Assembly: GCF_005877885.1 (NCBI RefSeq) | Contig: NZ_VCHY01000031.1 | Span: forward strand, 1-50,797 | Source: Labilibacter sediminis | Lineage (GTDB): Bacteria > Bacteroidota > Bacteroidia > Bacteroidales > Marinilabiliaceae | Reading direction: 5' to 3' | Length of the DNA stretch: 50,797 bases | Shown here: piece by piece, positions 1-50,797 of the stretch | How the letters are laid out: each line of letters begins with the position of its first letter | Numbering within the stretch: position 1 is the first letter of the stretch | Notes under the pieces: generated by a model | Seen by the model: the letters and a program-made list of their open reading frames with translations, nothing else | Databases searched by the model: none | What the model was told of the DNA's origin: nothing | Position numbers and translations under genes: made by a program

Positions 1-59
1 TAGAATAGTATATATAATGGTCTTCTTAGTTGAAATAATTGACCAGCGAGGAGTAGGAA

Positions 60-166
60 CGGAAAGCCCGACCCGAATGAATTTACTTCGACTGTAGTTA
101 AGGGGCTTTATTGAGGGAAACGGCCGAAAAAGTAAATTAATTACTTAAGTGGACAAAATCGGGTTC
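60..166 (+). other. GC-richer, potentially structured non-coding stretch upstream of the GT39 gene
   Basis: I find no convincing open frame in the first 242 bases. Two nested complementary pairs are visible: acccga (71-76) with tcgggt (159-164), and aatttactt (80-88) with aagtaaatt (130-138). A competing pair is aagccc (64-69) with gggctt (103-108). The stretch is richer in G+C than its surroundings. It could be a small RNA, or the end of something that begins outside the window. It does not match tmRNA, RNase P, SRP RNA or tRNA signatures that I know. The RNA interpretation is an inference. Confidence 0.25.
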
Positions 167-198
167 TTGGGATAAATGGATATTATTTTATATCATTG
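167..198 (+). promoter_or_regulatory. Bacteroidota-type promoter of the GT39 gene
   Basis: TTG (167-169), 21 bp, TATCATTG (191-198) resembles the Bacteroidota housekeeping promoter (TTTG / about 20 bp / TAnnTTTG) with one mismatch in the -7 box. The predicted transcript starts near 205, giving a leader of about 38 nt. Confidence 0.45.
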
Positions 199-242
199 CG
201 GCAAAGTGAACATTATTAGTTCGTGTTAAAAATTTAAATACT

Positions 243-1706
243 ATGTCGGGATTGAACAAGTTAATTATTGGATTTATTGCAGTATATATATTAAGGTTGA
301 TTATTTCGCTGAGCATGGGCATTATGCCGCAGGATGCATACTATTACTTTTATAGTGAGCATTTGGCCTTGTCGTATTTTGACCACCCTCCAATGATTGC
401 TTACTTTATTAAATTATTTACTTCTGTTTTAGGATCGAGCGATATTGTGGTGAAGTTAACCGACTTTATGGTAACACTAATGTCGTATTTGAGTTTCTTT
501 TATTTAGGTAAGATTTTTATTCCCAAAGAAAGACTACAGAATGCCATGCTTTTATATGGCTCAACCATTTTGCTGACAGTACTAAGCATGAATACCACAC
601 CTGATGTTCCTTTAATTTTATTTTGGACCCTTTCCTTAATAACGCTTTACAAATCAGTTTTTGAGGATAAGTTATTATACTGGATTATATCGGGAGTATT
701 AATTGGACTGGCTTTTGACAGCAAGTACACTGCCTTGTTTTTAATTATTGGCTTAATTTGCTTTTTAATATTATCTAAGAAATACCGACACTTCCTTTTT
801 TCGAAGGAGCTTTTTTTAATGTTAGTATTTTTTGCATTGGCTGTTTCTCCAATATTTATCTGGAACATAAATAACGACTGGATATCATTTAAGTTTCAAT
901 CTTCGGAAAGAGCAGATTCTATAATGCAATTTAAAATTAAGTGGAATTACTTTTTTGGCAATATAGCCACGCAATTTATTTTATTGTTGCCTGTTCTGTT
1001 TGTTGGGGTTGTAACTATACTATTTAAACACATTAAAAAGGTAGTCACAAAATGGAAGCTTCCGAGTGACAGAGTATTATTTCTATTGTCATTTTCGGCC
1101 CCTATCATCTTATTCTTTTTTGCTATTTCGCTTATTTACTGGGTTAAACTTAACTGGATGATGCCAGCGTATGTTTCGGCCATTATTTTAGTAACTATAT
1201 ACTTAAAGCAAAAATGGGTAAAACATCAGATAATAGTTTCACTTGTTTTACATGTTTTATTACTGGCTCAAGTACTCTTTTATATTGTACCCATACATTC
1301 GGATGACACATGGTATGGCTGGAAAAAACTTAAAACAGAGGTAGAGACTTTAAAAACAGAATATCCTGATCATTTTATTTTTTCGAGGGATGGTTATAAA
1401 ACAACTGCTGTTTTAAACTTTTACTTGGACGAAAAAATTTATGCCAGAAATGTAATTGGTGAGCATGCCTTACAATATTCTATTATTGACAATGATTTAA
1501 AACACCTTGATGGTAAGAGTGCTTTATTTATTGATAGCGATAAAAAAGTAAAACACATCAATAAATCTGGTAAAACACCTAAGGTACTGGTTGAGCATTT
1601 TGATAAGATCATTGAACTTGATCCTATTCTTATTAAAGATAAAAAAGGGAAAACTCAGCGCAAATTTTATGTGTATGAGTGCACAAACTATAGGTCTCCT
1701 GAGTAA
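243..1706 (+). CDS. GT39/ArnT-like membrane glycosyltransferase
   Basis: This 487-residue polytopic membrane protein is probably a glycosyltransferase that uses a polyprenyl-phosphate sugar donor, acting at the periplasmic face of the inner membrane. An early periplasmic loop carries Asp31 and a DHPP motif at 47-50 (SYFDHPPM), the typical acidic first loop of the PMT/ArnT (GT39) family. About ten hydrophobic segments follow to about residue 350, and a soluble C-terminal part of about 130 residues ends the protein. The length is typical for Bacteroidota GT39 proteins. It stands alone upstream of era, with its own promoter. The acceptor (lipid A, a glycan or a protein) cannot be told from sequence. 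Confidence 0.8.
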   Translation: MSGLNKLIIGFIAVYILRLIISLSMGIMPQDAYYYFYSEHLALSYFDHPPMIAYFIKLFTSVLGSSDIVVKLTDFMVTLMSYLSFFYLGKIFIPKERLQNAMLLYGSTILLTVLSMNTTPDVPLILFWTLSLITLYKSVFEDKLLYWIISGVLIGLAFDSKYTALFLIIGLICFLILSKKYRHFLFSKELFLMLVFFALAVSPIFIWNINNDWISFKFQSSERADSIMQFKIKWNYFFGNIATQFILLLPVLFVGVVTILFKHIKKVVTKWKLPSDRVLFLLSFSAPIILFFFAISLIYWVKLNWMMPAYVSAIILVTIYLKQKWVKHQIIVSLVLHVLLLAQVLFYIVPIHSDDTWYGWKKLKTEVETLKTEYPDHFIFSRDGYKTTAVLNFYLDEKIYARNVIGEHALQYSIIDNDLKHLDGKSALFIDSDKKVKHINKSGKTPKVLVEHFDKIIELDPILIKDKKGKTQRKFYVYECTNYRSPE

Positions 1707-1765
1707 ATTAATACACTAAACTAGCGTTAAATATAAATAGGGGTAATAACTTAAACCACCTAGCT

Positions 1766-1797
1766 TTTGCGGGTGATTGCATTATCTTGTATCTTCG
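1766..1797 (+). promoter_or_regulatory. Promoter of era
   Basis: TTTG (1766-1769), exactly 20 bp, TATCTTCG (1790-1797) is a good Bacteroidota promoter. Transcription should start near 1804, downstream of an in-frame upstream start at 1777. That excludes the longer reading of Era and supports the start at 1816/1819. Confidence 0.7.
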
Positions 1798-1818
1798 CGG
1801 CATAATTTTATATGTATG

Positions 1819-2703
1819 ATGAAGCACAAAGCAGGTTTTGTAAATATTGTTGGAAATCCAAACGTTGGAAAATCGACATTAACCAATAAGTTGGTTGGAG
1901 AACGATTATCAATTATCACTTCTAAGGCACAAACAACACGCCATAGAATTTTAGGAATTGTAAATGATGATGATTATCAAATTGTATTTTCCGACACACC
2001 CGGAGTATTAAAACCCAACTATAAGCTTCAGGAATCGATGCTTCGTTTTTCGAAGACTGCCCTGCAGGATGCTGACATCATTGTATATATGACTGATGTG
2101 GTTGAAAAGATGGATAAAAACACCGACTTTTTAGAGAGTGTTAAAAAAACCTCGTCACCTGTATTATTGGTCATTAATAAAATTGACGAGTCAGATCCTG
2201 AAAAACTGGATAAACTTGTTGCACTCTGGAAAGAACAGTTACCCAACGCTGAAATTTTTCCAATGTCGGCACTGCACGGTTTTAACACTGATAATTTGCT
2301 AAAAAGAATAAAGGAGCTACTTCCTGTAAGTGATCCTTACTTTGACAAAGATGCTTTAACGGACAAGCCTACGCGTTTCTTTATTTCAGAAATCATACGC
2401 GAAAAAATATTACTCTACTACCAAAAGGAAATTCCTTATTCTGTTGAAATTGAAGTAGAGGAATTTAAAGAAGCTGAGGATCAAATTAATATTAGAGCAA
2501 TTATTCATGTTGCCAGAGAATCGCAAAAAGGAATTATCATTGGTCATAAAGGTAGTGCTTTAAAAAAAACAGGTACAGAAGCCAGAAAAGATATTGAGAA
2601 ATTCCTGGACAAGAAAGTGTTTTTGCAGTTGTTTGTTAAAGTAAACAAAGACTGGAGAGACAAGAACAATACGCTTAGAAACTTTGGTTACGACCAAAAG
2701 TAA
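1819..2703 (+). CDS. era: GTPase Era, 16S rRNA / 30S assembly factor
   Basis: Era binds the 3' end of 16S rRNA and assists maturation of the small ribosomal subunit in the cytoplasm. With the start at 1819 it has 294 residues, the normal length. An N-terminal GTPase domain has G1 GNPNVGKST at 12-20, DTPG (G3) and NKID (G4). The C-terminal KH domain contains the IIIGHKGSALKK loop that contacts RNA. An adjacent ATG at 1816 is an equally possible start. A longer frame from 1777 is rejected because it begins inside the promoter. A second ribosome GTPase gene, der, follows after 105 bp with its own promoter. Confidence 0.96.
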   Translation: MKHKAGFVNIVGNPNVGKSTLTNKLVGERLSIITSKAQTTRHRILGIVNDDDYQIVFSDTPGVLKPNYKLQESMLRFSKTALQDADIIVYMTDVVEKMDKNTDFLESVKKTSSPVLLVINKIDESDPEKLDKLVALWKEQLPNAEIFPMSALHGFNTDNLLKRIKELLPVSDPYFDKDALTDKPTRFFISEIIREKILLYYQKEIPYSVEIEVEEFKEAEDQINIRAIIHVARESQKGIIIGHKGSALKKTGTEARKDIEKFLDKKVFLQLFVKVNKDWRDKNNTLRNFGYDQK

Positions 2704-2734
2704 TAAGCCGTACGCATTGAGCTTTTAAAATACA

Positions 2735-2766
2735 TTAGTTAAGTGCTTAAAAAATAACTATCTTTG
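2735..2766 (+). promoter_or_regulatory. Promoter of der
   Basis: TTAG (2735-2738), 20 bp, TATCTTTG (2759-2766). The -7 box is a perfect TAnnTTTG match and the -33 box has one mismatch. The predicted leader is about 36 nt. Confidence 0.65.
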
Positions 2767-2808
2767 CACCCCTTTTGTAAAAACGAATTTTAGGAAAACC
2801 AACATAAG

Positions 2809-4113
2809 ATGGGAAATATAGCAGCCATTGTAGGGCGACCAAACGTAGGTAAATCGACATTATTTAATAGACTTACTGAAACAAGAACAGCTATTGTTAA
2901 TGAAGAAAGTGGCGTTACGCGAGACCGTATTTATGGTAAAAGTGTATGGAATGGATTGGAGTTTTCGGTAGTAGATACCGGAGGTTACGCCGTTGGATCT
3001 GATGATATTTTTGAAGAAGAAATCAGGAAGCAAGTCCTTATTGCCATTGAGGAAGCTGATGTAATACTATTTATGCTTGATGTAACCACAGGTATTACGG
3101 ATTACGATGAAATGGTTGCTGACATTTTAAGAAGAAGTAAAAAGAAAGTTCTGGTTGCAGTAAATAAAGTAGATAACAGCGAAAGACTTACTGAAGCCAG
3201 CTACTTTTATTCATTAGGTTTGGAAGAACTTTTCCCACTTTCATCAATCAACGGATCAGGTACAGGCGAGTTACTTGATCGTTTAGTAGAAGTATTTCCT
3301 AGTACAGAAAGTGTTGAAAACCTGGATATACCAAGATTTGCCATTGTTGGTCGTCCAAATGCAGGAAAATCATCCATAGTAAATGCTTTTATTGGTGAAG
3401 ACAGAAACATTGTAACGCCAATTTCAGGTACTACACGTGATTCCATTTATACCAGATACAATAAATTTGGTCACGACTTTTATTTGGTGGATACTGCTGG
3501 TGTGCGCAAAAAAGCTAAGGTGAGCGAAGATCTTGAGTTTTACAGTGTAATGCGTGCCATCAGAGCCATTGAAAACTCGGATGTATGCATGTTAATGATT
3601 GATGCAACGCGTGGTGTTGAAAGTCAGGATCAAAAGATTTTTCAACTGATTCAGAAAAATAAAAAGGGGCTCGTTGTGCTAATCAACAAATGGGATCTGG
3701 TTGAAAAGGACACCATGACTACCAAAAAATATGAAGCACAAGTAAGAGAAAAATTTGCACCTTTTGTTGATTTCCCAATTGTATTTACTTCGGTATTAAC
3801 CAAACAACGTATCCATAAAGCACTGGAGTGGGCAGTAACAGTTTACGAGAATAAAACCCGTAAAATTTCTACTTCTCAGCTTAACGAAGCTTTACAACAA
3901 GTTGTACAGGATAATCCACCTCCATCAACAAAAGGGAAGTATATTAAAATTAAGTACATTATGCAGCTACCGACCAATACGCCTGCATTTGCTTTTTTCT
4001 GTAACCTGCCTCAGTATGTTCGTGAACCTTACAAACGTTTTTTAGAAAATAAAATCCGAAAAATGTGGGACTTTTCAGGTGTACCTGTTCAAGTTTTTAT
4101 GCGTAAAAAATAG
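2809..4113 (+). CDS. der: Double-domain GTPase Der (EngA), 50S assembly factor
   Basis: Der is an essential GTPase for maturation of the large ribosomal subunit. The 434-residue protein has the family hallmark of two GTPase domains in tandem, with P-loops GRPNVGKST at 9-17 and GRPNAGKSS from residue 181. Each is followed by DTGG or DTAG and then NKVD or NKWD motifs. A C-terminal KH-like domain of about 85 residues follows. Length and start are standard. An intrinsic terminator lies 30 bp after the stop. It is not the hydrogenase maturase HydF, which has a single GTPase domain plus a cluster-binding domain. Confidence 0.97.
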
Positions 4114-4142
4114 TATATCGTTACAATGATAAATAATTACAT

Positions 4143-4171
4143 GGGAGTTGAAAACATCAACTCCCTTTTTT
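4143..4171 (+). terminator. Intrinsic terminator of der
   Basis: A perfect 9-bp stem (gggagttga / tcaactccc) with a 5-nt loop, followed by six T residues. Confidence 0.85.
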
Positions 4172-4187
4172 ATGCTTATCTTTATTA

Positions 4188-4219
4188 TTTGGAAAGATTT
4201 TAAATAAGAGTTATCTTCG
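4188..4219 (+). promoter_or_regulatory. Promoter of the hemerythrin/LuxR pair
   Basis: TTTG (4188-4191), 20 bp, TATCTTCG (4212-4219): a near-perfect Bacteroidota promoter directly after the der terminator. The pair should therefore be its own transcript, with a leader of about 10 nt before the ATG at 4236. Confidence 0.7.
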
Positions 4220-4235
4220 CACAAAATTTAATCAT

Positions 4236-4961
4236 ATGCTTATTACCGCAGACATGAAAATGGCTGATCTAATTCATTTGGATTTTCAGCTATTGGCCGT
4301 TATTCAAAGAATTGGAATACCTTTGGGTTTCAGAGAAAAAACCATCGACGAGGTATGTATTGAAAATGGTGTTAATACTGACTTTTTCTTACAACTTTCT
4401 AATTCTTTTCATGATAAAGAATATTTTCCCAAAGAAAAGTTTTTAAGATTTAATCCTGAGTGGTTGGTCAACTTTTTACGCCGTACCCACCAATGTTATA
4501 TGGAGCATAAGATTCCGGAAATTGAAGAGCAAATCATTCAACTCGAAAACGACTTAAAAGGAACTAAGCAAAGCTATGAGCTCATTAAAAATTTCTTTAC
4601 TGAATATATTCGTGAGTTAGGGGTACATATTGAACTGGAAGAAAAGAAAGTATTTCCATACGTTATGGCTTTGTCAGAAAGCATTGCAAACAAAGAGATT
4701 TCAAGTGATCTAAATGAATCTTTTGGCGATTATAACATTGATAAGTATCTGGAAGACCATAATGATATAGAAGAAAAACTATTTGATTTAAAAAATATAC
4801 TCATCAAATACCTACCGCCACCAACAGATAACTGTAAGTATAACTCCCTCCTATTTGAAATTTTTAAACTGGAGAAAGATTTAAAAGATCATTCTAAGCT
4901 AGAGGAGAAAGTTCTGATCCCCCGCGTACGAATGATGGAAAGTGAATTGAACAACCTGTAA
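4236..4961 (+). CDS. Hemerythrin (HHE) domain protein
   Basis: This 241-residue cytoplasmic, mostly helical protein probably carries a non-heme di-iron site that binds O2 or responds to NO/redox stress. The candidate ligands have hemerythrin spacing: His85 and His91 in an early helix, His131 in HxxLEEKKVFP, His175 with Glu179 (EDHNDIEE), and His219 in HSKLEEKVLIP. The first 60 residues form a small helical domain resembling the N-terminal part of ScdA/RIC-type iron-cluster repair proteins, but without their Cys-Cys motif. The LuxR-type regulator gene starts 13 nt downstream, so the two are probably one operon and may form a sensor-regulator pair. The ligand identity is inferred. Confidence 0.75.
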   Translation: MLITADMKMADLIHLDFQLLAVIQRIGIPLGFREKTIDEVCIENGVNTDFFLQLSNSFHDKEYFPKEKFLRFNPEWLVNFLRRTHQCYMEHKIPEIEEQIIQLENDLKGTKQSYELIKNFFTEYIRELGVHIELEEKKVFPYVMALSESIANKEISSDLNESFGDYNIDKYLEDHNDIEEKLFDLKNILIKYLPPPTDNCKYNSLLFEIFKLEKDLKDHSKLEEKVLIPRVRMMESELNNL

Positions 4962-4974
4962 TTGACGGAGTAAT

Positions 4975-5553
4975 ATGGTAAGAATATTAGTAGCAGAACC
5001 TTCATATTTGGTACGTAAAGGACTTTCAACCGTGTTAAACGAACTGAAAACCATTACCAAGATTGAAGAAATATCCGGACAGGACGAACTAAACGATGCA
5101 TTAAAATCATTGATGCCAAACTTGGTTTTAATCAATACCACCATAAGTAGTTTGCCCGAGGCAGATCAGGTTTTAAAAAAGTATGGTAGCGAATCAACCA
5201 TAATCTCTATTTTTAATTCGCCTTTACCTGATGACGGTAATGAAACTACCTTATCGGTATTTGACACTAAACCGGTATTGCTAACAAAGCTGCGTAATCA
5301 GGTTAAAAAGGTTCAAAAATCAGTTATTCAGCAGGAGAACTCGGAAGAACTAAGCGACAGAGAAAAAGACGTATTACAAAAAATTGCTTTGGGTAAAATA
5401 AACAAAGAAATTGCCAGTGAATTATTCATTAGTACTCATACTGTTATTTCGCACAGAAAAAACATTACCCGTAAACTTGGTATTAAAACTGTATCAGGAT
5501 TAACTGTATATGCTATCTTAAATCAACTGATTAAACTGGAAGATATTTCATAA
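4975..5553 (+). CDS. LuxR/NarL-type regulator with a degenerate receiver domain
   Basis: A 192-residue DNA-binding protein. Residues 1-115 have the alternating pattern of a response-regulator receiver. However, the acidic pair is replaced (Glu8-Pro9), and the position expected to hold the phospho-acceptor Asp is Asn54 (LVLINTT), so phosphorylation by a kinase is unlikely. Residues of about 125-185 form a typical LuxR helix-turn-helix (LSDREKDVL, then STHTVISHRKNITRKLG). The gene follows the hemerythrin-domain gene by 13 nt with a ggag ribosome site. No histidine kinase is co-transcribed, which fits control by protein contact or by the hemerythrin partner instead of phosphotransfer (inference). 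Confidence 0.82.
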   Translation: MVRILVAEPSYLVRKGLSTVLNELKTITKIEEISGQDELNDALKSLMPNLVLINTTISSLPEADQVLKKYGSESTIISIFNSPLPDDGNETTLSVFDTKPVLLTKLRNQVKKVQKSVIQQENSEELSDREKDVLQKIALGKINKEIASELFISTHTVISHRKNITRKLGIKTVSGLTVYAILNQLIKLEDIS

Positions 5554-5590
5554 AAAATGGAGTTGACTATATAGAACAACTCCATCTTCC
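5551..5590. terminator. Terminator between convergent genes
   Basis: An 8-bp stem (tggagttg 5558-5565 / caactcca 5577-5584) has an A-run on its left and a pyrimidine stretch on its right. Read on the minus strand it is a stem followed by six T, a good terminator for the histidine-kinase gene. On the plus strand the T-tract is weaker. Confidence 0.7.
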
Positions 5591-5610
5591 TATTGTATTC
5601 TTATTTTTTC

Positions 5611-8600
5611 CTATTCTTCATAAGCCGGAAATTCAACAAAAAAGCTGGTTCCAAAATCCTCTCTGGTCTTAAACCAGATTTTACCTTTACTGTTAACAAC
5701 AATATTTTTTACAATAGCCAAGCCTAATCCCATACCTGAACTTTTGGTGGTAAAGTTAGGAGCAAACAACTTCTCCTGAACATCCTTGGGTATACCTAAA
5801 CCATTGTCTTTAATTTCTACTACTATTGATTCAGCGGACGTAGTAACATTTACATTAATAATACCCTCACGTTTATGCGGGATAGACTGTAGTGCATTTT
5901 TTAACAGATTATTAAACACACTAATTAGTTGCTCCACATCAGCAAAAATATAATACTCAGTTGTATTTATGTCGGATACTATAATATTTGCTTCATGCGA
6001 CTTATCAAACAAAGTGGTACACTGAATAAGTATTTCCACCACATTTACCTTCTTCCTTTTAGCAATAGGCATTTTCGCAAAATTAGAAAACTCCGATGCT
6101 ATCGATGAAAGTTTATCAATTTGATTAATCAGCGTTGAAGATACTTTTTTAAGTTTTTCATCAAACTGCGGATCATTATTCTGCTTAGCCATCTCCAAAT
6201 ATTGTATACTAAGTTTCATGGGGGTTAACGGATTTTTAATTTCATGAGCAATCTGACGCGCCATCTCTCGCCATGCCGATTCCCTTTCTGACTTAGCTAA
6301 TTTCTCAGCACTGCCGGCAATCTCATCCACCATTCTGTTATACTCGGTGACCAACTGGCCTATTTCATCATTTCCTTTGTATTCAATTTTTTCATTTCGG
6401 CCTCCGAGCTCTAGCTGACCGAGTTTATTTTGCACCACTAATAAAGGATGTGTAATTCTTCGGGCCACAACAACTGTTAAACCAATAACCATGATTAAGA
6501 AAATGAGGTAAAAATTTAAAATGGCCATCACTAACGACGAAATCTCTTCTCGCAGCTCGCTGGTTCCTACAAAATAAGGCATATTTAAATAGGCCAATAC
6601 TTTATTATCTTCATTTAAAAATGGCACATAAGCCGATAAATACTCAAGTTCTCCTATGGACTCTTTATGAATAAACTCAACCTCACCCTTAGTATGTAAT
6701 TCAATAAAGCCTTTACTATTCATTAAATGACCTGATAAACCTTTATCGAAAAGTTCAGGTCTCGATGATGCTATTAAACGTCCGTCAGTGCCAAACAAAT
6801 TTAGATCGGTATAAAATACACTCGAAAACTTCTTTAATAAAGTTGACACGTACTCGTGCATATCTTCTGTGAGCTCATCCTGATTACCAATTTTATGCTC
6901 CAGCTCCATTAACACCGATTTTGTTTTCTCAGATAAGATTTGATTATTCTTCACCTCAAACCTTCTCATTGTTTGCCAAACTGATCCTCCGGCCACTAAA
7001 ACTAACAATGCCAACATTAATCCAATAAAAGCTATCTGAATCCTTTCCTGTACCGAGAACACAAAAATTAAACTTCCCTTTCTTATTCTTGTCATCATAA
7101 TAATAAGGGCGCCAAAAATAAAGAAGGATATAAAGAATAAGGAAAAAGTAACCAGTACTATCGAGAAATTTACATTTTGTATTGATAATACAATACAAAT
7201 ACTTTTGGATGGATGATAGGTAATATGAGAATAATCTTCGTGATTAAATATATGAAAATCATCATGAACGTCAGTTATTCGATACAAATGTATGGGATAA
7301 GTAAATTCGCCTACCTGCTTAACCAATAAGCCGTCTACATACTTACCGTACGAGTAATTAATCAACGGTTCTCTAAGTTTACTTTCTCTCTCCGACAAAA
7401 GTAACTCAGGATATCCGGGGCCTTCAAAAAATGGTTTGGCCACCAATTCCAGATATAAGCTGGTTTCTTTTTCCAGATCACCTTCAAAGAATTTAAATAC
7501 ACCAAAATAGGTTATTACACCGGCTTGGTTACTTAAGAAATACCATTGACGACTTCCCATCACCTTTGTTCCGTTCTCAAGCAACATCCGTTCGAAATAA
7601 TCATAACAATTAGACGTACTATCTCCTGCACTTATATGCACATCTCCGCCAGGCCAACACGGAATAACCTGCAAATCATATCGCTGTAAATAACCTGATA
7701 AAAAACGATTGTCTATATATTTAGAGATAGCATCAACATTAATATTTTCATTTTGAAGCTGACTGATTAATACAGAATCCTGGGAAATAAAGTCCTCATC
7801 CTCCTTTAACAACATCTCCGTTAAGGGATCTTCCTCCTGAATAAGTCGAAAAGATAAATTTTCAATAAGCAACTTACGCTCCTCTCTTTCCTGCTGGAAG
7901 TTATGATAATAAAAAGTATAAACTCCGTAAAATGCAAAAACAAAAATAAACCAAATAAATGTGGTATAAGCATGGTAACTCTTTCTTCTCCTTACCCAAA
8001 TAAGCATTAATACCACTACTAAAAAAATAAGGAGTGATACCAGGTATAAGTTCTTAAAACTAAACACTGATGCCAATACTACTGCAACCAATGCTATTAT
8101 AGATAACTTTTTTCTTGAAAGTTGAGATAAAAATGCTGTTATAATTTTCTCAAGTACAAGCACAACCGAAAGCCACAGCAAACAGATAATAAAAATTTTA
8201 ACAATCTCATACACCCTCAAATTTGTTATACGAAACAATAATGACATGGATGCAGAGTTGGATATAAGCAAAGTTACAATTTGATTTTGCACATGCCAGA
8301 ATCCTATACTCAACAGCACCAAAACACTGACTATTAAAAATTTTCGCCAATTGCTATAGGGCAGTTGGACTACAAATTTTGGCCATAAAACATGCTTGTA
8401 CAAAACAAAAGACTCAGCAAACAACAATACTGAAAATATGAGTAGACTTCCCAGGTTTGGAAACAACTCTGAAGCTCCAAAATATACCGGCGAAAACAAG
8501 GGAACCGAAAATAAAATACCTGGAACCTGAAAACTAACATGAATCCAATATAATAATGAGCTGGCTACCAAACTAAGTACAAAAACAATTATACTTCTTA

Positions 8601-9297
8601 AAGAGGTTTTCTGTTTTTTAACAGTAGAGATAACCACCTGTACAAATAGTAAGAGACTAATAAATACAAAAACAACAGCCCAGTTTGCATACAGAGGATT
8701 GGTTGTTCCACAATCTATTGCAGTAAACAAATAATTTCCCTGCTGATCATTAATTTTTACTCCTTCTGCTCCTTCATCAACGAGTATATCATGACATAAA
8801 ACCAAAGGAAGCTTAATGGCGTATTCATCTTTTAAGAAGGCATTATCAAAAGGATATTCCGTTTTAATACTAACCAATGTAAAAATATCCCAATCCTGAT
8901 AGTCAGTTTTCTCAATTAAATACCATGTATTACCAAGCTTAGTCACCCTATCCATTAATAACGAAATATCTTCATTCTCATAAGGTAAAACCTGGCTTGT
9001 CCAGCAATGTAACGAATCGCTTTTATAAACAAGTACTTCAACACCGTCCGGTTTATACTTTTCGGTTACTTCAATAGCGTGCCACTCACTATCAAGGTTT
9101 AAATGCTTCGTAAACTCTGTTGTAAAAGAGTTAGCTTCTCTACTTTTTTGATGTAAAGCATTTTTAAACCTTAAAGCATTAAATGAATGATGATTATAGT
9201 TATAAAACGCCCATGACAAGAGCATAACCATAATTACAGATGCAGCCAAAAGAATGTATTGCCAACTTAAAAAAGAAAACTTCTTAGGATTGTGCAT
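5611..9297 (-). CDS. Very large multi-membrane NtrY-like sensor histidine kinase
   Basis: A 1228-residue membrane kinase. There is one membrane segment near 13-30, a periplasmic region to about 205, and a block of several hydrophobic helices at about 206-460. A second extracytoplasmic region runs to about 705, helices lie near 720 and 766, a third extracytoplasmic loop covers about 780-915, and a last helix is near 936. Then come HAMP (starting VVARRITHPL), the dimerisation domain with His1018 (QIAHEIKNPLTPMK), and an ATPase domain with N-box LLKNALQSIP, DNGLGIP and GMGLGLAIV. H-box and ATPase are NtrY-like. The gene begins 12 nt after rlmH and is probably co-transcribed. No response regulator is adjacent, and the signal is unknown. 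Confidence 0.88.
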   Translation of the reverse strand: MHNPKKFSFLSWQYILLAASVIMVMLLSWAFYNYNHHSFNALRFKNALHQKSREANSFTTEFTKHLNLDSEWHAIEVTEKYKPDGVEVLVYKSDSLHCWTSQVLPYENEDISLLMDRVTKLGNTWYLIEKTDYQDWDIFTLVSIKTEYPFDNAFLKDEYAIKLPLVLCHDILVDEGAEGVKINDQQGNYLFTAIDCGTTNPLYANWAVVFVFISLLLFVQVVISTVKKQKTSLRSIIVFVLSLVASSLLYWIHVSFQVPGILFSVPLFSPVYFGASELFPNLGSLLIFSVLLFAESFVLYKHVLWPKFVVQLPYSNWRKFLIVSVLVLLSIGFWHVQNQIVTLLISNSASMSLLFRITNLRVYEIVKIFIICLLWLSVVLVLEKIITAFLSQLSRKKLSIIALVAVVLASVFSFKNLYLVSLLIFLVVVLMLIWVRRRKSYHAYTTFIWFIFVFAFYGVYTFYYHNFQQEREERKLLIENLSFRLIQEEDPLTEMLLKEDEDFISQDSVLISQLQNENINVDAISKYIDNRFLSGYLQRYDLQVIPCWPGGDVHISAGDSTSNCYDYFERMLLENGTKVMGSRQWYFLSNQAGVITYFGVFKFFEGDLEKETSLYLELVAKPFFEGPGYPELLLSERESKLREPLINYSYGKYVDGLLVKQVGEFTYPIHLYRITDVHDDFHIFNHEDYSHITYHPSKSICIVLSIQNVNFSIVLVTFSLFFISFFIFGALIIMMTRIRKGSLIFVFSVQERIQIAFIGLMLALLVLVAGGSVWQTMRRFEVKNNQILSEKTKSVLMELEHKIGNQDELTEDMHEYVSTLLKKFSSVFYTDLNLFGTDGRLIASSRPELFDKGLSGHLMNSKGFIELHTKGEVEFIHKESIGELEYLSAYVPFLNEDNKVLAYLNMPYFVGTSELREEISSLVMAILNFYLIFLIMVIGLTVVVARRITHPLLVVQNKLGQLELGGRNEKIEYKGNDEIGQLVTEYNRMVDEIAGSAEKLAKSERESAWREMARQIAHEIKNPLTPMKLSIQYLEMAKQNNDPQFDEKLKKVSSTLINQIDKLSSIASEFSNFAKMPIAKRKKVNVVEILIQCTTLFDKSHEANIIVSDINTTEYYIFADVEQLISVFNNLLKNALQSIPHKREGIINVNVTTSAESIVVEIKDNGLGIPKDVQEKLFAPNFTTKSSGMGLGLAIVKNIVVNSKGKIWFKTREDFGTSFFVEFPAYEE

Positions 9298-9309
9298 AAT
9301 AAAATATTT

Positions 9310-9783
9310 CTAATCGTGATGGTATGGTTGGTTTTTTAAAATTGTCATAGCACGATACAATTGTTCTGTAAAAATCAAACGTATCATTTGATGTGAGAAA
9401 GTCATTCGGGAGAGAGATACCTTACCATTAGCCTTACTATATACTTCCTTTGAGAATCCGTAAGGGCCACCTATTACAAACACCAGCCGCTTTAAACCTC
9501 TCAATGATTTTTGTTCTATAAATCCAGAAAACTCTCTTGAGCTAAAAGCCTTACCTCCTTCATCTAACAAAACTACCTCATCACCAGCTTGTAACTGTTG
9601 CAGTATCAATTCCCCTTCCTTATTTTTTTGCTGATCCTCTCTTAAATTTTTAGTGTTTTTAAGATCTGGTATAATCTTCATTTCAAATGGAATGTAATGC
9701 TTTAATCTATCTAAATATTTGCGTATACCCGTTTCTAAATACGCTTCATCCGTTTTTCCTATTAATACCAATACTACCTTCAT
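9310..9783 (-). CDS. rlmH: 23S rRNA pseudouridine-1915 N3-methyltransferase RlmH
   Basis: RlmH is a SPOUT-class methyltransferase that uses S-adenosylmethionine to methylate pseudouridine 1915 in helix 69 of 23S rRNA on the assembled ribosome. The protein has 157 residues, the family standard. It starts MKVVLVLIGKT, has the SAM-binding VIGGPYGFS loop, and ends with the conserved LSRMTFSHQMIRLIFTEQ segment and a YHHD tail. A longer in-frame start at 9861 adds a non-homologous 26-residue N-terminus and is rejected. It is followed after 12 nt by the large histidine-kinase gene. Confidence 0.96.
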   Translation of the reverse strand: MKVVLVLIGKTDEAYLETGIRKYLDRLKHYIPFEMKIIPDLKNTKNLREDQQKNKEGELILQQLQAGDEVVLLDEGGKAFSSREFSGFIEQKSLRGLKRLVFVIGGPYGFSKEVYSKANGKVSLSRMTFSHQMIRLIFTEQLYRAMTILKNQPYHHD

Positions 9784-10152
9784 TGTAAAACTAAAAAGAG
9801 GGAAATTCCCTGTTAAATCCCAGACATATACCAGCCTGTTACAAAATAAACTAACAGCCATCTAAATGCTATAACCATGCAATTATTGCAAAGAAAGCAC
9901 CACAATAATCATGCTGTGAATTACAAAATAAAGAATATAAACTTTAATTATGAGGTTTAATCTTCAGTTTATTAAGTATTTCATCTATTAATTTACAAAT
10001 TAACAGACATATACTCTTTATTTTTAAACACTTAACCCCACCTACACATCAGATTTATATAAAAATAAACCAAGATACATGTACAAAAACAATCATTTTA
10101 TGTGGTTTAATATTTGTAATACTATATTTTTGTTGAACCAAAAGTTGAACGA
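9784..10152. other. AT-rich divergent intergenic region
   Basis: This gene-free stretch of 369 bp separates rlmH (-) from the DUF4783 gene (+). It must hold the rlmH promoter, for which TATGTCTG on the minus strand near 9815-9822 is only a weak candidate, and the DUF4783/nadC promoter. I see no RNA gene, long repeat or conserved frame in the rest. Confidence 0.5.
10101..10132 (+). promoter_or_regulatory. Candidate promoter of DUF4783-nadC
   Basis: TATTTTTG (10125-10132) matches the -7 consensus TAnnTTTG. The -33 position, TGTG at 10101-10104 with 20-bp spacing, is weak. The predicted leader is about 14 nt. Confidence 0.4.
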
Positions 10153-10560
10153 ATGAAAAAATTTAGATCAACAATTACAATAGGGTTACTTATTCCAATT
10201 ATGGTATTAAGCTTTTCGCTTAAGTCATTTGGACAGTTTCCTGATGGAATAATATTGGCTACTCAAAAAACTGATGCCAAAGAACTCTCGGTATACTTTA
10301 ATAGTAAAGTAGAATTGGTATTGCCACAAAAATCCGGAGTTTTTAGCAAATCACAGGCTCGCCTCGTACTTGAAGATTTTTTTAATAAAAATCCCAATAC
10401 TCAGTTTAAAATCATACACCAGGGCGATAGAGAGAACTCATCATTTGCCATTGGCAAATACCGAACAACAAACAAAGTATATAGGTTCTACTTTTTAACC
10501 AAAACAAAGAACGAAAAAACCTATATTCACCAATTAAGGATTGAGAAAGAAGATGATTAA
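10153..10560 (+). CDS. DUF4783 family exported protein
   Basis: A 135-residue protein with a hydrophobic signal sequence (about residues 1-28, ending near SFGQ), then a small alpha/beta domain. The C-terminal pattern (YRFYFLTKTKNEKTYIHQL) is that of the Bacteroidota DUF4783 family, a small NTF2-like fold of unknown role. The predicted location is the periplasm. Its 3' end overlaps the likely nadC start by 8 bp, so the two are translationally coupled. I know no direct link to NAD synthesis. The pairing is what the sequence shows. Confidence 0.75.
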   Translation: MKKFRSTITIGLLIPIMVLSFSLKSFGQFPDGIILATQKTDAKELSVYFNSKVELVLPQKSGVFSKSQARLVLEDFFNKNPNTQFKIIHQGDRENSSFAIGKYRTTNKVYRFYFLTKTKNEKTYIHQLRIEKEDD

Positions 10561-11398
10561 TGAAAATGTATTGAATAGTATTATCGATAATGCTATTCGC
10601 GAAGATATTGGAGATGGAGATCACTCCTCTTTAGCATGTATACCTGAATCTGCTAGCGGAAAAGCACAGTTATTGGCTAAAGAAAATGGAATTATAGCAG
10701 GCGTTGAAATTGCAGAAAAGGTTTTTAAAAAATTTGACCCTCAAATAAAAATTGAGACTTTTATTAAGGATGGAACCCCAATTAAAAAGGGTGATGTCGT
10801 TTTTATTGTTGAAGGAAAAGTTCTTGATCTGCTTAAAGCCGAAAGACTTGTTTTAAACATTATGCAGCGCATGAGTGGTATTGCTACCAGCACCAACATA
10901 TATGTAAACAAACTACAAGGTCTTAAAACCAAAGTTCTGGATACCAGAAAAACAACGCCGGGATTAAGAGAAATAGAGAAACTTGCTGTAAAAATTGGCG
11001 GAGGAGTAAACCACAGAATCGGCTTATACGATATGATAATGTTAAAAGACAATCACATTGATTTTGCCGGAGGTATTCCTAAGGCCATTCATGCCGTTCA
11101 TGAATATCTCAAAGAAAAAGGTAAGGATTTAAAAATTGAAGTTGAAGTAAGAAACTTTGAAGAGCTTAATGAGGTAATTGAAACAGGCGGTATTCATCGC
11201 ATTATGCTGGATAACTTTACTCCTGAGGAAACTTTAAAAGCGGTAAAACTAATAGACGGCAGGTTTGAAACCGAATCGTCAGGCGGAATTACTCTGGATA
11301 CGTTAAGAGACTACGCAGAATGTGGTGTTGACTATATTTCGGTAGGCGCTTTAACGCATCATATTAAAAGTTTAGATTTAAGTTTAAAGGCACTATAG
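10553..11398 (+). CDS. nadC: Nicotinate-nucleotide pyrophosphorylase (carboxylating), QPRTase
   Basis: NadC converts quinolinate and PRPP to nicotinate mononucleotide and CO2 in de novo NAD synthesis in the cytoplasm. The 281-residue protein is the standard length. It shows the type II PRTase features LNIMQRMSGIAT, LDTRKTTPGLR, the active-site stretch GGGVNHRIGLYDMIMLKDNH, and the C-terminal GGI and SVGALTH loops that bind phosphate. The chosen ATG at 10553 overlaps the DUF4783 stop by 8 bp. A TTG at 10541 would add only four residues and is less likely. An intrinsic terminator follows after 22 bp. Confidence 0.95.
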   Translation: MINENVLNSIIDNAIREDIGDGDHSSLACIPESASGKAQLLAKENGIIAGVEIAEKVFKKFDPQIKIETFIKDGTPIKKGDVVFIVEGKVLDLLKAERLVLNIMQRMSGIATSTNIYVNKLQGLKTKVLDTRKTTPGLREIEKLAVKIGGGVNHRIGLYDMIMLKDNHIDFAGGIPKAIHAVHEYLKEKGKDLKIEVEVRNFEELNEVIETGGIHRIMLDNFTPEETLKAVKLIDGRFETESSGGITLDTLRDYAECGVDYISVGALTHHIKSLDLSLKAL

Positions 11399-11420
11399 CA
11401 TTACATAAAAACAAACACTT

Positions 11421-11450
11421 AAGCTGGTATTTTTAATACCGGCTTTTTTT
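11421..11450 (+). terminator. Intrinsic terminator of nadC
   Basis: A stem of about 10 bp (agctggtatt / aataccggct, with one G-T pair) with a very short loop, followed by seven T residues. Confidence 0.85.
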
Positions 11451-11696
11451 ATCCCCATCCCCAGCTGCTTCTCCCCTTCTCTATACATCCGCATAAATTA
11501 AGGGCATATTGAATCCTTCTTATAACTAGACTTTATAAAAATTATTGATTACATTTAGATATACCCAGATACCCAAACAAAGGGACTAATTATTATTTTA
11601 TTTGATATTGTAAAGATCAGTTTGCAAACTTATAGTTTTTTAGTAAAATTCGTTTTGTGGAATGATATTTATGATATCCTTAAAAAATCACAGACT

Positions 11697-12068
11697 ATGA
11701 AAAACGGATCGATTCAGCTTATGGACTTAGAGTTTGAGTATAAAATATGGAAAAAACGCCTAGACCTTTTTCTTAAGGAAGTAGATATTCTTATCGACAG
11801 AAACCTGCACCTTAGTCCCGAATGGAAACACAATTCTTTAAACTCAATTGAATTATTAGCCTTAGAAGAACACAAAGAAACTTTGAGTAAGCTAAGAAAC
11901 AGAATTGAGGTAAAAGAACAGGAATTAAAATACTACAACAAAGATTTTCCTATTACAGAACAGCATGATTACTACCTGGACCATTTGGATTTGCGGACAA
12001 AAAATGACCAATCATTAAGTATTCACCTCGACAGAATCAGCGATATAATCAAGGCAATTGGCGTATAA
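11697..12068 (+). CDS. Small helical protein of unknown function
   Basis: I do not recognise this gene. From the ATG at 11697 it encodes 123 residues with no signal peptide or membrane segment. The sequence is strongly charged and predicted helical, with coiled-coil-like stretches (KEVDILIDRN; LSKLRNRIEVKEQELKYY), so a dimeric cytoplasmic protein is plausible. An upstream in-frame start at 11622 would add 25 residues with different character and is not favoured. It stands alone between the nadC terminator and the FKBP gene. Confidence 0.55.
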   Translation: MKNGSIQLMDLEFEYKIWKKRLDLFLKEVDILIDRNLHLSPEWKHNSLNSIELLALEEHKETLSKLRNRIEVKEQELKYYNKDFPITEQHDYYLDHLDLRTKNDQSLSIHLDRISDIIKAIGV

Positions 12069-12107
12069 AAGCTATAAATCTATGATGCTGATCTTCCATC
12101 TTTAAGA

Positions 12108-12141
12108 TTAGCGGGTTATCTTTTTGAAAATACTATATTTG
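12108..12141 (+). promoter_or_regulatory. Promoter of the FKBP gene
   Basis: TATATTTG (12134-12141) is a perfect -7 box. TTAG at 12108-12111 is a possible -33 box at 22 bp. Because a TTG-initiated longer frame begins at 12124, inside this promoter, the start at 12157 is favoured. Confidence 0.5.
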
Positions 12142-12156
12142 CCCCAAATTAAGCAA

Positions 12157-12588
12157 ATGGCCAGAAACAAAGGGAAAAAGCAAAGCGGTGGTTCTGCAGG
12201 GCAGAATAGAAAAAAGTCTGAAGATTTTTTATTTCAAAACCTAAAGAAGAAAGGAATACACGAAACAAGTTCCGGCCTTCAGTATGAAGTCATCAAAGAG
12301 GGAGATGGTGATCGGCCTTCGCAGGATAGTACGGTAAAAGTTCATCAACGAGCCTTATTATTAGGAGGTAAAATTTTAGACGATACCTACAAAGAAAATG
12401 CACCGATGGAATTTAAGCTTGATGAAGTGATCGAAGGTTATCAGGAGGGCTTATTAATGATGAAAACCGGATGCAGATATAAACTTTACGTGCCGCCTGA
12501 GCTGGGTTGGGGTAAAAAAGGTTCCGGAGGAAGAATTGGCCCTTATGCTGTTGTCATTTTCGATGTTACTTTGCTCGAAATTTTATAA
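12157..12588 (+). CDS. Cytoplasmic FKBP-type peptidyl-prolyl isomerase
   Basis: A 143-residue protein. A basic N-terminal tail (RNKGKKQSGG) precedes an FKBP domain at about 45-143: SGLQYEVIKEGDG, VKVHQRALLLGGKILDDTY, F-LDEVIEGYQEGL, YVPPELGWG, RIGPYAVVIFDVTLL. The fold is clear, but binding-pocket positions differ from classical FKBPs. The usual HYTG and FDSS motifs read HQRALL and LDDT, and the conserved Trp of VIxGW is Tyr, so isomerase activity may be weak and a chaperone role is possible. There is no signal peptide. Its stop codon directly abuts the stop codon of the convergent btuD-like gene. Confidence 0.82.
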   Translation: MARNKGKKQSGGSAGQNRKKSEDFLFQNLKKKGIHETSSGLQYEVIKEGDGDRPSQDSTVKVHQRALLLGGKILDDTYKENAPMEFKLDEVIEGYQEGLLMMKTGCRYKLYVPPELGWGKKGSGGRIGPYAVVIFDVTLLEIL

Positions 12589-13614
12589 TTACATGCTTTC
12601 CGTTATCTTTTGCATTAGCTCCTGAATATTTTCGCAGGTAGCCAATAATTTGCTTTGTTTATACAGACTAAAAGAATGGCTTCCATTTGAGCTCACTTCA
12701 ATAAGCCAATCACTATTTTTAGCTACCGGTTTGTACCCCAGTCTGTATAAAGCTCTTGCAACCCATTCATGGGCAATTCCGGATCCCTTAAGGGTTACCT
12801 CTATCCTGTTTCCGCTATGATATTTAAAAGATCCTGTGTTATTATCGAAATACACACCGTCCCGCTCAAAAAAGCTTTTAAAATCGTTTGATAAAACAAG
12901 ATCTTCAGGAATTCCCTGCTGCATGCTTTTACCCTGTGCCAACAGCCATATTTTATCTGCAGTTTGAAGTGCCATATCCAAATCGTGAGTAGAAAGCAAA
13001 ATACCCCGCTTACTTTCTCTGGATAACTTTCTCAACAATTGCATGATTTCAATTTTAGCCGGAAGATCCAAAAACGCTGTTGGCTCATCTAAAATAATAA
13101 AAGGAGTTTCCTGAACAAGAGCTTTAGCTATCATTGCCTTCTGTCGCTCTCCATCACTCATCTTATCAATATAATGATGTGTAAATCCACCTAAACCAAC
13201 TTCCTGAATTGCACGTAAAACAAGAGCTTTATCATGATCGGTTAGTTTGCCAAAATATCCGGTATAAGGTGTGCGCCCAAGCGAAACCAGTTCAAATACA
13301 GTTAAATTTTGAACCTGAAGTTTATCTGTTAAAACAACACTTACTCTTTTTGCTCGTTGTCTTTCCGTAAGATCTTGTAACCTGATATCTCCGAAACAGA
13401 TATCTCCACTTAAAGGCTTTAAAAATCCGGATAAAGTTTTTATAAGCGTTGACTTTCCAGCTCCATTGGGACCAAGTAAACACACAAACTCTCCTTTATT
13501 CACGGAAACATTTATATCCTGATGTAATGCTTTTTCCTTGCGATCGTAACCAACTGCCAGATCAACAACATTTAGCAACACTTCTGTATCTGTCTTCTTT
13601 TGCATATCCATCAT
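12589..13614 (-). CDS. btuD: Vitamin B12 ABC importer, ATP-binding subunit
   Basis: A 341-residue ATPase energising import through the adjacent FecCD/BtuC-type permease. Walker A GPNGAGKST is at 48-56, the signature is MSDGERQK, and Walker B is IILDEPT. A C-terminal extension of about 80 residues beyond the usual FhuC/BtuD length is unexplained. The ATG abuts the TAG stop of the permease gene, so translation is coupled. The B12 assignment rests on the cobalamin riboswitch leading this operon. From protein sequence alone a siderophore importer would be equally possible. Confidence 0.85.
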   Translation of the reverse strand: MMDMQKKTDTEVLLNVVDLAVGYDRKEKALHQDINVSVNKGEFVCLLGPNGAGKSTLIKTLSGFLKPLSGDICFGDIRLQDLTERQRAKRVSVVLTDKLQVQNLTVFELVSLGRTPYTGYFGKLTDHDKALVLRAIQEVGLGGFTHHYIDKMSDGERQKAMIAKALVQETPFIILDEPTAFLDLPAKIEIMQLLRKLSRESKRGILLSTHDLDMALQTADKIWLLAQGKSMQQGIPEDLVLSNDFKSFFERDGVYFDNNTGSFKYHSGNRIEVTLKGSGIAHEWVARALYRLGYKPVAKNSDWLIEVSSNGSHSFSLYKQSKLLATCENIQELMQKITESM

Positions 13615-14661
13615 CTATTGAGTTAATCTTCTTCGCTTTAAAATTACAGATACAACAATGGGTGCTCCTATTAACGATGTGATAGAATTTATTGGTAAAG
13701 CACCATCAAATCCTGGTAACCTGGCAATCACATTACACACCAAGGCAAGTACAGCCCCAAAAATAATAACCGCAGGAACCAACACTGAATGGTCCGCCGT
13801 TTTAAATACACCCTTTGACAAATGTGGAACAGCCAATCCTAAAAAGGCAATTGGTCCACAAAATGCAGTGACCGTAGCTGTTAACAAGCCGGTAACCACT
13901 AATATACTCAACCTCGACCTTTTTATATTTAATCCCAGGTTAGCTGCATAATTTTCACCCAATAACAAAACATTCAAAGGCTTAATTAAAAACAGAGAAC
14001 CTGCTAAACCCACCAACACCAATGGAACAAATATGCTAAGCTTATCCCACGAAACATTGTTAAAACTTCCCAAGCCCCAAATTACAAAGGCCTGAATATC
14101 ATCCTTAGAACTAATAAACTGCAATAAACCAACTATGGCACTTGAAGCATAACCAACCATTATTCCAACAATAAGCAACATAGCATTGTTCTTTAACTTT
14201 CTGGCTAAAAACAAAACCATCAGTAATACAAATACAGACCCAATAAAAGCCGCCATTACTATGGTTAAAGAAGCAAACATTCCTAAATGACTAATGGCTT
14301 TACCTCCAATTGCACCAAACAGTAACACAACAATAGCTACACCTAAACCTGCACCCGAACTAATACCTAGTATTGAGGGGCCTGCTAAAGGATTACGAAA
14401 CAAGGTTTGCATTTGCAGGCCTCCGGCAGCTAAACCCGCCCCGGCAAGTAAAGCAGTGATAGCCTGAGGCAAACGTGATTTCAATAAGATATTGCGCCAT
14501 ATTTCGTTTTCCAGTTCTATGCCTACCATCCATTTAATAATCTCACTAAATGGAATATAAACAGATCCTAAAGAAATATTTGCCAGAAATACTAACAACA
14601 AAACAATTGTTAGCACCATATATGCCAGTTTCTTTCGTCCTTTTGCCTCGTCTCCCTGCAT
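13615..14661 (-). CDS. btuC: Vitamin B12 ABC importer, FecCD/BtuC-type permease
   Basis: A 348-residue inner-membrane protein with about ten hydrophobic helices. It carries family motifs: RLPQAITALLAGAGLAAGG and the FRNPLAGPSILGISSGAG loop near the N-terminus, then FLGLAVPH and ARLPG...LPINSITSLIGAP at the C-terminus. This is the FecCD/BtuC transporter family. The gene is 10 nt after the binding-protein gene and abuts the ATPase gene. With the upstream cobalamin riboswitch, a corrinoid substrate is the best inference. Confidence 0.87.
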   Translation of the reverse strand: MQGDEAKGRKKLAYMVLTIVLLLVFLANISLGSVYIPFSEIIKWMVGIELENEIWRNILLKSRLPQAITALLAGAGLAAGGLQMQTLFRNPLAGPSILGISSGAGLGVAIVVLLFGAIGGKAISHLGMFASLTIVMAAFIGSVFVLLMVLFLARKLKNNAMLLIVGIMVGYASSAIVGLLQFISSKDDIQAFVIWGLGSFNNVSWDKLSIFVPLVLVGLAGSLFLIKPLNVLLLGENYAANLGLNIKRSRLSILVVTGLLTATVTAFCGPIAFLGLAVPHLSKGVFKTADHSVLVPAVIIFGAVLALVCNVIARLPGFDGALPINSITSLIGAPIVVSVILKRRRLTQ

Positions 14662-14671
14662 ACCTGATAGA

Positions 14672-15799
14672 CTATTCTTTTATTAATCGATGATAATACA
14701 CCTGAGAGTAATCCTTCAACAATTCAGGATGAAACAACTTTACCATATCAGCCAAAACAACATCTGGCTCGAGTAAACCTTTTTCGTAAAAAAGGGAATT
14801 ATTCGTATTTGAAAAGATTACATTCTTGTTTTTAAATGCCTTAAAGTCTGCATACCTTGGATCTAATTTTTCCAATTCAGAATAGCTGTACTCTCCGTTA
14901 TGATTCACCAATATTGACCAAAAATCACAATTTCCCCCGGCTTCGTAAACTGTTTCAAAATCATAACTTAAAGAACCAGTTCCCGGGCGATCTTTAAAAA
15001 TATAATCAACATTGGCATCCTTTAAAAAATTGGCATTATAACTCTGTGCTGCCGGAACATACCAAATACCCTGGTAGGTTTTTCCAGTAACAACTGTGGG
15101 ATATGATTTTGATTGACTGGCCAACTCTTTTACTGCATTGTACTTAGCAGCAATTTCCTCAACTACTTTTATGGCCTCTGCTTCTTTATTAAAAAAAGCA
15201 GCCACATAAACCAACCACTCCACTCTACCTAAAGGTGTATTTTCAAGATAACTACTATTGGTAGATACATTAATACCAGCATCCCGTACTGGTCCATAAA
15301 AATCATCCTTAAATGGAGAAACCATCATCATATCAGGATTTAATGACATTAGCAATTCTAAATCAGGGGCAAATGCCGTACCTATATTTCTAATAGTTCC
15401 TTTCTTAAGTCCGTTTTGAACAAACTTGTTAGACACATACTCAGGCTCTGCCATTCCGACCAACTGTTCCAGCACCTTTAGCTTGTGCGCATAACTAATT
15501 TGGGTAGATGTAACTGCAACCCATTTTTTAACGGGCAAACTTATCGTCTTAGGATTATTCAGAATAAAATCCGGATTACCAGAAAGTACTGTAGTATAAG
15601 GAGCTGCAGTTGAATCCCATGGATGAGAAACCTCTATGACCTTATGGTCCTTAAAATACTTTATTTTAAACATGTTAGCATACTTAGGAACATACAACGA
15701 ATCGGCTTGTTGCATAACAGTATGCGCTTTTTTGACATCTATTAAACAGCTACATAACAAAGCTGTAACACACAAATACAGGACTATTTTTTTTACCAT
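14672..15799 (-). CDS. btuF: Vitamin B12-type substrate-binding lipoprotein
   Basis: A 375-residue periplasmic binding protein (TroA/BtuF fold) delivering substrate to the adjacent permease. The N-terminus is a lipoprotein signal (MVKKIVLYLCVTALLCSC), with Cys18 as the likely lipidated residue. Later segments such as ISYAHKLKVLEQLVGMAEP and LNPDMMMVSP are typical of iron-complex/B12 binding proteins. An alternative GTG start lies at 15805, two codons earlier, and has better spacing to a GGGAG sequence. It is the first gene after the cobalamin riboswitch. Confidence 0.82.
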   Translation of the reverse strand: MVKKIVLYLCVTALLCSCLIDVKKAHTVMQQADSLYVPKYANMFKIKYFKDHKVIEVSHPWDSTAAPYTTVLSGNPDFILNNPKTISLPVKKWVAVTSTQISYAHKLKVLEQLVGMAEPEYVSNKFVQNGLKKGTIRNIGTAFAPDLELLMSLNPDMMMVSPFKDDFYGPVRDAGINVSTNSSYLENTPLGRVEWLVYVAAFFNKEAEAIKVVEEIAAKYNAVKELASQSKSYPTVVTGKTYQGIWYVPAAQSYNANFLKDANVDYIFKDRPGTGSLSYDFETVYEAGGNCDFWSILVNHNGEYSYSELEKLDPRYADFKAFKNKNVIFSNTNNSLFYEKGLLEPDVVLADMVKLFHPELLKDYSQVYYHRLIKE

Positions 15800-15837
15800 G
15801 ATCACTTTTTCTCCCGAAAGCTTAATGAAACATATGG

Positions 15838-16008
15838 TTTATGGCAGGTTTTCCGACTTTCTTTATGAGCACCTTCCCATTACAAAATTGCAACAGTGGT
15901 ATAAAACTCACCTGTTTAAAGGCAGACTACGGCTGCGGGTACAGTTCCTGAATTCCAAAACGTTGGTTACAGGATTCCCTTTATTGATGCACAACGCATC
16001 ACCACAAA
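15838..16008 (-). promoter_or_regulatory. Cobalamin (adenosylcobalamin) riboswitch
   Basis: Read on the minus strand, the leader contains the ordered cobalamin-riboswitch core: AAAGGGAATCCTG, ATTCAGGAACTGTACCCGC, AGCCGTAGTCTGCC, CCACTG, GGGAAGGTGCTC, and the B12 box near 15843-15860 (AAGTCGGAAAACCTGCC). The upstream tgatgc/gcatca pair can form an early helix. The element sits about 40 nt before the first gene of the btuF-C-D-like operon and should repress it when cobalamin is plentiful. Confidence 0.93.
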
Positions 16009-16014
16009 CTTGTG

Positions 16015-16022
16015 CAAAAGTA
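16015..16022 (-). promoter_or_regulatory. -7 element of the riboswitch transcript
   Basis: The minus strand reads TACTTTTG, a perfect TAnnTTTG box. It places the transcript start near 16008, exactly at the 5' edge of the riboswitch. No clear -33 TTTG is seen. Confidence 0.5.
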
Positions 16023-16064
16023 CATTAATTCATTGAAATTGCCTAGCAGACTTTAACTCAGGTT

Positions 16065-17186
16065 TTACAATCCAAAGCGATATTGTATACCTCCAATGTA
16101 TTGTGTTCTGGAACCTAACATACCTGCTTCGAAACGAAACATTAGATTTTTATTATACTGATATTGGCTACCTACTATAAAATTCCACATTTTACGCTGA
16201 CGTTTATCTAAACTATACTGAACAGTTTCTGCTCTTGAGGCAGTATCTAAAACCTTATCTCCTAAATTTAATGCAGCCTCAGCCGCTTCCTTTTTAACTA
16301 AGTTCTCTATCTTCTCCTGTGGAGTTAATCCATCCCACCAGTCGTTTAAAGTTTGTTGGGCATCTGCAATTTTTTCCTGTCCCCCTTCTATCTTACTATC
16401 CATTTCAGGCCACAAATCTCTTAAAATAAGAGAGCCATCTGTTTGTCCTCCCATCTTTACTCTAAATCCGCCAACCCAAACAGCAATATTGCTTTGGGGT
16501 TTTTTAAACTGAAATGTTTTCCCAAATCGAGGACCAAAAATAAAAATCTTGGCAGGATCATCAAGTTCCGGAATGTCGGACCAGGTCCAGTTCATATCCA
16601 AAGCAAAGAAACCACCTGCTACACCCACTGTAGGCGTAATACCAAAACCAAATGTTGTCGCTTCAAACTTTGCTGTTGTTTCAGCATCCATCACTTTAAC
16701 CCAATCCCAATTTAACTCTTCATTTTCGAAAGTAAAGTTACCCGGCATATACATACCAAAACCTACATTGGTTTCACTTTGTGATCTGGCATAAATACCA
16801 TACACATTTAAAAATGGAAATATCCATAAATCAGGTCTAAAATTAACCGCATTACTAAGCGCTGTAGCTTTATCAAATCTAACAATTTCATCAATACCAA
16901 ACATTTGACCATGATTAAAACCAACATGTAAATCTGAGATTAAAATGTCTGACTTCTGATTCACATATTGGACGCTCAAACCTGCTGAATAAGGAATATC
17001 AAATCCTAACTTTGTTACTTTGTCACCCAAAATAGGTAACAAATAAGGATAATCTGTATTTTTTAAACTATCTATTATCTCTTGTTTTCTTTTTTCTGTT
17101 ACCTTATTGGAATAATTTTGAGCCGTTAAACCTGAACAAAACACCACAATAAATATCCCGATAAATATAAATGCTCTTAATCTCAT
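16065..17186 (-). CDS. Predicted outer-membrane beta-barrel protein, function unknown
   Basis: A 373-residue exported protein with a signal peptide (about 1-22, cleavage after LTAQ). Amphipathic, aromatic-rich strands follow (LSVQYVNQKSDILISDLHVG; VGFGMYMPGNFTF; FRFEAGMLGSRTQYIGGI), and it ends ...QYRFGL, a terminal aromatic pattern typical of outer-membrane barrels. An internal charged helical insert (about 270-325, DAQQTLNDWWDGLTPQEKIE) may be a periplasmic or plug segment. I do not recognise a named family. Its gene is upstream of and parallel to the B12 operon, but the riboswitch promoter lies in between, so it is not part of that transcript unless readthrough occurs. Confidence 0.65.
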   Translation of the reverse strand: MRLRAFIFIGIFIVVFCSGLTAQNYSNKVTEKRKQEIIDSLKNTDYPYLLPILGDKVTKLGFDIPYSAGLSVQYVNQKSDILISDLHVGFNHGQMFGIDEIVRFDKATALSNAVNFRPDLWIFPFLNVYGIYARSQSETNVGFGMYMPGNFTFENEELNWDWVKVMDAETTAKFEATTFGFGITPTVGVAGGFFALDMNWTWSDIPELDDPAKIFIFGPRFGKTFQFKKPQSNIAVWVGGFRVKMGGQTDGSLILRDLWPEMDSKIEGGQEKIADAQQTLNDWWDGLTPQEKIENLVKKEAAEAALNLGDKVLDTASRAETVQYSLDKRQRKMWNFIVGSQYQYNKNLMFRFEAGMLGSRTQYIGGIQYRFGL

Positions 17187-17408
17187 AGTCTAATTATTTA
17201 TTAAATTCTCATTAAAGATAATACGAAATTAACTCTCATTAAAAATTTTTTAACTAACCCACTAAGCATGAGCACCAGTATAAATACACATAAAATTGAC
17301 ATGACTTAACATCCTGTTATTACTGATTTCTATATCTGAATCAATTATTTGGAATAATTCAATTTCCCAATTTTCACTATTATTATATACTTTCTTACAT
17401 TTGTTTTA

Positions 17409-18527
17409 ATGTATCACTCCAGAATAACAAATCAATTTTCTACTGAAGAACAGTGGATAATCAATCAGATAAAAAACACACCGTCTTCGATCCCGGCCAA
17501 TTTTAATATACATGATGCGCATTCTTTTGCCACTAAAAACGGAATTGCTCCTTATTTGTATTTTCTTATAATGGAGGACAAACAAGGGATTAATCCCGAA
17601 TTGGAAAAATTATTGAAACAGGATTATTTATCCTCATTATTGAGAAACACCAAGATTCATTCGGTATGGAGCGAAATATATCAGTTATTTACAGAACATA
17701 AACTAACTGCCATTCCTTTAAAGGGTATATTCTTATCGAAATACATTTACATTGATTCATCACACAGACCAATGAGCGATATTGATGTGCTCTTTTCATC
17801 AAGTGAATATGAAAAAGCATATCAATTACTACTAAGCTCTGGTGCGGAAAAATCGAATGAAGAAGTTGCTGATCACGATGAGAAAACAGGCCATCACTTA
17901 CCGGGAATTATATACAAAGGCGTACTAATTGAAGTACATAAGAGTTTATTTCCGCTGGATACCAATTATCAGTTACCTATAAGTGAAATATGGCCTTCTA
18001 TTACAAAATTCAAAGATACCTTAACCTTATCACCAGTTCATAATCTCATCTATTTATGTTTGCATACCTATACTACCATGCAAAGAGGAGGTATAAGATT
18101 ATCATGGCTTTTGGATATTTTTCTATTATGCCAGTCGGAGTATTTTATAAAGAGTAAAGGCTTATTTGAAGAAACTTTAATAAAACTAAAACTGGAAAAA
18201 CCGGTTCTAGATGTCCTTCAAAAAACTGATTTTATATTTAATCTTGATTTGGGTTTTATTAGCCATTTAGATTGCAAAAAACTTAGCAACAGAGAACAAG
18301 CTCGATTTATTGGTTTCATTAAAGAATCTGATCAGCAAAACACCAACCACAGCTATACAATTGCATTTGAAAGACTTAAGAACACGAGAGGGATAAAAAA
18401 CAAATTTTTCTTTATCAGAAGTGTAATGCTGTCGAAAAGAAAGAATGAGAATTTTGCCTTTATAAAAAGGACATTCAGGTTAATGTATCGCACTTTAAAT
18501 ATGTTGTTTCATTACAAACGACGGTAA
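17409..18527 (+). CDS. Nucleotidyltransferase-like protein (NTP_transf_5 family)
   Basis: A 372-residue cytoplasmic protein. The stretch IPLKGIFLSKYIY followed by HRPMSDIDVLF (about residues 98-127) is the hallmark of the NTP_transf_5 family. It places the D-x-D metal-binding pair of a polymerase-beta-type fold at DIDVLF, and a later LIEVHKS strand supplies the third acidic residue. The N-terminal and C-terminal parts are helical. Relatives occur near polysaccharide or peptide-modification genes, but no such neighbour is present and the substrate is unknown. It is convergent with a Cse60-like gene through a shared terminator. Confidence 0.72.
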   Translation: MYHSRITNQFSTEEQWIINQIKNTPSSIPANFNIHDAHSFATKNGIAPYLYFLIMEDKQGINPELEKLLKQDYLSSLLRNTKIHSVWSEIYQLFTEHKLTAIPLKGIFLSKYIYIDSSHRPMSDIDVLFSSSEYEKAYQLLLSSGAEKSNEEVADHDEKTGHHLPGIIYKGVLIEVHKSLFPLDTNYQLPISEIWPSITKFKDTLTLSPVHNLIYLCLHTYTTMQRGGIRLSWLLDIFLLCQSEYFIKSKGLFEETLIKLKLEKPVLDVLQKTDFIFNLDLGFISHLDCKKLSNREQARFIGFIKESDQQNTNHSYTIAFERLKNTRGIKNKFFFIRSVMLSKRKNENFAFIKRTFRLMYRTLNMLFHYKRR

Positions 18528-18529
18528 AT

Positions 18530-18562
18530 AAAAAAAGCCATTACCCAGGGTAATGACCTTTT
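18530..18562. terminator. Bidirectional terminator
   Basis: An inverted repeat (cattaccc / gggtaatg, 18539-18555) is flanked by seven A on the left and four T on the right. It suits both the NTP_transf_5 gene (+) and the small gene at 18583-18774 (-), and is stronger for the minus strand. Confidence 0.75.
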
Positions 18563-18582
18563 AAATGTACTAACTTAATTTT

Positions 18583-18774
18583 CTATTCCTGATAAACTAA
18601 CAACGCCGAATATGTATTTACGCCCTGACTTGAATGGGCAGAATACTTTATATCAATTAATTTATCTGTTTCAATCTCATTTTCTTGTAGAAAGTCATTA
18701 ATTTGATGATCAATCGCTTTATCAAAATCATCTACCCCTGTATATTGAAAATGCTTTGTCTGTATCTTACCCAT
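18583..18774 (-). CDS. Cse60-like small protein (DUF2758-type)
   Basis: A 63-residue cytoplasmic protein. The layout, an acidic helix with AIDHQINDFLQEN, then LIDIKYSAHS and a final YSALLVYQE strand, matches the small Cse60/DUF2758 proteins known from spore-forming Firmicutes. There they are sporulation genes of unknown biochemical role. This organism is not expected to form spores, so the fold is probably reused for another purpose. The gene has its own candidate promoter and a strong terminator, which supports it being real. Confidence 0.65.
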   Translation of the reverse strand: MGKIQTKHFQYTGVDDFDKAIDHQINDFLQENEIETDKLIDIKYSAHSSQGVNTYSALLVYQE

Positions 18775-18814
18775 AACTTTATTTTTTTATAGATCATTAA
18801 TAAACTTCGTCAGA

Positions 18815-18850
18815 TTAAGATACGCAAACGAAAGCATTTTGATTCAAAAA
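18815..18850 (-). promoter_or_regulatory. Candidate promoter of the Cse60-like gene
   Basis: On the minus strand TTTTTG (18850-18845) is followed after 22 bp by TATCTTAA (18822-18815), a partial match to TAnnTTTG. Confidence 0.35.
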
Positions 18851-18943
18851 CATTAATAAATTTTAACATTATTTTTTACGTTAGAACGGATGGTTTCATT
18901 TCAAAAAAAGAATGTATAACATCAACTCCTTAACTTTGTTTTT

Positions 18944-19978
18944 TCACTGTGCTTCCATCCATTTTGTAAACTTCTGAAAATCTTGATGATTATCAGACAA
19001 CCACAATAACACATCATCATTATATTTACAGCTGCTGATAAAATAACTAAATGATTCTGTGAAATGACTGCGTTCTATTTTTTCAAAAAAACCTACATAA
19101 AATTCCCACCAAAAACTATACTTACCTTCCGATGACTCTGATAATATTTTAAAAAATGCTGAATTGTTTTCGGCAAATCGAATAAGACGTGTATTATACA
19201 GTGAGTTTACTTTGTTAGAATCGTTTGCCAACTCTGCTGATTTAATCAGACTAACCGCCAGCTCTGCCTCACCAAACTCGCTATGTTCATATCCGGCATT
19301 TAACAGTTGTATCTCGCGCTGACCTTTTTTTCTTACCCCCTGATCCCATAATGCATGCAACAAGTCATATGCTCCTACACTCCTATTGCTGTTTTGCTCT
19401 ATCAGTAAAAAATAATATAAAGGCAACATGGTTTGAATGCGTTCACCTTTATCATACATTATGTAGGCCAAAAGTAAATGACTACTGGAATGAGCAGGAT
19501 ATAATTCTATAGCGTTAATGGCATACTCCTGTGCTTCATCATATTCTTTTTCATTAAAAAGAGCCAAAGCCAGGTTATAATGCAACAAATAGCTCGAAGG
19601 AAAATGTTCTAATCCTTCTTTATAAATTTTAAGTGCTCTCTCTGCTCTACCTAAATTTTCCCAGGCTGAACCATTTAACAAAAATGCATCTTCTTGAAAC
19701 TCCCCTCCTCTTTTAATAATCTTTCCACTATAAACGGCCACATCTTCATCATTCCCCAACGACAAATGGGTTAATGCCAATTCATAACATACCTTGTTTG
19801 ATCCTCTATCCAGCTTATATGCCTGCTTAAACCAGGTTAATGCCTCTTCATAATTCCCCCGTTCAAATTCAACTTTACCTCTATCAAGAATTGTTTCTAA
19901 TTCATCGGACTGAGCCAATAATAAGTGCGAAACAATTATAAACAAGCCTAACAAATAGTTTCTTTTTCCCTTCATCAT
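18944..19978 (-). CDS. Exported TPR-repeat protein
   Basis: A 344-residue protein with an N-terminal signal peptide (about 1-22, ending LLLAQS). At least four tetratricopeptide repeats span about 28-190 (GKVEFERGNYEEALTWFKQA; YNLALALFNEKEYDEAQEYA). A less regular helical region covers about 200-344. It is probably a periplasmic scaffold for protein-protein contacts. Partners are unknown, and no operon link to its neighbours is evident. Confidence 0.75.
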   Translation of the reverse strand: MMKGKRNYLLGLFIIVSHLLLAQSDELETILDRGKVEFERGNYEEALTWFKQAYKLDRGSNKVCYELALTHLSLGNDEDVAVYSGKIIKRGGEFQEDAFLLNGSAWENLGRAERALKIYKEGLEHFPSSYLLHYNLALALFNEKEYDEAQEYAINAIELYPAHSSSHLLLAYIMYDKGERIQTMLPLYYFLLIEQNSNRSVGAYDLLHALWDQGVRKKGQREIQLLNAGYEHSEFGEAELAVSLIKSAELANDSNKVNSLYNTRLIRFAENNSAFFKILSESSEGKYSFWWEFYVGFFEKIERSHFTESFSYFISSCKYNDDVLLWLSDNHQDFQKFTKWMEAQ

Positions 19979-20077
19979 AGTATGTTATCTATTTGCTGTA
20001 AAGAAAACAATTATATACCAAACACTACTTTTTATTAGGGTTAAAAAAGTGTTAAAGCCAGACTTTGACTTTATATG

Positions 20078-21070
20078 CTATAAATAATCCATTGAATGCA
20101 ATATGGATTCTATTTGTCGCACATAATATGCTTTGTTTTGTTTTTTGGGCGCATAAACAAAACCTTCAATCATTATGAGTTTGTTTTGCTTTTCATCCTT
20201 AATAAAATAGTCCACAAAAGGTCCCCCCATAAAGTAGCCATTTACTTTCCACAAGCCCCTGATTTCAATAACCTCGGTATTATTAATCTTTAATGTCTTT
20301 ATTAATACAGGTAGTGCTTTTTCGGTAACCATATACGACTTTGCATAAGGACCCGGAATATAAGTTTTACAAACAGAATCGCGCAGGGCAACCAAATCGG
20401 TACAATTTAATGACTCTACGTCCGGCATATCAAAAGAATGTAACACTACACTTTGAATAGTTTCTAATTTATCAAAGCGAAACCAGCTGAAGTTTAAAGT
20501 ATCTTTTACCAAACGATAACCTCTGGGTAACACCATATTTATGCCATACCTGCTTTTTATAAAGTCTTTTGTTGCTGCATCAGCTCCGTTTAAATTTGCC
20601 TTTTGCATACTCTTTATATCACCGTAATATAAAAAATCAAAAATCTTATTTCTGTTATTTGAGAATAACGAAGCAAATGCATGTACTTCATCAATGGTTA
20701 CTTTTAATACTTGCTGATGACTTGCCCATACGTCCTTTTGATATTGAATATCATTTTCTCCTGATTTATTTTGATTTACAATGATGATATTTCGATAAGC
20801 TTTAAAATGTCCTTCAAAAGCTGTTGGCGTTATAGTCGTCATCTTAAAAGTTGGTTCAGGCTGTGGAATACAAGGAAACTCATCTCTTGCAAAATCTACC
20901 AGCAATGATTTTACTTCAGAATTTTGTAAATCATTATCCATTACCAATAACAATTCACCCGGAGCACCAATGGCTCTGCCCTTTGAATTACTTTGATGCA
21001 TATCGCATCCATATAAATAGATAAAAAGTGTTAATACAAAGACCTTAAGACTATTGTTGCTTAGCTTCAT
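20078..21070 (-). CDS. DUF4837 family lipoprotein
   Basis: With the start at 21070 the protein has 330 residues and a clean lipoprotein signal (VFLTLFIYLYGC-type lipobox, Cys22). The body carries DUF4837 features: GAPGELLLVMDN, then PQPEPTFKMTT, AYRNIIIVN, FSWFRFD, and a C-terminal DYFIKDEKQNKLIMIEGFVY strand pair. DUF4837 is a Bacteroidota-restricted envelope family of unknown role. A longer in-frame start at 21103 adds 11 residues before the signal and is rejected. Confidence 0.8.
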   Translation of the reverse strand: MKLSNNSLKVFVLTLFIYLYGCDMHQSNSKGRAIGAPGELLLVMDNDLQNSEVKSLLVDFARDEFPCIPQPEPTFKMTTITPTAFEGHFKAYRNIIIVNQNKSGENDIQYQKDVWASHQQVLKVTIDEVHAFASLFSNNRNKIFDFLYYGDIKSMQKANLNGADAATKDFIKSRYGINMVLPRGYRLVKDTLNFSWFRFDKLETIQSVVLHSFDMPDVESLNCTDLVALRDSVCKTYIPGPYAKSYMVTEKALPVLIKTLKINNTEVIEIRGLWKVNGYFMGGPFVDYFIKDEKQNKLIMIEGFVYAPKKQNKAYYVRQIESILHSMDYL

Positions 21071-21261
21071 GTTTTGTGGGATTCTTATTTGATTGAATAG
21101 CATAACATTAAATTTTAGGAAAGTAAGACAATGTTTGAAAAATGATCTGTGTGCTAATTTTAATATAAACTCCTGCCTCGAAAAGGGAATAACGAAGCAG
21201 GATTTATAAGAATTTCTTTTATAACTTGTCGGGAATTATTATCAATTACTACAGTACTAAC

Positions 21262-21939
21262 TTATTGCAACATAAATTTTATCGGAACCTGATATGAAAC
21301 AGGAACTGCTTTTACTCCTTGTTTACCAGGTTTCCAGTCGGGCATTCCGGAAACAACCCTCATCGCTTCTTTATCGATAGCCGGATCTACACCTCTAAGA
21401 ATTTTAACATCGCTGACTTTACCTGTTTTACTGATGACAAAAGATAAATACACCGTTCCTTTAATACCGTTCTCCTGGGCAATAACAGGATAGTTTACCG
21501 ATGATGACAAATACTTTAGCAATGCCTTTTCTCCTCCAGGAAATTCAGGCTTGTGCTCCAATGAGAAAAAAGGAACAGGATCATCGTTTATCTCATCCTC
21601 CATTAAAGCATCTAAATCTACTCCCAAATCTTCGGTTGATTCCGTATTTATTTCAAGCTCTTCAACTATTTCGGTTTCATCATCCACAATAATTAATTGC
21701 TCAATCGAAATCTTTTTAGGAGGCACAATTTCCGGCTCTGGTTTTTCTAGTGTCACTATAGGAGGTAACTCTTCATCAACCATACCAACTCCATTATCAA
21801 CAAGGATTCCAACATCATTATGTGTAGTTTCCCATTCAAAGGCAACCAATGCTGCTCCTAAGGCCATTATAAAACCTATTTGCAAAAACATGGTTCGTTT
21901 TCTCTCCAGATCTGCTTTTTTCGTTTTTTTTACATCCAT
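21262..21939 (-). CDS. TonB-family energy transducer
   Basis: A 225-residue inner-membrane protein with one N-terminal membrane helix (about 18-36). An acidic and proline-containing periplasmic linker (ELPPIVTLEKPEPEIVPPKK) follows. The C-terminal TonB domain (about 138-225) has YPVIAQENGIKGTVYLSF, a GKV--VKILRG segment and PVSYQVPIKFML, typical of Bacteroidota TonB proteins that end in a beta-strand pairing with outer-membrane TonB boxes. No exbB/exbD or TonB-dependent receptor is nearby, so it depends on a distant motor complex. Confidence 0.9.
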   Translation of the reverse strand: MDVKKTKKADLERKRTMFLQIGFIMALGAALVAFEWETTHNDVGILVDNGVGMVDEELPPIVTLEKPEPEIVPPKKISIEQLIIVDDETEIVEELEINTESTEDLGVDLDALMEDEINDDPVPFFSLEHKPEFPGGEKALLKYLSSSVNYPVIAQENGIKGTVYLSFVISKTGKVSDVKILRGVDPAIDKEAMRVVSGMPDWKPGKQGVKAVPVSYQVPIKFMLQ

Positions 21940-21960
21940 AATTCAAATCTTTAAAGGTTA

Positions 21961-21983
21961 TGTAGCTGAAATATTCAGTTACA
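21961..21983. promoter_or_regulatory. Candidate operator palindrome upstream of the TonB-family gene
   Basis: tgtagctgaa and ttcagttaca form 10-bp arms with one mismatch around a 3-bp centre, 21 bp upstream of the TonB gene start. The size and position suit a dimeric repressor, but no regulator can be named. Confidence 0.3.
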
Positions 21984-22109
21984 TCCTTTTATAGCCAACT
22001 CCCGTACCAAAACATCAGCGCAAACTCCAACCAAACCACAAAGCTCTAAAAACAAAACAATTACAGCAACCAACAAACAAAATCCACATATTTTTAAAAT
22101 GCGCAATAA

Positions 22110-22137
22110 CGCCCAGGTGGGCGAAAAAAATCGCCCA
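22110..22137. promoter_or_regulatory. CGCCC/GGGCG inverted-repeat cluster
   Basis: cgccca (22110-22115) and tgggcg (22118-22123) form one palindrome. gggcga (22119-22124) and tcgccc (22131-22136) form a second, overlapping it. This GC-rich cluster stands out in AT-rich DNA about 110 bp upstream of the activator gene. It could be a protein-binding site or a transcript hairpin. Confidence 0.3.
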
Positions 22138-22217
22138 ATCAGTTAAAATAGCCCATTGACAAGCACATCTGAAAAGCTTATTTAGGATAGAATATCACCG
22201 GATAGCTAAAATTTGCC

Positions 22218-22225
22218 TAGTTTTG
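22218..22225 (+). promoter_or_regulatory. -7 element of the sigma-54 activator gene
   Basis: TAGTTTTG matches TAnnTTTG. Transcription would start near 22232, about 15 nt before the ATG. No clear -33 box was found. Confidence 0.35.
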
Positions 22226-22246
22226 TTCTTTTAATGCAGTATTTAA

Positions 22247-23956
22247 ATGAACAGCTATAGCATTCACAAAATCACATCATTTATTAATGAATATTTGAGT
22301 TCTCATTTAAAAGATCTTTTCAATGAGCCATTCCGCATCATGCTTTTAGATGAGAATAAAAAGCTTGTATTAAAATGGGATGCTTCTCCAAATGAAGGAA
22401 CTTTAGGTACTGAAAATGCAATGCTTATATCATTGCAGAACCTTAACCATTCGAAACAAATAAAAGATACTTCCCTGGGTCTTATCCCTATTCAGCTGCA
22501 TAATACAAGCTATCATATTGGTATCTGCATACAAGGAGATGCTGCTAAAGCTGATGCCTACTTAAGACTTATAAAGGCTTTGCTTAAAGAATCGGTTCAA
22601 GCATATATAAACCAACAAGTAATTAATAAAAACGAGCAATTTACTTTTGCCATTATGAACTCGATTCATTTTGGTGTAATTGCGACAAACTTAACAGGCG
22701 GAATAATTTACGCCAATGACAATGCCTGCCGAACCCTGAATATTAGAAGACGAGAATTGCTAAATCTTCCCATTAAAAGCTTACTGCACAACTGGGATTC
22801 GGTGAGTAAAATTGTTAGCTCCGGAAATACAATTCAAAACGAAGAATTTGTATTTGTTACGCCCGCTGAATCTATGAAATTTAGCGTAAACGTTTCACCC
22901 ATTAACGATGCAAATGACAACAAAATTGGTTTTGTAATTACCCTAAGATCTATTGATAAAGTATATCAACTGGTTAATAAATATACCGGAATGCATGCGC
23001 GTTATTCTTTTGATGATATTATAGGAAAGAGTAGACTTATGCGTCAGGTAATTGATTATGCAAAAACCATATCCAATAGTCCTTCAACTATTTTAATTGA
23101 GGGCGAAAGTGGTACAGGTAAAGAAGTTTTTGCCCAAAGTATTCACAATGCCAGTAACCGAAATAAAAACTCTTTTGTTGCTATAAACTGTGCTGCCATT
23201 GCCGAGAATTTAATTGAAAGTGAATTATTTGGTTATGACGACGGGGCTTTTACCGGCGCTAAAAAAGGAGGACACCCGGGCAAGTTTGAACTGGCCAATA
23301 ATGGAACGCTTTTTTTAGATGAAATTGGCGATATGAAACCAGACATGCAGGTTAAACTTTTAAGAGCCATACAAGAAAGCAGCATAACTCGTGTAGGTGG
23401 CAATAAAGTCATTCCAATTGATGTAAGAATTATTGCGGCTACCAATAAAAATCTTCAGCAAGAGGTAGAAAACGGTAATTTCAGGATGGATCTATACTAC
23501 CGAATCAGTGTTATCCCCCTTCTCATTCCTTCCTTAAGAGAAAGAAAAGGAGACCTTCCCTCTTTAATCCGTTTTTTTCTGAACCAGAAAAGCCTGAAAT
23601 TACAAAAGAATATTCCTCCTATGGGTTATTCAACCTTACAACAACTTTTGGATTATGATTGGCCAGGCAATGTACGTGAGTTGGAAAACTACATAGAACA
23701 ACTCGTTAACTTCGATGGAAAAATTACATTGGAAAGATATCAGAACCAAAAAAAAGAAACACAAAAAGCCGAACCTACTCCGACAAATTATTCGGAAAAT
23801 ATCATTTCTACGCTTTCGCTGAAAGAAATGGAAAAAAGGCACATTATTAAAGCCTTAACTGATAACAACGGTAACATGTCACAAACTGCTAAAATTTTAG
23901 AGATTAGCAGAAATACATTATACCTTAAAATGAAAAAGTATCAAATAAGGCAATAA
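22247..23956 (+). CDS. PAS-domain sigma-54-dependent transcriptional activator
   Basis: A 569-residue enhancer-binding protein activating sigma-54 RNA polymerase. Residues 1-125 are an unassigned sensory region, possibly GAF-like. About 128-225 are a PAS domain (MNSIHFGVIATNLTGGIIYA). The central AAA+ domain has Walker A GESGTGKE from 286, canonical GAFTGA at 333-338, Walker B GTLFLDEIGDM and RMDLYYRI. A Fis-type helix-turn-helix ends the protein (NMSQTAKILEISRNTLYLKM). There is no receiver domain, so it senses directly. It lies 179 bp upstream of and parallel to the hydrogenase operon, in front of a possible -24/-12 promoter, and is the obvious candidate for controlling it (inference). Confidence 0.9.
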   Translation: MNSYSIHKITSFINEYLSSHLKDLFNEPFRIMLLDENKKLVLKWDASPNEGTLGTENAMLISLQNLNHSKQIKDTSLGLIPIQLHNTSYHIGICIQGDAAKADAYLRLIKALLKESVQAYINQQVINKNEQFTFAIMNSIHFGVIATNLTGGIIYANDNACRTLNIRRRELLNLPIKSLLHNWDSVSKIVSSGNTIQNEEFVFVTPAESMKFSVNVSPINDANDNKIGFVITLRSIDKVYQLVNKYTGMHARYSFDDIIGKSRLMRQVIDYAKTISNSPSTILIEGESGTGKEVFAQSIHNASNRNKNSFVAINCAAIAENLIESELFGYDDGAFTGAKKGGHPGKFELANNGTLFLDEIGDMKPDMQVKLLRAIQESSITRVGGNKVIPIDVRIIAATNKNLQQEVENGNFRMDLYYRISVIPLLIPSLRERKGDLPSLIRFFLNQKSLKLQKNIPPMGYSTLQQLLDYDWPGNVRELENYIEQLVNFDGKITLERYQNQKKETQKAEPTPTNYSENIISTLSLKEMEKRHIIKALTDNNGNMSQTAKILEISRNTLYLKMKKYQIRQ

Positions 23957-23964
23957 ACAGCAAC

Positions 23965-24034
23965 TGTCCTATAATTGCACACTGTATCATTTTGAGACAT
24001 GCAGAAATATTAAATTGTCCTATTTCTGAACAAT
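23965..24034 (+). promoter_or_regulatory. Candidate upstream activator sites of the hydrogenase operon
   Basis: The octamer TGTCCTAT occurs twice in direct orientation (23965-23972 and 24016-24023), 51 bp apart. The second copy lies inside attgt...acaat (24014-24034), an inverted repeat. Both are 82-133 bp upstream of the candidate -24 element, the usual distance for enhancer sites of sigma-54 activators. Confidence 0.35.
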
Positions 24035-24097
24035 ACTATATTTATTCCCAGCCCCACTACGTTTCTTAACCACTACTGTTCAAATACTTATAATTTC

Positions 24098-24113
24098 TGG
24101 CATCAATTTAGAT
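24098..24113 (+). promoter_or_regulatory. Possible sigma-54 (-24/-12) promoter
   Basis: TGGCAT (24098-24103) fits the -24 element well. At the required 10-bp spacing the -12 doublet is GA (24111-24112) instead of GC, so this is a partial match. Transcription would start near 24124, just before the ATG at 24136. Confidence 0.35.
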
Positions 24114-24135
24114 TATACCGACAGAAATTATTGGT

Positions 24136-24390
24136 ATGGAGACAAATCAATCAAAGCACAAAATCAGAATATGCCTGGGAAGCTCATGCTATACCAGAGG
24201 CAATGCTGAAAATCTAAAAATCATACAATCATTTGTTGAAGAAAACAATTTGAATGTAAACCTGGATTTTCGAGGTCACTTATGTCATGAAGATTGTAAC
24301 CGGGGACCGGTACTTTCTATCGATGAAGTATTGTATGAAGAAGTTCAGCCTTTTCAGGTAGAGAAACTATTACAAGAAAAATTGATTTAA
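24136..24390 (+). CDS. Thioredoxin-like [2Fe-2S] ferredoxin (NuoE/HydC-like)
   Basis: An 84-residue cytoplasmic protein with the thioredoxin-like [2Fe-2S] pattern: Cys13 and Cys18 (CLGSSC, C-x4-C) and Cys50 and Cys54 (CHEDC, C-x3-C) followed by NRGP. It is equivalent to the C-terminal half of NuoE/HydC electron-transfer subunits. As the first gene of the hydrogenase set, 9 nt before the sensory hydrogenase gene, it probably shuttles electrons to or from that enzyme. Confidence 0.88.
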   Translation: METNQSKHKIRICLGSSCYTRGNAENLKIIQSFVEENNLNVNLDFRGHLCHEDCNRGPVLSIDEVLYEEVQPFQVEKLLQEKLI

Positions 24391-24399
24391 AACATCATA

Positions 24400-26139
24400 A
24401 TGAACACAAAGCCCATATATACCATAGAAAATGATTGTAAGGACTGTTACAAATGCGTGCGTAACTGTCCTTCAAAGGCCATAAAAATTACAGAACAAAT
24501 GGCTTCAATTATTGACGATTTGTGTATTTACTGTGGTCATTGTGTTTCTATTTGTCCCGCCCAGGCCAAGCAAGTACGTGACGGTATTTCAAGAGTAAAA
24601 CAAATTATTAAATCGGGAACAAAAACCGTTGTATCATTAGCTCCGGCATTTCGTTCGGAGTTTAATGATACATCTGAAAAAGAATTCATCAGCCAATTAA
24701 AAACATTGGGTTTTAACTACATTTCGGAAACTGCTTTAGGAGCTCAGATTGTAACGGGGCACACTGAGCAGTTTTTGAAAGCTCGTAAAAAAGGAATATA
24801 CATTTCATCAGCTTGCCCTGGAGTAGTTGAACTGATAAAAAAATACTACCCAAAATTGGTTTCTAATATCACACCTTTTATGTCGCCCATGCTTACACAT
24901 GCAAAATCACTTAAGCAACAATTAGGCAACGACACAAAAGTGATATTCATCGGTCCCTGTATCGCTAAAAAAGCGGAAGCTGATCAGCATCCTAACCTGA
25001 TAGATACCGCTATTTCTTTTAAAGAATTAAAACAATGGATGGATGAAGAAAAGCCCCAAACCGATGTTACCGACACCAATTCGGGCTCAAACTTTTTCCC
25101 CTATAAAGCCAACGAAGGAAACAACTATCCTGTTAACGGAGGAATGATTGAAACCTTTTCAAAACAATGGGATAATAACTTACTAAAACTGTCTTTTTCA
25201 GGAATTACTGAAATAAAGAAAGTTCTTAACAATATTGAAACCGTTCAACACGATGGCCCTATATTTCTGGAGCTATTACTCTGCGATGGAGGTTGTATCA
25301 ACGGACCTGGCTGCAGCAGCGAAGTAAATCCTGTTCAAAAAAAGATTGATATTCATTTCAGTCACAACAAAGCCAATAAAAAAGAGAATACGCCTATCAA
25401 TGTAAATATTGAATGTGATTATTTTGGCACACCTAACGTTAATGCTCCTAAACCTGACCCTCAAAAAATACAGGATATACTCTATAGTATAGGAAAAACA
25501 GATCCTAGCGAAGAGCTTAACTGTGGAAGCTGTGGTTACAATACCTGTCGCGAATTTGCCCAGGCCACTTTAACCGGAATGGCCGAAACCAATATGTGCA
25601 TATCACATCTGCGTAAGATAGCCCATAACCAGGCTACCCTATTACTGAAGAAAATTCCTTCAGGTGTTATTGTCATCGATCATCAATTTAGCATTGTGGA
25701 GATGAACTACAATTATGCAAAAATGCTGGGGCACGAAGCTATTGAGTTATTTAATGCCAATTCAGGAATGAAAGGGATAAATATGAATACGCTGGGATTT
25801 TTTACCGACTATTTTAAAACAGCCATTCACACAGGTAAAGAATATAACCAGATACCGGTTAATCAAAACGGTCATAACTTTCAGTTATCCATTTTTAATA
25901 TACAAAAACACAAACTCATTACCGGAATCATCCAAAACTTAAATAGCAAAGAGTTTAAAGCAGATATTATTGAAAACCGTACACGCGAAGTGATTAAGAA
26001 GAATATGGAAACCGTTCAGAAAATTGCTACCCTTTTAGGAGAAAATGCCTCTTATACAGATTCTTTACTAAACTCCATATTACAAGATCACTCTAACAAT
26101 CAAGATATTAAACCACAACCAAGTTTAATCAATGAATAG
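24400..26139 (+). CDS. PAS-containing group C (sensory, HydS-like) [FeFe]-hydrogenase
   Basis: A 579-residue cytoplasmic protein. Two [4Fe-4S] sites come first (Cys13/16/19/23 and Cys42/45/48/52). The H-cluster domain follows: L1 SSACPG (Ala138, Cys139), L2 GPCIAKK (Cys187), L3 LLCDGGCINGPG (Cys295, Cys299). Next is a further [4Fe-4S] domain (Cys375, 378, 383, 400) and a PAS domain at about 415-520. All four H-cluster Cys ligands are present, but the proton-transfer Cys of TSCCP is Ala138, and the Met of L3 is Leu. This substitution and the PAS tail are hallmarks of the sensory HydS type, so the protein should bind H2 but turn over slowly. The phosphatase gene overlaps its 3' end by 8 bp. Confidence 0.9.
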   Translation: MNTKPIYTIENDCKDCYKCVRNCPSKAIKITEQMASIIDDLCIYCGHCVSICPAQAKQVRDGISRVKQIIKSGTKTVVSLAPAFRSEFNDTSEKEFISQLKTLGFNYISETALGAQIVTGHTEQFLKARKKGIYISSACPGVVELIKKYYPKLVSNITPFMSPMLTHAKSLKQQLGNDTKVIFIGPCIAKKAEADQHPNLIDTAISFKELKQWMDEEKPQTDVTDTNSGSNFFPYKANEGNNYPVNGGMIETFSKQWDNNLLKLSFSGITEIKKVLNNIETVQHDGPIFLELLLCDGGCINGPGCSSEVNPVQKKIDIHFSHNKANKKENTPINVNIECDYFGTPNVNAPKPDPQKIQDILYSIGKTDPSEELNCGSCGYNTCREFAQATLTGMAETNMCISHLRKIAHNQATLLLKKIPSGVIVIDHQFSIVEMNYNYAKMLGHEAIELFNANSGMKGINMNTLGFFTDYFKTAIHTGKEYNQIPVNQNGHNFQLSIFNIQKHKLITGIIQNLNSKEFKADIIENRTREVIKKNMETVQKIATLLGENASYTDSLLNSILQDHSNNQDIKPQPSLINE

Positions 26140-27316
26140 TCCTTTTGTTATAGAAGCAGAACATTGTTGCATGGCAAAAGCAGGAGAAACTATTTGTGGT
26201 GATGCAGTTTTGTTTAGCAAAATAAAAGAAGAAAACCGTTTGGTTGCTGTAATGTCAGACGGTCTTGGAAGCGGTGTACAGGCTAATATTTCGGCCACCA
26301 TGACCAGTACTATGGCCTTACAATTTACAATAGCCGGTGAACCTGTTAAACGAACAGCGGAATTTATAACAAAAACACTACCTCAAGATTCTAAACGGAA
26401 GGTAAGCTATTCTACTTTCTCCATCCTTGACATCAACTACCTGGGTGAAGTAAAGGTTATTGAGTATGATAATCCCCCTATCCTACTTTTAAGAAAAGGA
26501 AAGTTTATTGATCTGGAAAAACAGGAAAAAACACTAGAGCATATCCACACTCACAGAAACAAGCTTTATCAATATTCTTTTAAACTCGAAAAAGAAGACA
26601 GGCTGATCTTGGTCAGTGATGGTGTTACACAAAGTGGAATGGGGCACGACGATATGCATTTTGGTTGGCAAATGAGTGGTGTTAAAAGCTTTATAACAAA
26701 TACCATTAACAAGGAGCCTAACATTTCGGCTCATTCATTGGCCAAGACCATTGTTAACAAGTGTAATGCAATCGACAATAACAGCCTTAAAGATGATGCT
26801 TCATGTTGCGTATTGTATTACCGCAAACCTCGTAAATTACTAATTGTTACAGGTCCTCCTTTTCATCAGGAAAACGATACTTTGTTAGCCCAGTCTATAA
26901 AAAATTTCCATGGTAAAACCATTATTTGCGGAGGAACAACCTCAAAAATTGTGGCTCGGGAATTAAATATTGACGTTGAGATTGACCTGATAAATTATAA
27001 GCCGGGTTTACCTCCTAAGGCCACTATGCAAGGTATTGATTTGGTCACCGAAGGCATCATTACCCTGGCTAAAGTGTCGGAAGATATCAACAAACTGGAA
27101 GGCATCGATAAAATTAAAAACAATGTATCAGGTGAAATCATTAAAATAATGCTCGAAAGTGATGAAATCCAATTCATATCCGGCACAAGGGTAAACAACG
27201 CACATCAGGATCCTAATTTGCCTGTTGAGCTTGAGATCAGGAGAAATGTAATCAAACGCATTGCCAATCAACTGGAAAATAAATTCTTAAAAAAAACCAC
27301 GACAACATATTTATAG
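26132..27316 (+). CDS. SpoIIE/PP2C-type serine/threonine phosphatase
   Basis: A 394-residue cytoplasmic phosphatase. Metal-binding acidic motifs are GDAVLF (Asp24), MSDGLGSG (Asp43), LVSDGVTQSG and the C-terminal KDDASCCVLYY of the PP2C fold. A segment of about 165 residues follows that I cannot assign (begins RKPRKLLIVTGPP). The start overlaps the hydrogenase stop by 8 bp, so translation is coupled. Phosphatases of this type accompany group C hydrogenases in several anaerobes and are thought to be their output module. No cognate kinase or anti-sigma antagonist is in the operon. Confidence 0.85.
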   Translation: MNSPFVIEAEHCCMAKAGETICGDAVLFSKIKEENRLVAVMSDGLGSGVQANISATMTSTMALQFTIAGEPVKRTAEFITKTLPQDSKRKVSYSTFSILDINYLGEVKVIEYDNPPILLLRKGKFIDLEKQEKTLEHIHTHRNKLYQYSFKLEKEDRLILVSDGVTQSGMGHDDMHFGWQMSGVKSFITNTINKEPNISAHSLAKTIVNKCNAIDNNSLKDDASCCVLYYRKPRKLLIVTGPPFHQENDTLLAQSIKNFHGKTIICGGTTSKIVARELNIDVEIDLINYKPGLPPKATMQGIDLVTEGIITLAKVSEDINKLEGIDKIKNNVSGEIIKIMLESDEIQFISGTRVNNAHQDPNLPVELEIRRNVIKRIANQLENKFLKKTTTTYL

Positions 27317-27319
27317 AAG

Positions 27320-27586
27320 ATGAAGGAAGAAATTGAAGTTAAAATATGCTGTGGAACAAATTGTTACATCATGGGTGGTTCAGAATTGCATCTGATAAAA
27401 AACCACCTGCCTAATGATATTTCATCATGTGTTACCGTAAAAGGCATTAATTGCAGCGAACATTGCCACAATTTTACACAAACAAAAAAGCCTCCGCTTG
27501 TATGGATTAACGGAGAAATATTGGAGAGCGCCAACATCAGTAAAGTGAAAAACCAAATTTTAACGCTTTGTTCCCACGGCGCTTAA
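27320..27586 (+). CDS. Second thioredoxin-like [2Fe-2S] protein
   Basis: An 88-residue protein with the C-x4-C (Cys10-Cys15, CCGTNC) and C-x3-C (CSEHC) ligand pattern of NuoE-like [2Fe-2S] domains. An extra Cys11 and several additional cysteines are present. It begins 3 nt after the phosphatase gene and precedes the second hydrogenase by 47 nt, so it is the likely electron partner of that enzyme. It is clearly diverged from the 84-residue copy at the start of the operon. Confidence 0.82.
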   Translation: MKEEIEVKICCGTNCYIMGGSELHLIKNHLPNDISSCVTVKGINCSEHCHNFTQTKKPPLVWINGEILESANISKVKNQILTLCSHGA

Positions 27587-27633
27587 CTGAAACTGAAAAA
27601 ACATTACCATTTATATTTAACTAAGTATTACGA

Positions 27634-29082
27634 ATGACCTATTTTAACAACGCTATTCAAACAAAACGAGAATTGCTCTCACGAATTATTAAGTTATTAA
27701 ATGAAGATCAATTGTTTGAAAAAATTGATCGTATTCCATTGGAAATGCGACCAAAATCGAAAACTCCCATCAGGTGTTGTGTACATAAGGACAGGGCTGT
27801 AATTAAATACAAAGCCATGGCCATGATGGGATTTTGTGTTGAAGACGAAGAGGATGAACTGACCTCACTTAAAGAATACGCTGAAAAATCAATCAATAGA
27901 AAAGATTTTAGCAAAGAACATCTAACTGTTATTGACGAGGCTTGTAGTTCATGTGTACAGGTTAATTATACCGTAAGTAACCTTTGTCAGGGATGTGAAG
28001 CCAGAGCCTGTCAGGTAAACTGCCCCAAGGACGCTATCCGGGTTTTAAACGGTAAAGCCATTATCGACCACCAAAAATGCGTAAACTGTGGTTTATGTCA
28101 GAAGGCTTGTCCATTTCATGCCATTGCCTATTTGCCAGTTCCATGCGAAGAAGCCTGCCCGGTTAAGGCCATTAAGAAAAATGAAGAAGGCATTGAAGTC
28201 ATCGACAAATCAAAATGTATTTACTGTGGTAAATGTATGACGGCTTGTCCTTTTGGTGCCATCATGGAAAAGTCACAGATACTACAACTGGCGCATACAT
28301 TAAAAACCCAAACTGAAACAGTAGCCATGGTTGCTCCTGCTATTTTTGGTCAGTATAAAACCAATCCCGAGCATATTTTAGGAGCTTTAAAAAGCATAGG
28401 TTTTACACATATTATAGAAGTTGCTGAAGGCGCTGATATTACAGCAGAAAAAGAAACTGCAGAATGGGTAGAAAGCATACAAAAGAATGATCCTTTTTTA
28501 ACTTCATCATGTTGTCCTGCACATACCTTACTTAGTGAAAAACATATAAAAGCATTAAAGCCTTTTGTATCGCATACCAAATCGCCTATGATATATACTG
28601 CACAGCTTGCAAAGGAAAAATACCCTAATGCAAAACGTGTTTTTATAGGTCCTTGTTTAGCAAAAAGGCACGAAGCAGAACAATCAGGAGAAATAGATTA
28701 CGTATTAACATTTGAAGAGCTGAATTCATTTTTTACGGCTAACGACATCAACTTCCCTGACACCGAAAACATTGCCTTACATTCAAGCATATCAGCAACA
28801 GCGCGAGGATTTGCCTTAAGTGGCGGTGTAGCTGATGCCATAAAACAATCGATTCCCAATGGATATGCTTTTAAAGAGTTTTTAGTGGATGGCATAACCA
28901 AAAAAAGCATAAAGCTTTTAAAAGCCTTTACTGCAAAAACTCCGGATTACAACTTTATAGAAGTTATGGGATGTGAAGGCGGGTGTATGAATGGACCTGG
29001 AAGCATAACAGCATACAAAACAGGACAGGCACAGCTAAAAAAAGTTATAAAAGAACAAGAAGAACTTACACTTGTGAAATAA
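27634..29082 (+). CDS. Group-B-like catalytic [FeFe]-hydrogenase
   Basis: A 482-residue cytoplasmic enzyme interconverting protons plus electrons and H2. An N-terminal domain of about 100 residues carries Cys-rich sequences (CSSCVQ; CQGCEARACQVNCP). Ferredoxin-type sites follow (CVNCGLCQKACP; CIYCGKCMTACP). The H-cluster domain has L1 SSCCPAH with both Cys293 (proton transfer) and Cys294, L2 GPCLAKRHE (Cys341), and L3 EVMGCEGGCMNGPG (Cys447, Cys451). L1 reads CCPAH instead of CCPGW, as expected for the less-studied group B. The maturases HydE/F/G are not in the window and must be encoded elsewhere. Confidence 0.88.
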   Translation: MTYFNNAIQTKRELLSRIIKLLNEDQLFEKIDRIPLEMRPKSKTPIRCCVHKDRAVIKYKAMAMMGFCVEDEEDELTSLKEYAEKSINRKDFSKEHLTVIDEACSSCVQVNYTVSNLCQGCEARACQVNCPKDAIRVLNGKAIIDHQKCVNCGLCQKACPFHAIAYLPVPCEEACPVKAIKKNEEGIEVIDKSKCIYCGKCMTACPFGAIMEKSQILQLAHTLKTQTETVAMVAPAIFGQYKTNPEHILGALKSIGFTHIIEVAEGADITAEKETAEWVESIQKNDPFLTSSCCPAHTLLSEKHIKALKPFVSHTKSPMIYTAQLAKEKYPNAKRVFIGPCLAKRHEAEQSGEIDYVLTFEELNSFFTANDINFPDTENIALHSSISATARGFALSGGVADAIKQSIPNGYAFKEFLVDGITKKSIKLLKAFTAKTPDYNFIEVMGCEGGCMNGPGSITAYKTGQAQLKKVIKEQEELTLVK

Positions 29083-29130
29083 ATTGTTTTGAATAATTGT
29101 AGTCAATTATTATAGTTTGTACATAGTTGA

Positions 29131-29166
29131 AACCGGGTTATACTTTGTTGTAACCCGGTTTTTTAT
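29131..29166 (+). terminator. Terminator of the hydrogenase operon
   Basis: A perfect 10-bp stem (aaccgggtta / taacccggtt) with a 10-nt loop, followed by TTTTA. Directional for the plus strand. Confidence 0.88.
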
Positions 29167-30545
29167 TATGCAATTGACTTATCTATTTCAATACCATATT
29201 TTTTTATTTTTCGCTTTAATGCATCTCGCGAAATACATAACAACTCTGCTGCTTGTGTTTGATTAAAATCGCAGCGTTTTAAAGCTTCAACAATTAACTT
29301 TTGCTCGTTATCTTCCAAACAGAGAGAACCTAAGCTACCCGATACATTTTTATTTTCGCCTTTTAAAGGAAAGTCTTCCGCCAATAGCTCATCACCTTCC
29401 AGTAAAATAAGAGCACGCTCCACCATATTCCTTAATTCGCGTACATTACCCGGAAAATGATAGGATTGTAACTTTTTAACCAGATCGTTACTAATGGTTG
29501 GTGTTGGTTTATTTTTCTTTTTACAAAATGAATCGACAAAATGTATGAGTAAAGGCTTAATATCTTCAGGTCGCTGACGCAGTGGCGGAATATTAATTTC
29601 GATAGTATTGATACGATGATACAGGTCAATTCTGAACTTATCCTCCTCAATTAGTTCCTCAATATTTTTATTGGTGGCAGATATAATCCGTACATCCACA
29701 TCCACTTCTTTGTTACTACCTACCTTCTTAATTTTATTCTCTTCAATGGCCCGTAACAGTTTTGCCTGTAACGAAAATGGCATATCTGCAATTTCATCCA
29801 GAAACAAAGTACCATTGTTGGCCAATTCAAAATAGCCTTTTTTATCGTCGCGAGCATCCGTAAAAGCCCCTTTTACATGTCCAAAAAATTCACTTTCAAG
29901 CAATGTACTTGGGATAGCTGAACTGTTAACGGGTGCAAAAACCTGCTCCTTTCGCGGACTGCCAAAATGTATGATTCTCGAAATTATTTCTTTACCGGTT
30001 CCGTTTTCACCGGTAACCAATACGTTAACATCCTTATCTTTGGCAGCTTTCAGTGCTACTTTAATCACATTTTTAATGGCAGCACTCTCACCTATAAAAT
30101 CCTTTTCAATCATCCCCTCCAGTTCTTTTGAAACCAAGGATCCTATATTCTCAGCCTTTTCCAGCTTGTTTTGAAGCTCAACAAACTTCCCCGTTCTTTC
30201 TACTGCTACCTGAATATCCATTACCTGAAAAGGTTTTCTGATAAAATCAGAAGCTCCTTTACGCATGGCTTCAATAACCATATCCATATCTCCATAACCA
30301 CTAATCATGATGACCTCAGTACCGGCATGATCTTCTTTTACCTTTTTTAATATCTCAAGACCATTCATCCCCGGCAACATTACATCCAGAATTAAAATCC
30401 CGGGCTTTTCTTTTTCCAATAGTTCAAATCCCTCATTGGGCATATTGGCTGTATGCACTTCAAAATTCCTTTTCTCAAGATGATATTTTAGTTTTTCTGT
30501 GATTCTGGTTTCATCATCCAGAATTAATATTTTCAGGTTATTCAT
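29166..30545 (-). CDS. NtrC-family sigma-54 response regulator
   Basis: From the ATG at 30545 this is a 459-residue regulator. The receiver domain has Asp10-Asp11, phospho-acceptor Asp54 (LILDVMLPGMNG) and the RKPF lysine. The AAA+ domain has Walker A GENGTGKE, NGTLFLDEIADM and FRIDLYHRI. A Fis-type helix-turn-helix is at the end (NQTQAAELLCISRDALKRKI). The sigma-54 contact loop reads GAFTDA instead of GAFTGA, a natural variant that may alter contact with sigma-54. The longer start at 30575 is rejected. Its gene follows the TPR histidine-kinase gene by 30 nt, forming a two-component pair. Confidence 0.92.
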   Translation of the reverse strand: MNNLKILILDDETRITEKLKYHLEKRNFEVHTANMPNEGFELLEKEKPGILILDVMLPGMNGLEILKKVKEDHAGTEVIMISGYGDMDMVIEAMRKGASDFIRKPFQVMDIQVAVERTGKFVELQNKLEKAENIGSLVSKELEGMIEKDFIGESAAIKNVIKVALKAAKDKDVNVLVTGENGTGKEIISRIIHFGSPRKEQVFAPVNSSAIPSTLLESEFFGHVKGAFTDARDDKKGYFELANNGTLFLDEIADMPFSLQAKLLRAIEENKIKKVGSNKEVDVDVRIISATNKNIEELIEEDKFRIDLYHRINTIEINIPPLRQRPEDIKPLLIHFVDSFCKKKNKPTPTISNDLVKKLQSYHFPGNVRELRNMVERALILLEGDELLAEDFPLKGENKNVSGSLGSLCLEDNEQKLIVEALKRCDFNQTQAAELLCISRDALKRKIKKYGIEIDKSIA

Positions 30546-30575
30546 GATTAATTTTATCGTGTATCGAATATACAA

Positions 30576-32684
30576 TTATCCTATATAACCAGGATTTTCA
30601 TCGATGTTTTTATTATTTTCTTTAGGGGCAACAGGCAAAATCACTCTCATCCGCGTACCTTCCATTACTCTACTCTGTACCTCAATTCTACCATTCATTT
30701 CTTTTACCAAACGATAAGATATAGATAAGCCAAGTCCGGTACCTTTACCCAACTGCTTACTGGTAACAAAAGGCAGAAAAATATCAGTTTGCTTTTCAAG
30801 CGGTATACCTACCCCGTTGTCCTCCACCTCAATAAACACCTCATCTACTACCATCCCGGTTTCAATACATATCTTTTTAAGATGATCTTCGTTTTTTGCT
30901 AATCGTTCATCCACAGCATCACGGGCGTTCGATAATAAATTATGAATTACCTGCTCTACTTTATGGGGATTACCGATGACCTCTTTCACATTATCATCCA
31001 GCTTAAGCTGAAGGTTAATATTATGCGTTTGATATTGACGACTAATGATAGATATGGCCGATTTTACACAATCAGAAACAGAAAAGCGTTCATAAACACT
31101 TTCCTTCTGGCCACTTGAAAACACCCTGATATGATCAACAATTTCCCTTACCCTGACTATATCTTCAAAAATTTCGGATACAGATTGCAAGACAAACTTT
31201 TGATCCGGCTCTTTTTCTTCCAATTCAAATTTAATTCCTTCGGCCGACAAAGAAATATTTTGTATGGGTTGGTTTATTTCATGGGCTATACCAGCTGCCA
31301 ACTCACCCAAAGAGGATAAACTTGCCTGGTGAACAATGATTTGCTGTTGCTCTTCCTGCTTATGCAACGCTTCATTAATACGCAACTCCAGGTTCCGGTT
31401 CTCCTGCCCTTTTAAATAATACCTGTAATAAATTATAAAAACCAATATGAGCACAACCAAAATGGTAAAACCAAAAGACAATCTCCATTTTGATAAATTC
31501 TCCTTTTCAAGGTGAAGCCTGTAATTCTCATTTTTTGCCTGCAACATGTCATTTTCCTGCTTCTTCTTCTCTAAATCATGTACGGCCAGAGTATTTACAA
31601 ACTGCGTTGCATTTTGCTCTTGTGCCAAAAAATCGGAAATATTAGATAACAACACCTGATACTCATAGGCTTTTTTATAATTGCTTTGGCTTTTATAAAT
31701 AAGCGACATCTCTAGATAATTTTCGCGTAAAATAGCACTTGCATTTATAACCTCTGCCAAAGCAATACTTTTATGATGATAATTAACAGCCTTGGCTACC
31801 TTGTTTTGTTTAAATAAAATACGAGCCAGGTATAAATACGATATTGAAGCTCCATAATGATCGTCCTGCTCAACCTGCAATGCTAATGCCTCGGAGTATA
31901 GTTTTTGCGCATGCTCTAAATCATCTTTAAAGAAATACACTCCAGCCATATTATTTAATACTGCAGCAATACTCTGCTTATCTTCCCTTAAAGTTAATTC
32001 ATTATGCAATAACATATAGTATTCTAAAGCCTTATCATAATCCTCCAGAAAAAACCATATCTCACCTATGTTGCCCCAAAGAGTTGTTTTTTCAATCACG
32101 TACTCCTGCGTATCCTCAGGAATTAAATCAAGAGCTTTACTGTAATTCTCCAGAGCAATGGCATAATCACCCAGGTTTTTATATACATTTCCAATGTTTT
32201 GATAGGTAGAAATAATCATCTCCACATTATTTTCACTAATATGAAGCAATAATGAACGTTTATAATTATCTATGGATTTTTGAAATTTATCCAGACGATA
32301 AAATGTAGTGGCCAATACAGCAACACCTTTTTGATCACCTATTGATTTGTATGTCGATAATGACTTTTTATAATATTCCAGTAAATCATCATACTCACTG
32401 ATAAAGTAATACCCCATGCCTAAGTTTCCATAAGCTTTAGCTTCTCCTTTTTTATCATTTAAAGATTGAGCAAGTTTTAAAGCCTGGTTGGCATACTGAA
32501 TGGCCTTTTCCGGATCTGATGAAAGGTAGTATCTTGAAAATTGATTATACACTTCCACCTTTTCAGGTAAAGATGCGTTTTTTAATTTTCGATGCAGGTT
32601 ATTAATAACCGATTCTTCCGCATGTAAGGTTACGGTTGTAAGAAATAAGCAAAGAAGAAAACAATAAAGGATTCGATAAAGCAT
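30576..32684 (-). CDS. TPR-containing membrane histidine kinase
   Basis: A 702-residue kinase starting at 32684, where a signal sequence begins (MLYRILYCFLLCLFL). About eight tetratricopeptide repeats at about 40-380 form a periplasmic sensor region. A membrane helix lies near 405-427, and a short coiled coil leads to the phospho-acceptor His468 (GIAHEINQPIQN) and an ATPase domain (LLSNARDAVDE; DNGVGIP; GTGLGLSISY). It is paired with the sigma-54 regulator 30 nt downstream and starts 10 nt after folB. A longer reading from 32783 overlaps folB and is rejected. The signal is unknown. Confidence 0.9.
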   Translation of the reverse strand: MLYRILYCFLLCLFLTTVTLHAEESVINNLHRKLKNASLPEKVEVYNQFSRYYLSSDPEKAIQYANQALKLAQSLNDKKGEAKAYGNLGMGYYFISEYDDLLEYYKKSLSTYKSIGDQKGVAVLATTFYRLDKFQKSIDNYKRSLLLHISENNVEMIISTYQNIGNVYKNLGDYAIALENYSKALDLIPEDTQEYVIEKTTLWGNIGEIWFFLEDYDKALEYYMLLHNELTLREDKQSIAAVLNNMAGVYFFKDDLEHAQKLYSEALALQVEQDDHYGASISYLYLARILFKQNKVAKAVNYHHKSIALAEVINASAILRENYLEMSLIYKSQSNYKKAYEYQVLLSNISDFLAQEQNATQFVNTLAVHDLEKKKQENDMLQAKNENYRLHLEKENLSKWRLSFGFTILVVLILVFIIYYRYYLKGQENRNLELRINEALHKQEEQQQIIVHQASLSSLGELAAGIAHEINQPIQNISLSAEGIKFELEEKEPDQKFVLQSVSEIFEDIVRVREIVDHIRVFSSGQKESVYERFSVSDCVKSAISIISRQYQTHNINLQLKLDDNVKEVIGNPHKVEQVIHNLLSNARDAVDERLAKNEDHLKKICIETGMVVDEVFIEVEDNGVGIPLEKQTDIFLPFVTSKQLGKGTGLGLSISYRLVKEMNGRIEVQSRVMEGTRMRVILPVAPKENNKNIDENPGYIG

Positions 32685-32694
32685 AGTTTTGTTT

Positions 32695-33048
32695 TTATCT
32701 GTTTGAACCTTCGAGAACAAAAGATAACTCACCCGAAAATTGAATAGCCTGAAGCTTTTTAACTTCAACCTTTGCACTTTCAACTTTATCGAACTCTAAA
32801 ACTGTATTTAAAACCATTCGGGTAAATGCTTCGATCAGATTAAAATGACTATTTTCAGCCCTACCTATAATTTCGTTGGTTAATTGAACAATATCGAATG
32901 CATCTGCAGGATTATCACTTTCTTCTTCCAGAAAACTATTATAACTAATACTAATATTAATCATTAAATCCTGAGTATGACTCGAGGCATGAGGATCAAA
33001 TCCCAAATGACTGCGAACCAATAATTTTTTAATATTTAAAACACCCAT
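32695..33048 (-). CDS. folB: Dihydroneopterin aldolase-like protein (FolB)
   Basis: A 117-residue protein with the tetrahydrobiopterin-synthesis fold. The FolB order is kept: IKKLLVRSHLGF, HTQDLMINISI, a helix, then NLIEAFTRMV with the pterin-binding Glu, and KVEVKKLQAIQF with a Lys near the usual catalytic position. FolB cleaves dihydroneopterin to 6-hydroxymethyl-dihydropterin in folate synthesis. The region around the usual Tyr and first Glu differs, so an epimerase (FolX-like) role cannot be excluded. It is followed after 10 nt by the histidine-kinase gene. Confidence 0.72.
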   Translation of the reverse strand: MGVLNIKKLLVRSHLGFDPHASSHTQDLMINISISYNSFLEEESDNPADAFDIVQLTNEIIGRAENSHFNLIEAFTRMVLNTVLEFDKVESAKVEVKKLQAIQFSGELSFVLEGSNR

Positions 33049-33067
33049 TGATTACAATTTAGAATGC

Positions 33068-33099
33068 TAAATGTAGCAAATTCATAATGGTTAACAATA
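33068..33099 (-). promoter_or_regulatory. Candidate promoter of folB-kinase-regulator
   Basis: On the minus strand ATTG (33098-33095), 19 bp, TACATTTA (33075-33068) is a near match to the Bacteroidota promoter. It lies about 20 bp upstream of the folB start. Confidence 0.4.
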
Positions 33100-33167
33100 A
33101 TTGACAATGATATTTTGGCCTTATAAATATTATATTTTAACGTTGCTAAAACTTTAACAATTATATA

Positions 33168-33635
33168 TTACTTGTAAATTAACTCCACAATCATCTCCAA
33201 ACCCAGTCTATCTTCTTCGTTAAAATTGGCCAATTCTCTGCTATCCACATCTAAAACTCCAACCAGTACATTATCTTTATTAATCACAGGCACAACAATC
33301 TCTGATTTAGATAATGAACTACAGGCTATATGTCCCGGAAATTCTTCAACATCATCAACTACTATTGTTTTGCGTTGGTTTACCGATGCCCAACAAACAC
33401 CAGTATCTTTTTTTAAACGCAGGCATGCCAATGGCCCCTGATAAGGACCTACCAACAATTCTCCATCTTGTAATAAATAAAAACCAGTCCAAAAATACCC
33501 TTTCATTTTATGGTGAAGTACTGCAGAAATGGTTGCCATTCGTGAAATGGGCGAATTAACCGGAATTGTTAATTCTTCGATTTGCTGATATAATCTTTTG
33601 TATTTTAAAATTTTAGCTGAGTCTTTTGTCATCAT
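33168..33635 (-). CDS. msrC: Free methionine-(R)-sulfoxide reductase (GAF-type fRMsr)
   Basis: A 155-residue cytoplasmic GAF-domain enzyme reducing free L-methionine-(R)-sulfoxide with thioredoxin. Family motifs are FWTGFYLL, LLVGPYQGPLACLRL (Cys71), GVCW (Cys81), FPGHIACSS (Cys105), SEIVVPV and LDVDS. The three cysteines match the catalytic and resolving residues of fRMsr. The length is normal. An ATG-ATG pair leaves the first residue uncertain. It is transcribed separately from folB, with 119 bp between them. Confidence 0.92.
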   Translation of the reverse strand: MMTKDSAKILKYKRLYQQIEELTIPVNSPISRMATISAVLHHKMKGYFWTGFYLLQDGELLVGPYQGPLACLRLKKDTGVCWASVNQRKTIVVDDVEEFPGHIACSSLSKSEIVVPVINKDNVLVGVLDVDSRELANFNEEDRLGLEMIVELIYK

Positions 33636-33752
33636 GAAAGATTCTAATATAAACCTGTTTTAAACAACAATGCAAGATAAACAATTATAGTTCATCCTGC
33701 ATTGAGTTGTTTTATATCTGCAATTACAAGTCTGCTTGTTTTGCTTAAGAAA

Positions 33753-34250
33753 TCAATCCTGAAGCATGCCTTGTAATTTTTTCCTTGTAAAGAATATCCT
33801 ACTCTTAACCGTTCCTATTGGCAAGTCAAGTTCTTCCGCTATCTCTTTATACTTATAACCCGAAGTATGCATAGTAAACGGAATTTTGAATTCATCATCC
33901 AACCTTTCGATACTGCTATTCATCTCGTTTACGCTTTGAACCATTTCCGGCGTTTCCGAAGCATAATTTCCTTTAAAAGCAACCCGGTAAGCATCTTCTG
34001 CTGAATCAAATGTACTCCTGGTTTTCTGAACCCTTCTATAATTATTAATAAAAGTGTTTTTCATGATTGTAAAAACCCACGCCTTAAAATTTGTATTAGA
34101 TACAAATTGCTTTCTATAAGTAAGTGCTTTTAATGTAGTTTCCTGCAATAAATCACTTGCATCATCCTCATTTGCCGTTAAACTAAGGGCAAAATACCTA
34201 AGCTTATCTTGTAAGCTCAATAGGCTATCGTTGAATTGCGTTGCTGTCAT
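33753..34250 (-). CDS. ECF-type RNA polymerase sigma factor
   Basis: A 165-residue sigma-70-family factor. Region 2 (DLLQETTLKALTYRKQF; NFKAWVFTIMKNTFINNYRR) and region 4 (YKEIAEELDLPIGTVKSRIFFTRKKL) are clear and there is no region 3, the ECF layout. No anti-sigma factor is adjacent on either side, so it may be controlled transcriptionally or by a distant partner. Its targets are unknown. Confidence 0.9.
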   Translation of the reverse strand: MTATQFNDSLLSLQDKLRYFALSLTANEDDASDLLQETTLKALTYRKQFVSNTNFKAWVFTIMKNTFINNYRRVQKTRSTFDSAEDAYRVAFKGNYASETPEMVQSVNEMNSSIERLDDEFKIPFTMHTSGYKYKEIAEELDLPIGTVKSRIFFTRKKLQGMLQD

Positions 34251-34483
34251 GGCTTTATGTATTATTGCTTGTTCTTAACTAAATAATGACTGCTTAAAAT
34301 GTTTAACAAATATAAGTGATCTATAAACGGCAACAAAAGATTTAAAAGTCTTTTTTTATTTTATTTTTATTCATTCTAAATAAAAAATAACATAAACTAC
34401 TAACTATCTGTCATTTACAGACAACTATATTGGTAATTCTAAATTACTACATTTTTTTTGACCGCGAAAACCTTGTTTAACTT

Positions 34484-34520
34484 TAAACAAAAAAAAGGGA
34501 TACCAATTAAATATCCCTTT
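34484..34520 (-). terminator. Terminator-like hairpin (minus strand)
   Basis: aaagggata (34494-34502) and tatcccttt (34512-34520) form a 9-bp stem. On the minus strand it is followed by a run of T. It lies about 330 bp past the stop of the BNR/T9SS gene, with a repeat copy in between, and upstream of the sigma-factor gene. Confidence 0.65.
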
Positions 34521-34554
34521 GGTTACATCTTAATACCACCTGTATACTAACCAC

Positions 34555-34729
34555 TTAACCCGCTTTATGCATTAGAAAATCTATTACACATTGAAATCAC
34601 TTCAAAACAAGACACTTTGTTTCTTCACTTCAACTCACCAGAACGATGCTATGCCTCGTCTCAGTAAAGCCTTGTTTTATCGTGCTTTCAATGTTCATGA
34701 CGAAGTTCTAATACATAATGCGAGCTTAA
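34555..34729 (+). repeat. 175-bp TTAA-flanked inverted-end element, copy A
   Basis: The element begins TTAACCCGCTTTATGCATTAG and ends CTAATACATAATGCGAGCTTAA, so its ends are imperfect inverted repeats bounded by TTAA. A second copy in the same orientation lies at 38618-39132 (interrupted). Apart from the insertion, the copies differ at only a few bases. There is no credible coding frame inside, so it behaves like a non-autonomous mobile element (MITE). The flanking gene-free stretches on either side (34251-34554 and 34730-34851) hold only a terminator hairpin. Confidence 0.8.
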
Positions 34730-34851
34730 CAAACCAAACTACAAATTCATTCCACTTACACCCAATAAAAAACAAAACCGAAAATTCATAGAATCTTCGG
34801 CTTGGTTTAAAAATGAGCATTCACTCAAATATATCATTTATTTACTTTATG

Positions 34852-37800
34852 CTATTTTCTAACAACAAGTACTTTAGAACTCATGTCTCCATTCATTTTA
34901 ACTGTCACTATATAGTTTCCATTCTTTAAATCTGGTATTTGGATGTTTTGTACAAAATGCCCCATACCTTTAAAATAAGACTGCTTAAGGATCATCCTTC
35001 CTGATAAATCATATATTGAAACTTCTATATCTCCAACAAAAGGATCATCTACAGTCAGGTTAAAGTAGCCTGAAGCCGGATTTGGAGACAAGATCATATC
35101 GAACTCAATATCCTTAGTATTAAAAATACTTGACGGCTCACCCTGAATATACAAATTATCAATGGCCCAACCCCATCCTGTTTCATACGGATCGGAATAT
35201 AATTTAAAGCGTATAAGAACAGTATCTTTAGCTGAAAAGTAATCCCTTAAATTGATATTGTGATCTACATAGAGGGTCTCATCCGGAGTACTTTTATATG
35301 TTCTGCCATTATTTGCCCAAGATGCATTATAACTAAAGTCGTAACCTGGCTCAAGGTTAATCCAGTTTATACCATCTTCAGAAGCTTCTACTACTACATA
35401 ATCATAAAAATCAGTACTTGGATACTCTGCTCCTGGCTCACCTGTTTCAACAAAGGCAATATCTTTATACTGAACAAAGGCCATATTTATATCATCAGCT
35501 ACAACCACCGGATATTTTAAGTGATAATAAAAAATGCTATTTTGAGCATAAGGATGTGGTGTTTGAATGGCATAATTACTAAAAGTACCTTTTGTAATTG
35601 AAAAGCCTTCTCCTACAAAATCATCAAAACGTTCACTAAAATTATTTGTATAACTACTCACTGCTTCTAATAGCTGAAGAGATGGAATTGTTTTTGTATT
35701 TGAAAAATATCGTTCTCCATTAATATAGGCAGATACAGAAACTTCATCACTGCTTCCAATCATTTCTTTATAAAACAGGTCTGTACGCTCCCCACTCACG
35801 ACATTCTCTCTTATTGTAAACTGTAAAGTTTCACCATTATAAAACTCCAAAGAATCATAACTCATATCTAACTGAGTTACCACCGGATAATTACCTTGTG
35901 GATTTATACCAACTTCTCCTAAATATGGATTTTTATTTACATTAGACAAGCCGTTTCTTTGAACAGACCAGACACCTAAACCATGTGTACCAAGCACTAC
36001 CTCATCGCCAACAATTTTCATATCCCAAATAGATACTGCGGGTATCCCGTTGTTGGCATAAGTCCAATTTGCACCATTATCGTAGCTAATAAACAAACCT
36101 ATTTCAGTACCCACCCAAATCTCATTATTATCAAAAGGCATTACCAATAAGGTATTAACTGCTACATTAGGAAATCCATTAGAACTAGTTGCGGGCTCTG
36201 ATAGATTAAACCCTGAAATATCTTCCCAGGTTTGACCCAGATCTGTTGTTCTAAAAATCTTTGGATAATAAGAGAAAGAAAAAAGAACATAAGCAGTTTC
36301 AGGATCATTGGGATGCGTTACAATATTTGAAATTGCTCCCAGATCCATCGGGTTATTAACACTTGTAAATGTTGCGCCACCATCTGTTGATACCTGAACC
36401 TTACCCAAGGTATAAGCAGAATTATCATTCATATAATTACCTGCCCATACTATTTGAGGATTTGCCTCACTAATGGCTATTTTAGGAGAAGCATAATCGC
36501 CATATCCCCAATCTACCCCCATATCAATATTATTCCAGGTGGTCCCAAAATCAATAGATTTCCATAAACCGGAAACACCCCCAACAAATAAAACATCCGG
36601 GTCTGTTTTAGAATGCGCCACTTCTGTAATAAAAGGGGCTGTTTCATCATTATTATCACCAATTGAACCACTGATGTCGGACCAGTAAATTCCGCCATCA
36701 TCAGATCTGTATAGACTGTTATAATATACAGTACCAATCAATTTGTTTCCTTTTCGTGGATGCCAAACTACATCAAAACCATCTCCTCCCAGTACTTCAG
36801 TCCAGTCACTCATTTTATTTGGATTAGCCCCTGACAACTGTGAACCATTATCCTGAAGCCCTCCAAAATATTTATATTCATCCGGATGCCTGCCAACTCC
36901 ATAAAACTGGGAAGTGATGTAGCCATTTGATTTTGTTGTCCATTCATCACCTCCATCATCAGAAAAACCTACTCCTCCGTCATTTCCCACAATAATCCCA
37001 AAGGGTGTACCCAATGTTTCATCAATGGTAATATGATGATGATCAGCATGTGAATAGTTTGTGGCTGACACACCTGCAGACCACACAGTTAATTTAGTTG
37101 CGCCTAATTGTCTGTCATTAGGTGAACCATCAACGCCGCTATCCGCTATTTCCTGTCCTAAAATAAAGCTATATAAATCAATACCTCCAATAAATCCTTT
37201 GTTTTCACTGGTAGGATCAATGGCTAAAGTATTGTTATACCAACCCTGACCTCCCAAAAACTCCGTTGGCGTGCCTGTTTCAACTCCTTTGGCCCAAGTA
37301 CTACCACCATCTTTTGAGAAATATAAAACCGAGTTGTTATCTAAAGCATATAAGGCATCTGGATTACTTGGAGCAATGGCCAGCTCAATTCTTTTAACAT
37401 CTGACATGTCCTTCACCAACGTCCAATCTGTTCCACCATTCTCTGTTTTATAGATACCATTGCCGTTTAAAGTAACCCATAAAATATTTTCGTTGGTAGG
37501 ATGAAGTATTAGTTTTTGATACCTTCCCTGACCAGCCACAGATGGTGTAATATCAGACCAATTGGTTCCCCCATCTGTTGATTTTGTAACTATTTTATTG
37601 GTACAAACCCAAATCAAACTTTCATTTGTTGGCGAAACAACAATACTATTAATATAATGATACCAAGGATGAGTAGTAAATGTCAGTTGATTCCATGTTT
37701 CTCCTTTGTCTGTACTTTTAAAAATACCCTGTCCTCTAACCGCATCTACATTATAGTACCCTTCTCCTGTTCCCGCATAAATTACATTTGGATTAGATGG

Positions 37801-38322
37801 CGCCATAGCCAAACTAACAATGGCCAGGTTAGGGAGGTCGGGAGAAATTATTTCCCATGTTGAACCTGCATCAGTAGTTTTCCACACCCCTCCGGAAACA
37901 GCACCTGCAAACCACGTTTTATGTGTAACATCTGTTGGGTCAACAATAATAGTTCTTGTCCTACCCCCTACATTACCGGGTCCTCTCTGCACCCAAGGCA
38001 ATGTTGCTGTAGCTGACTTTAACTTTGCACTTCGTTTGAAAGCAGACTTTAACTCTGTTATCTTATAATTTTCTGCATAACCTGATTTACCGTCCTTTGT
38101 GGTTCTGTGTTTATAATAATTAACAAATTTATCGGGTTTATCTTTTTTTACGTAACCATTCTTTCTTCTCTCCACCTTCATCTCAATACGTTGCTGCTTC
38201 ATCTCTTCTGAAGAAACACTAAGAATCTTTTTCCTTTTATTACTTGTTGTATCTTGGTTTTCAAATATAAACCAAGATGTAGCAAGTAATGCCACCAACG
38301 CAATTATGTAATTTTTTTTCAT
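34852..38322 (-). CDS. Secreted BNR/VPS10-like repeat protein with a type A T9SS sorting domain
   Basis: From the ATG at 38322 the protein has 1156 residues. An N-terminal signal segment (MKKNYIIALVALLATSW) is followed by a basic linker and, from about residue 105, a beta-propeller region. This has repeated Asp-box/BNR motifs (SGGVWKTTDAGSTWE; GIFKSTDKGETWN; YFSKDGGSTW; LYRSDDGGIYW; FRTTDLGQTWED). A beta-sandwich region follows, and the last 80 residues are a T9SS type A tail (SPNPASGYFNL ... IYDLSGRMIL ... GNYIVTVKM). It should be exported by the type IX system and anchored or released at the cell surface. Two direct copies of a 175-bp repeat flank the gene. Confidence 0.9.
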   Translation of the reverse strand: MKKNYIIALVALLATSWFIFENQDTTSNKRKKILSVSSEEMKQQRIEMKVERRKNGYVKKDKPDKFVNYYKHRTTKDGKSGYAENYKITELKSAFKRSAKLKSATATLPWVQRGPGNVGGRTRTIIVDPTDVTHKTWFAGAVSGGVWKTTDAGSTWEIISPDLPNLAIVSLAMAPSNPNVIYAGTGEGYYNVDAVRGQGIFKSTDKGETWNQLTFTTHPWYHYINSIVVSPTNESLIWVCTNKIVTKSTDGGTNWSDITPSVAGQGRYQKLILHPTNENILWVTLNGNGIYKTENGGTDWTLVKDMSDVKRIELAIAPSNPDALYALDNNSVLYFSKDGGSTWAKGVETGTPTEFLGGQGWYNNTLAIDPTSENKGFIGGIDLYSFILGQEIADSGVDGSPNDRQLGATKLTVWSAGVSATNYSHADHHHITIDETLGTPFGIIVGNDGGVGFSDDGGDEWTTKSNGYITSQFYGVGRHPDEYKYFGGLQDNGSQLSGANPNKMSDWTEVLGGDGFDVVWHPRKGNKLIGTVYYNSLYRSDDGGIYWSDISGSIGDNNDETAPFITEVAHSKTDPDVLFVGGVSGLWKSIDFGTTWNNIDMGVDWGYGDYASPKIAISEANPQIVWAGNYMNDNSAYTLGKVQVSTDGGATFTSVNNPMDLGAISNIVTHPNDPETAYVLFSFSYYPKIFRTTDLGQTWEDISGFNLSEPATSSNGFPNVAVNTLLVMPFDNNEIWVGTEIGLFISYDNGANWTYANNGIPAVSIWDMKIVGDEVVLGTHGLGVWSVQRNGLSNVNKNPYLGEVGINPQGNYPVVTQLDMSYDSLEFYNGETLQFTIRENVVSGERTDLFYKEMIGSSDEVSVSAYINGERYFSNTKTIPSLQLLEAVSSYTNNFSERFDDFVGEGFSITKGTFSNYAIQTPHPYAQNSIFYYHLKYPVVVADDINMAFVQYKDIAFVETGEPGAEYPSTDFYDYVVVEASEDGINWINLEPGYDFSYNASWANNGRTYKSTPDETLYVDHNINLRDYFSAKDTVLIRFKLYSDPYETGWGWAIDNLYIQGEPSSIFNTKDIEFDMILSPNPASGYFNLTVDDPFVGDIEVSIYDLSGRMILKQSYFKGMGHFVQNIQIPDLKNGNYIVTVKMNGDMSSKVLVVRK

Positions 38323-38617
38323 CCTGAATAATTTAGGTAATCTATGCAAAGCTCTGATGAAGTAAAACTTTAGATTACAGAAATAACATAACTATTATTC
38401 GCATAAGCAACTGATACATCTGCCAGAACATTCTTACAATTATACTCATTCTAAAAGGAAATAGATTCATGAAATCTTATAAAAATAAGATCATCTCCTT
38501 ATAAAAAAGAAGTGTATCTAAATAAATACTAAACCGTACCCTTTGGTTCAATTCGTGTCAGAAAAAGATTGTAGTTAAAAGAAAATATAAAAACGTATCT
38601 GCCAAACCGTTGGCTAT
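38323..38617. other. AT-rich upstream region of the BNR gene
   Basis: About 295 bp between the BNR gene start and the repeat element. It must hold the BNR gene promoter, but no box matches the consensus well. A small tcttat/ataaga hairpin near 38474 is the only local structure noted. Confidence 0.4.
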
Positions 38618-39132
38618 TTAACCCGCTTTATCAATGTCGTTTAGTTAAGAAATTCATTTCATGAATTTCTTAAGAATGGGACTTTGTCCCATACCCTACT
38701 TCCTTTTTGTCATTGCCACAAAAAGGAAGCAAAAAAGTCTAGTCGAGGAGAATGCCAACCCGCTCTTCCCGATTATTTATAATTCTATAGAAGCAAGTGT
38801 TCTTTCAAACACAAGGACAAGCCCCTTCTATGAATTATATAACAATCGGAAATACACTGCCTCCATTGGCCTTCAACTCCTCGACGGGCCTGCGCGCCCC
38901 TTTACTATCGTGAGTTAAAATGTTTTAAACAGCTATGATATCCTTAACTAAACGACATTGCCCGCTTTATGCATTAGAAAATCTATTACACATTGAAATC
39001 ACTTCAAAACAAGACACTTTGTTGCTTCACTTCAACTCACCAGAACGATGCTATGCCTCATTTCAGTAAAGCCTTGTTTTATCGTGCTTTCAATGTTCAT
39101 GACGAAGTTCTAATACGATAATGCGGGTTTAA
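38618..39132 (+). repeat. 175-bp TTAA-flanked element, copy B, split by an insertion
   Basis: The left piece (38618-38631, ttaacccgctttat) and the right piece (38961-39132) together match copy A at 34555-34729. The last TTAA (39129-39132) includes the stop codon of the PD40-protein gene on the minus strand. The inserted 329-bp element and a duplicated 10-mer account for the extra 339 bp. Confidence 0.85.
38632..38960. mobile_element. 329-bp MITE-like element with 18-bp TIRs and a 10-bp target duplication
   Basis: The ends are perfect inverted repeats: CAATGTCGTTTAGTTAAG (38632-38649) and CTTAACTAAACGACATTG (38943-38960). The 10-mer CCCGCTTTAT is present directly on both sides (38622-38631 and 38961-38970) but only once in the uninterrupted copy A, so it is a target-site duplication. 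No transposase is encoded. The interior forms successive hairpins: 13-bp arms at 38645-38673, 7-bp at 38676-38692, 12-bp at 38699-38729, and a long-range gtcgaggag/ctcctcgac pair (38742-38750 / 38877-38885). It is probably mobilised by a transposase elsewhere. Confidence 0.88.
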
Positions 39133-40655
39133 TATTCTACTAACACAATATTTATACGATAACCTTGGTCATCCGGAGTTGCCAAAGTTTTTAAGTCTTT
39201 TTTGAACAGATTAAAATATCTCTTTTTAACCTGTAATATTAAGTTATTATTTGATTTAAGATAAAAACTAAATACTCCCTGTTCATTTGTTTCTGTTGAT
39301 GAAATTAATTTTGATCCATCATACACCTTCACCAAAGCACTATTTACCGGATCATTTGAATTAGATGATACAATAACTCCCTCATAACGAATAAAATTCA
39401 GCTCCCTTTTTTGTTGAAATGCATAAATATCATCTTCTCCTATTCCTCCCTCCCTATTGGAACAAAAATAGCCTGAAAGGCCTTCTTCCTCCAGGATTAA
39501 TCCAAAATCATCCGATGAAGTATTCAGAGGGTAGCCCATATTAAAGGATTGTGAGAAACCATCTCCTTCGGGCATCGAAAAATACACATCTAAACCTCCT
39601 ATACCACCATACTTGTCCGAAGAAAAATATAGTTTGCCATCCCTATCTACAAAAGGAAATAATTCATTTTCTTCTGTATTTATATTTGGACCCAGATTTT
39701 GAGGCATACTTAAAAAACCATTTTTATATTCCGAATAGTAGATATCATAGCCCCCATAACCTCCCTCTTTATCAGACACAAAAAACAAGCGCATATCATC
39801 TTCTGTTAAAAAAGCATGCATATACGAAAAGTCCATTTGTCGTAAAGGGATTGCTGATGATTTACTTTTCCATTTACCATTAGCTTTATGGCTTACAAAA
39901 ATATTTAAATACGATTTATCTTTTGCTGAACTCTTAATATTGCGAGTGGTAAAAGCTATTGTTTTATCCTGATTAAATGCTATTGGACCGTCGTTGTACT
40001 TTGAAGATAATTCCTGACTAAAAAATTCAGGTTCAGACAATGATATTAGCTCATTTCTTTTCGAAGCATATAATTTATAAAATCGGCTTCCATCTCTAAT
40101 ATCCTCTCTTTTTATCATTTGAATACTTGTTCGGTTTGATGAAAATACCAATTGATCGTTATAAATAACCGGTGCAAACTCCGAATATTCAGTATTAATA
40201 GATAAAGGGTGAATGATATAATTGGATGAATCATTTTTAAGGGAAAGTATTAGTTCCTCAAGTGAACCCTCAATGGTCTTATTATTTCCCGACATTTTGT
40301 AATACTCATTTAAATATTGTTCCGCCTCCATATATCTCTCTTTTTTCCTTAACTCATGAGACAGCATATAATAAGTAGCATAATTAACATCAGGGTATTC
40401 TGTTGCCTTCAAATACCAGTCTATGGCATTTTCTGTTTCACCCAATAGCCTGTAACAATCTCCAATTTTATGTGTTACATAGTATAAAGCTACACTTTCA
40501 TCCCTTATATTATTGTATAAACGAAGTGCTTTTTTATAATTAAAACTGTCGAAATATTCATCTGCTTTTTTTAATTCTTTTGGCTGAGCATAAAGCTGTA
40601 TGGAAATAGCAGATACTTTAAATAAAATGAGAAATATGAGTAAATAAAGCTTCAT
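39129..40655 (-). CDS. TPR-PD40 protein of the PorP/SprF operon, lacking an OmpA domain
   Basis: A 508-residue exported protein with a signal peptide (about 1-24). TPR-like repeats (about 25-125) come first, then WD40-like PD40 beta-propeller blades (EFAPVIYNDQLVFSSNRT; MRLFFVSDKEGGYGGYDIYY; GKLYFSSDKYGGIGGLDVYF; GYFCSNREGGIGEDDIYAF). A carboxypeptidase-regulatory-like domain ends the protein (YEGVIVSSNSNDPVNSALVK). Relatives next to PorP/SprF genes usually continue into an OmpA peptidoglycan-binding domain, which is absent here. The stop lies in the TTAA at the edge of repeat copy B. It starts 51 bp after the PorP/SprF gene and is likely the last gene of this T9SS-linked operon. Confidence 0.85.
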   Translation of the reverse strand: MKLYLLIFLILFKVSAISIQLYAQPKELKKADEYFDSFNYKKALRLYNNIRDESVALYYVTHKIGDCYRLLGETENAIDWYLKATEYPDVNYATYYMLSHELRKKERYMEAEQYLNEYYKMSGNNKTIEGSLEELILSLKNDSSNYIIHPLSINTEYSEFAPVIYNDQLVFSSNRTSIQMIKREDIRDGSRFYKLYASKRNELISLSEPEFFSQELSSKYNDGPIAFNQDKTIAFTTRNIKSSAKDKSYLNIFVSHKANGKWKSKSSAIPLRQMDFSYMHAFLTEDDMRLFFVSDKEGGYGGYDIYYSEYKNGFLSMPQNLGPNINTEENELFPFVDRDGKLYFSSDKYGGIGGLDVYFSMPEGDGFSQSFNMGYPLNTSSDDFGLILEEEGLSGYFCSNREGGIGEDDIYAFQQKRELNFIRYEGVIVSSNSNDPVNSALVKVYDGSKLISSTETNEQGVFSFYLKSNNNLILQVKKRYFNLFKKDLKTLATPDDQGYRINIVLVEY

Positions 40656-40706
40656 TTGTTTTAGTCTTTTGCTGAAAAATGTAAATCCAGATTCTATTAA
40701 TCAAGT

Positions 40707-41654
40707 TTAAAAATACCTTGGATTAAGAATTTTTTCTTTCTTAAAATTAAATTCATAATGAATCATGACTTCATGAGTTCCACTATGATAAGAACTTAAA
40801 GCATTCGTATTTAAATCGAAGGCATATCCCACCTTAAACTGAGGGGTAAACTGGTATTGCGCAATTCCTCCAAAAGAATCATCCAGTCGATACATCGCCC
40901 CTAACCATAATTTGTCATAAAAAATAGAATTGAGGTTAAAATCGATACTAAAGGGACTTCCCTCCGCTAAACGAGTCATTACTGATGGCTTTAATACAAA
41001 CCATTCATTCATCTTGAAAACAGTACCTGCCATGCTATAATAATGCCTCACTTCCTTTCCTTCTCCATAGCTGTCACTCTCGTCTTCGTACTTATTTTCC
41101 ATTAACTTAGGAACTGATAATCCCACATAAAACTTTGGGGAATATAAATACAATCCGAAGCCAAAATTGGGCAGCATGGTTTGCTCCACCGAACTGGCAT
41201 AAGCATTGTCCATGTTAGAAGTTCGATCTAAACTATTGTAATCCACAGCGTAATGATTAAAACCTCCTTTTAACCCCATCGATAACTTTAAAGTTTCATT
41301 CATTTTTAAATGATATGCATAATCAATATAGAAGGAAGTTTGTTTAACCGGACCATAAGAATCGTAAATGACCGAAGCTCCTGCCGCCATACCGTTGTAA
41401 ATAGGCGAATGTGCAGAAAAGGTTCCTGTTGATGGTGCTCCATCAAAGCCAACCCATTGTTGGCGTGCCAGGAGCATTAAGCTTAACATTTCCCTGGTGC
41501 CTGCATAGGCCGGATTAATCGACAAGGAATTAAACATGTATTGCGAATACATAGGATCTTGTTGCGCTTTTGCAGGAGTAAAAATACCTGATACAGGCAA
41601 TATACAAATCACTATCAATAGTTTGATATTTATTAAAATACTAGCCCAATTCAT
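40707..41654 (-). CDS. PorP/SprF family type IX secretion membrane protein
   Basis: A 315-residue outer-membrane barrel with a signal peptide ending near AKAQ. It has the family start QQDPMYSQYMFNSLSINPAYAGTRE, then RQQWVGFDGAPSTGTFSAHSP, and a final strand rich in aromatic residues. PorP/SprF proteins hold type-B-sorted T9SS substrates at the cell surface. SprF of Flavobacterium serves the giant adhesin SprB. The gene begins 4 nt after the giant adhesin gene, which ends in a type B tail, so it is very probably the dedicated partner of that adhesin. Confidence 0.93.
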   Translation of the reverse strand: MNWASILINIKLLIVICILPVSGIFTPAKAQQDPMYSQYMFNSLSINPAYAGTREMLSLMLLARQQWVGFDGAPSTGTFSAHSPIYNGMAAGASVIYDSYGPVKQTSFYIDYAYHLKMNETLKLSMGLKGGFNHYAVDYNSLDRTSNMDNAYASSVEQTMLPNFGFGLYLYSPKFYVGLSVPKLMENKYEDESDSYGEGKEVRHYYSMAGTVFKMNEWFVLKPSVMTRLAEGSPFSIDFNLNSIFYDKLWLGAMYRLDDSFGGIAQYQFTPQFKVGYAFDLNTNALSSYHSGTHEVMIHYEFNFKKEKILNPRYF

Positions 41655-41658
41655 CGAC

Positions 41659-44600
41659 TTATCGTTTTATATAAACCATTCCTTTTATTACTTTTCTTGA
41701 GTTACCCAGTTTTACAATATAAAAATAGGTACCCTGAGGCAATTCCCCGGATCCAATAGCGGAGTTGGCTGATTTCCCATCCCATTTATTGTCGTAATTT
41801 TTCATATGAAATACCTCTCCACCCCATCTGTTATAAATATAGATTTCATTGTTCTCATAATCACTGATTCCTGGTATGACAAAGAAATCATTTACGCCAT
41901 CTCCATTTGGCGAAAACGTATCAGGGGCATCAATTCGCTCTCCACAATCATCAAAAACATCTCTGTAATTCGGAATTCCATCATTGTCACAATCATCACT
42001 TCCATCTTCATCATCCGACAAACCATCTTCATCACTATCTAAATCCCTATAATCCGGGATACCATCATCATCTGTATCAAGTAGGTCTTGCAAACAAACT
42101 TCCTGAATGCCACCTTCATCTATATCTCTTATGCCATCATTATCTGAATCATCATCAAGGTAGTCGGGCCATTCATCTCCATCGGTATTGGTTTCTTTCC
42201 CTTCAATAAAATCTGCAATATTATCACTATCTGCGTCAGAGACTCCAATAACAAATACAACCTTTGCATGTCCACAACTGCCAAATTCATCACATCCCTG
42301 ATAAGTAAATTCCTCCTCTATACAAAAATCACCAAAGACAGAGGCATAATTAAATTGGCCGTTAGCTACTTCTGTCAAATCCCCAATCAGGTTATGATCT
42401 GCATCAAACAACACCGTGATCTCATCCCCGTTAACATCAACATCGTTTGTCAGTACATTGAAGTCTATGGATTCTCCATCCGTTAAATAAATGGTATCAT
42501 TTATACAATCCGGAGCTAAATTCTCTATCAACTCAGTCACAGTTATCGTAACCGTTGCATTATCACATGCTCCGTTTGTATCACAAATACTGTATATAAA
42601 AGAATCGTTACCTGAAAAATCTTCATCAGAAGTATAGGTGATTTCTCCCGTTAAGGATTCAACAATAACATTTCCATTTTGCGGACCAGACACTATACTC
42701 ACAGACGTCACATCCAGGTTTCCATCAATATCACTATCGTTTTCTACAACAGCAATATTGACTGACATTGACTGTTCGGTTTGAGCACTATCATCCATGG
42801 CATTTGGTGTATCATTTTGCGGAATTACAGTAATTTCCACCATAGCTGAATCACATCCTCCGCCTCCATCACACAGTTCATATTCGAAGGAATCGTTACC
42901 ATTGAAATTAGCATCAGGTGTATAGATACATTCTTTTGTGTTTTCATCTATTGAAACACTTCCATTGAGCGGTTGACTTGAAATAGAAACTGCAAAAGCT
43001 TCAATATCCGAATCTATATCCGAATCATTAGCCAATACGTTAATAGCTATTGATTCATCCTCTAACACTTCTGCTTCATCAGCCACAGCAACAGGTATGT
43101 CATTTACCGGGGTAATTGTTATCTCAACATTGGCCTGATCACTATACCCCAACTCATCTGATATGCGATAAATAAGCCTGTCTGTGCCATTATAATTTGC
43201 AAACGGTGTATAGTTTAACTCTCCGTTAGAGGTATCAATTGTGGCTTCTCCGTTTAATGGATTACTCACAATGATTAAAGTAGTTAGATCAATATTATTC
43301 TGAGGATCGGTATCATTGGTTATGATATTATAAACAACTGACTCATCTTCATTTAAAACAATTTCATCATCCATTGCATTAGGAGCCTCATTTGTAACAT
43401 TAATCGTTACTGAAGAAATATTACTTTCGGCACCATCGGTATCATAAAACCTAAAGTTAAATGAATCTTCTCCCGTAAAACCATCATTCGGTAAATAAGT
43501 AATAGTATAATTTTCAAAATCAGTAGTTAATGTTCCAAACTCTGGTGAGCTGATATTATCAAATGTGTTTAAATCAATATTCCCATCTACATCACTCACC
43601 ATACTTGCCATTTCTATTTCAATAGCCACATTTTCCGGTGTCGACTGATTGATATTAGTGGTTACCGGAGCATCATTTATAGCAAGAACCTCTATTTCCA
43701 GATTATAAATTTTACTTCTGTCATTTTCATCAGACTGGTCACTCACATAAATAGGCACATTCAGACCACCATAAAAATTAGGATCAGGAATAATGGTTGT
43801 TTCACTAACTGAATAGTTCAAACCTGGCAATACTACCAAAATAAAATCATCTGGATAAATATTATCCGGATCTATAATGGTAAGATCAGTAATATCAACA
43901 ACTAAAGAAACATCCTCATCTGTTGTTAATATGGATTGATCACTGATAACAGGTTTATCATTTACCGAAACAACTTCAATGGTAAAAATAAAAACTTCAC
44001 TTACATTATTCTCTGCACCCTGATCATCAACAATAATATTCACCAATAAATCACCATTAAAATGAGGATCCGGACTTACAGTATTACCTGTTATTGAATA
44101 ATTATCTCCTTCCAAGACTGTCAGCACAAAATCATTGGGGTAATTATTATCCACATCCGTAACACTCAAATGGTTTAGAGTGATGGTTTCACTTTCATCT
44201 TCTAAAATACTTATAAGCTGTTGCGAATTAATAACAGGCTGGTCGTTTACTGAATTAATCGTGTAAAAAACAATAGCAGAAGCACAATATCCATCCTGAT
44301 CACACACCTCATACCTAATCTGATCTTTTCCATAGAAATCTTGATTTGGCGTATATCTAATATCTCCATCAGTCAAAACTACTGCTGAACCATTCACTGG
44401 TTCTGAAATAATTTTCAAGGTACGACTATCAATATTATTCTGAGGATCGCTGTCATTTGTAAGAACATTAAAAATACTCACTGCATCCTCATCAAGTGCT
44501 ACAACATCCTCATTTGCCGTTGGAGCTTCATTGGATACAGTAATGGTTACAACTGCAGAATCACAAAACTCATTGTCACATACCTTATACTCAAACTCAT

Positions 44601-47600
44601 CTGAACCTGAAAAAGAAGAATTTGGTATATATGTAACCTCTCCATTTTCCGCATCAACACTTGTTGCTCCATGACTTACATCTGATAAAATATGCAATGT
44701 GGATATATCCAGATTACCATCAACATCTGTTACATGACTGTTTATATCAATAACTACCTGTTGGTTTTCTGCGGTTGTTATCGAAAAATCCTCAGCCTGA
44801 GGCGCATCATTTACCGACGTCACTAAGACTTCGAACCTAAAGCGATTACTCTCGTTATTTATCGATTCTCCATCGGAAACTGAGGCTTCTACAGATAAGG
44901 TCCCGAAATAATTCAAGGCTGGTACAATACTGCTATTTTCAACTGTATAATTTTCTCCACTTTGTAAAATAAGTGTATAATCTTCCAGTGTATTATCCAC
45001 ATCAGTAATAATAAAATCTGACACATTAATAACCAATGCTACATCTTCTTCTGTATTTAAAGGAGGTTCGGATAAACCAGTAATAATTGGTGCATCATTA
45101 ATTGCATTTACAGTAACACTTAGGTTATAAATATTACTTGATGAATTTTGTGAAGCGATATCATTTACTATTACCGGAACTGTTAACAGTCCATTAAAAT
45201 TTTCATCCGGGGTTATCGTTTGTTCACCTACAGTGTAATTTGTTCCATCTTGTATCGACAAACTGTGTTCACTTGGATAATCGTTATCAATATCGGTAAC
45301 AACTAATGAAGATAAGGATATTACAACCGGAACATCTTCATCTGTTGAGATTGGCAATTGATTGGTAATAATCGGTGCATCATTCACCGGATTAACCGTA
45401 AACACCACCTCATCTTCATCTGTAAGTGTTCCATCATTGGCTATAAACCGAATTGAGTCTGTTCCAAACCAATTAATATCAGGAACCTCAACTGCAGCCA
45501 ATCGGGTAACCGGATTTATTGTTACTTCTAACTCAGATACACCCATGACTGTCCATGTTATCTCTTCATCACTATGATCGGCATCCGATACGTATATATT
45601 TAAATCGATGCTGTCAAACGAACCACCTTCATCAATAGTTTGATTTGGAATATCTATGACTACAGGAGGATCGTTATCATTTACCACCATCACCACTAAA
45701 TTCCACTGATTACTCGATGCTCCATTCGGATCTCTAACCGAAACAGGTACTATAATTTCTCCTACAACATTTTCATTTGGTGTAATACTACTATTTACTA
45801 CCGAATAATTACTTCCTGCGGAAACCGTAAGCGTAAAACCAGTTGGGTAACTATTATCTACATCAGTTACAATCAAGTCTGTTAGAGCAATTGTTCTTAA
45901 GGTTTCTTCTGCAACTGAAACCGGATATTGACCTGTAATTACAGGGGCGTCATTAACCGGATTTATAGATAAAGTGACTGGAAACACATCACTTTCTGCA
46001 TTCTCCAATTCACCATCTGATACCACAACATTAACTGTGATATCATCAGTTATATTTAAAGCCGGCGTTACAATGTTTCCTGAATGAGAATAATTAACAC
46101 CATCTTGCACTATTAAGGTATGAGATGATGGTGTGATTGTATTATCTACATCCGTAAAAATTATGTCATTTATTGTAAGTTCGATAGCTGTTTCTTCGTT
46201 AGTTGACAATAAATTTTGACCTGTAATTACAGGTGAATCATTAACCGGATTAATAGAAACCGACAAACCAAATGGTGCACTTAAATTATTTTCTGATTCT
46301 CCATCTGAAACAACAACATTAACTGTAATTGGTATAGTTACATCAACATTTGGAGTAATGATGTTACCTGAATAAGTATAACCAACTCCATCGGTTACAA
46401 TTACAGAGTGCGAACCAGCCGTAATATTATTATCCACATCAGTAAATATGATATCATCGACTGTAATTTCTAATGCTGTTTCTTCATCTGTCGATAATGA
46501 ATTCTGCCCCGTGATAACCGGTGCATCATTAATACTATTGACCAAAACCGTTAAACCATAAGGTAAACTCTCATCATTCTCTGGTTCTCCATCAGAAATA
46601 ATGGCATTAACGGTAATAGAGCCTATAACGTCTGCATTCGGCGTAATATTATTACCCACATGCGTATAACCTACTCCATCCTGTATCACCAACGAGTGTT
46701 CGTCCGGGAAGTTATTATCAACATCTGTTGCTGTAATACTTGCTATAGAAATGGTCAATTCAGTTTCTTCATCTGTTGATAAAGAACTTTGACCCGTAAT
46801 AACAGGTGAATCATTAACCGGATTAACTGTTACACTAAGATTATAAGTGTTACTTAATGCATTTACCGAACCTAAATCACTAACAGTTACGGGAACAGTT
46901 AAAACTCCATTAAAATCCCGAACCGGGGTGATGGTTTGATTGTTAAATGTATAGTTTTCACCACTCAGTACAGACAATGTGTGTTCATCAGGATAAGTAT
47001 TATCCACATCTTCAACAATCAATGCACCTAATGGTATCGTAAGCGCTTCATCTTCATTGGTAGAAACAGGATTTTGGCTACTAATAACAGGAGCGTCATT
47101 TATAGCATTCACAGTAAATACTGCCTGATCCTCATCAGAAAGAGTTCCGTCACTAGCTATAAAAGATATAATCTCCGATCCAAACCAATTCTCATTTGGG
47201 GTACTTACCTGAGCCTCCTTGGATTCATTATCTATAACAACAACAAGTTCTATCTGCCCAAAAGTCGTCCATGTAATTTGATCATCACTATGGTCTGCAT
47301 CACTTACAAACAGATTTAAGTCGATGGTTGAAAAAGCACCACCTTCATCAATTATTTGATTAGGTATATCACTGACCACAGGAGGATCATTATCATTAAC
47401 TACAGAAACTATCAGATTCCAGACATTGCTTTCCGCTCCGTGAGGATCCAATACTGTCACCGGAACAACTATATCTCCAACTATATTTTCATTAGGAGTA
47501 ATACTATTGCCACTAACGGAATAGTTACTTCCTGTTGAGACCGAGATGGTAAAACCCGTTGGATATGTATCATCTACATCTGTTACAACCAAATCATTCA

Positions 47601-50600
47601 CGGTAATTGTTCTTAATGATTCTTCAGCTACTGACACTGCGTTTTGACCTGTTATAACAGGAGCATCATTTACTGGATTAACTATTACCTTTAATTGAAA
47701 TACTTCACTTGAAGCATTAACTGATTGTCCATCTGAAACAATGGCGTTAACAGATATTTCTCCATACAAATTTAAAATTGGTGTAATAGTATTCCCTATG
47801 TAAGTATAACCCACTCCACCCTGAATAATAAGGCTATGATCTTCAGGGAAAGTATTGTCTACATCTGTAACTACCAGATCACTTATAGCTATAGTCAAAG
47901 GAGTTTCTTCATCCGTAGATAATAGCTCCTGACCTGTAATCACAGGATTATCATTTACCGGAATCACAGATACTAACAATGCATAAACTTCACTTCCAGA
48001 ATTTTCTAACTGTCCGTCAGATACAAGTACATTTACGCTTATATTTCCATTAATATCTACATTGGGGATAATCGTGTTTCCAACATGTGCATAATTTGTT
48101 CCATCCTGAACAATTAGAATATGGTCATCCGGGAAACTATTATCGATATCGAATACCGTTAAATCAGTTATAACAATGGTCAATTCTGTTTCTTCATCTG
48201 TAGATAATAATCTTTGTCCAGTTATCACCGGAGCATCATTAATCTCTGTCACCGTGAAGGTCGCCTGGTCGGTGACTTCCAATCCGCCCTCATCACGTGC
48301 CCTGAAAGTGATGGTCTCGCTGCCGTTCCAGTTTTCATCCTGTGGTGTGATGGTGGCCACCCTGTCGGTGATCACTACCGAGATATTCACAGGCGTCTCA
48401 TCGATGCTCCAAATCATATTGGCATCCAATGTCTCTACATCATCAATATAGTCATCAAGGGTAATGGTAGTAAAACTTCCGCCCTCAGCAATACTTTGAT
48501 TGGGGATATCGGAGATCACCGGAAGATCATTTACTGCGGTCACCGTGAAAGTAGCCTGGTCGGTGACTTCTAATCCTCCCTCGTCACGGGCCATAAAGGT
48601 GATGGTCTCACTACCGTTCCAGTTTTCATCCAGTGGCGTGATTGTAGCCACGCGATCTGTAATCACGACAGAAATATTCACAGGCGTCTCATCGATGCTC
48701 CAGATCATAGCCGCATCGGCCGTTTCTACATCATCGATATAATCATCAAGGGCAATGGTAGTAAAACTTCCGCCCTCAGCAATACTTTGATTGGGGATAT
48801 CGGATATGACAGGTAAATCATTTTCTGCGGTCACCGTAAAGGTCGCCTGATCGGTCACTTCCAATCCGCCTTCATCACGGGCCCTGAAAGTAATGGTTTC
48901 ACTGCCGTTCCAGTTCTCATCCAATGGCGTGATGGTTGCCACCCTGTCGGTGATCACTACCGAAATATTTACAGGAGTTTCATCGATGCTCCACACCATA
49001 TTGGCATCCAGCGTCTCCACATCATCGATATAATCATCCAGGGCTATCGTGGCAAAACTTCCGCCCTCGGCGATCGTTTGGTTGGGGATATCTGAGATCA
49101 CTGGCAGGTCATTTACTGCAGTCACCGTGAAGGTCGCCTGGTTGGTGACTTCCAATCCGCCCTCATCACGTGCCCTAAAGGTAATGGTCTCGCTGCCGTT
49201 CCAATTTTCATCCAAAGGTGTAATGGTGGCCACCCTGTCGGTAATCACTACCGAGATATTTACAGGGGTTTCATCGACGCTCCAAATTATATTGGCATCC
49301 AGCGTCTCCACATCATCGATATAATCATCCAATGCAATAGTCGCAAAACTGCCACCCTCGGCGATCGTTTGGTTAGGGATATCTGAGATGACAGGTAAAT
49401 CATTTTCTGGAGTCACGGTAAATGTGGCCTGATCAGTCACTTCCAAGCCGCCTTCGTCCTGCGCCCTAAAGGTAATGGTCTCGCTGCCATTCCAGTTTTC
49501 ATCCAGTGGGGTGATCGTAGCCACCCTGTCGGTGATCACTACCGAGATATTGACAGGCGTTTCATCTATACTCCAGATTATATTGGCATCCAATGTCTCT
49601 ACATCATCAATATAATCATCCAGGGCTATCGTGGCAAAGCTTCCGCCCTCGGCAACAGTTTGGTTAGGGATATCGGAGATCACTGGCAGGTCATTTACTG
49701 CAGTCATCGTGAAGGTAGCCTGGTCGGTGACTTCAAGACCGCCTTCATCTCTAGCTCTAAAGGTGATGGTCTCGCTGCCGTTCCAGTTTTCATCCAATGG
49801 GGTGATGGTAGCCACCCTGTCGGTGATCACTACCGAGATATTCACAGGCGTCTCATCGATGCTCCAGATCATAGCCGCATCGGCCGTTTCTACATCATCG
49901 ATATAATCATCAAGGGCAATGGTAGTAAAACTTCCGCCCTCAGCAATACTTTGATTGGGGATATCGGATATGACAGGTAAATCATTTTCTGCGGTCACCG
50001 TAAAGGTCGCCTGATCGGTCACTTCCAATCCGCCTTCATCACGGGCCCTGAAAGTAATGGTTTCACTGCCGTTCCAGTTCTCATCCAATGGCGTGATGGT
50101 TGCCACCCTGTCGGTGATCACTACCGAAATATTTACAGGAGTTTCATCGATGCTCCACACCATATTGGCATCCAGCGTCTCCACATCATCGATATAATCA
50201 TCCAGGGCTATCGTGGCAAAACTTCCGCCCTCGGCGATCGTTTGGTTAGGGATATCGGAGATCACCGGAAGATCATTTACTGCGGTCACCGTGAAAGTAG
50301 CCTGGTCGGTGACTTCCAAGCCGCCTTCATCTCGGGCCCTAAAGGTGATGGTCTCGCTACCGTTCCAATTCTCATCCAATGGGGCGATGGTAGCCACCCT
50401 GTCGGTGATCACTACAGAGATATTCACAGGCGTCTCATCGATGCTCCAGATCATATTGGCATCCAATGTCTCTACATCATCGATATAATCATCCAGGGAT
50501 ATCGTGGCAAAACTTCCGCCCTCGGCAACAGTTTGGTTAGGGATATCTGAGATGACAGGTAAATCATTTTCTGCAGTCACGGTAAATGTGGCCTGGTCGG

Positions 50601-50797
50601 TGACTTCCAAACCGCCCTCGTCCTGCGCCCTGAAAGTGATGGTCTCGCTACCGTTCCAGTTTTCATCCAGTGCGGTGATCGTAGCCACTCTGTCTGTAAT
50701 CACGACAGAGATATTCACCGGCGTCTCATCGATGCTCCAGATCATATTGGCATCCAGCGTCTCCACATCATCGATATAGTCATCCAAGGCAATAGTA
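41659..50797 (-). CDS. Giant SprB-like adhesin with tandem repeats and a type B T9SS tail (5' end outside window)
   Basis: At least 3,045 residues are visible. The frame stays open to the window edge, so the start and signal peptide are missing. From the N-terminal side there are nine 97-residue repeats (the first partial) with NDLPVISDIPNQ, AEGGSF, DDYIDDVE, WSIDETPVN and FRARDEGGLEV. About a dozen divergent units follow with NDAPVITGQ...STDEET...DVDN...P. Next are Big_9/cadherin-like units (ILTNDxDxxxNIDxxT; YTPxxxFxGxDxFxY) and a calcium-binding TSP3-like Asp-rich segment (about 41930-42240). A T9SS type B domain ends the protein (DTFSPNGDGVNDFFVIPG; IYNRWGGEVF). It should be a surface filament for adhesion or gliding. 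Confidence 0.93.
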   Translation of the reverse strand, partial: TIALDDYIDDVETLDANMIWSIDETPVNISVVITDRVATITALDENWNGSETITFRAQDEGGLEVTDQATFTVTAENDLPVISDIPNQTVAEGGSFATISLDDYIDDVETLDANMIWSIDETPVNISVVITDRVATIAPLDENWNGSETITFRARDEGGLEVTDQATFTVTAVNDLPVISDIPNQTIAEGGSFATIALDDYIDDVETLDANMVWSIDETPVNISVVITDRVATITPLDENWNGSETITFRARDEGGLEVTDQATFTVTAENDLPVISDIPNQSIAEGGSFTTIALDDYIDDVETADAAMIWSIDETPVNISVVITDRVATITPLDENWNGSETITFRARDEGGLEVTDQATFTMTAVNDLPVISDIPNQTVAEGGSFATIALDDYIDDVETLDANIIWSIDETPVNISVVITDRVATITPLDENWNGSETITFRAQDEGGLEVTDQATFTVTPENDLPVISDIPNQTIAEGGSFATIALDDYIDDVETLDANIIWSVDETPVNISVVITDRVATITPLDENWNGSETITFRARDEGGLEVTNQATFTVTAVNDLPVISDIPNQTIAEGGSFATIALDDYIDDVETLDANMVWSIDETPVNISVVITDRVATITPLDENWNGSETITFRARDEGGLEVTDQATFTVTAENDLPVISDIPNQSIAEGGSFTTIALDDYIDDVETADAAMIWSIDETPVNISVVITDRVATITPLDENWNGSETITFMARDEGGLEVTDQATFTVTAVNDLPVISDIPNQSIAEGGSFTTITLDDYIDDVETLDANMIWSIDETPVNISVVITDRVATITPQDENWNGSETITFRARDEGGLEVTDQATFTVTEINDAPVITGQRLLSTDEETELTIVITDLTVFDIDNSFPDDHILIVQDGTNYAHVGNTIIPNVDINGNISVNVLVSDGQLENSGSEVYALLVSVIPVNDNPVITGQELLSTDEETPLTIAISDLVVTDVDNTFPEDHSLIIQGGVGYTYIGNTITPILNLYGEISVNAIVSDGQSVNASSEVFQLKVIVNPVNDAPVITGQNAVSVAEESLRTITVNDLVVTDVDDTYPTGFTISVSTGSNYSVSGNSITPNENIVGDIVVPVTVLDPHGAESNVWNLIVSVVNDNDPPVVSDIPNQIIDEGGAFSTIDLNLFVSDADHSDDQITWTTFGQIELVVVIDNESKEAQVSTPNENWFGSEIISFIASDGTLSDEDQAVFTVNAINDAPVISSQNPVSTNEDEALTIPLGALIVEDVDNTYPDEHTLSVLSGENYTFNNQTITPVRDFNGVLTVPVTVSDLGSVNALSNTYNLSVTVNPVNDSPVITGQSSLSTDEETELTISIASITATDVDNNFPDEHSLVIQDGVGYTHVGNNITPNADVIGSITVNAIISDGEPENDESLPYGLTVLVNSINDAPVITGQNSLSTDEETALEITVDDIIFTDVDNNITAGSHSVIVTDGVGYTYSGNIITPNVDVTIPITVNVVVSDGESENNLSAPFGLSVSINPVNDSPVITGQNLLSTNEETAIELTINDIIFTDVDNTITPSSHTLIVQDGVNYSHSGNIVTPALNITDDITVNVVVSDGELENAESDVFPVTLSINPVNDAPVITGQYPVSVAEETLRTIALTDLIVTDVDNSYPTGFTLTVSAGSNYSVVNSSITPNENVVGEIIVPVSVRDPNGASSNQWNLVVMVVNDNDPPVVIDIPNQTIDEGGSFDSIDLNIYVSDADHSDEEITWTVMGVSELEVTINPVTRLAAVEVPDINWFGTDSIRFIANDGTLTDEDEVVFTVNPVNDAPIITNQLPISTDEDVPVVISLSSLVVTDIDNDYPSEHSLSIQDGTNYTVGEQTITPDENFNGLLTVPVIVNDIASQNSSSNIYNLSVTVNAINDAPIITGLSEPPLNTEEDVALVINVSDFIITDVDNTLEDYTLILQSGENYTVENSSIVPALNYFGTLSVEASVSDGESINNESNRFRFEVLVTSVNDAPQAEDFSITTAENQQVVIDINSHVTDVDGNLDISTLHILSDVSHGATSVDAENGEVTYIPNSSFSGSDEFEYKVCDNEFCDSAVVTITVSNEAPTANEDVVALDEDAVSIFNVLTNDSDPQNNIDSRTLKIISEPVNGSAVVLTDGDIRYTPNQDFYGKDQIRYEVCDQDGYCASAIVFYTINSVNDQPVINSQQLISILEDESETITLNHLSVTDVDNNYPNDFVLTVLEGDNYSITGNTVSPDPHFNGDLLVNIIVDDQGAENNVSEVFIFTIEVVSVNDKPVISDQSILTTDEDVSLVVDITDLTIIDPDNIYPDDFILVVLPGLNYSVSETTIIPDPNFYGGLNVPIYVSDQSDENDRSKIYNLEIEVLAINDAPVTTNINQSTPENVAIEIEMASMVSDVDGNIDLNTFDNISSPEFGTLTTDFENYTITYLPNDGFTGEDSFNFRFYDTDGAESNISSVTINVTNEAPNAMDDEIVLNEDESVVYNIITNDTDPQNNIDLTTLIIVSNPLNGEATIDTSNGELNYTPFANYNGTDRLIYRISDELGYSDQANVEITITPVNDIPVAVADEAEVLEDESIAINVLANDSDIDSDIEAFAVSISSQPLNGSVSIDENTKECIYTPDANFNGNDSFEYELCDGGGGCDSAMVEITVIPQNDTPNAMDDSAQTEQSMSVNIAVVENDSDIDGNLDVTSVSIVSGPQNGNVIVESLTGEITYTSDEDFSGNDSFIYSICDTNGACDNATVTITVTELIENLAPDCINDTIYLTDGESIDFNVLTNDVDVNGDEITVLFDADHNLIGDLTEVANGQFNYASVFGDFCIEEEFTYQGCDEFGSCGHAKVVFVIGVSDADSDNIADFIEGKETNTDGDEWPDYLDDDSDNDGIRDIDEGGIQEVCLQDLLDTDDDGIPDYRDLDSDEDGLSDDEDGSDDCDNDGIPNYRDVFDDCGERIDAPDTFSPNGDGVNDFFVIPGISDYENNEIYIYNRWGGEVFHMKNYDNKWDGKSANSAIGSGELPQGTYFYIVKLGNSRKVIKGMVYIKR
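41930..42240 (-). other. TSP3-like calcium-binding Asp-rich segment of the adhesin
   Basis: The encoded sequence repeats DxDxDGIxD-type motifs (DSDNDGIRDIDE; DTDDDGIPDYRD; DSDEDGLSDDED; CDNDGIPNYRD). They resemble thrombospondin type 3 repeats, which bind Ca2+ and stiffen the segment between repeat stalk and sorting domain. Confidence 0.75.
48247..50797 (-). repeat. Tandem array of 291-bp (97-codon) units in the adhesin gene
   Basis: The unit length is exactly 291 bp, with nine copies up to the right edge, so the array continues beyond the window. Units differ at only a small fraction of positions (Thr/Ser/Val in NQTVAEGG or NQSIAEGG, LDAN or ADAA, RARDEGG or MARDEGG). The DNA is visibly richer in G+C than the divergent repeats to its left. 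Confidence 0.95.
48674..49083 (-). repeat. 410-bp block identical to 49838-50247 (four units away)
   Basis: Read base by base, 48674-49083 and 49838-50247 are identical, at an offset of 1164 bp (4 x 291). Adjacent units within the array differ from each other more than this. It marks a recent four-unit duplication or a gene-conversion tract. Confidence 0.85.

Follow-up and report, generated by a model that had tools for sequence, protein, structure and literature searches.

A 329-bp IS4-type MITE probably targets the terminal tip of a high-copy IS1380-type MITE in Labilibacter sediminis

A 329-bp MITE in the genome of Labilibacter sediminis lies inside a second, 166-bp MITE, and its insertions probably reflect a strict choice of target: this host element serves as a landing pad and is entered at the outer tip of its terminal inverted repeat. 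This reading, to which we give a probability of about 0.8, takes in what both elements are and that an IS4-type MITE targets the pad tip. Recognition of the tip by its sequence as opposed to its shape is left outside this figure, and the likelihoods attached below to the individual readings are not mutually exclusive. The reading is built on the observed ends, duplications, register, number of sites and recurrence in other taxa. Set against it are the failure to find the transposase in the assembly, the relatives that mostly lie elsewhere than at tips, and one copy (L007) whose duplication does not match. By the window we mean the whole stretch of DNA analysed, 50,797 nucleotides of contig NZ_VCHY01000031.1.

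Nested elements in the window

The features on which the analysis rests are as follows.

34554..34558, CTTAA, left 5-bp duplication of the uninterrupted 166-bp copy
34559..34724, + strand, uninterrupted 166-bp element, putative IS1380-type MITE (empty-site control)
34725..34729, CTTAA, right 5-bp duplication of the uninterrupted 166-bp copy
38617..38621, TTTAA, left 5-bp target duplication of the interrupted 166-bp-type element
38622..38631, + strand, outer copy of the 10-bp duplication CCCGCTTTAT, the terminal 10 bp of the host element
38632..38960, + strand, 329-bp element, putative IS4-type MITE
38632..38649, + strand, left 18-bp terminal inverted repeat CAATGTCGTTTAGTTAAG of the 329-bp MITE
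38943..38960, - strand, right 18-bp terminal inverted repeat of the 329-bp MITE
38961..39127, + strand, interrupted host, putative IS1380-type MITE, 167 bp, starting with the inner CCCGCTTTAT, its terminal repeat whole again
39128..39132, TTTAA, right 5-bp duplication of the interrupted host, containing the stop codon of the ORF 39129-40655 (- strand)

The original prediction described a 329-bp element with perfect 18-bp inverted ends, and its right end is indeed the exact reverse complement of CAATGTCGTTTAGTTAAG (18/18). The 10-bp CCCGCTTTAT, said to occur once in the intact copy and twice around the insertion, is found exactly three times in the window on both strands, at 34559, 38622 and 38961, where 0.08 would be expected from base composition. 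The last two directly flank the insertion and the first belongs to the uninterrupted copy, so that the nested insertion is confirmed as described. As single-stranded DNA the element folds from one end to the other (z-score -10.5, 100 shuffles) and its largest ORF, the only one of at least 80 aa in the ORF list, has 85 aa; on both counts it is MITE-like and non-autonomous, as had been proposed.

The second element was put at 175 bp. Its true length is 166 bp, the outer bases being its own 5-bp target duplication, CTTAA; the copy placed at 34555-34729 keeps its role as empty-site control, with the element itself confined to 34559-34724. The interrupted host has one extra base. The 10 bp that were duplicated coincide exactly with the first 10 bp of the host element, so that by its sequence the inner side recovers an entire terminal repeat and a 10-bp stub is left outside. 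The original prediction did not remark on this coincidence; it also missed the strict target specificity, the host's own duplication of 5 bp and its IS1380-type nature.

Because the right 5-bp duplication of the host holds the stop codon of the ORF at 39129-40655, this ORF is not broken. A matching gene is present in two other genomes, G050 (67%) and G048 (65%). The stretches of about 4 kb taken from each contain neither the 18-bp end (up to 3 mismatches) nor a match to the host element (E <= 0.01), and they gave no exact empty site between species.

Elsewhere in the window, an ORF of 3042 aa (41659-50787, - strand) extends almost to the contig end. It has several near-identical starting repeats of a little under 100 residues each, and a C-terminal tail that resembles gliding/secretion sorting tails.

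The landing pad

The limits of the 166-bp element, CCCGCTTTATGCATTAG...CTAATACATAATGCGGG, were read from the flanks of 30 copies fetched from the host genome; 40 of 206 candidates had been scored, these 30 were taken from among them, and 29 were readable. Perfect 5-bp duplications flank 27 of the 29 (TTAAA 16, TTTAA 7, TTGAA 2, CTTAA 1, ATAAA 1), and 26 of the 29 examined are free of any overlapping ORF of at least 100 aa. The 19-bp end AACCCGSWTTATGCATTAG has 328 matches in the host genome with up to 2 mismatches (reversed control, 0), which puts the number of copies, as an order of magnitude, at about 150.

Members of the IS1380 family generate a short direct repeat of 4-5 bp, and the 166-bp element agrees with this in its TTWAA-like repeat of 5 bp. 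A genome of the same genus (G046) contains a 1393-bp element (L135, 1404-2796) with an IS1380-family transposase (NF033539, 258 bits, cut-off 180) and a TTAAT duplication, whose ends CCTGCTCTATGCAATAG and CCCGAATTATGCATTAG are 3 and 1 mismatches from those of the 166-bp element. A decayed second case (L138), also with host-type ends, scores 67 bits, under the cut-off. Of the four IS1380 loci over the cut-off (L134-L137), only one has the host-type end pair and three are without it. From its ends and duplication, together with the one intact and the one decayed case, the 166-bp element is best read as an IS1380-type MITE.

Other identities were considered. REP and REPIN sequences are associated with the RAYT tyrosine transposase and are not known to make a target duplication, and the clear 5-bp duplications argue against them here. 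A structured RNA or group II intron was set aside after Rfam, at gathering thresholds over 8 sources, returned only a cobalamin riboswitch; one such riboswitch lies in the window at 15826-16021 (- strand, 66.2 bits). A locus in the host genome (L149, transposase P0001) was entertained as the autonomous form of the 166-bp element and dropped, as its transposase is of IS4_1 type and stands between two pieces of that element. This IS4_1-type element (L149 1169-2850, G000:C1 about 150167-151850) has GC-rich inverted ends (CCTGCCTGCCGGCTGGC...) and, lying between a left and a right piece, is a third element nested in the 166-bp family. Near position 2840 of the same locus a host-type end runs into ...ATTCCATCTAACTAA in place of the usual tip, a variant seen also in an Aquimarina genome (L232).

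Identity of the 329-bp MITE

In table 1 of PMC2266710, subgroup IS4 of the IS4 family is given ends of the form -AATR--------WTW---- and direct repeats of 10-13 bp. The end CAATGTCGTTTAGTTAAG fits this pattern with A2 A3 T4 G5 and T14 T15 A16, and the 10-bp duplication falls within the range. The 18-mer is present with up to one mismatch in 15 of the 71 family genomes, and the search among relatives that the original prediction had called for yielded three full-length IS elements whose ends are 1-4 mismatches from it: one of 1397 bp in G047 (L127, duplication CCCGTACGTT, 10/10), one of 1405 bp in G049 (L129, duplication AGGTATCACC, 10/10) and one of 1439 bp in G018 (L128, duplication 10/11). 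Their transposases (L109/L127, L128 and L129) score 157.6, 170.4 and 161.9 bits against NCBIfam IS4_1, with a cut-off of 115, and carry DDE and the Y-(2)-R-(3)-E-(6)-K (YREK) signature in the motifs YHMRWSVEEGFKSFK, YNLRWGVEESYKVDK and YHMRWGVEEQYKDMK. Thus, the earlier guess of an IS4-like element, made from the 10-bp duplication, is borne out by elements with similar ends and duplications of 10-11 bp. Since ends, element size and repeat length agree with the portion of PMC2266710 that tabulates the subgroups, the 329-bp element fits a MITE of the IS4 family, subgroup IS4, an assignment made from sequence features.

The transposase itself was found in the relatives' elements only; the MITE has none. 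No transposase of the L109 type was detected in the host assembly (E <= 1e-20; 0 of 6 candidates) and none of its ten DDE_Tnp_1 loci has the ends of the MITE within 4 mismatches, at least one of the ten (P0001) being the IS4_1-family transposase of another element. As the assembly is in 372 contigs, the absence of an autonomous partner is weak evidence, and the partner need not be in the same genome for the MITE to belong to the IS4 family. A scan of named genomes for the end returned at least 116 stretches; most of the 80 titles listed are Bacteroidota, with a few others (metagenome bins), and the terminal repeat is therefore widespread in the phylum.

G047 has a second copy of its IS4 element (L110, 501-3377), which is split by an apparent insertion with two ORFs, presumably an IS3-type element.

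Targeting of pad tips in the host genome

Searching the host genome with the 18-bp end, as had been suggested, gave 26 exact matches, 3 with one mismatch (29 in all within that limit) and 1 with two. One of these 30 scored ends is flush with a contig end and has no flank, and the end with two mismatches (C321) was counted apart as a non-target. Every one of the 28 available flanks (28/28) lies exactly at a tip of the 166-bp element, in the outer form TTWAACCCGSWTTAT in 15 cases and in the inner form CTAATGCATAAWSCGGG in 13, each running directly into the MITE, where a match required at least 13/15 or at least 15/17 bases; at the same thresholds the background is 29 + 2 of 99,960 window positions. 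A search for the outer junction found 15 in the host genome and none with the reversed control pattern, hence 15 insertions, of which 10 are complete (one of them lying flush with a contig end) and the other 5 are truncated at contig ends. Inner forms are seen at four more one-ended copies, which may be the other sides of the five truncated insertions. The left end of the MITE points outward in 8 insertions and the right end in 7 (orientation read by hand), and both ends of the pad are used.

The 10-bp duplications expected at other copies in the host genome are present: among the nine two-sided copies 6 are perfect, 2 match at 9/10 and L007 matches at 5/10. Four different sequences are represented among the six perfect duplications and nine among the 15 outer tips; the tip used in L019 reads CCCC in place of CCCG. 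Nine full copies of 329/330 bp are 96.7-99.7% identical. The seven longer hosts of the two-sided copies are 56-91% alike, with those of L001 and L007 cut at 170 bp, no far end being recognised, and that of L003 taken as 187 bp; the two other hosts are 39-bp mini-palindromes.

This variety bears on the possibility of a single ancestral insertion into the 166-bp element, after which the nested unit was multiplied through recombination or through the action of an IS1380 transposase. The mobility and abundance of the host element would suit such copying, as would the youth of the MITE copies. However, the 15 junctions show nine outer tips and the six perfect duplications four sequences, both orientations and both host ends occur, the longer carriers are far more diverse than the MITE copies within them, and two carriers are mini-hosts. 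The varied tips, duplications and carriers rule out that most of the insertions arose by amplifying a single nested unit, and we regard this history as very improbable. Even less credence can be given to random insertion followed by purifying selection that left only the copies in harmless pads. The pads are mostly intergenic, as the 26 of 29 free of an overlapping ORF attest, yet selection leaves the one exact base register unexplained, and, every available flank being at a tip, other intergenic DNA yielded no young copy. Targeted insertion thus remains the preferred reading.

Older relatives of the MITE in the host genome lie off the tips (C321 by score; L021, L026 and L027 by eye). A 398-bp form of the MITE has 69 extra bases after about position 77; it was seen in L010/L019 (G000:C155), L015, L016 and L018, as one whole copy and three similar-looking pieces at contig ends.

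Recurrence in other genomes

The outer junction, searched with up to 3 mismatches (control 0), is present in 3 of the 71 family genomes, with 15 cases in the host genome, 3 in G012 and 1 in G017, the latter two belonging to another genus. Two of the G012 junctions and that of G017 were seen as loci (L120, L279 and L084), and two further G012 ends (L097 and L271) have the inner form. Among the matches listed from the at least 116 named-genome stretches, 2 of 145 ends are at such tips. In an Aquimarina genome (L232) a 135-bp IS4-type MITE lies between CCTGCTTTAT and CCCGCTCTATGCGTTAGAACTTCG, the latter resembling the host element's own inner sequence, with a duplication that matches at 8/10 bases, and a Cyclobacteriaceae genome (L159) has the same junction on one side only. 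The junction was absent from 394 other genomes sampled from the class (0/394).

By score, 5 of 18 ends in G012 (one probably by chance) and 1 of 1 in G017 are at tips, compared with 0 of 43 in 11 other family genomes and 0 of 10 in G047; these counts are for fetched loci with duplicate flanks removed (13 of about 70 in G004, for example). G004 has no host-type ends, and the IS4 copies of G047 use other sites although that genome has 66 such ends. Six of the seven G047 sites viewed share an (A/C)CCG(T/C)(A/G)CG core, which in most of them lies within a palindrome similar to CCGTACGG, and one adjoins an ORF that encodes a group II intron maturase domain. Since the ends in other genomes are mostly elsewhere and the older relatives in the host genome are off the tips, tip specificity seems to belong to particular IS4 lineages and not to all such elements.

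Hairpin of the pad across genera

Twenty copies of the host element from ten other genomes were compared with that in the window. Nineteen have 166 bp and one has 165 bp, a constancy of length that is partly selected because the copies were picked by an end spacing near 166; spacings of 237 and 114 bp are also found between host-type ends. Perfect 5-bp repeats flank 16 of the 20, and 19 of the 20 show 74-93% ungapped identity to the window copy, the 165-bp copy not being comparable in that way. Some host-type copies in G047 form local clusters of several elements (G047:C3 3535858-3539809 and 2739791-2740894), and some sit inside another repeat with CCGCACTACCACCTCAAGTGC.

Folded singly, the host element forms a long hairpin (z-score for DNA -3.99). 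In an alignment of 25 sequences of the 166-bp element from three genera, 94.9% of the cells of this hairpin are paired, 17 of 38 pairs have changed on both sides (8.3 in shuffles) and 69 cells show both-side changes (20.2 in shuffles, 0 of 500 as high), figures that are inflated by kinship among the aligned copies. Further pair types are in slight excess (28 against 23.8 in shuffles; 5 of 500 as high) and slid versions of the alignment score far lower. Because relatedness inflates the values and arm-to-arm copying within a palindrome could mimic them without selection, the covariation shows an arm-to-arm correlation and not a function.

The hairpin raises the question of whether the transposase reads the shape of the DNA, the tip being the base of the stem of a hairpin or cruciform extruded from a palindromic repeat. 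The long fold with its covarying pairs, the palindromic 39-bp mini-hosts, the palindromes at the G047 sites and the CCCC tip of L019 would all be in keeping with this, while the constant register and the match of at least 13/15 or at least 15/17 at all 28 flanks speak for a reading of the sequence. We consider recognition of shape a tentative possibility.

Discussion

The preferred reading is that of an IS4-type MITE directed to the pad tip. The 329-bp MITE would be a non-autonomous derivative of an IS of the IS4 family, subgroup IS4, moved in trans. The cognate transposase would cut with a 10-bp stagger and strongly prefer TTWAA/CCCGSWTTAT/GCATTAG (slashes marking the limits of the 10 bp), which marks the outer tip of the high-copy IS1380-type MITE's terminal inverted repeat. 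As the stagger would span precisely the last 10 bp of the host element, repair of the target would restore a whole host end inside and leave a 10-bp stub outside. Each insertion would thereby stay in mostly intergenic, repetitive DNA and should leave the landing pad undestroyed. On this account a preference of the transposase would be the cause of the pattern and a safe haven its presumed benefit, and the host element may stay mobile after the insertion.

The two elements might further form a stable association, in which an IS4 lineage reads the exact terminus, including the TTWAA/CCCG boundary where the IS1380-type transposase would itself have to cut. Insertion would then rebuild the end of a pad that is selected for its structure and whose 166-bp form is common to three genera, both elements would stay mobile, and the pairings would recur across Bacteroidota. 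We hold this extension to be doubtful.

By analogy the system resembles two that are known. In Sinorhizobium meliloti all copies of ISRm22, an IS4-family element, that are given in table 2 of PMC1525189 (10/10) share one position within the REP, an extragenic palindromic repeat of high copy number. As described in that part of the paper ISRm22 is autonomous, inserts at the axis of the palindrome and makes a 6-bp repeat, whereas the 329-bp MITE uses the outer tip of a 5-bp-duplicating element and makes a 10-bp repeat equal to the tip. IS4321 and IS5075 likewise target terminal inverted repeats, those of the Tn21 transposon family, although with a DEDD transposase and, from what PMC11187229 reports on this point, a guide RNA; here we have a MITE of a DDE family and a duplication that restores the target end. 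BrickBuilt of Porphyromonas gingivalis, with a 236-type MITE inside it, is another MITE within a long-hairpin MITE in Bacteroidota, and differs in its IS5-type ends, the relevant sections of PMC4596501 describing one nesting and no exact register or genome-wide targeting.

The open-licence literature that we searched contained no paper treating IS231A, Tn4430 and target together, and none was found there on MITEs with IS1380 and Bacteroidetes. IS231A is said to insert into the ends of Tn4430, transposon ends being its hot spots. It would be alike in belonging to the IS4 family, in a duplication of about 10-12 bp and in this use of transposon ends, and differs in subgroup, host and target consensus; the 10-12 bp are the figure given in PMC2266710. 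The combination seen here, in which a MITE invades the terminal tip of a second MITE and the duplication is identical with that tip, was not met in the open-licence literature searched, and may have been published elsewhere; either MITE family may already have a name.

Exact boundaries are now available for two MITE families in Marinilabiliaceae, and the structural correlation across genera in one of them suits work on the persistence of hairpin elements. The insertion specificity of some elements of subgroup IS4 has been called spectacular in the section of PMC2266710 that deals with them. Here the terminal repeat of one kind of element is the only landing site observed in a genome for a DDE-family element of another kind. 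The case is natural and clean, hundreds of matching unoccupied tips serve as its controls, and the target-choice rule of IS4-subgroup transposases thereby becomes directly testable. For the MITE itself, the targeting looks like a way of spreading without breaking either genes or the landing pad.
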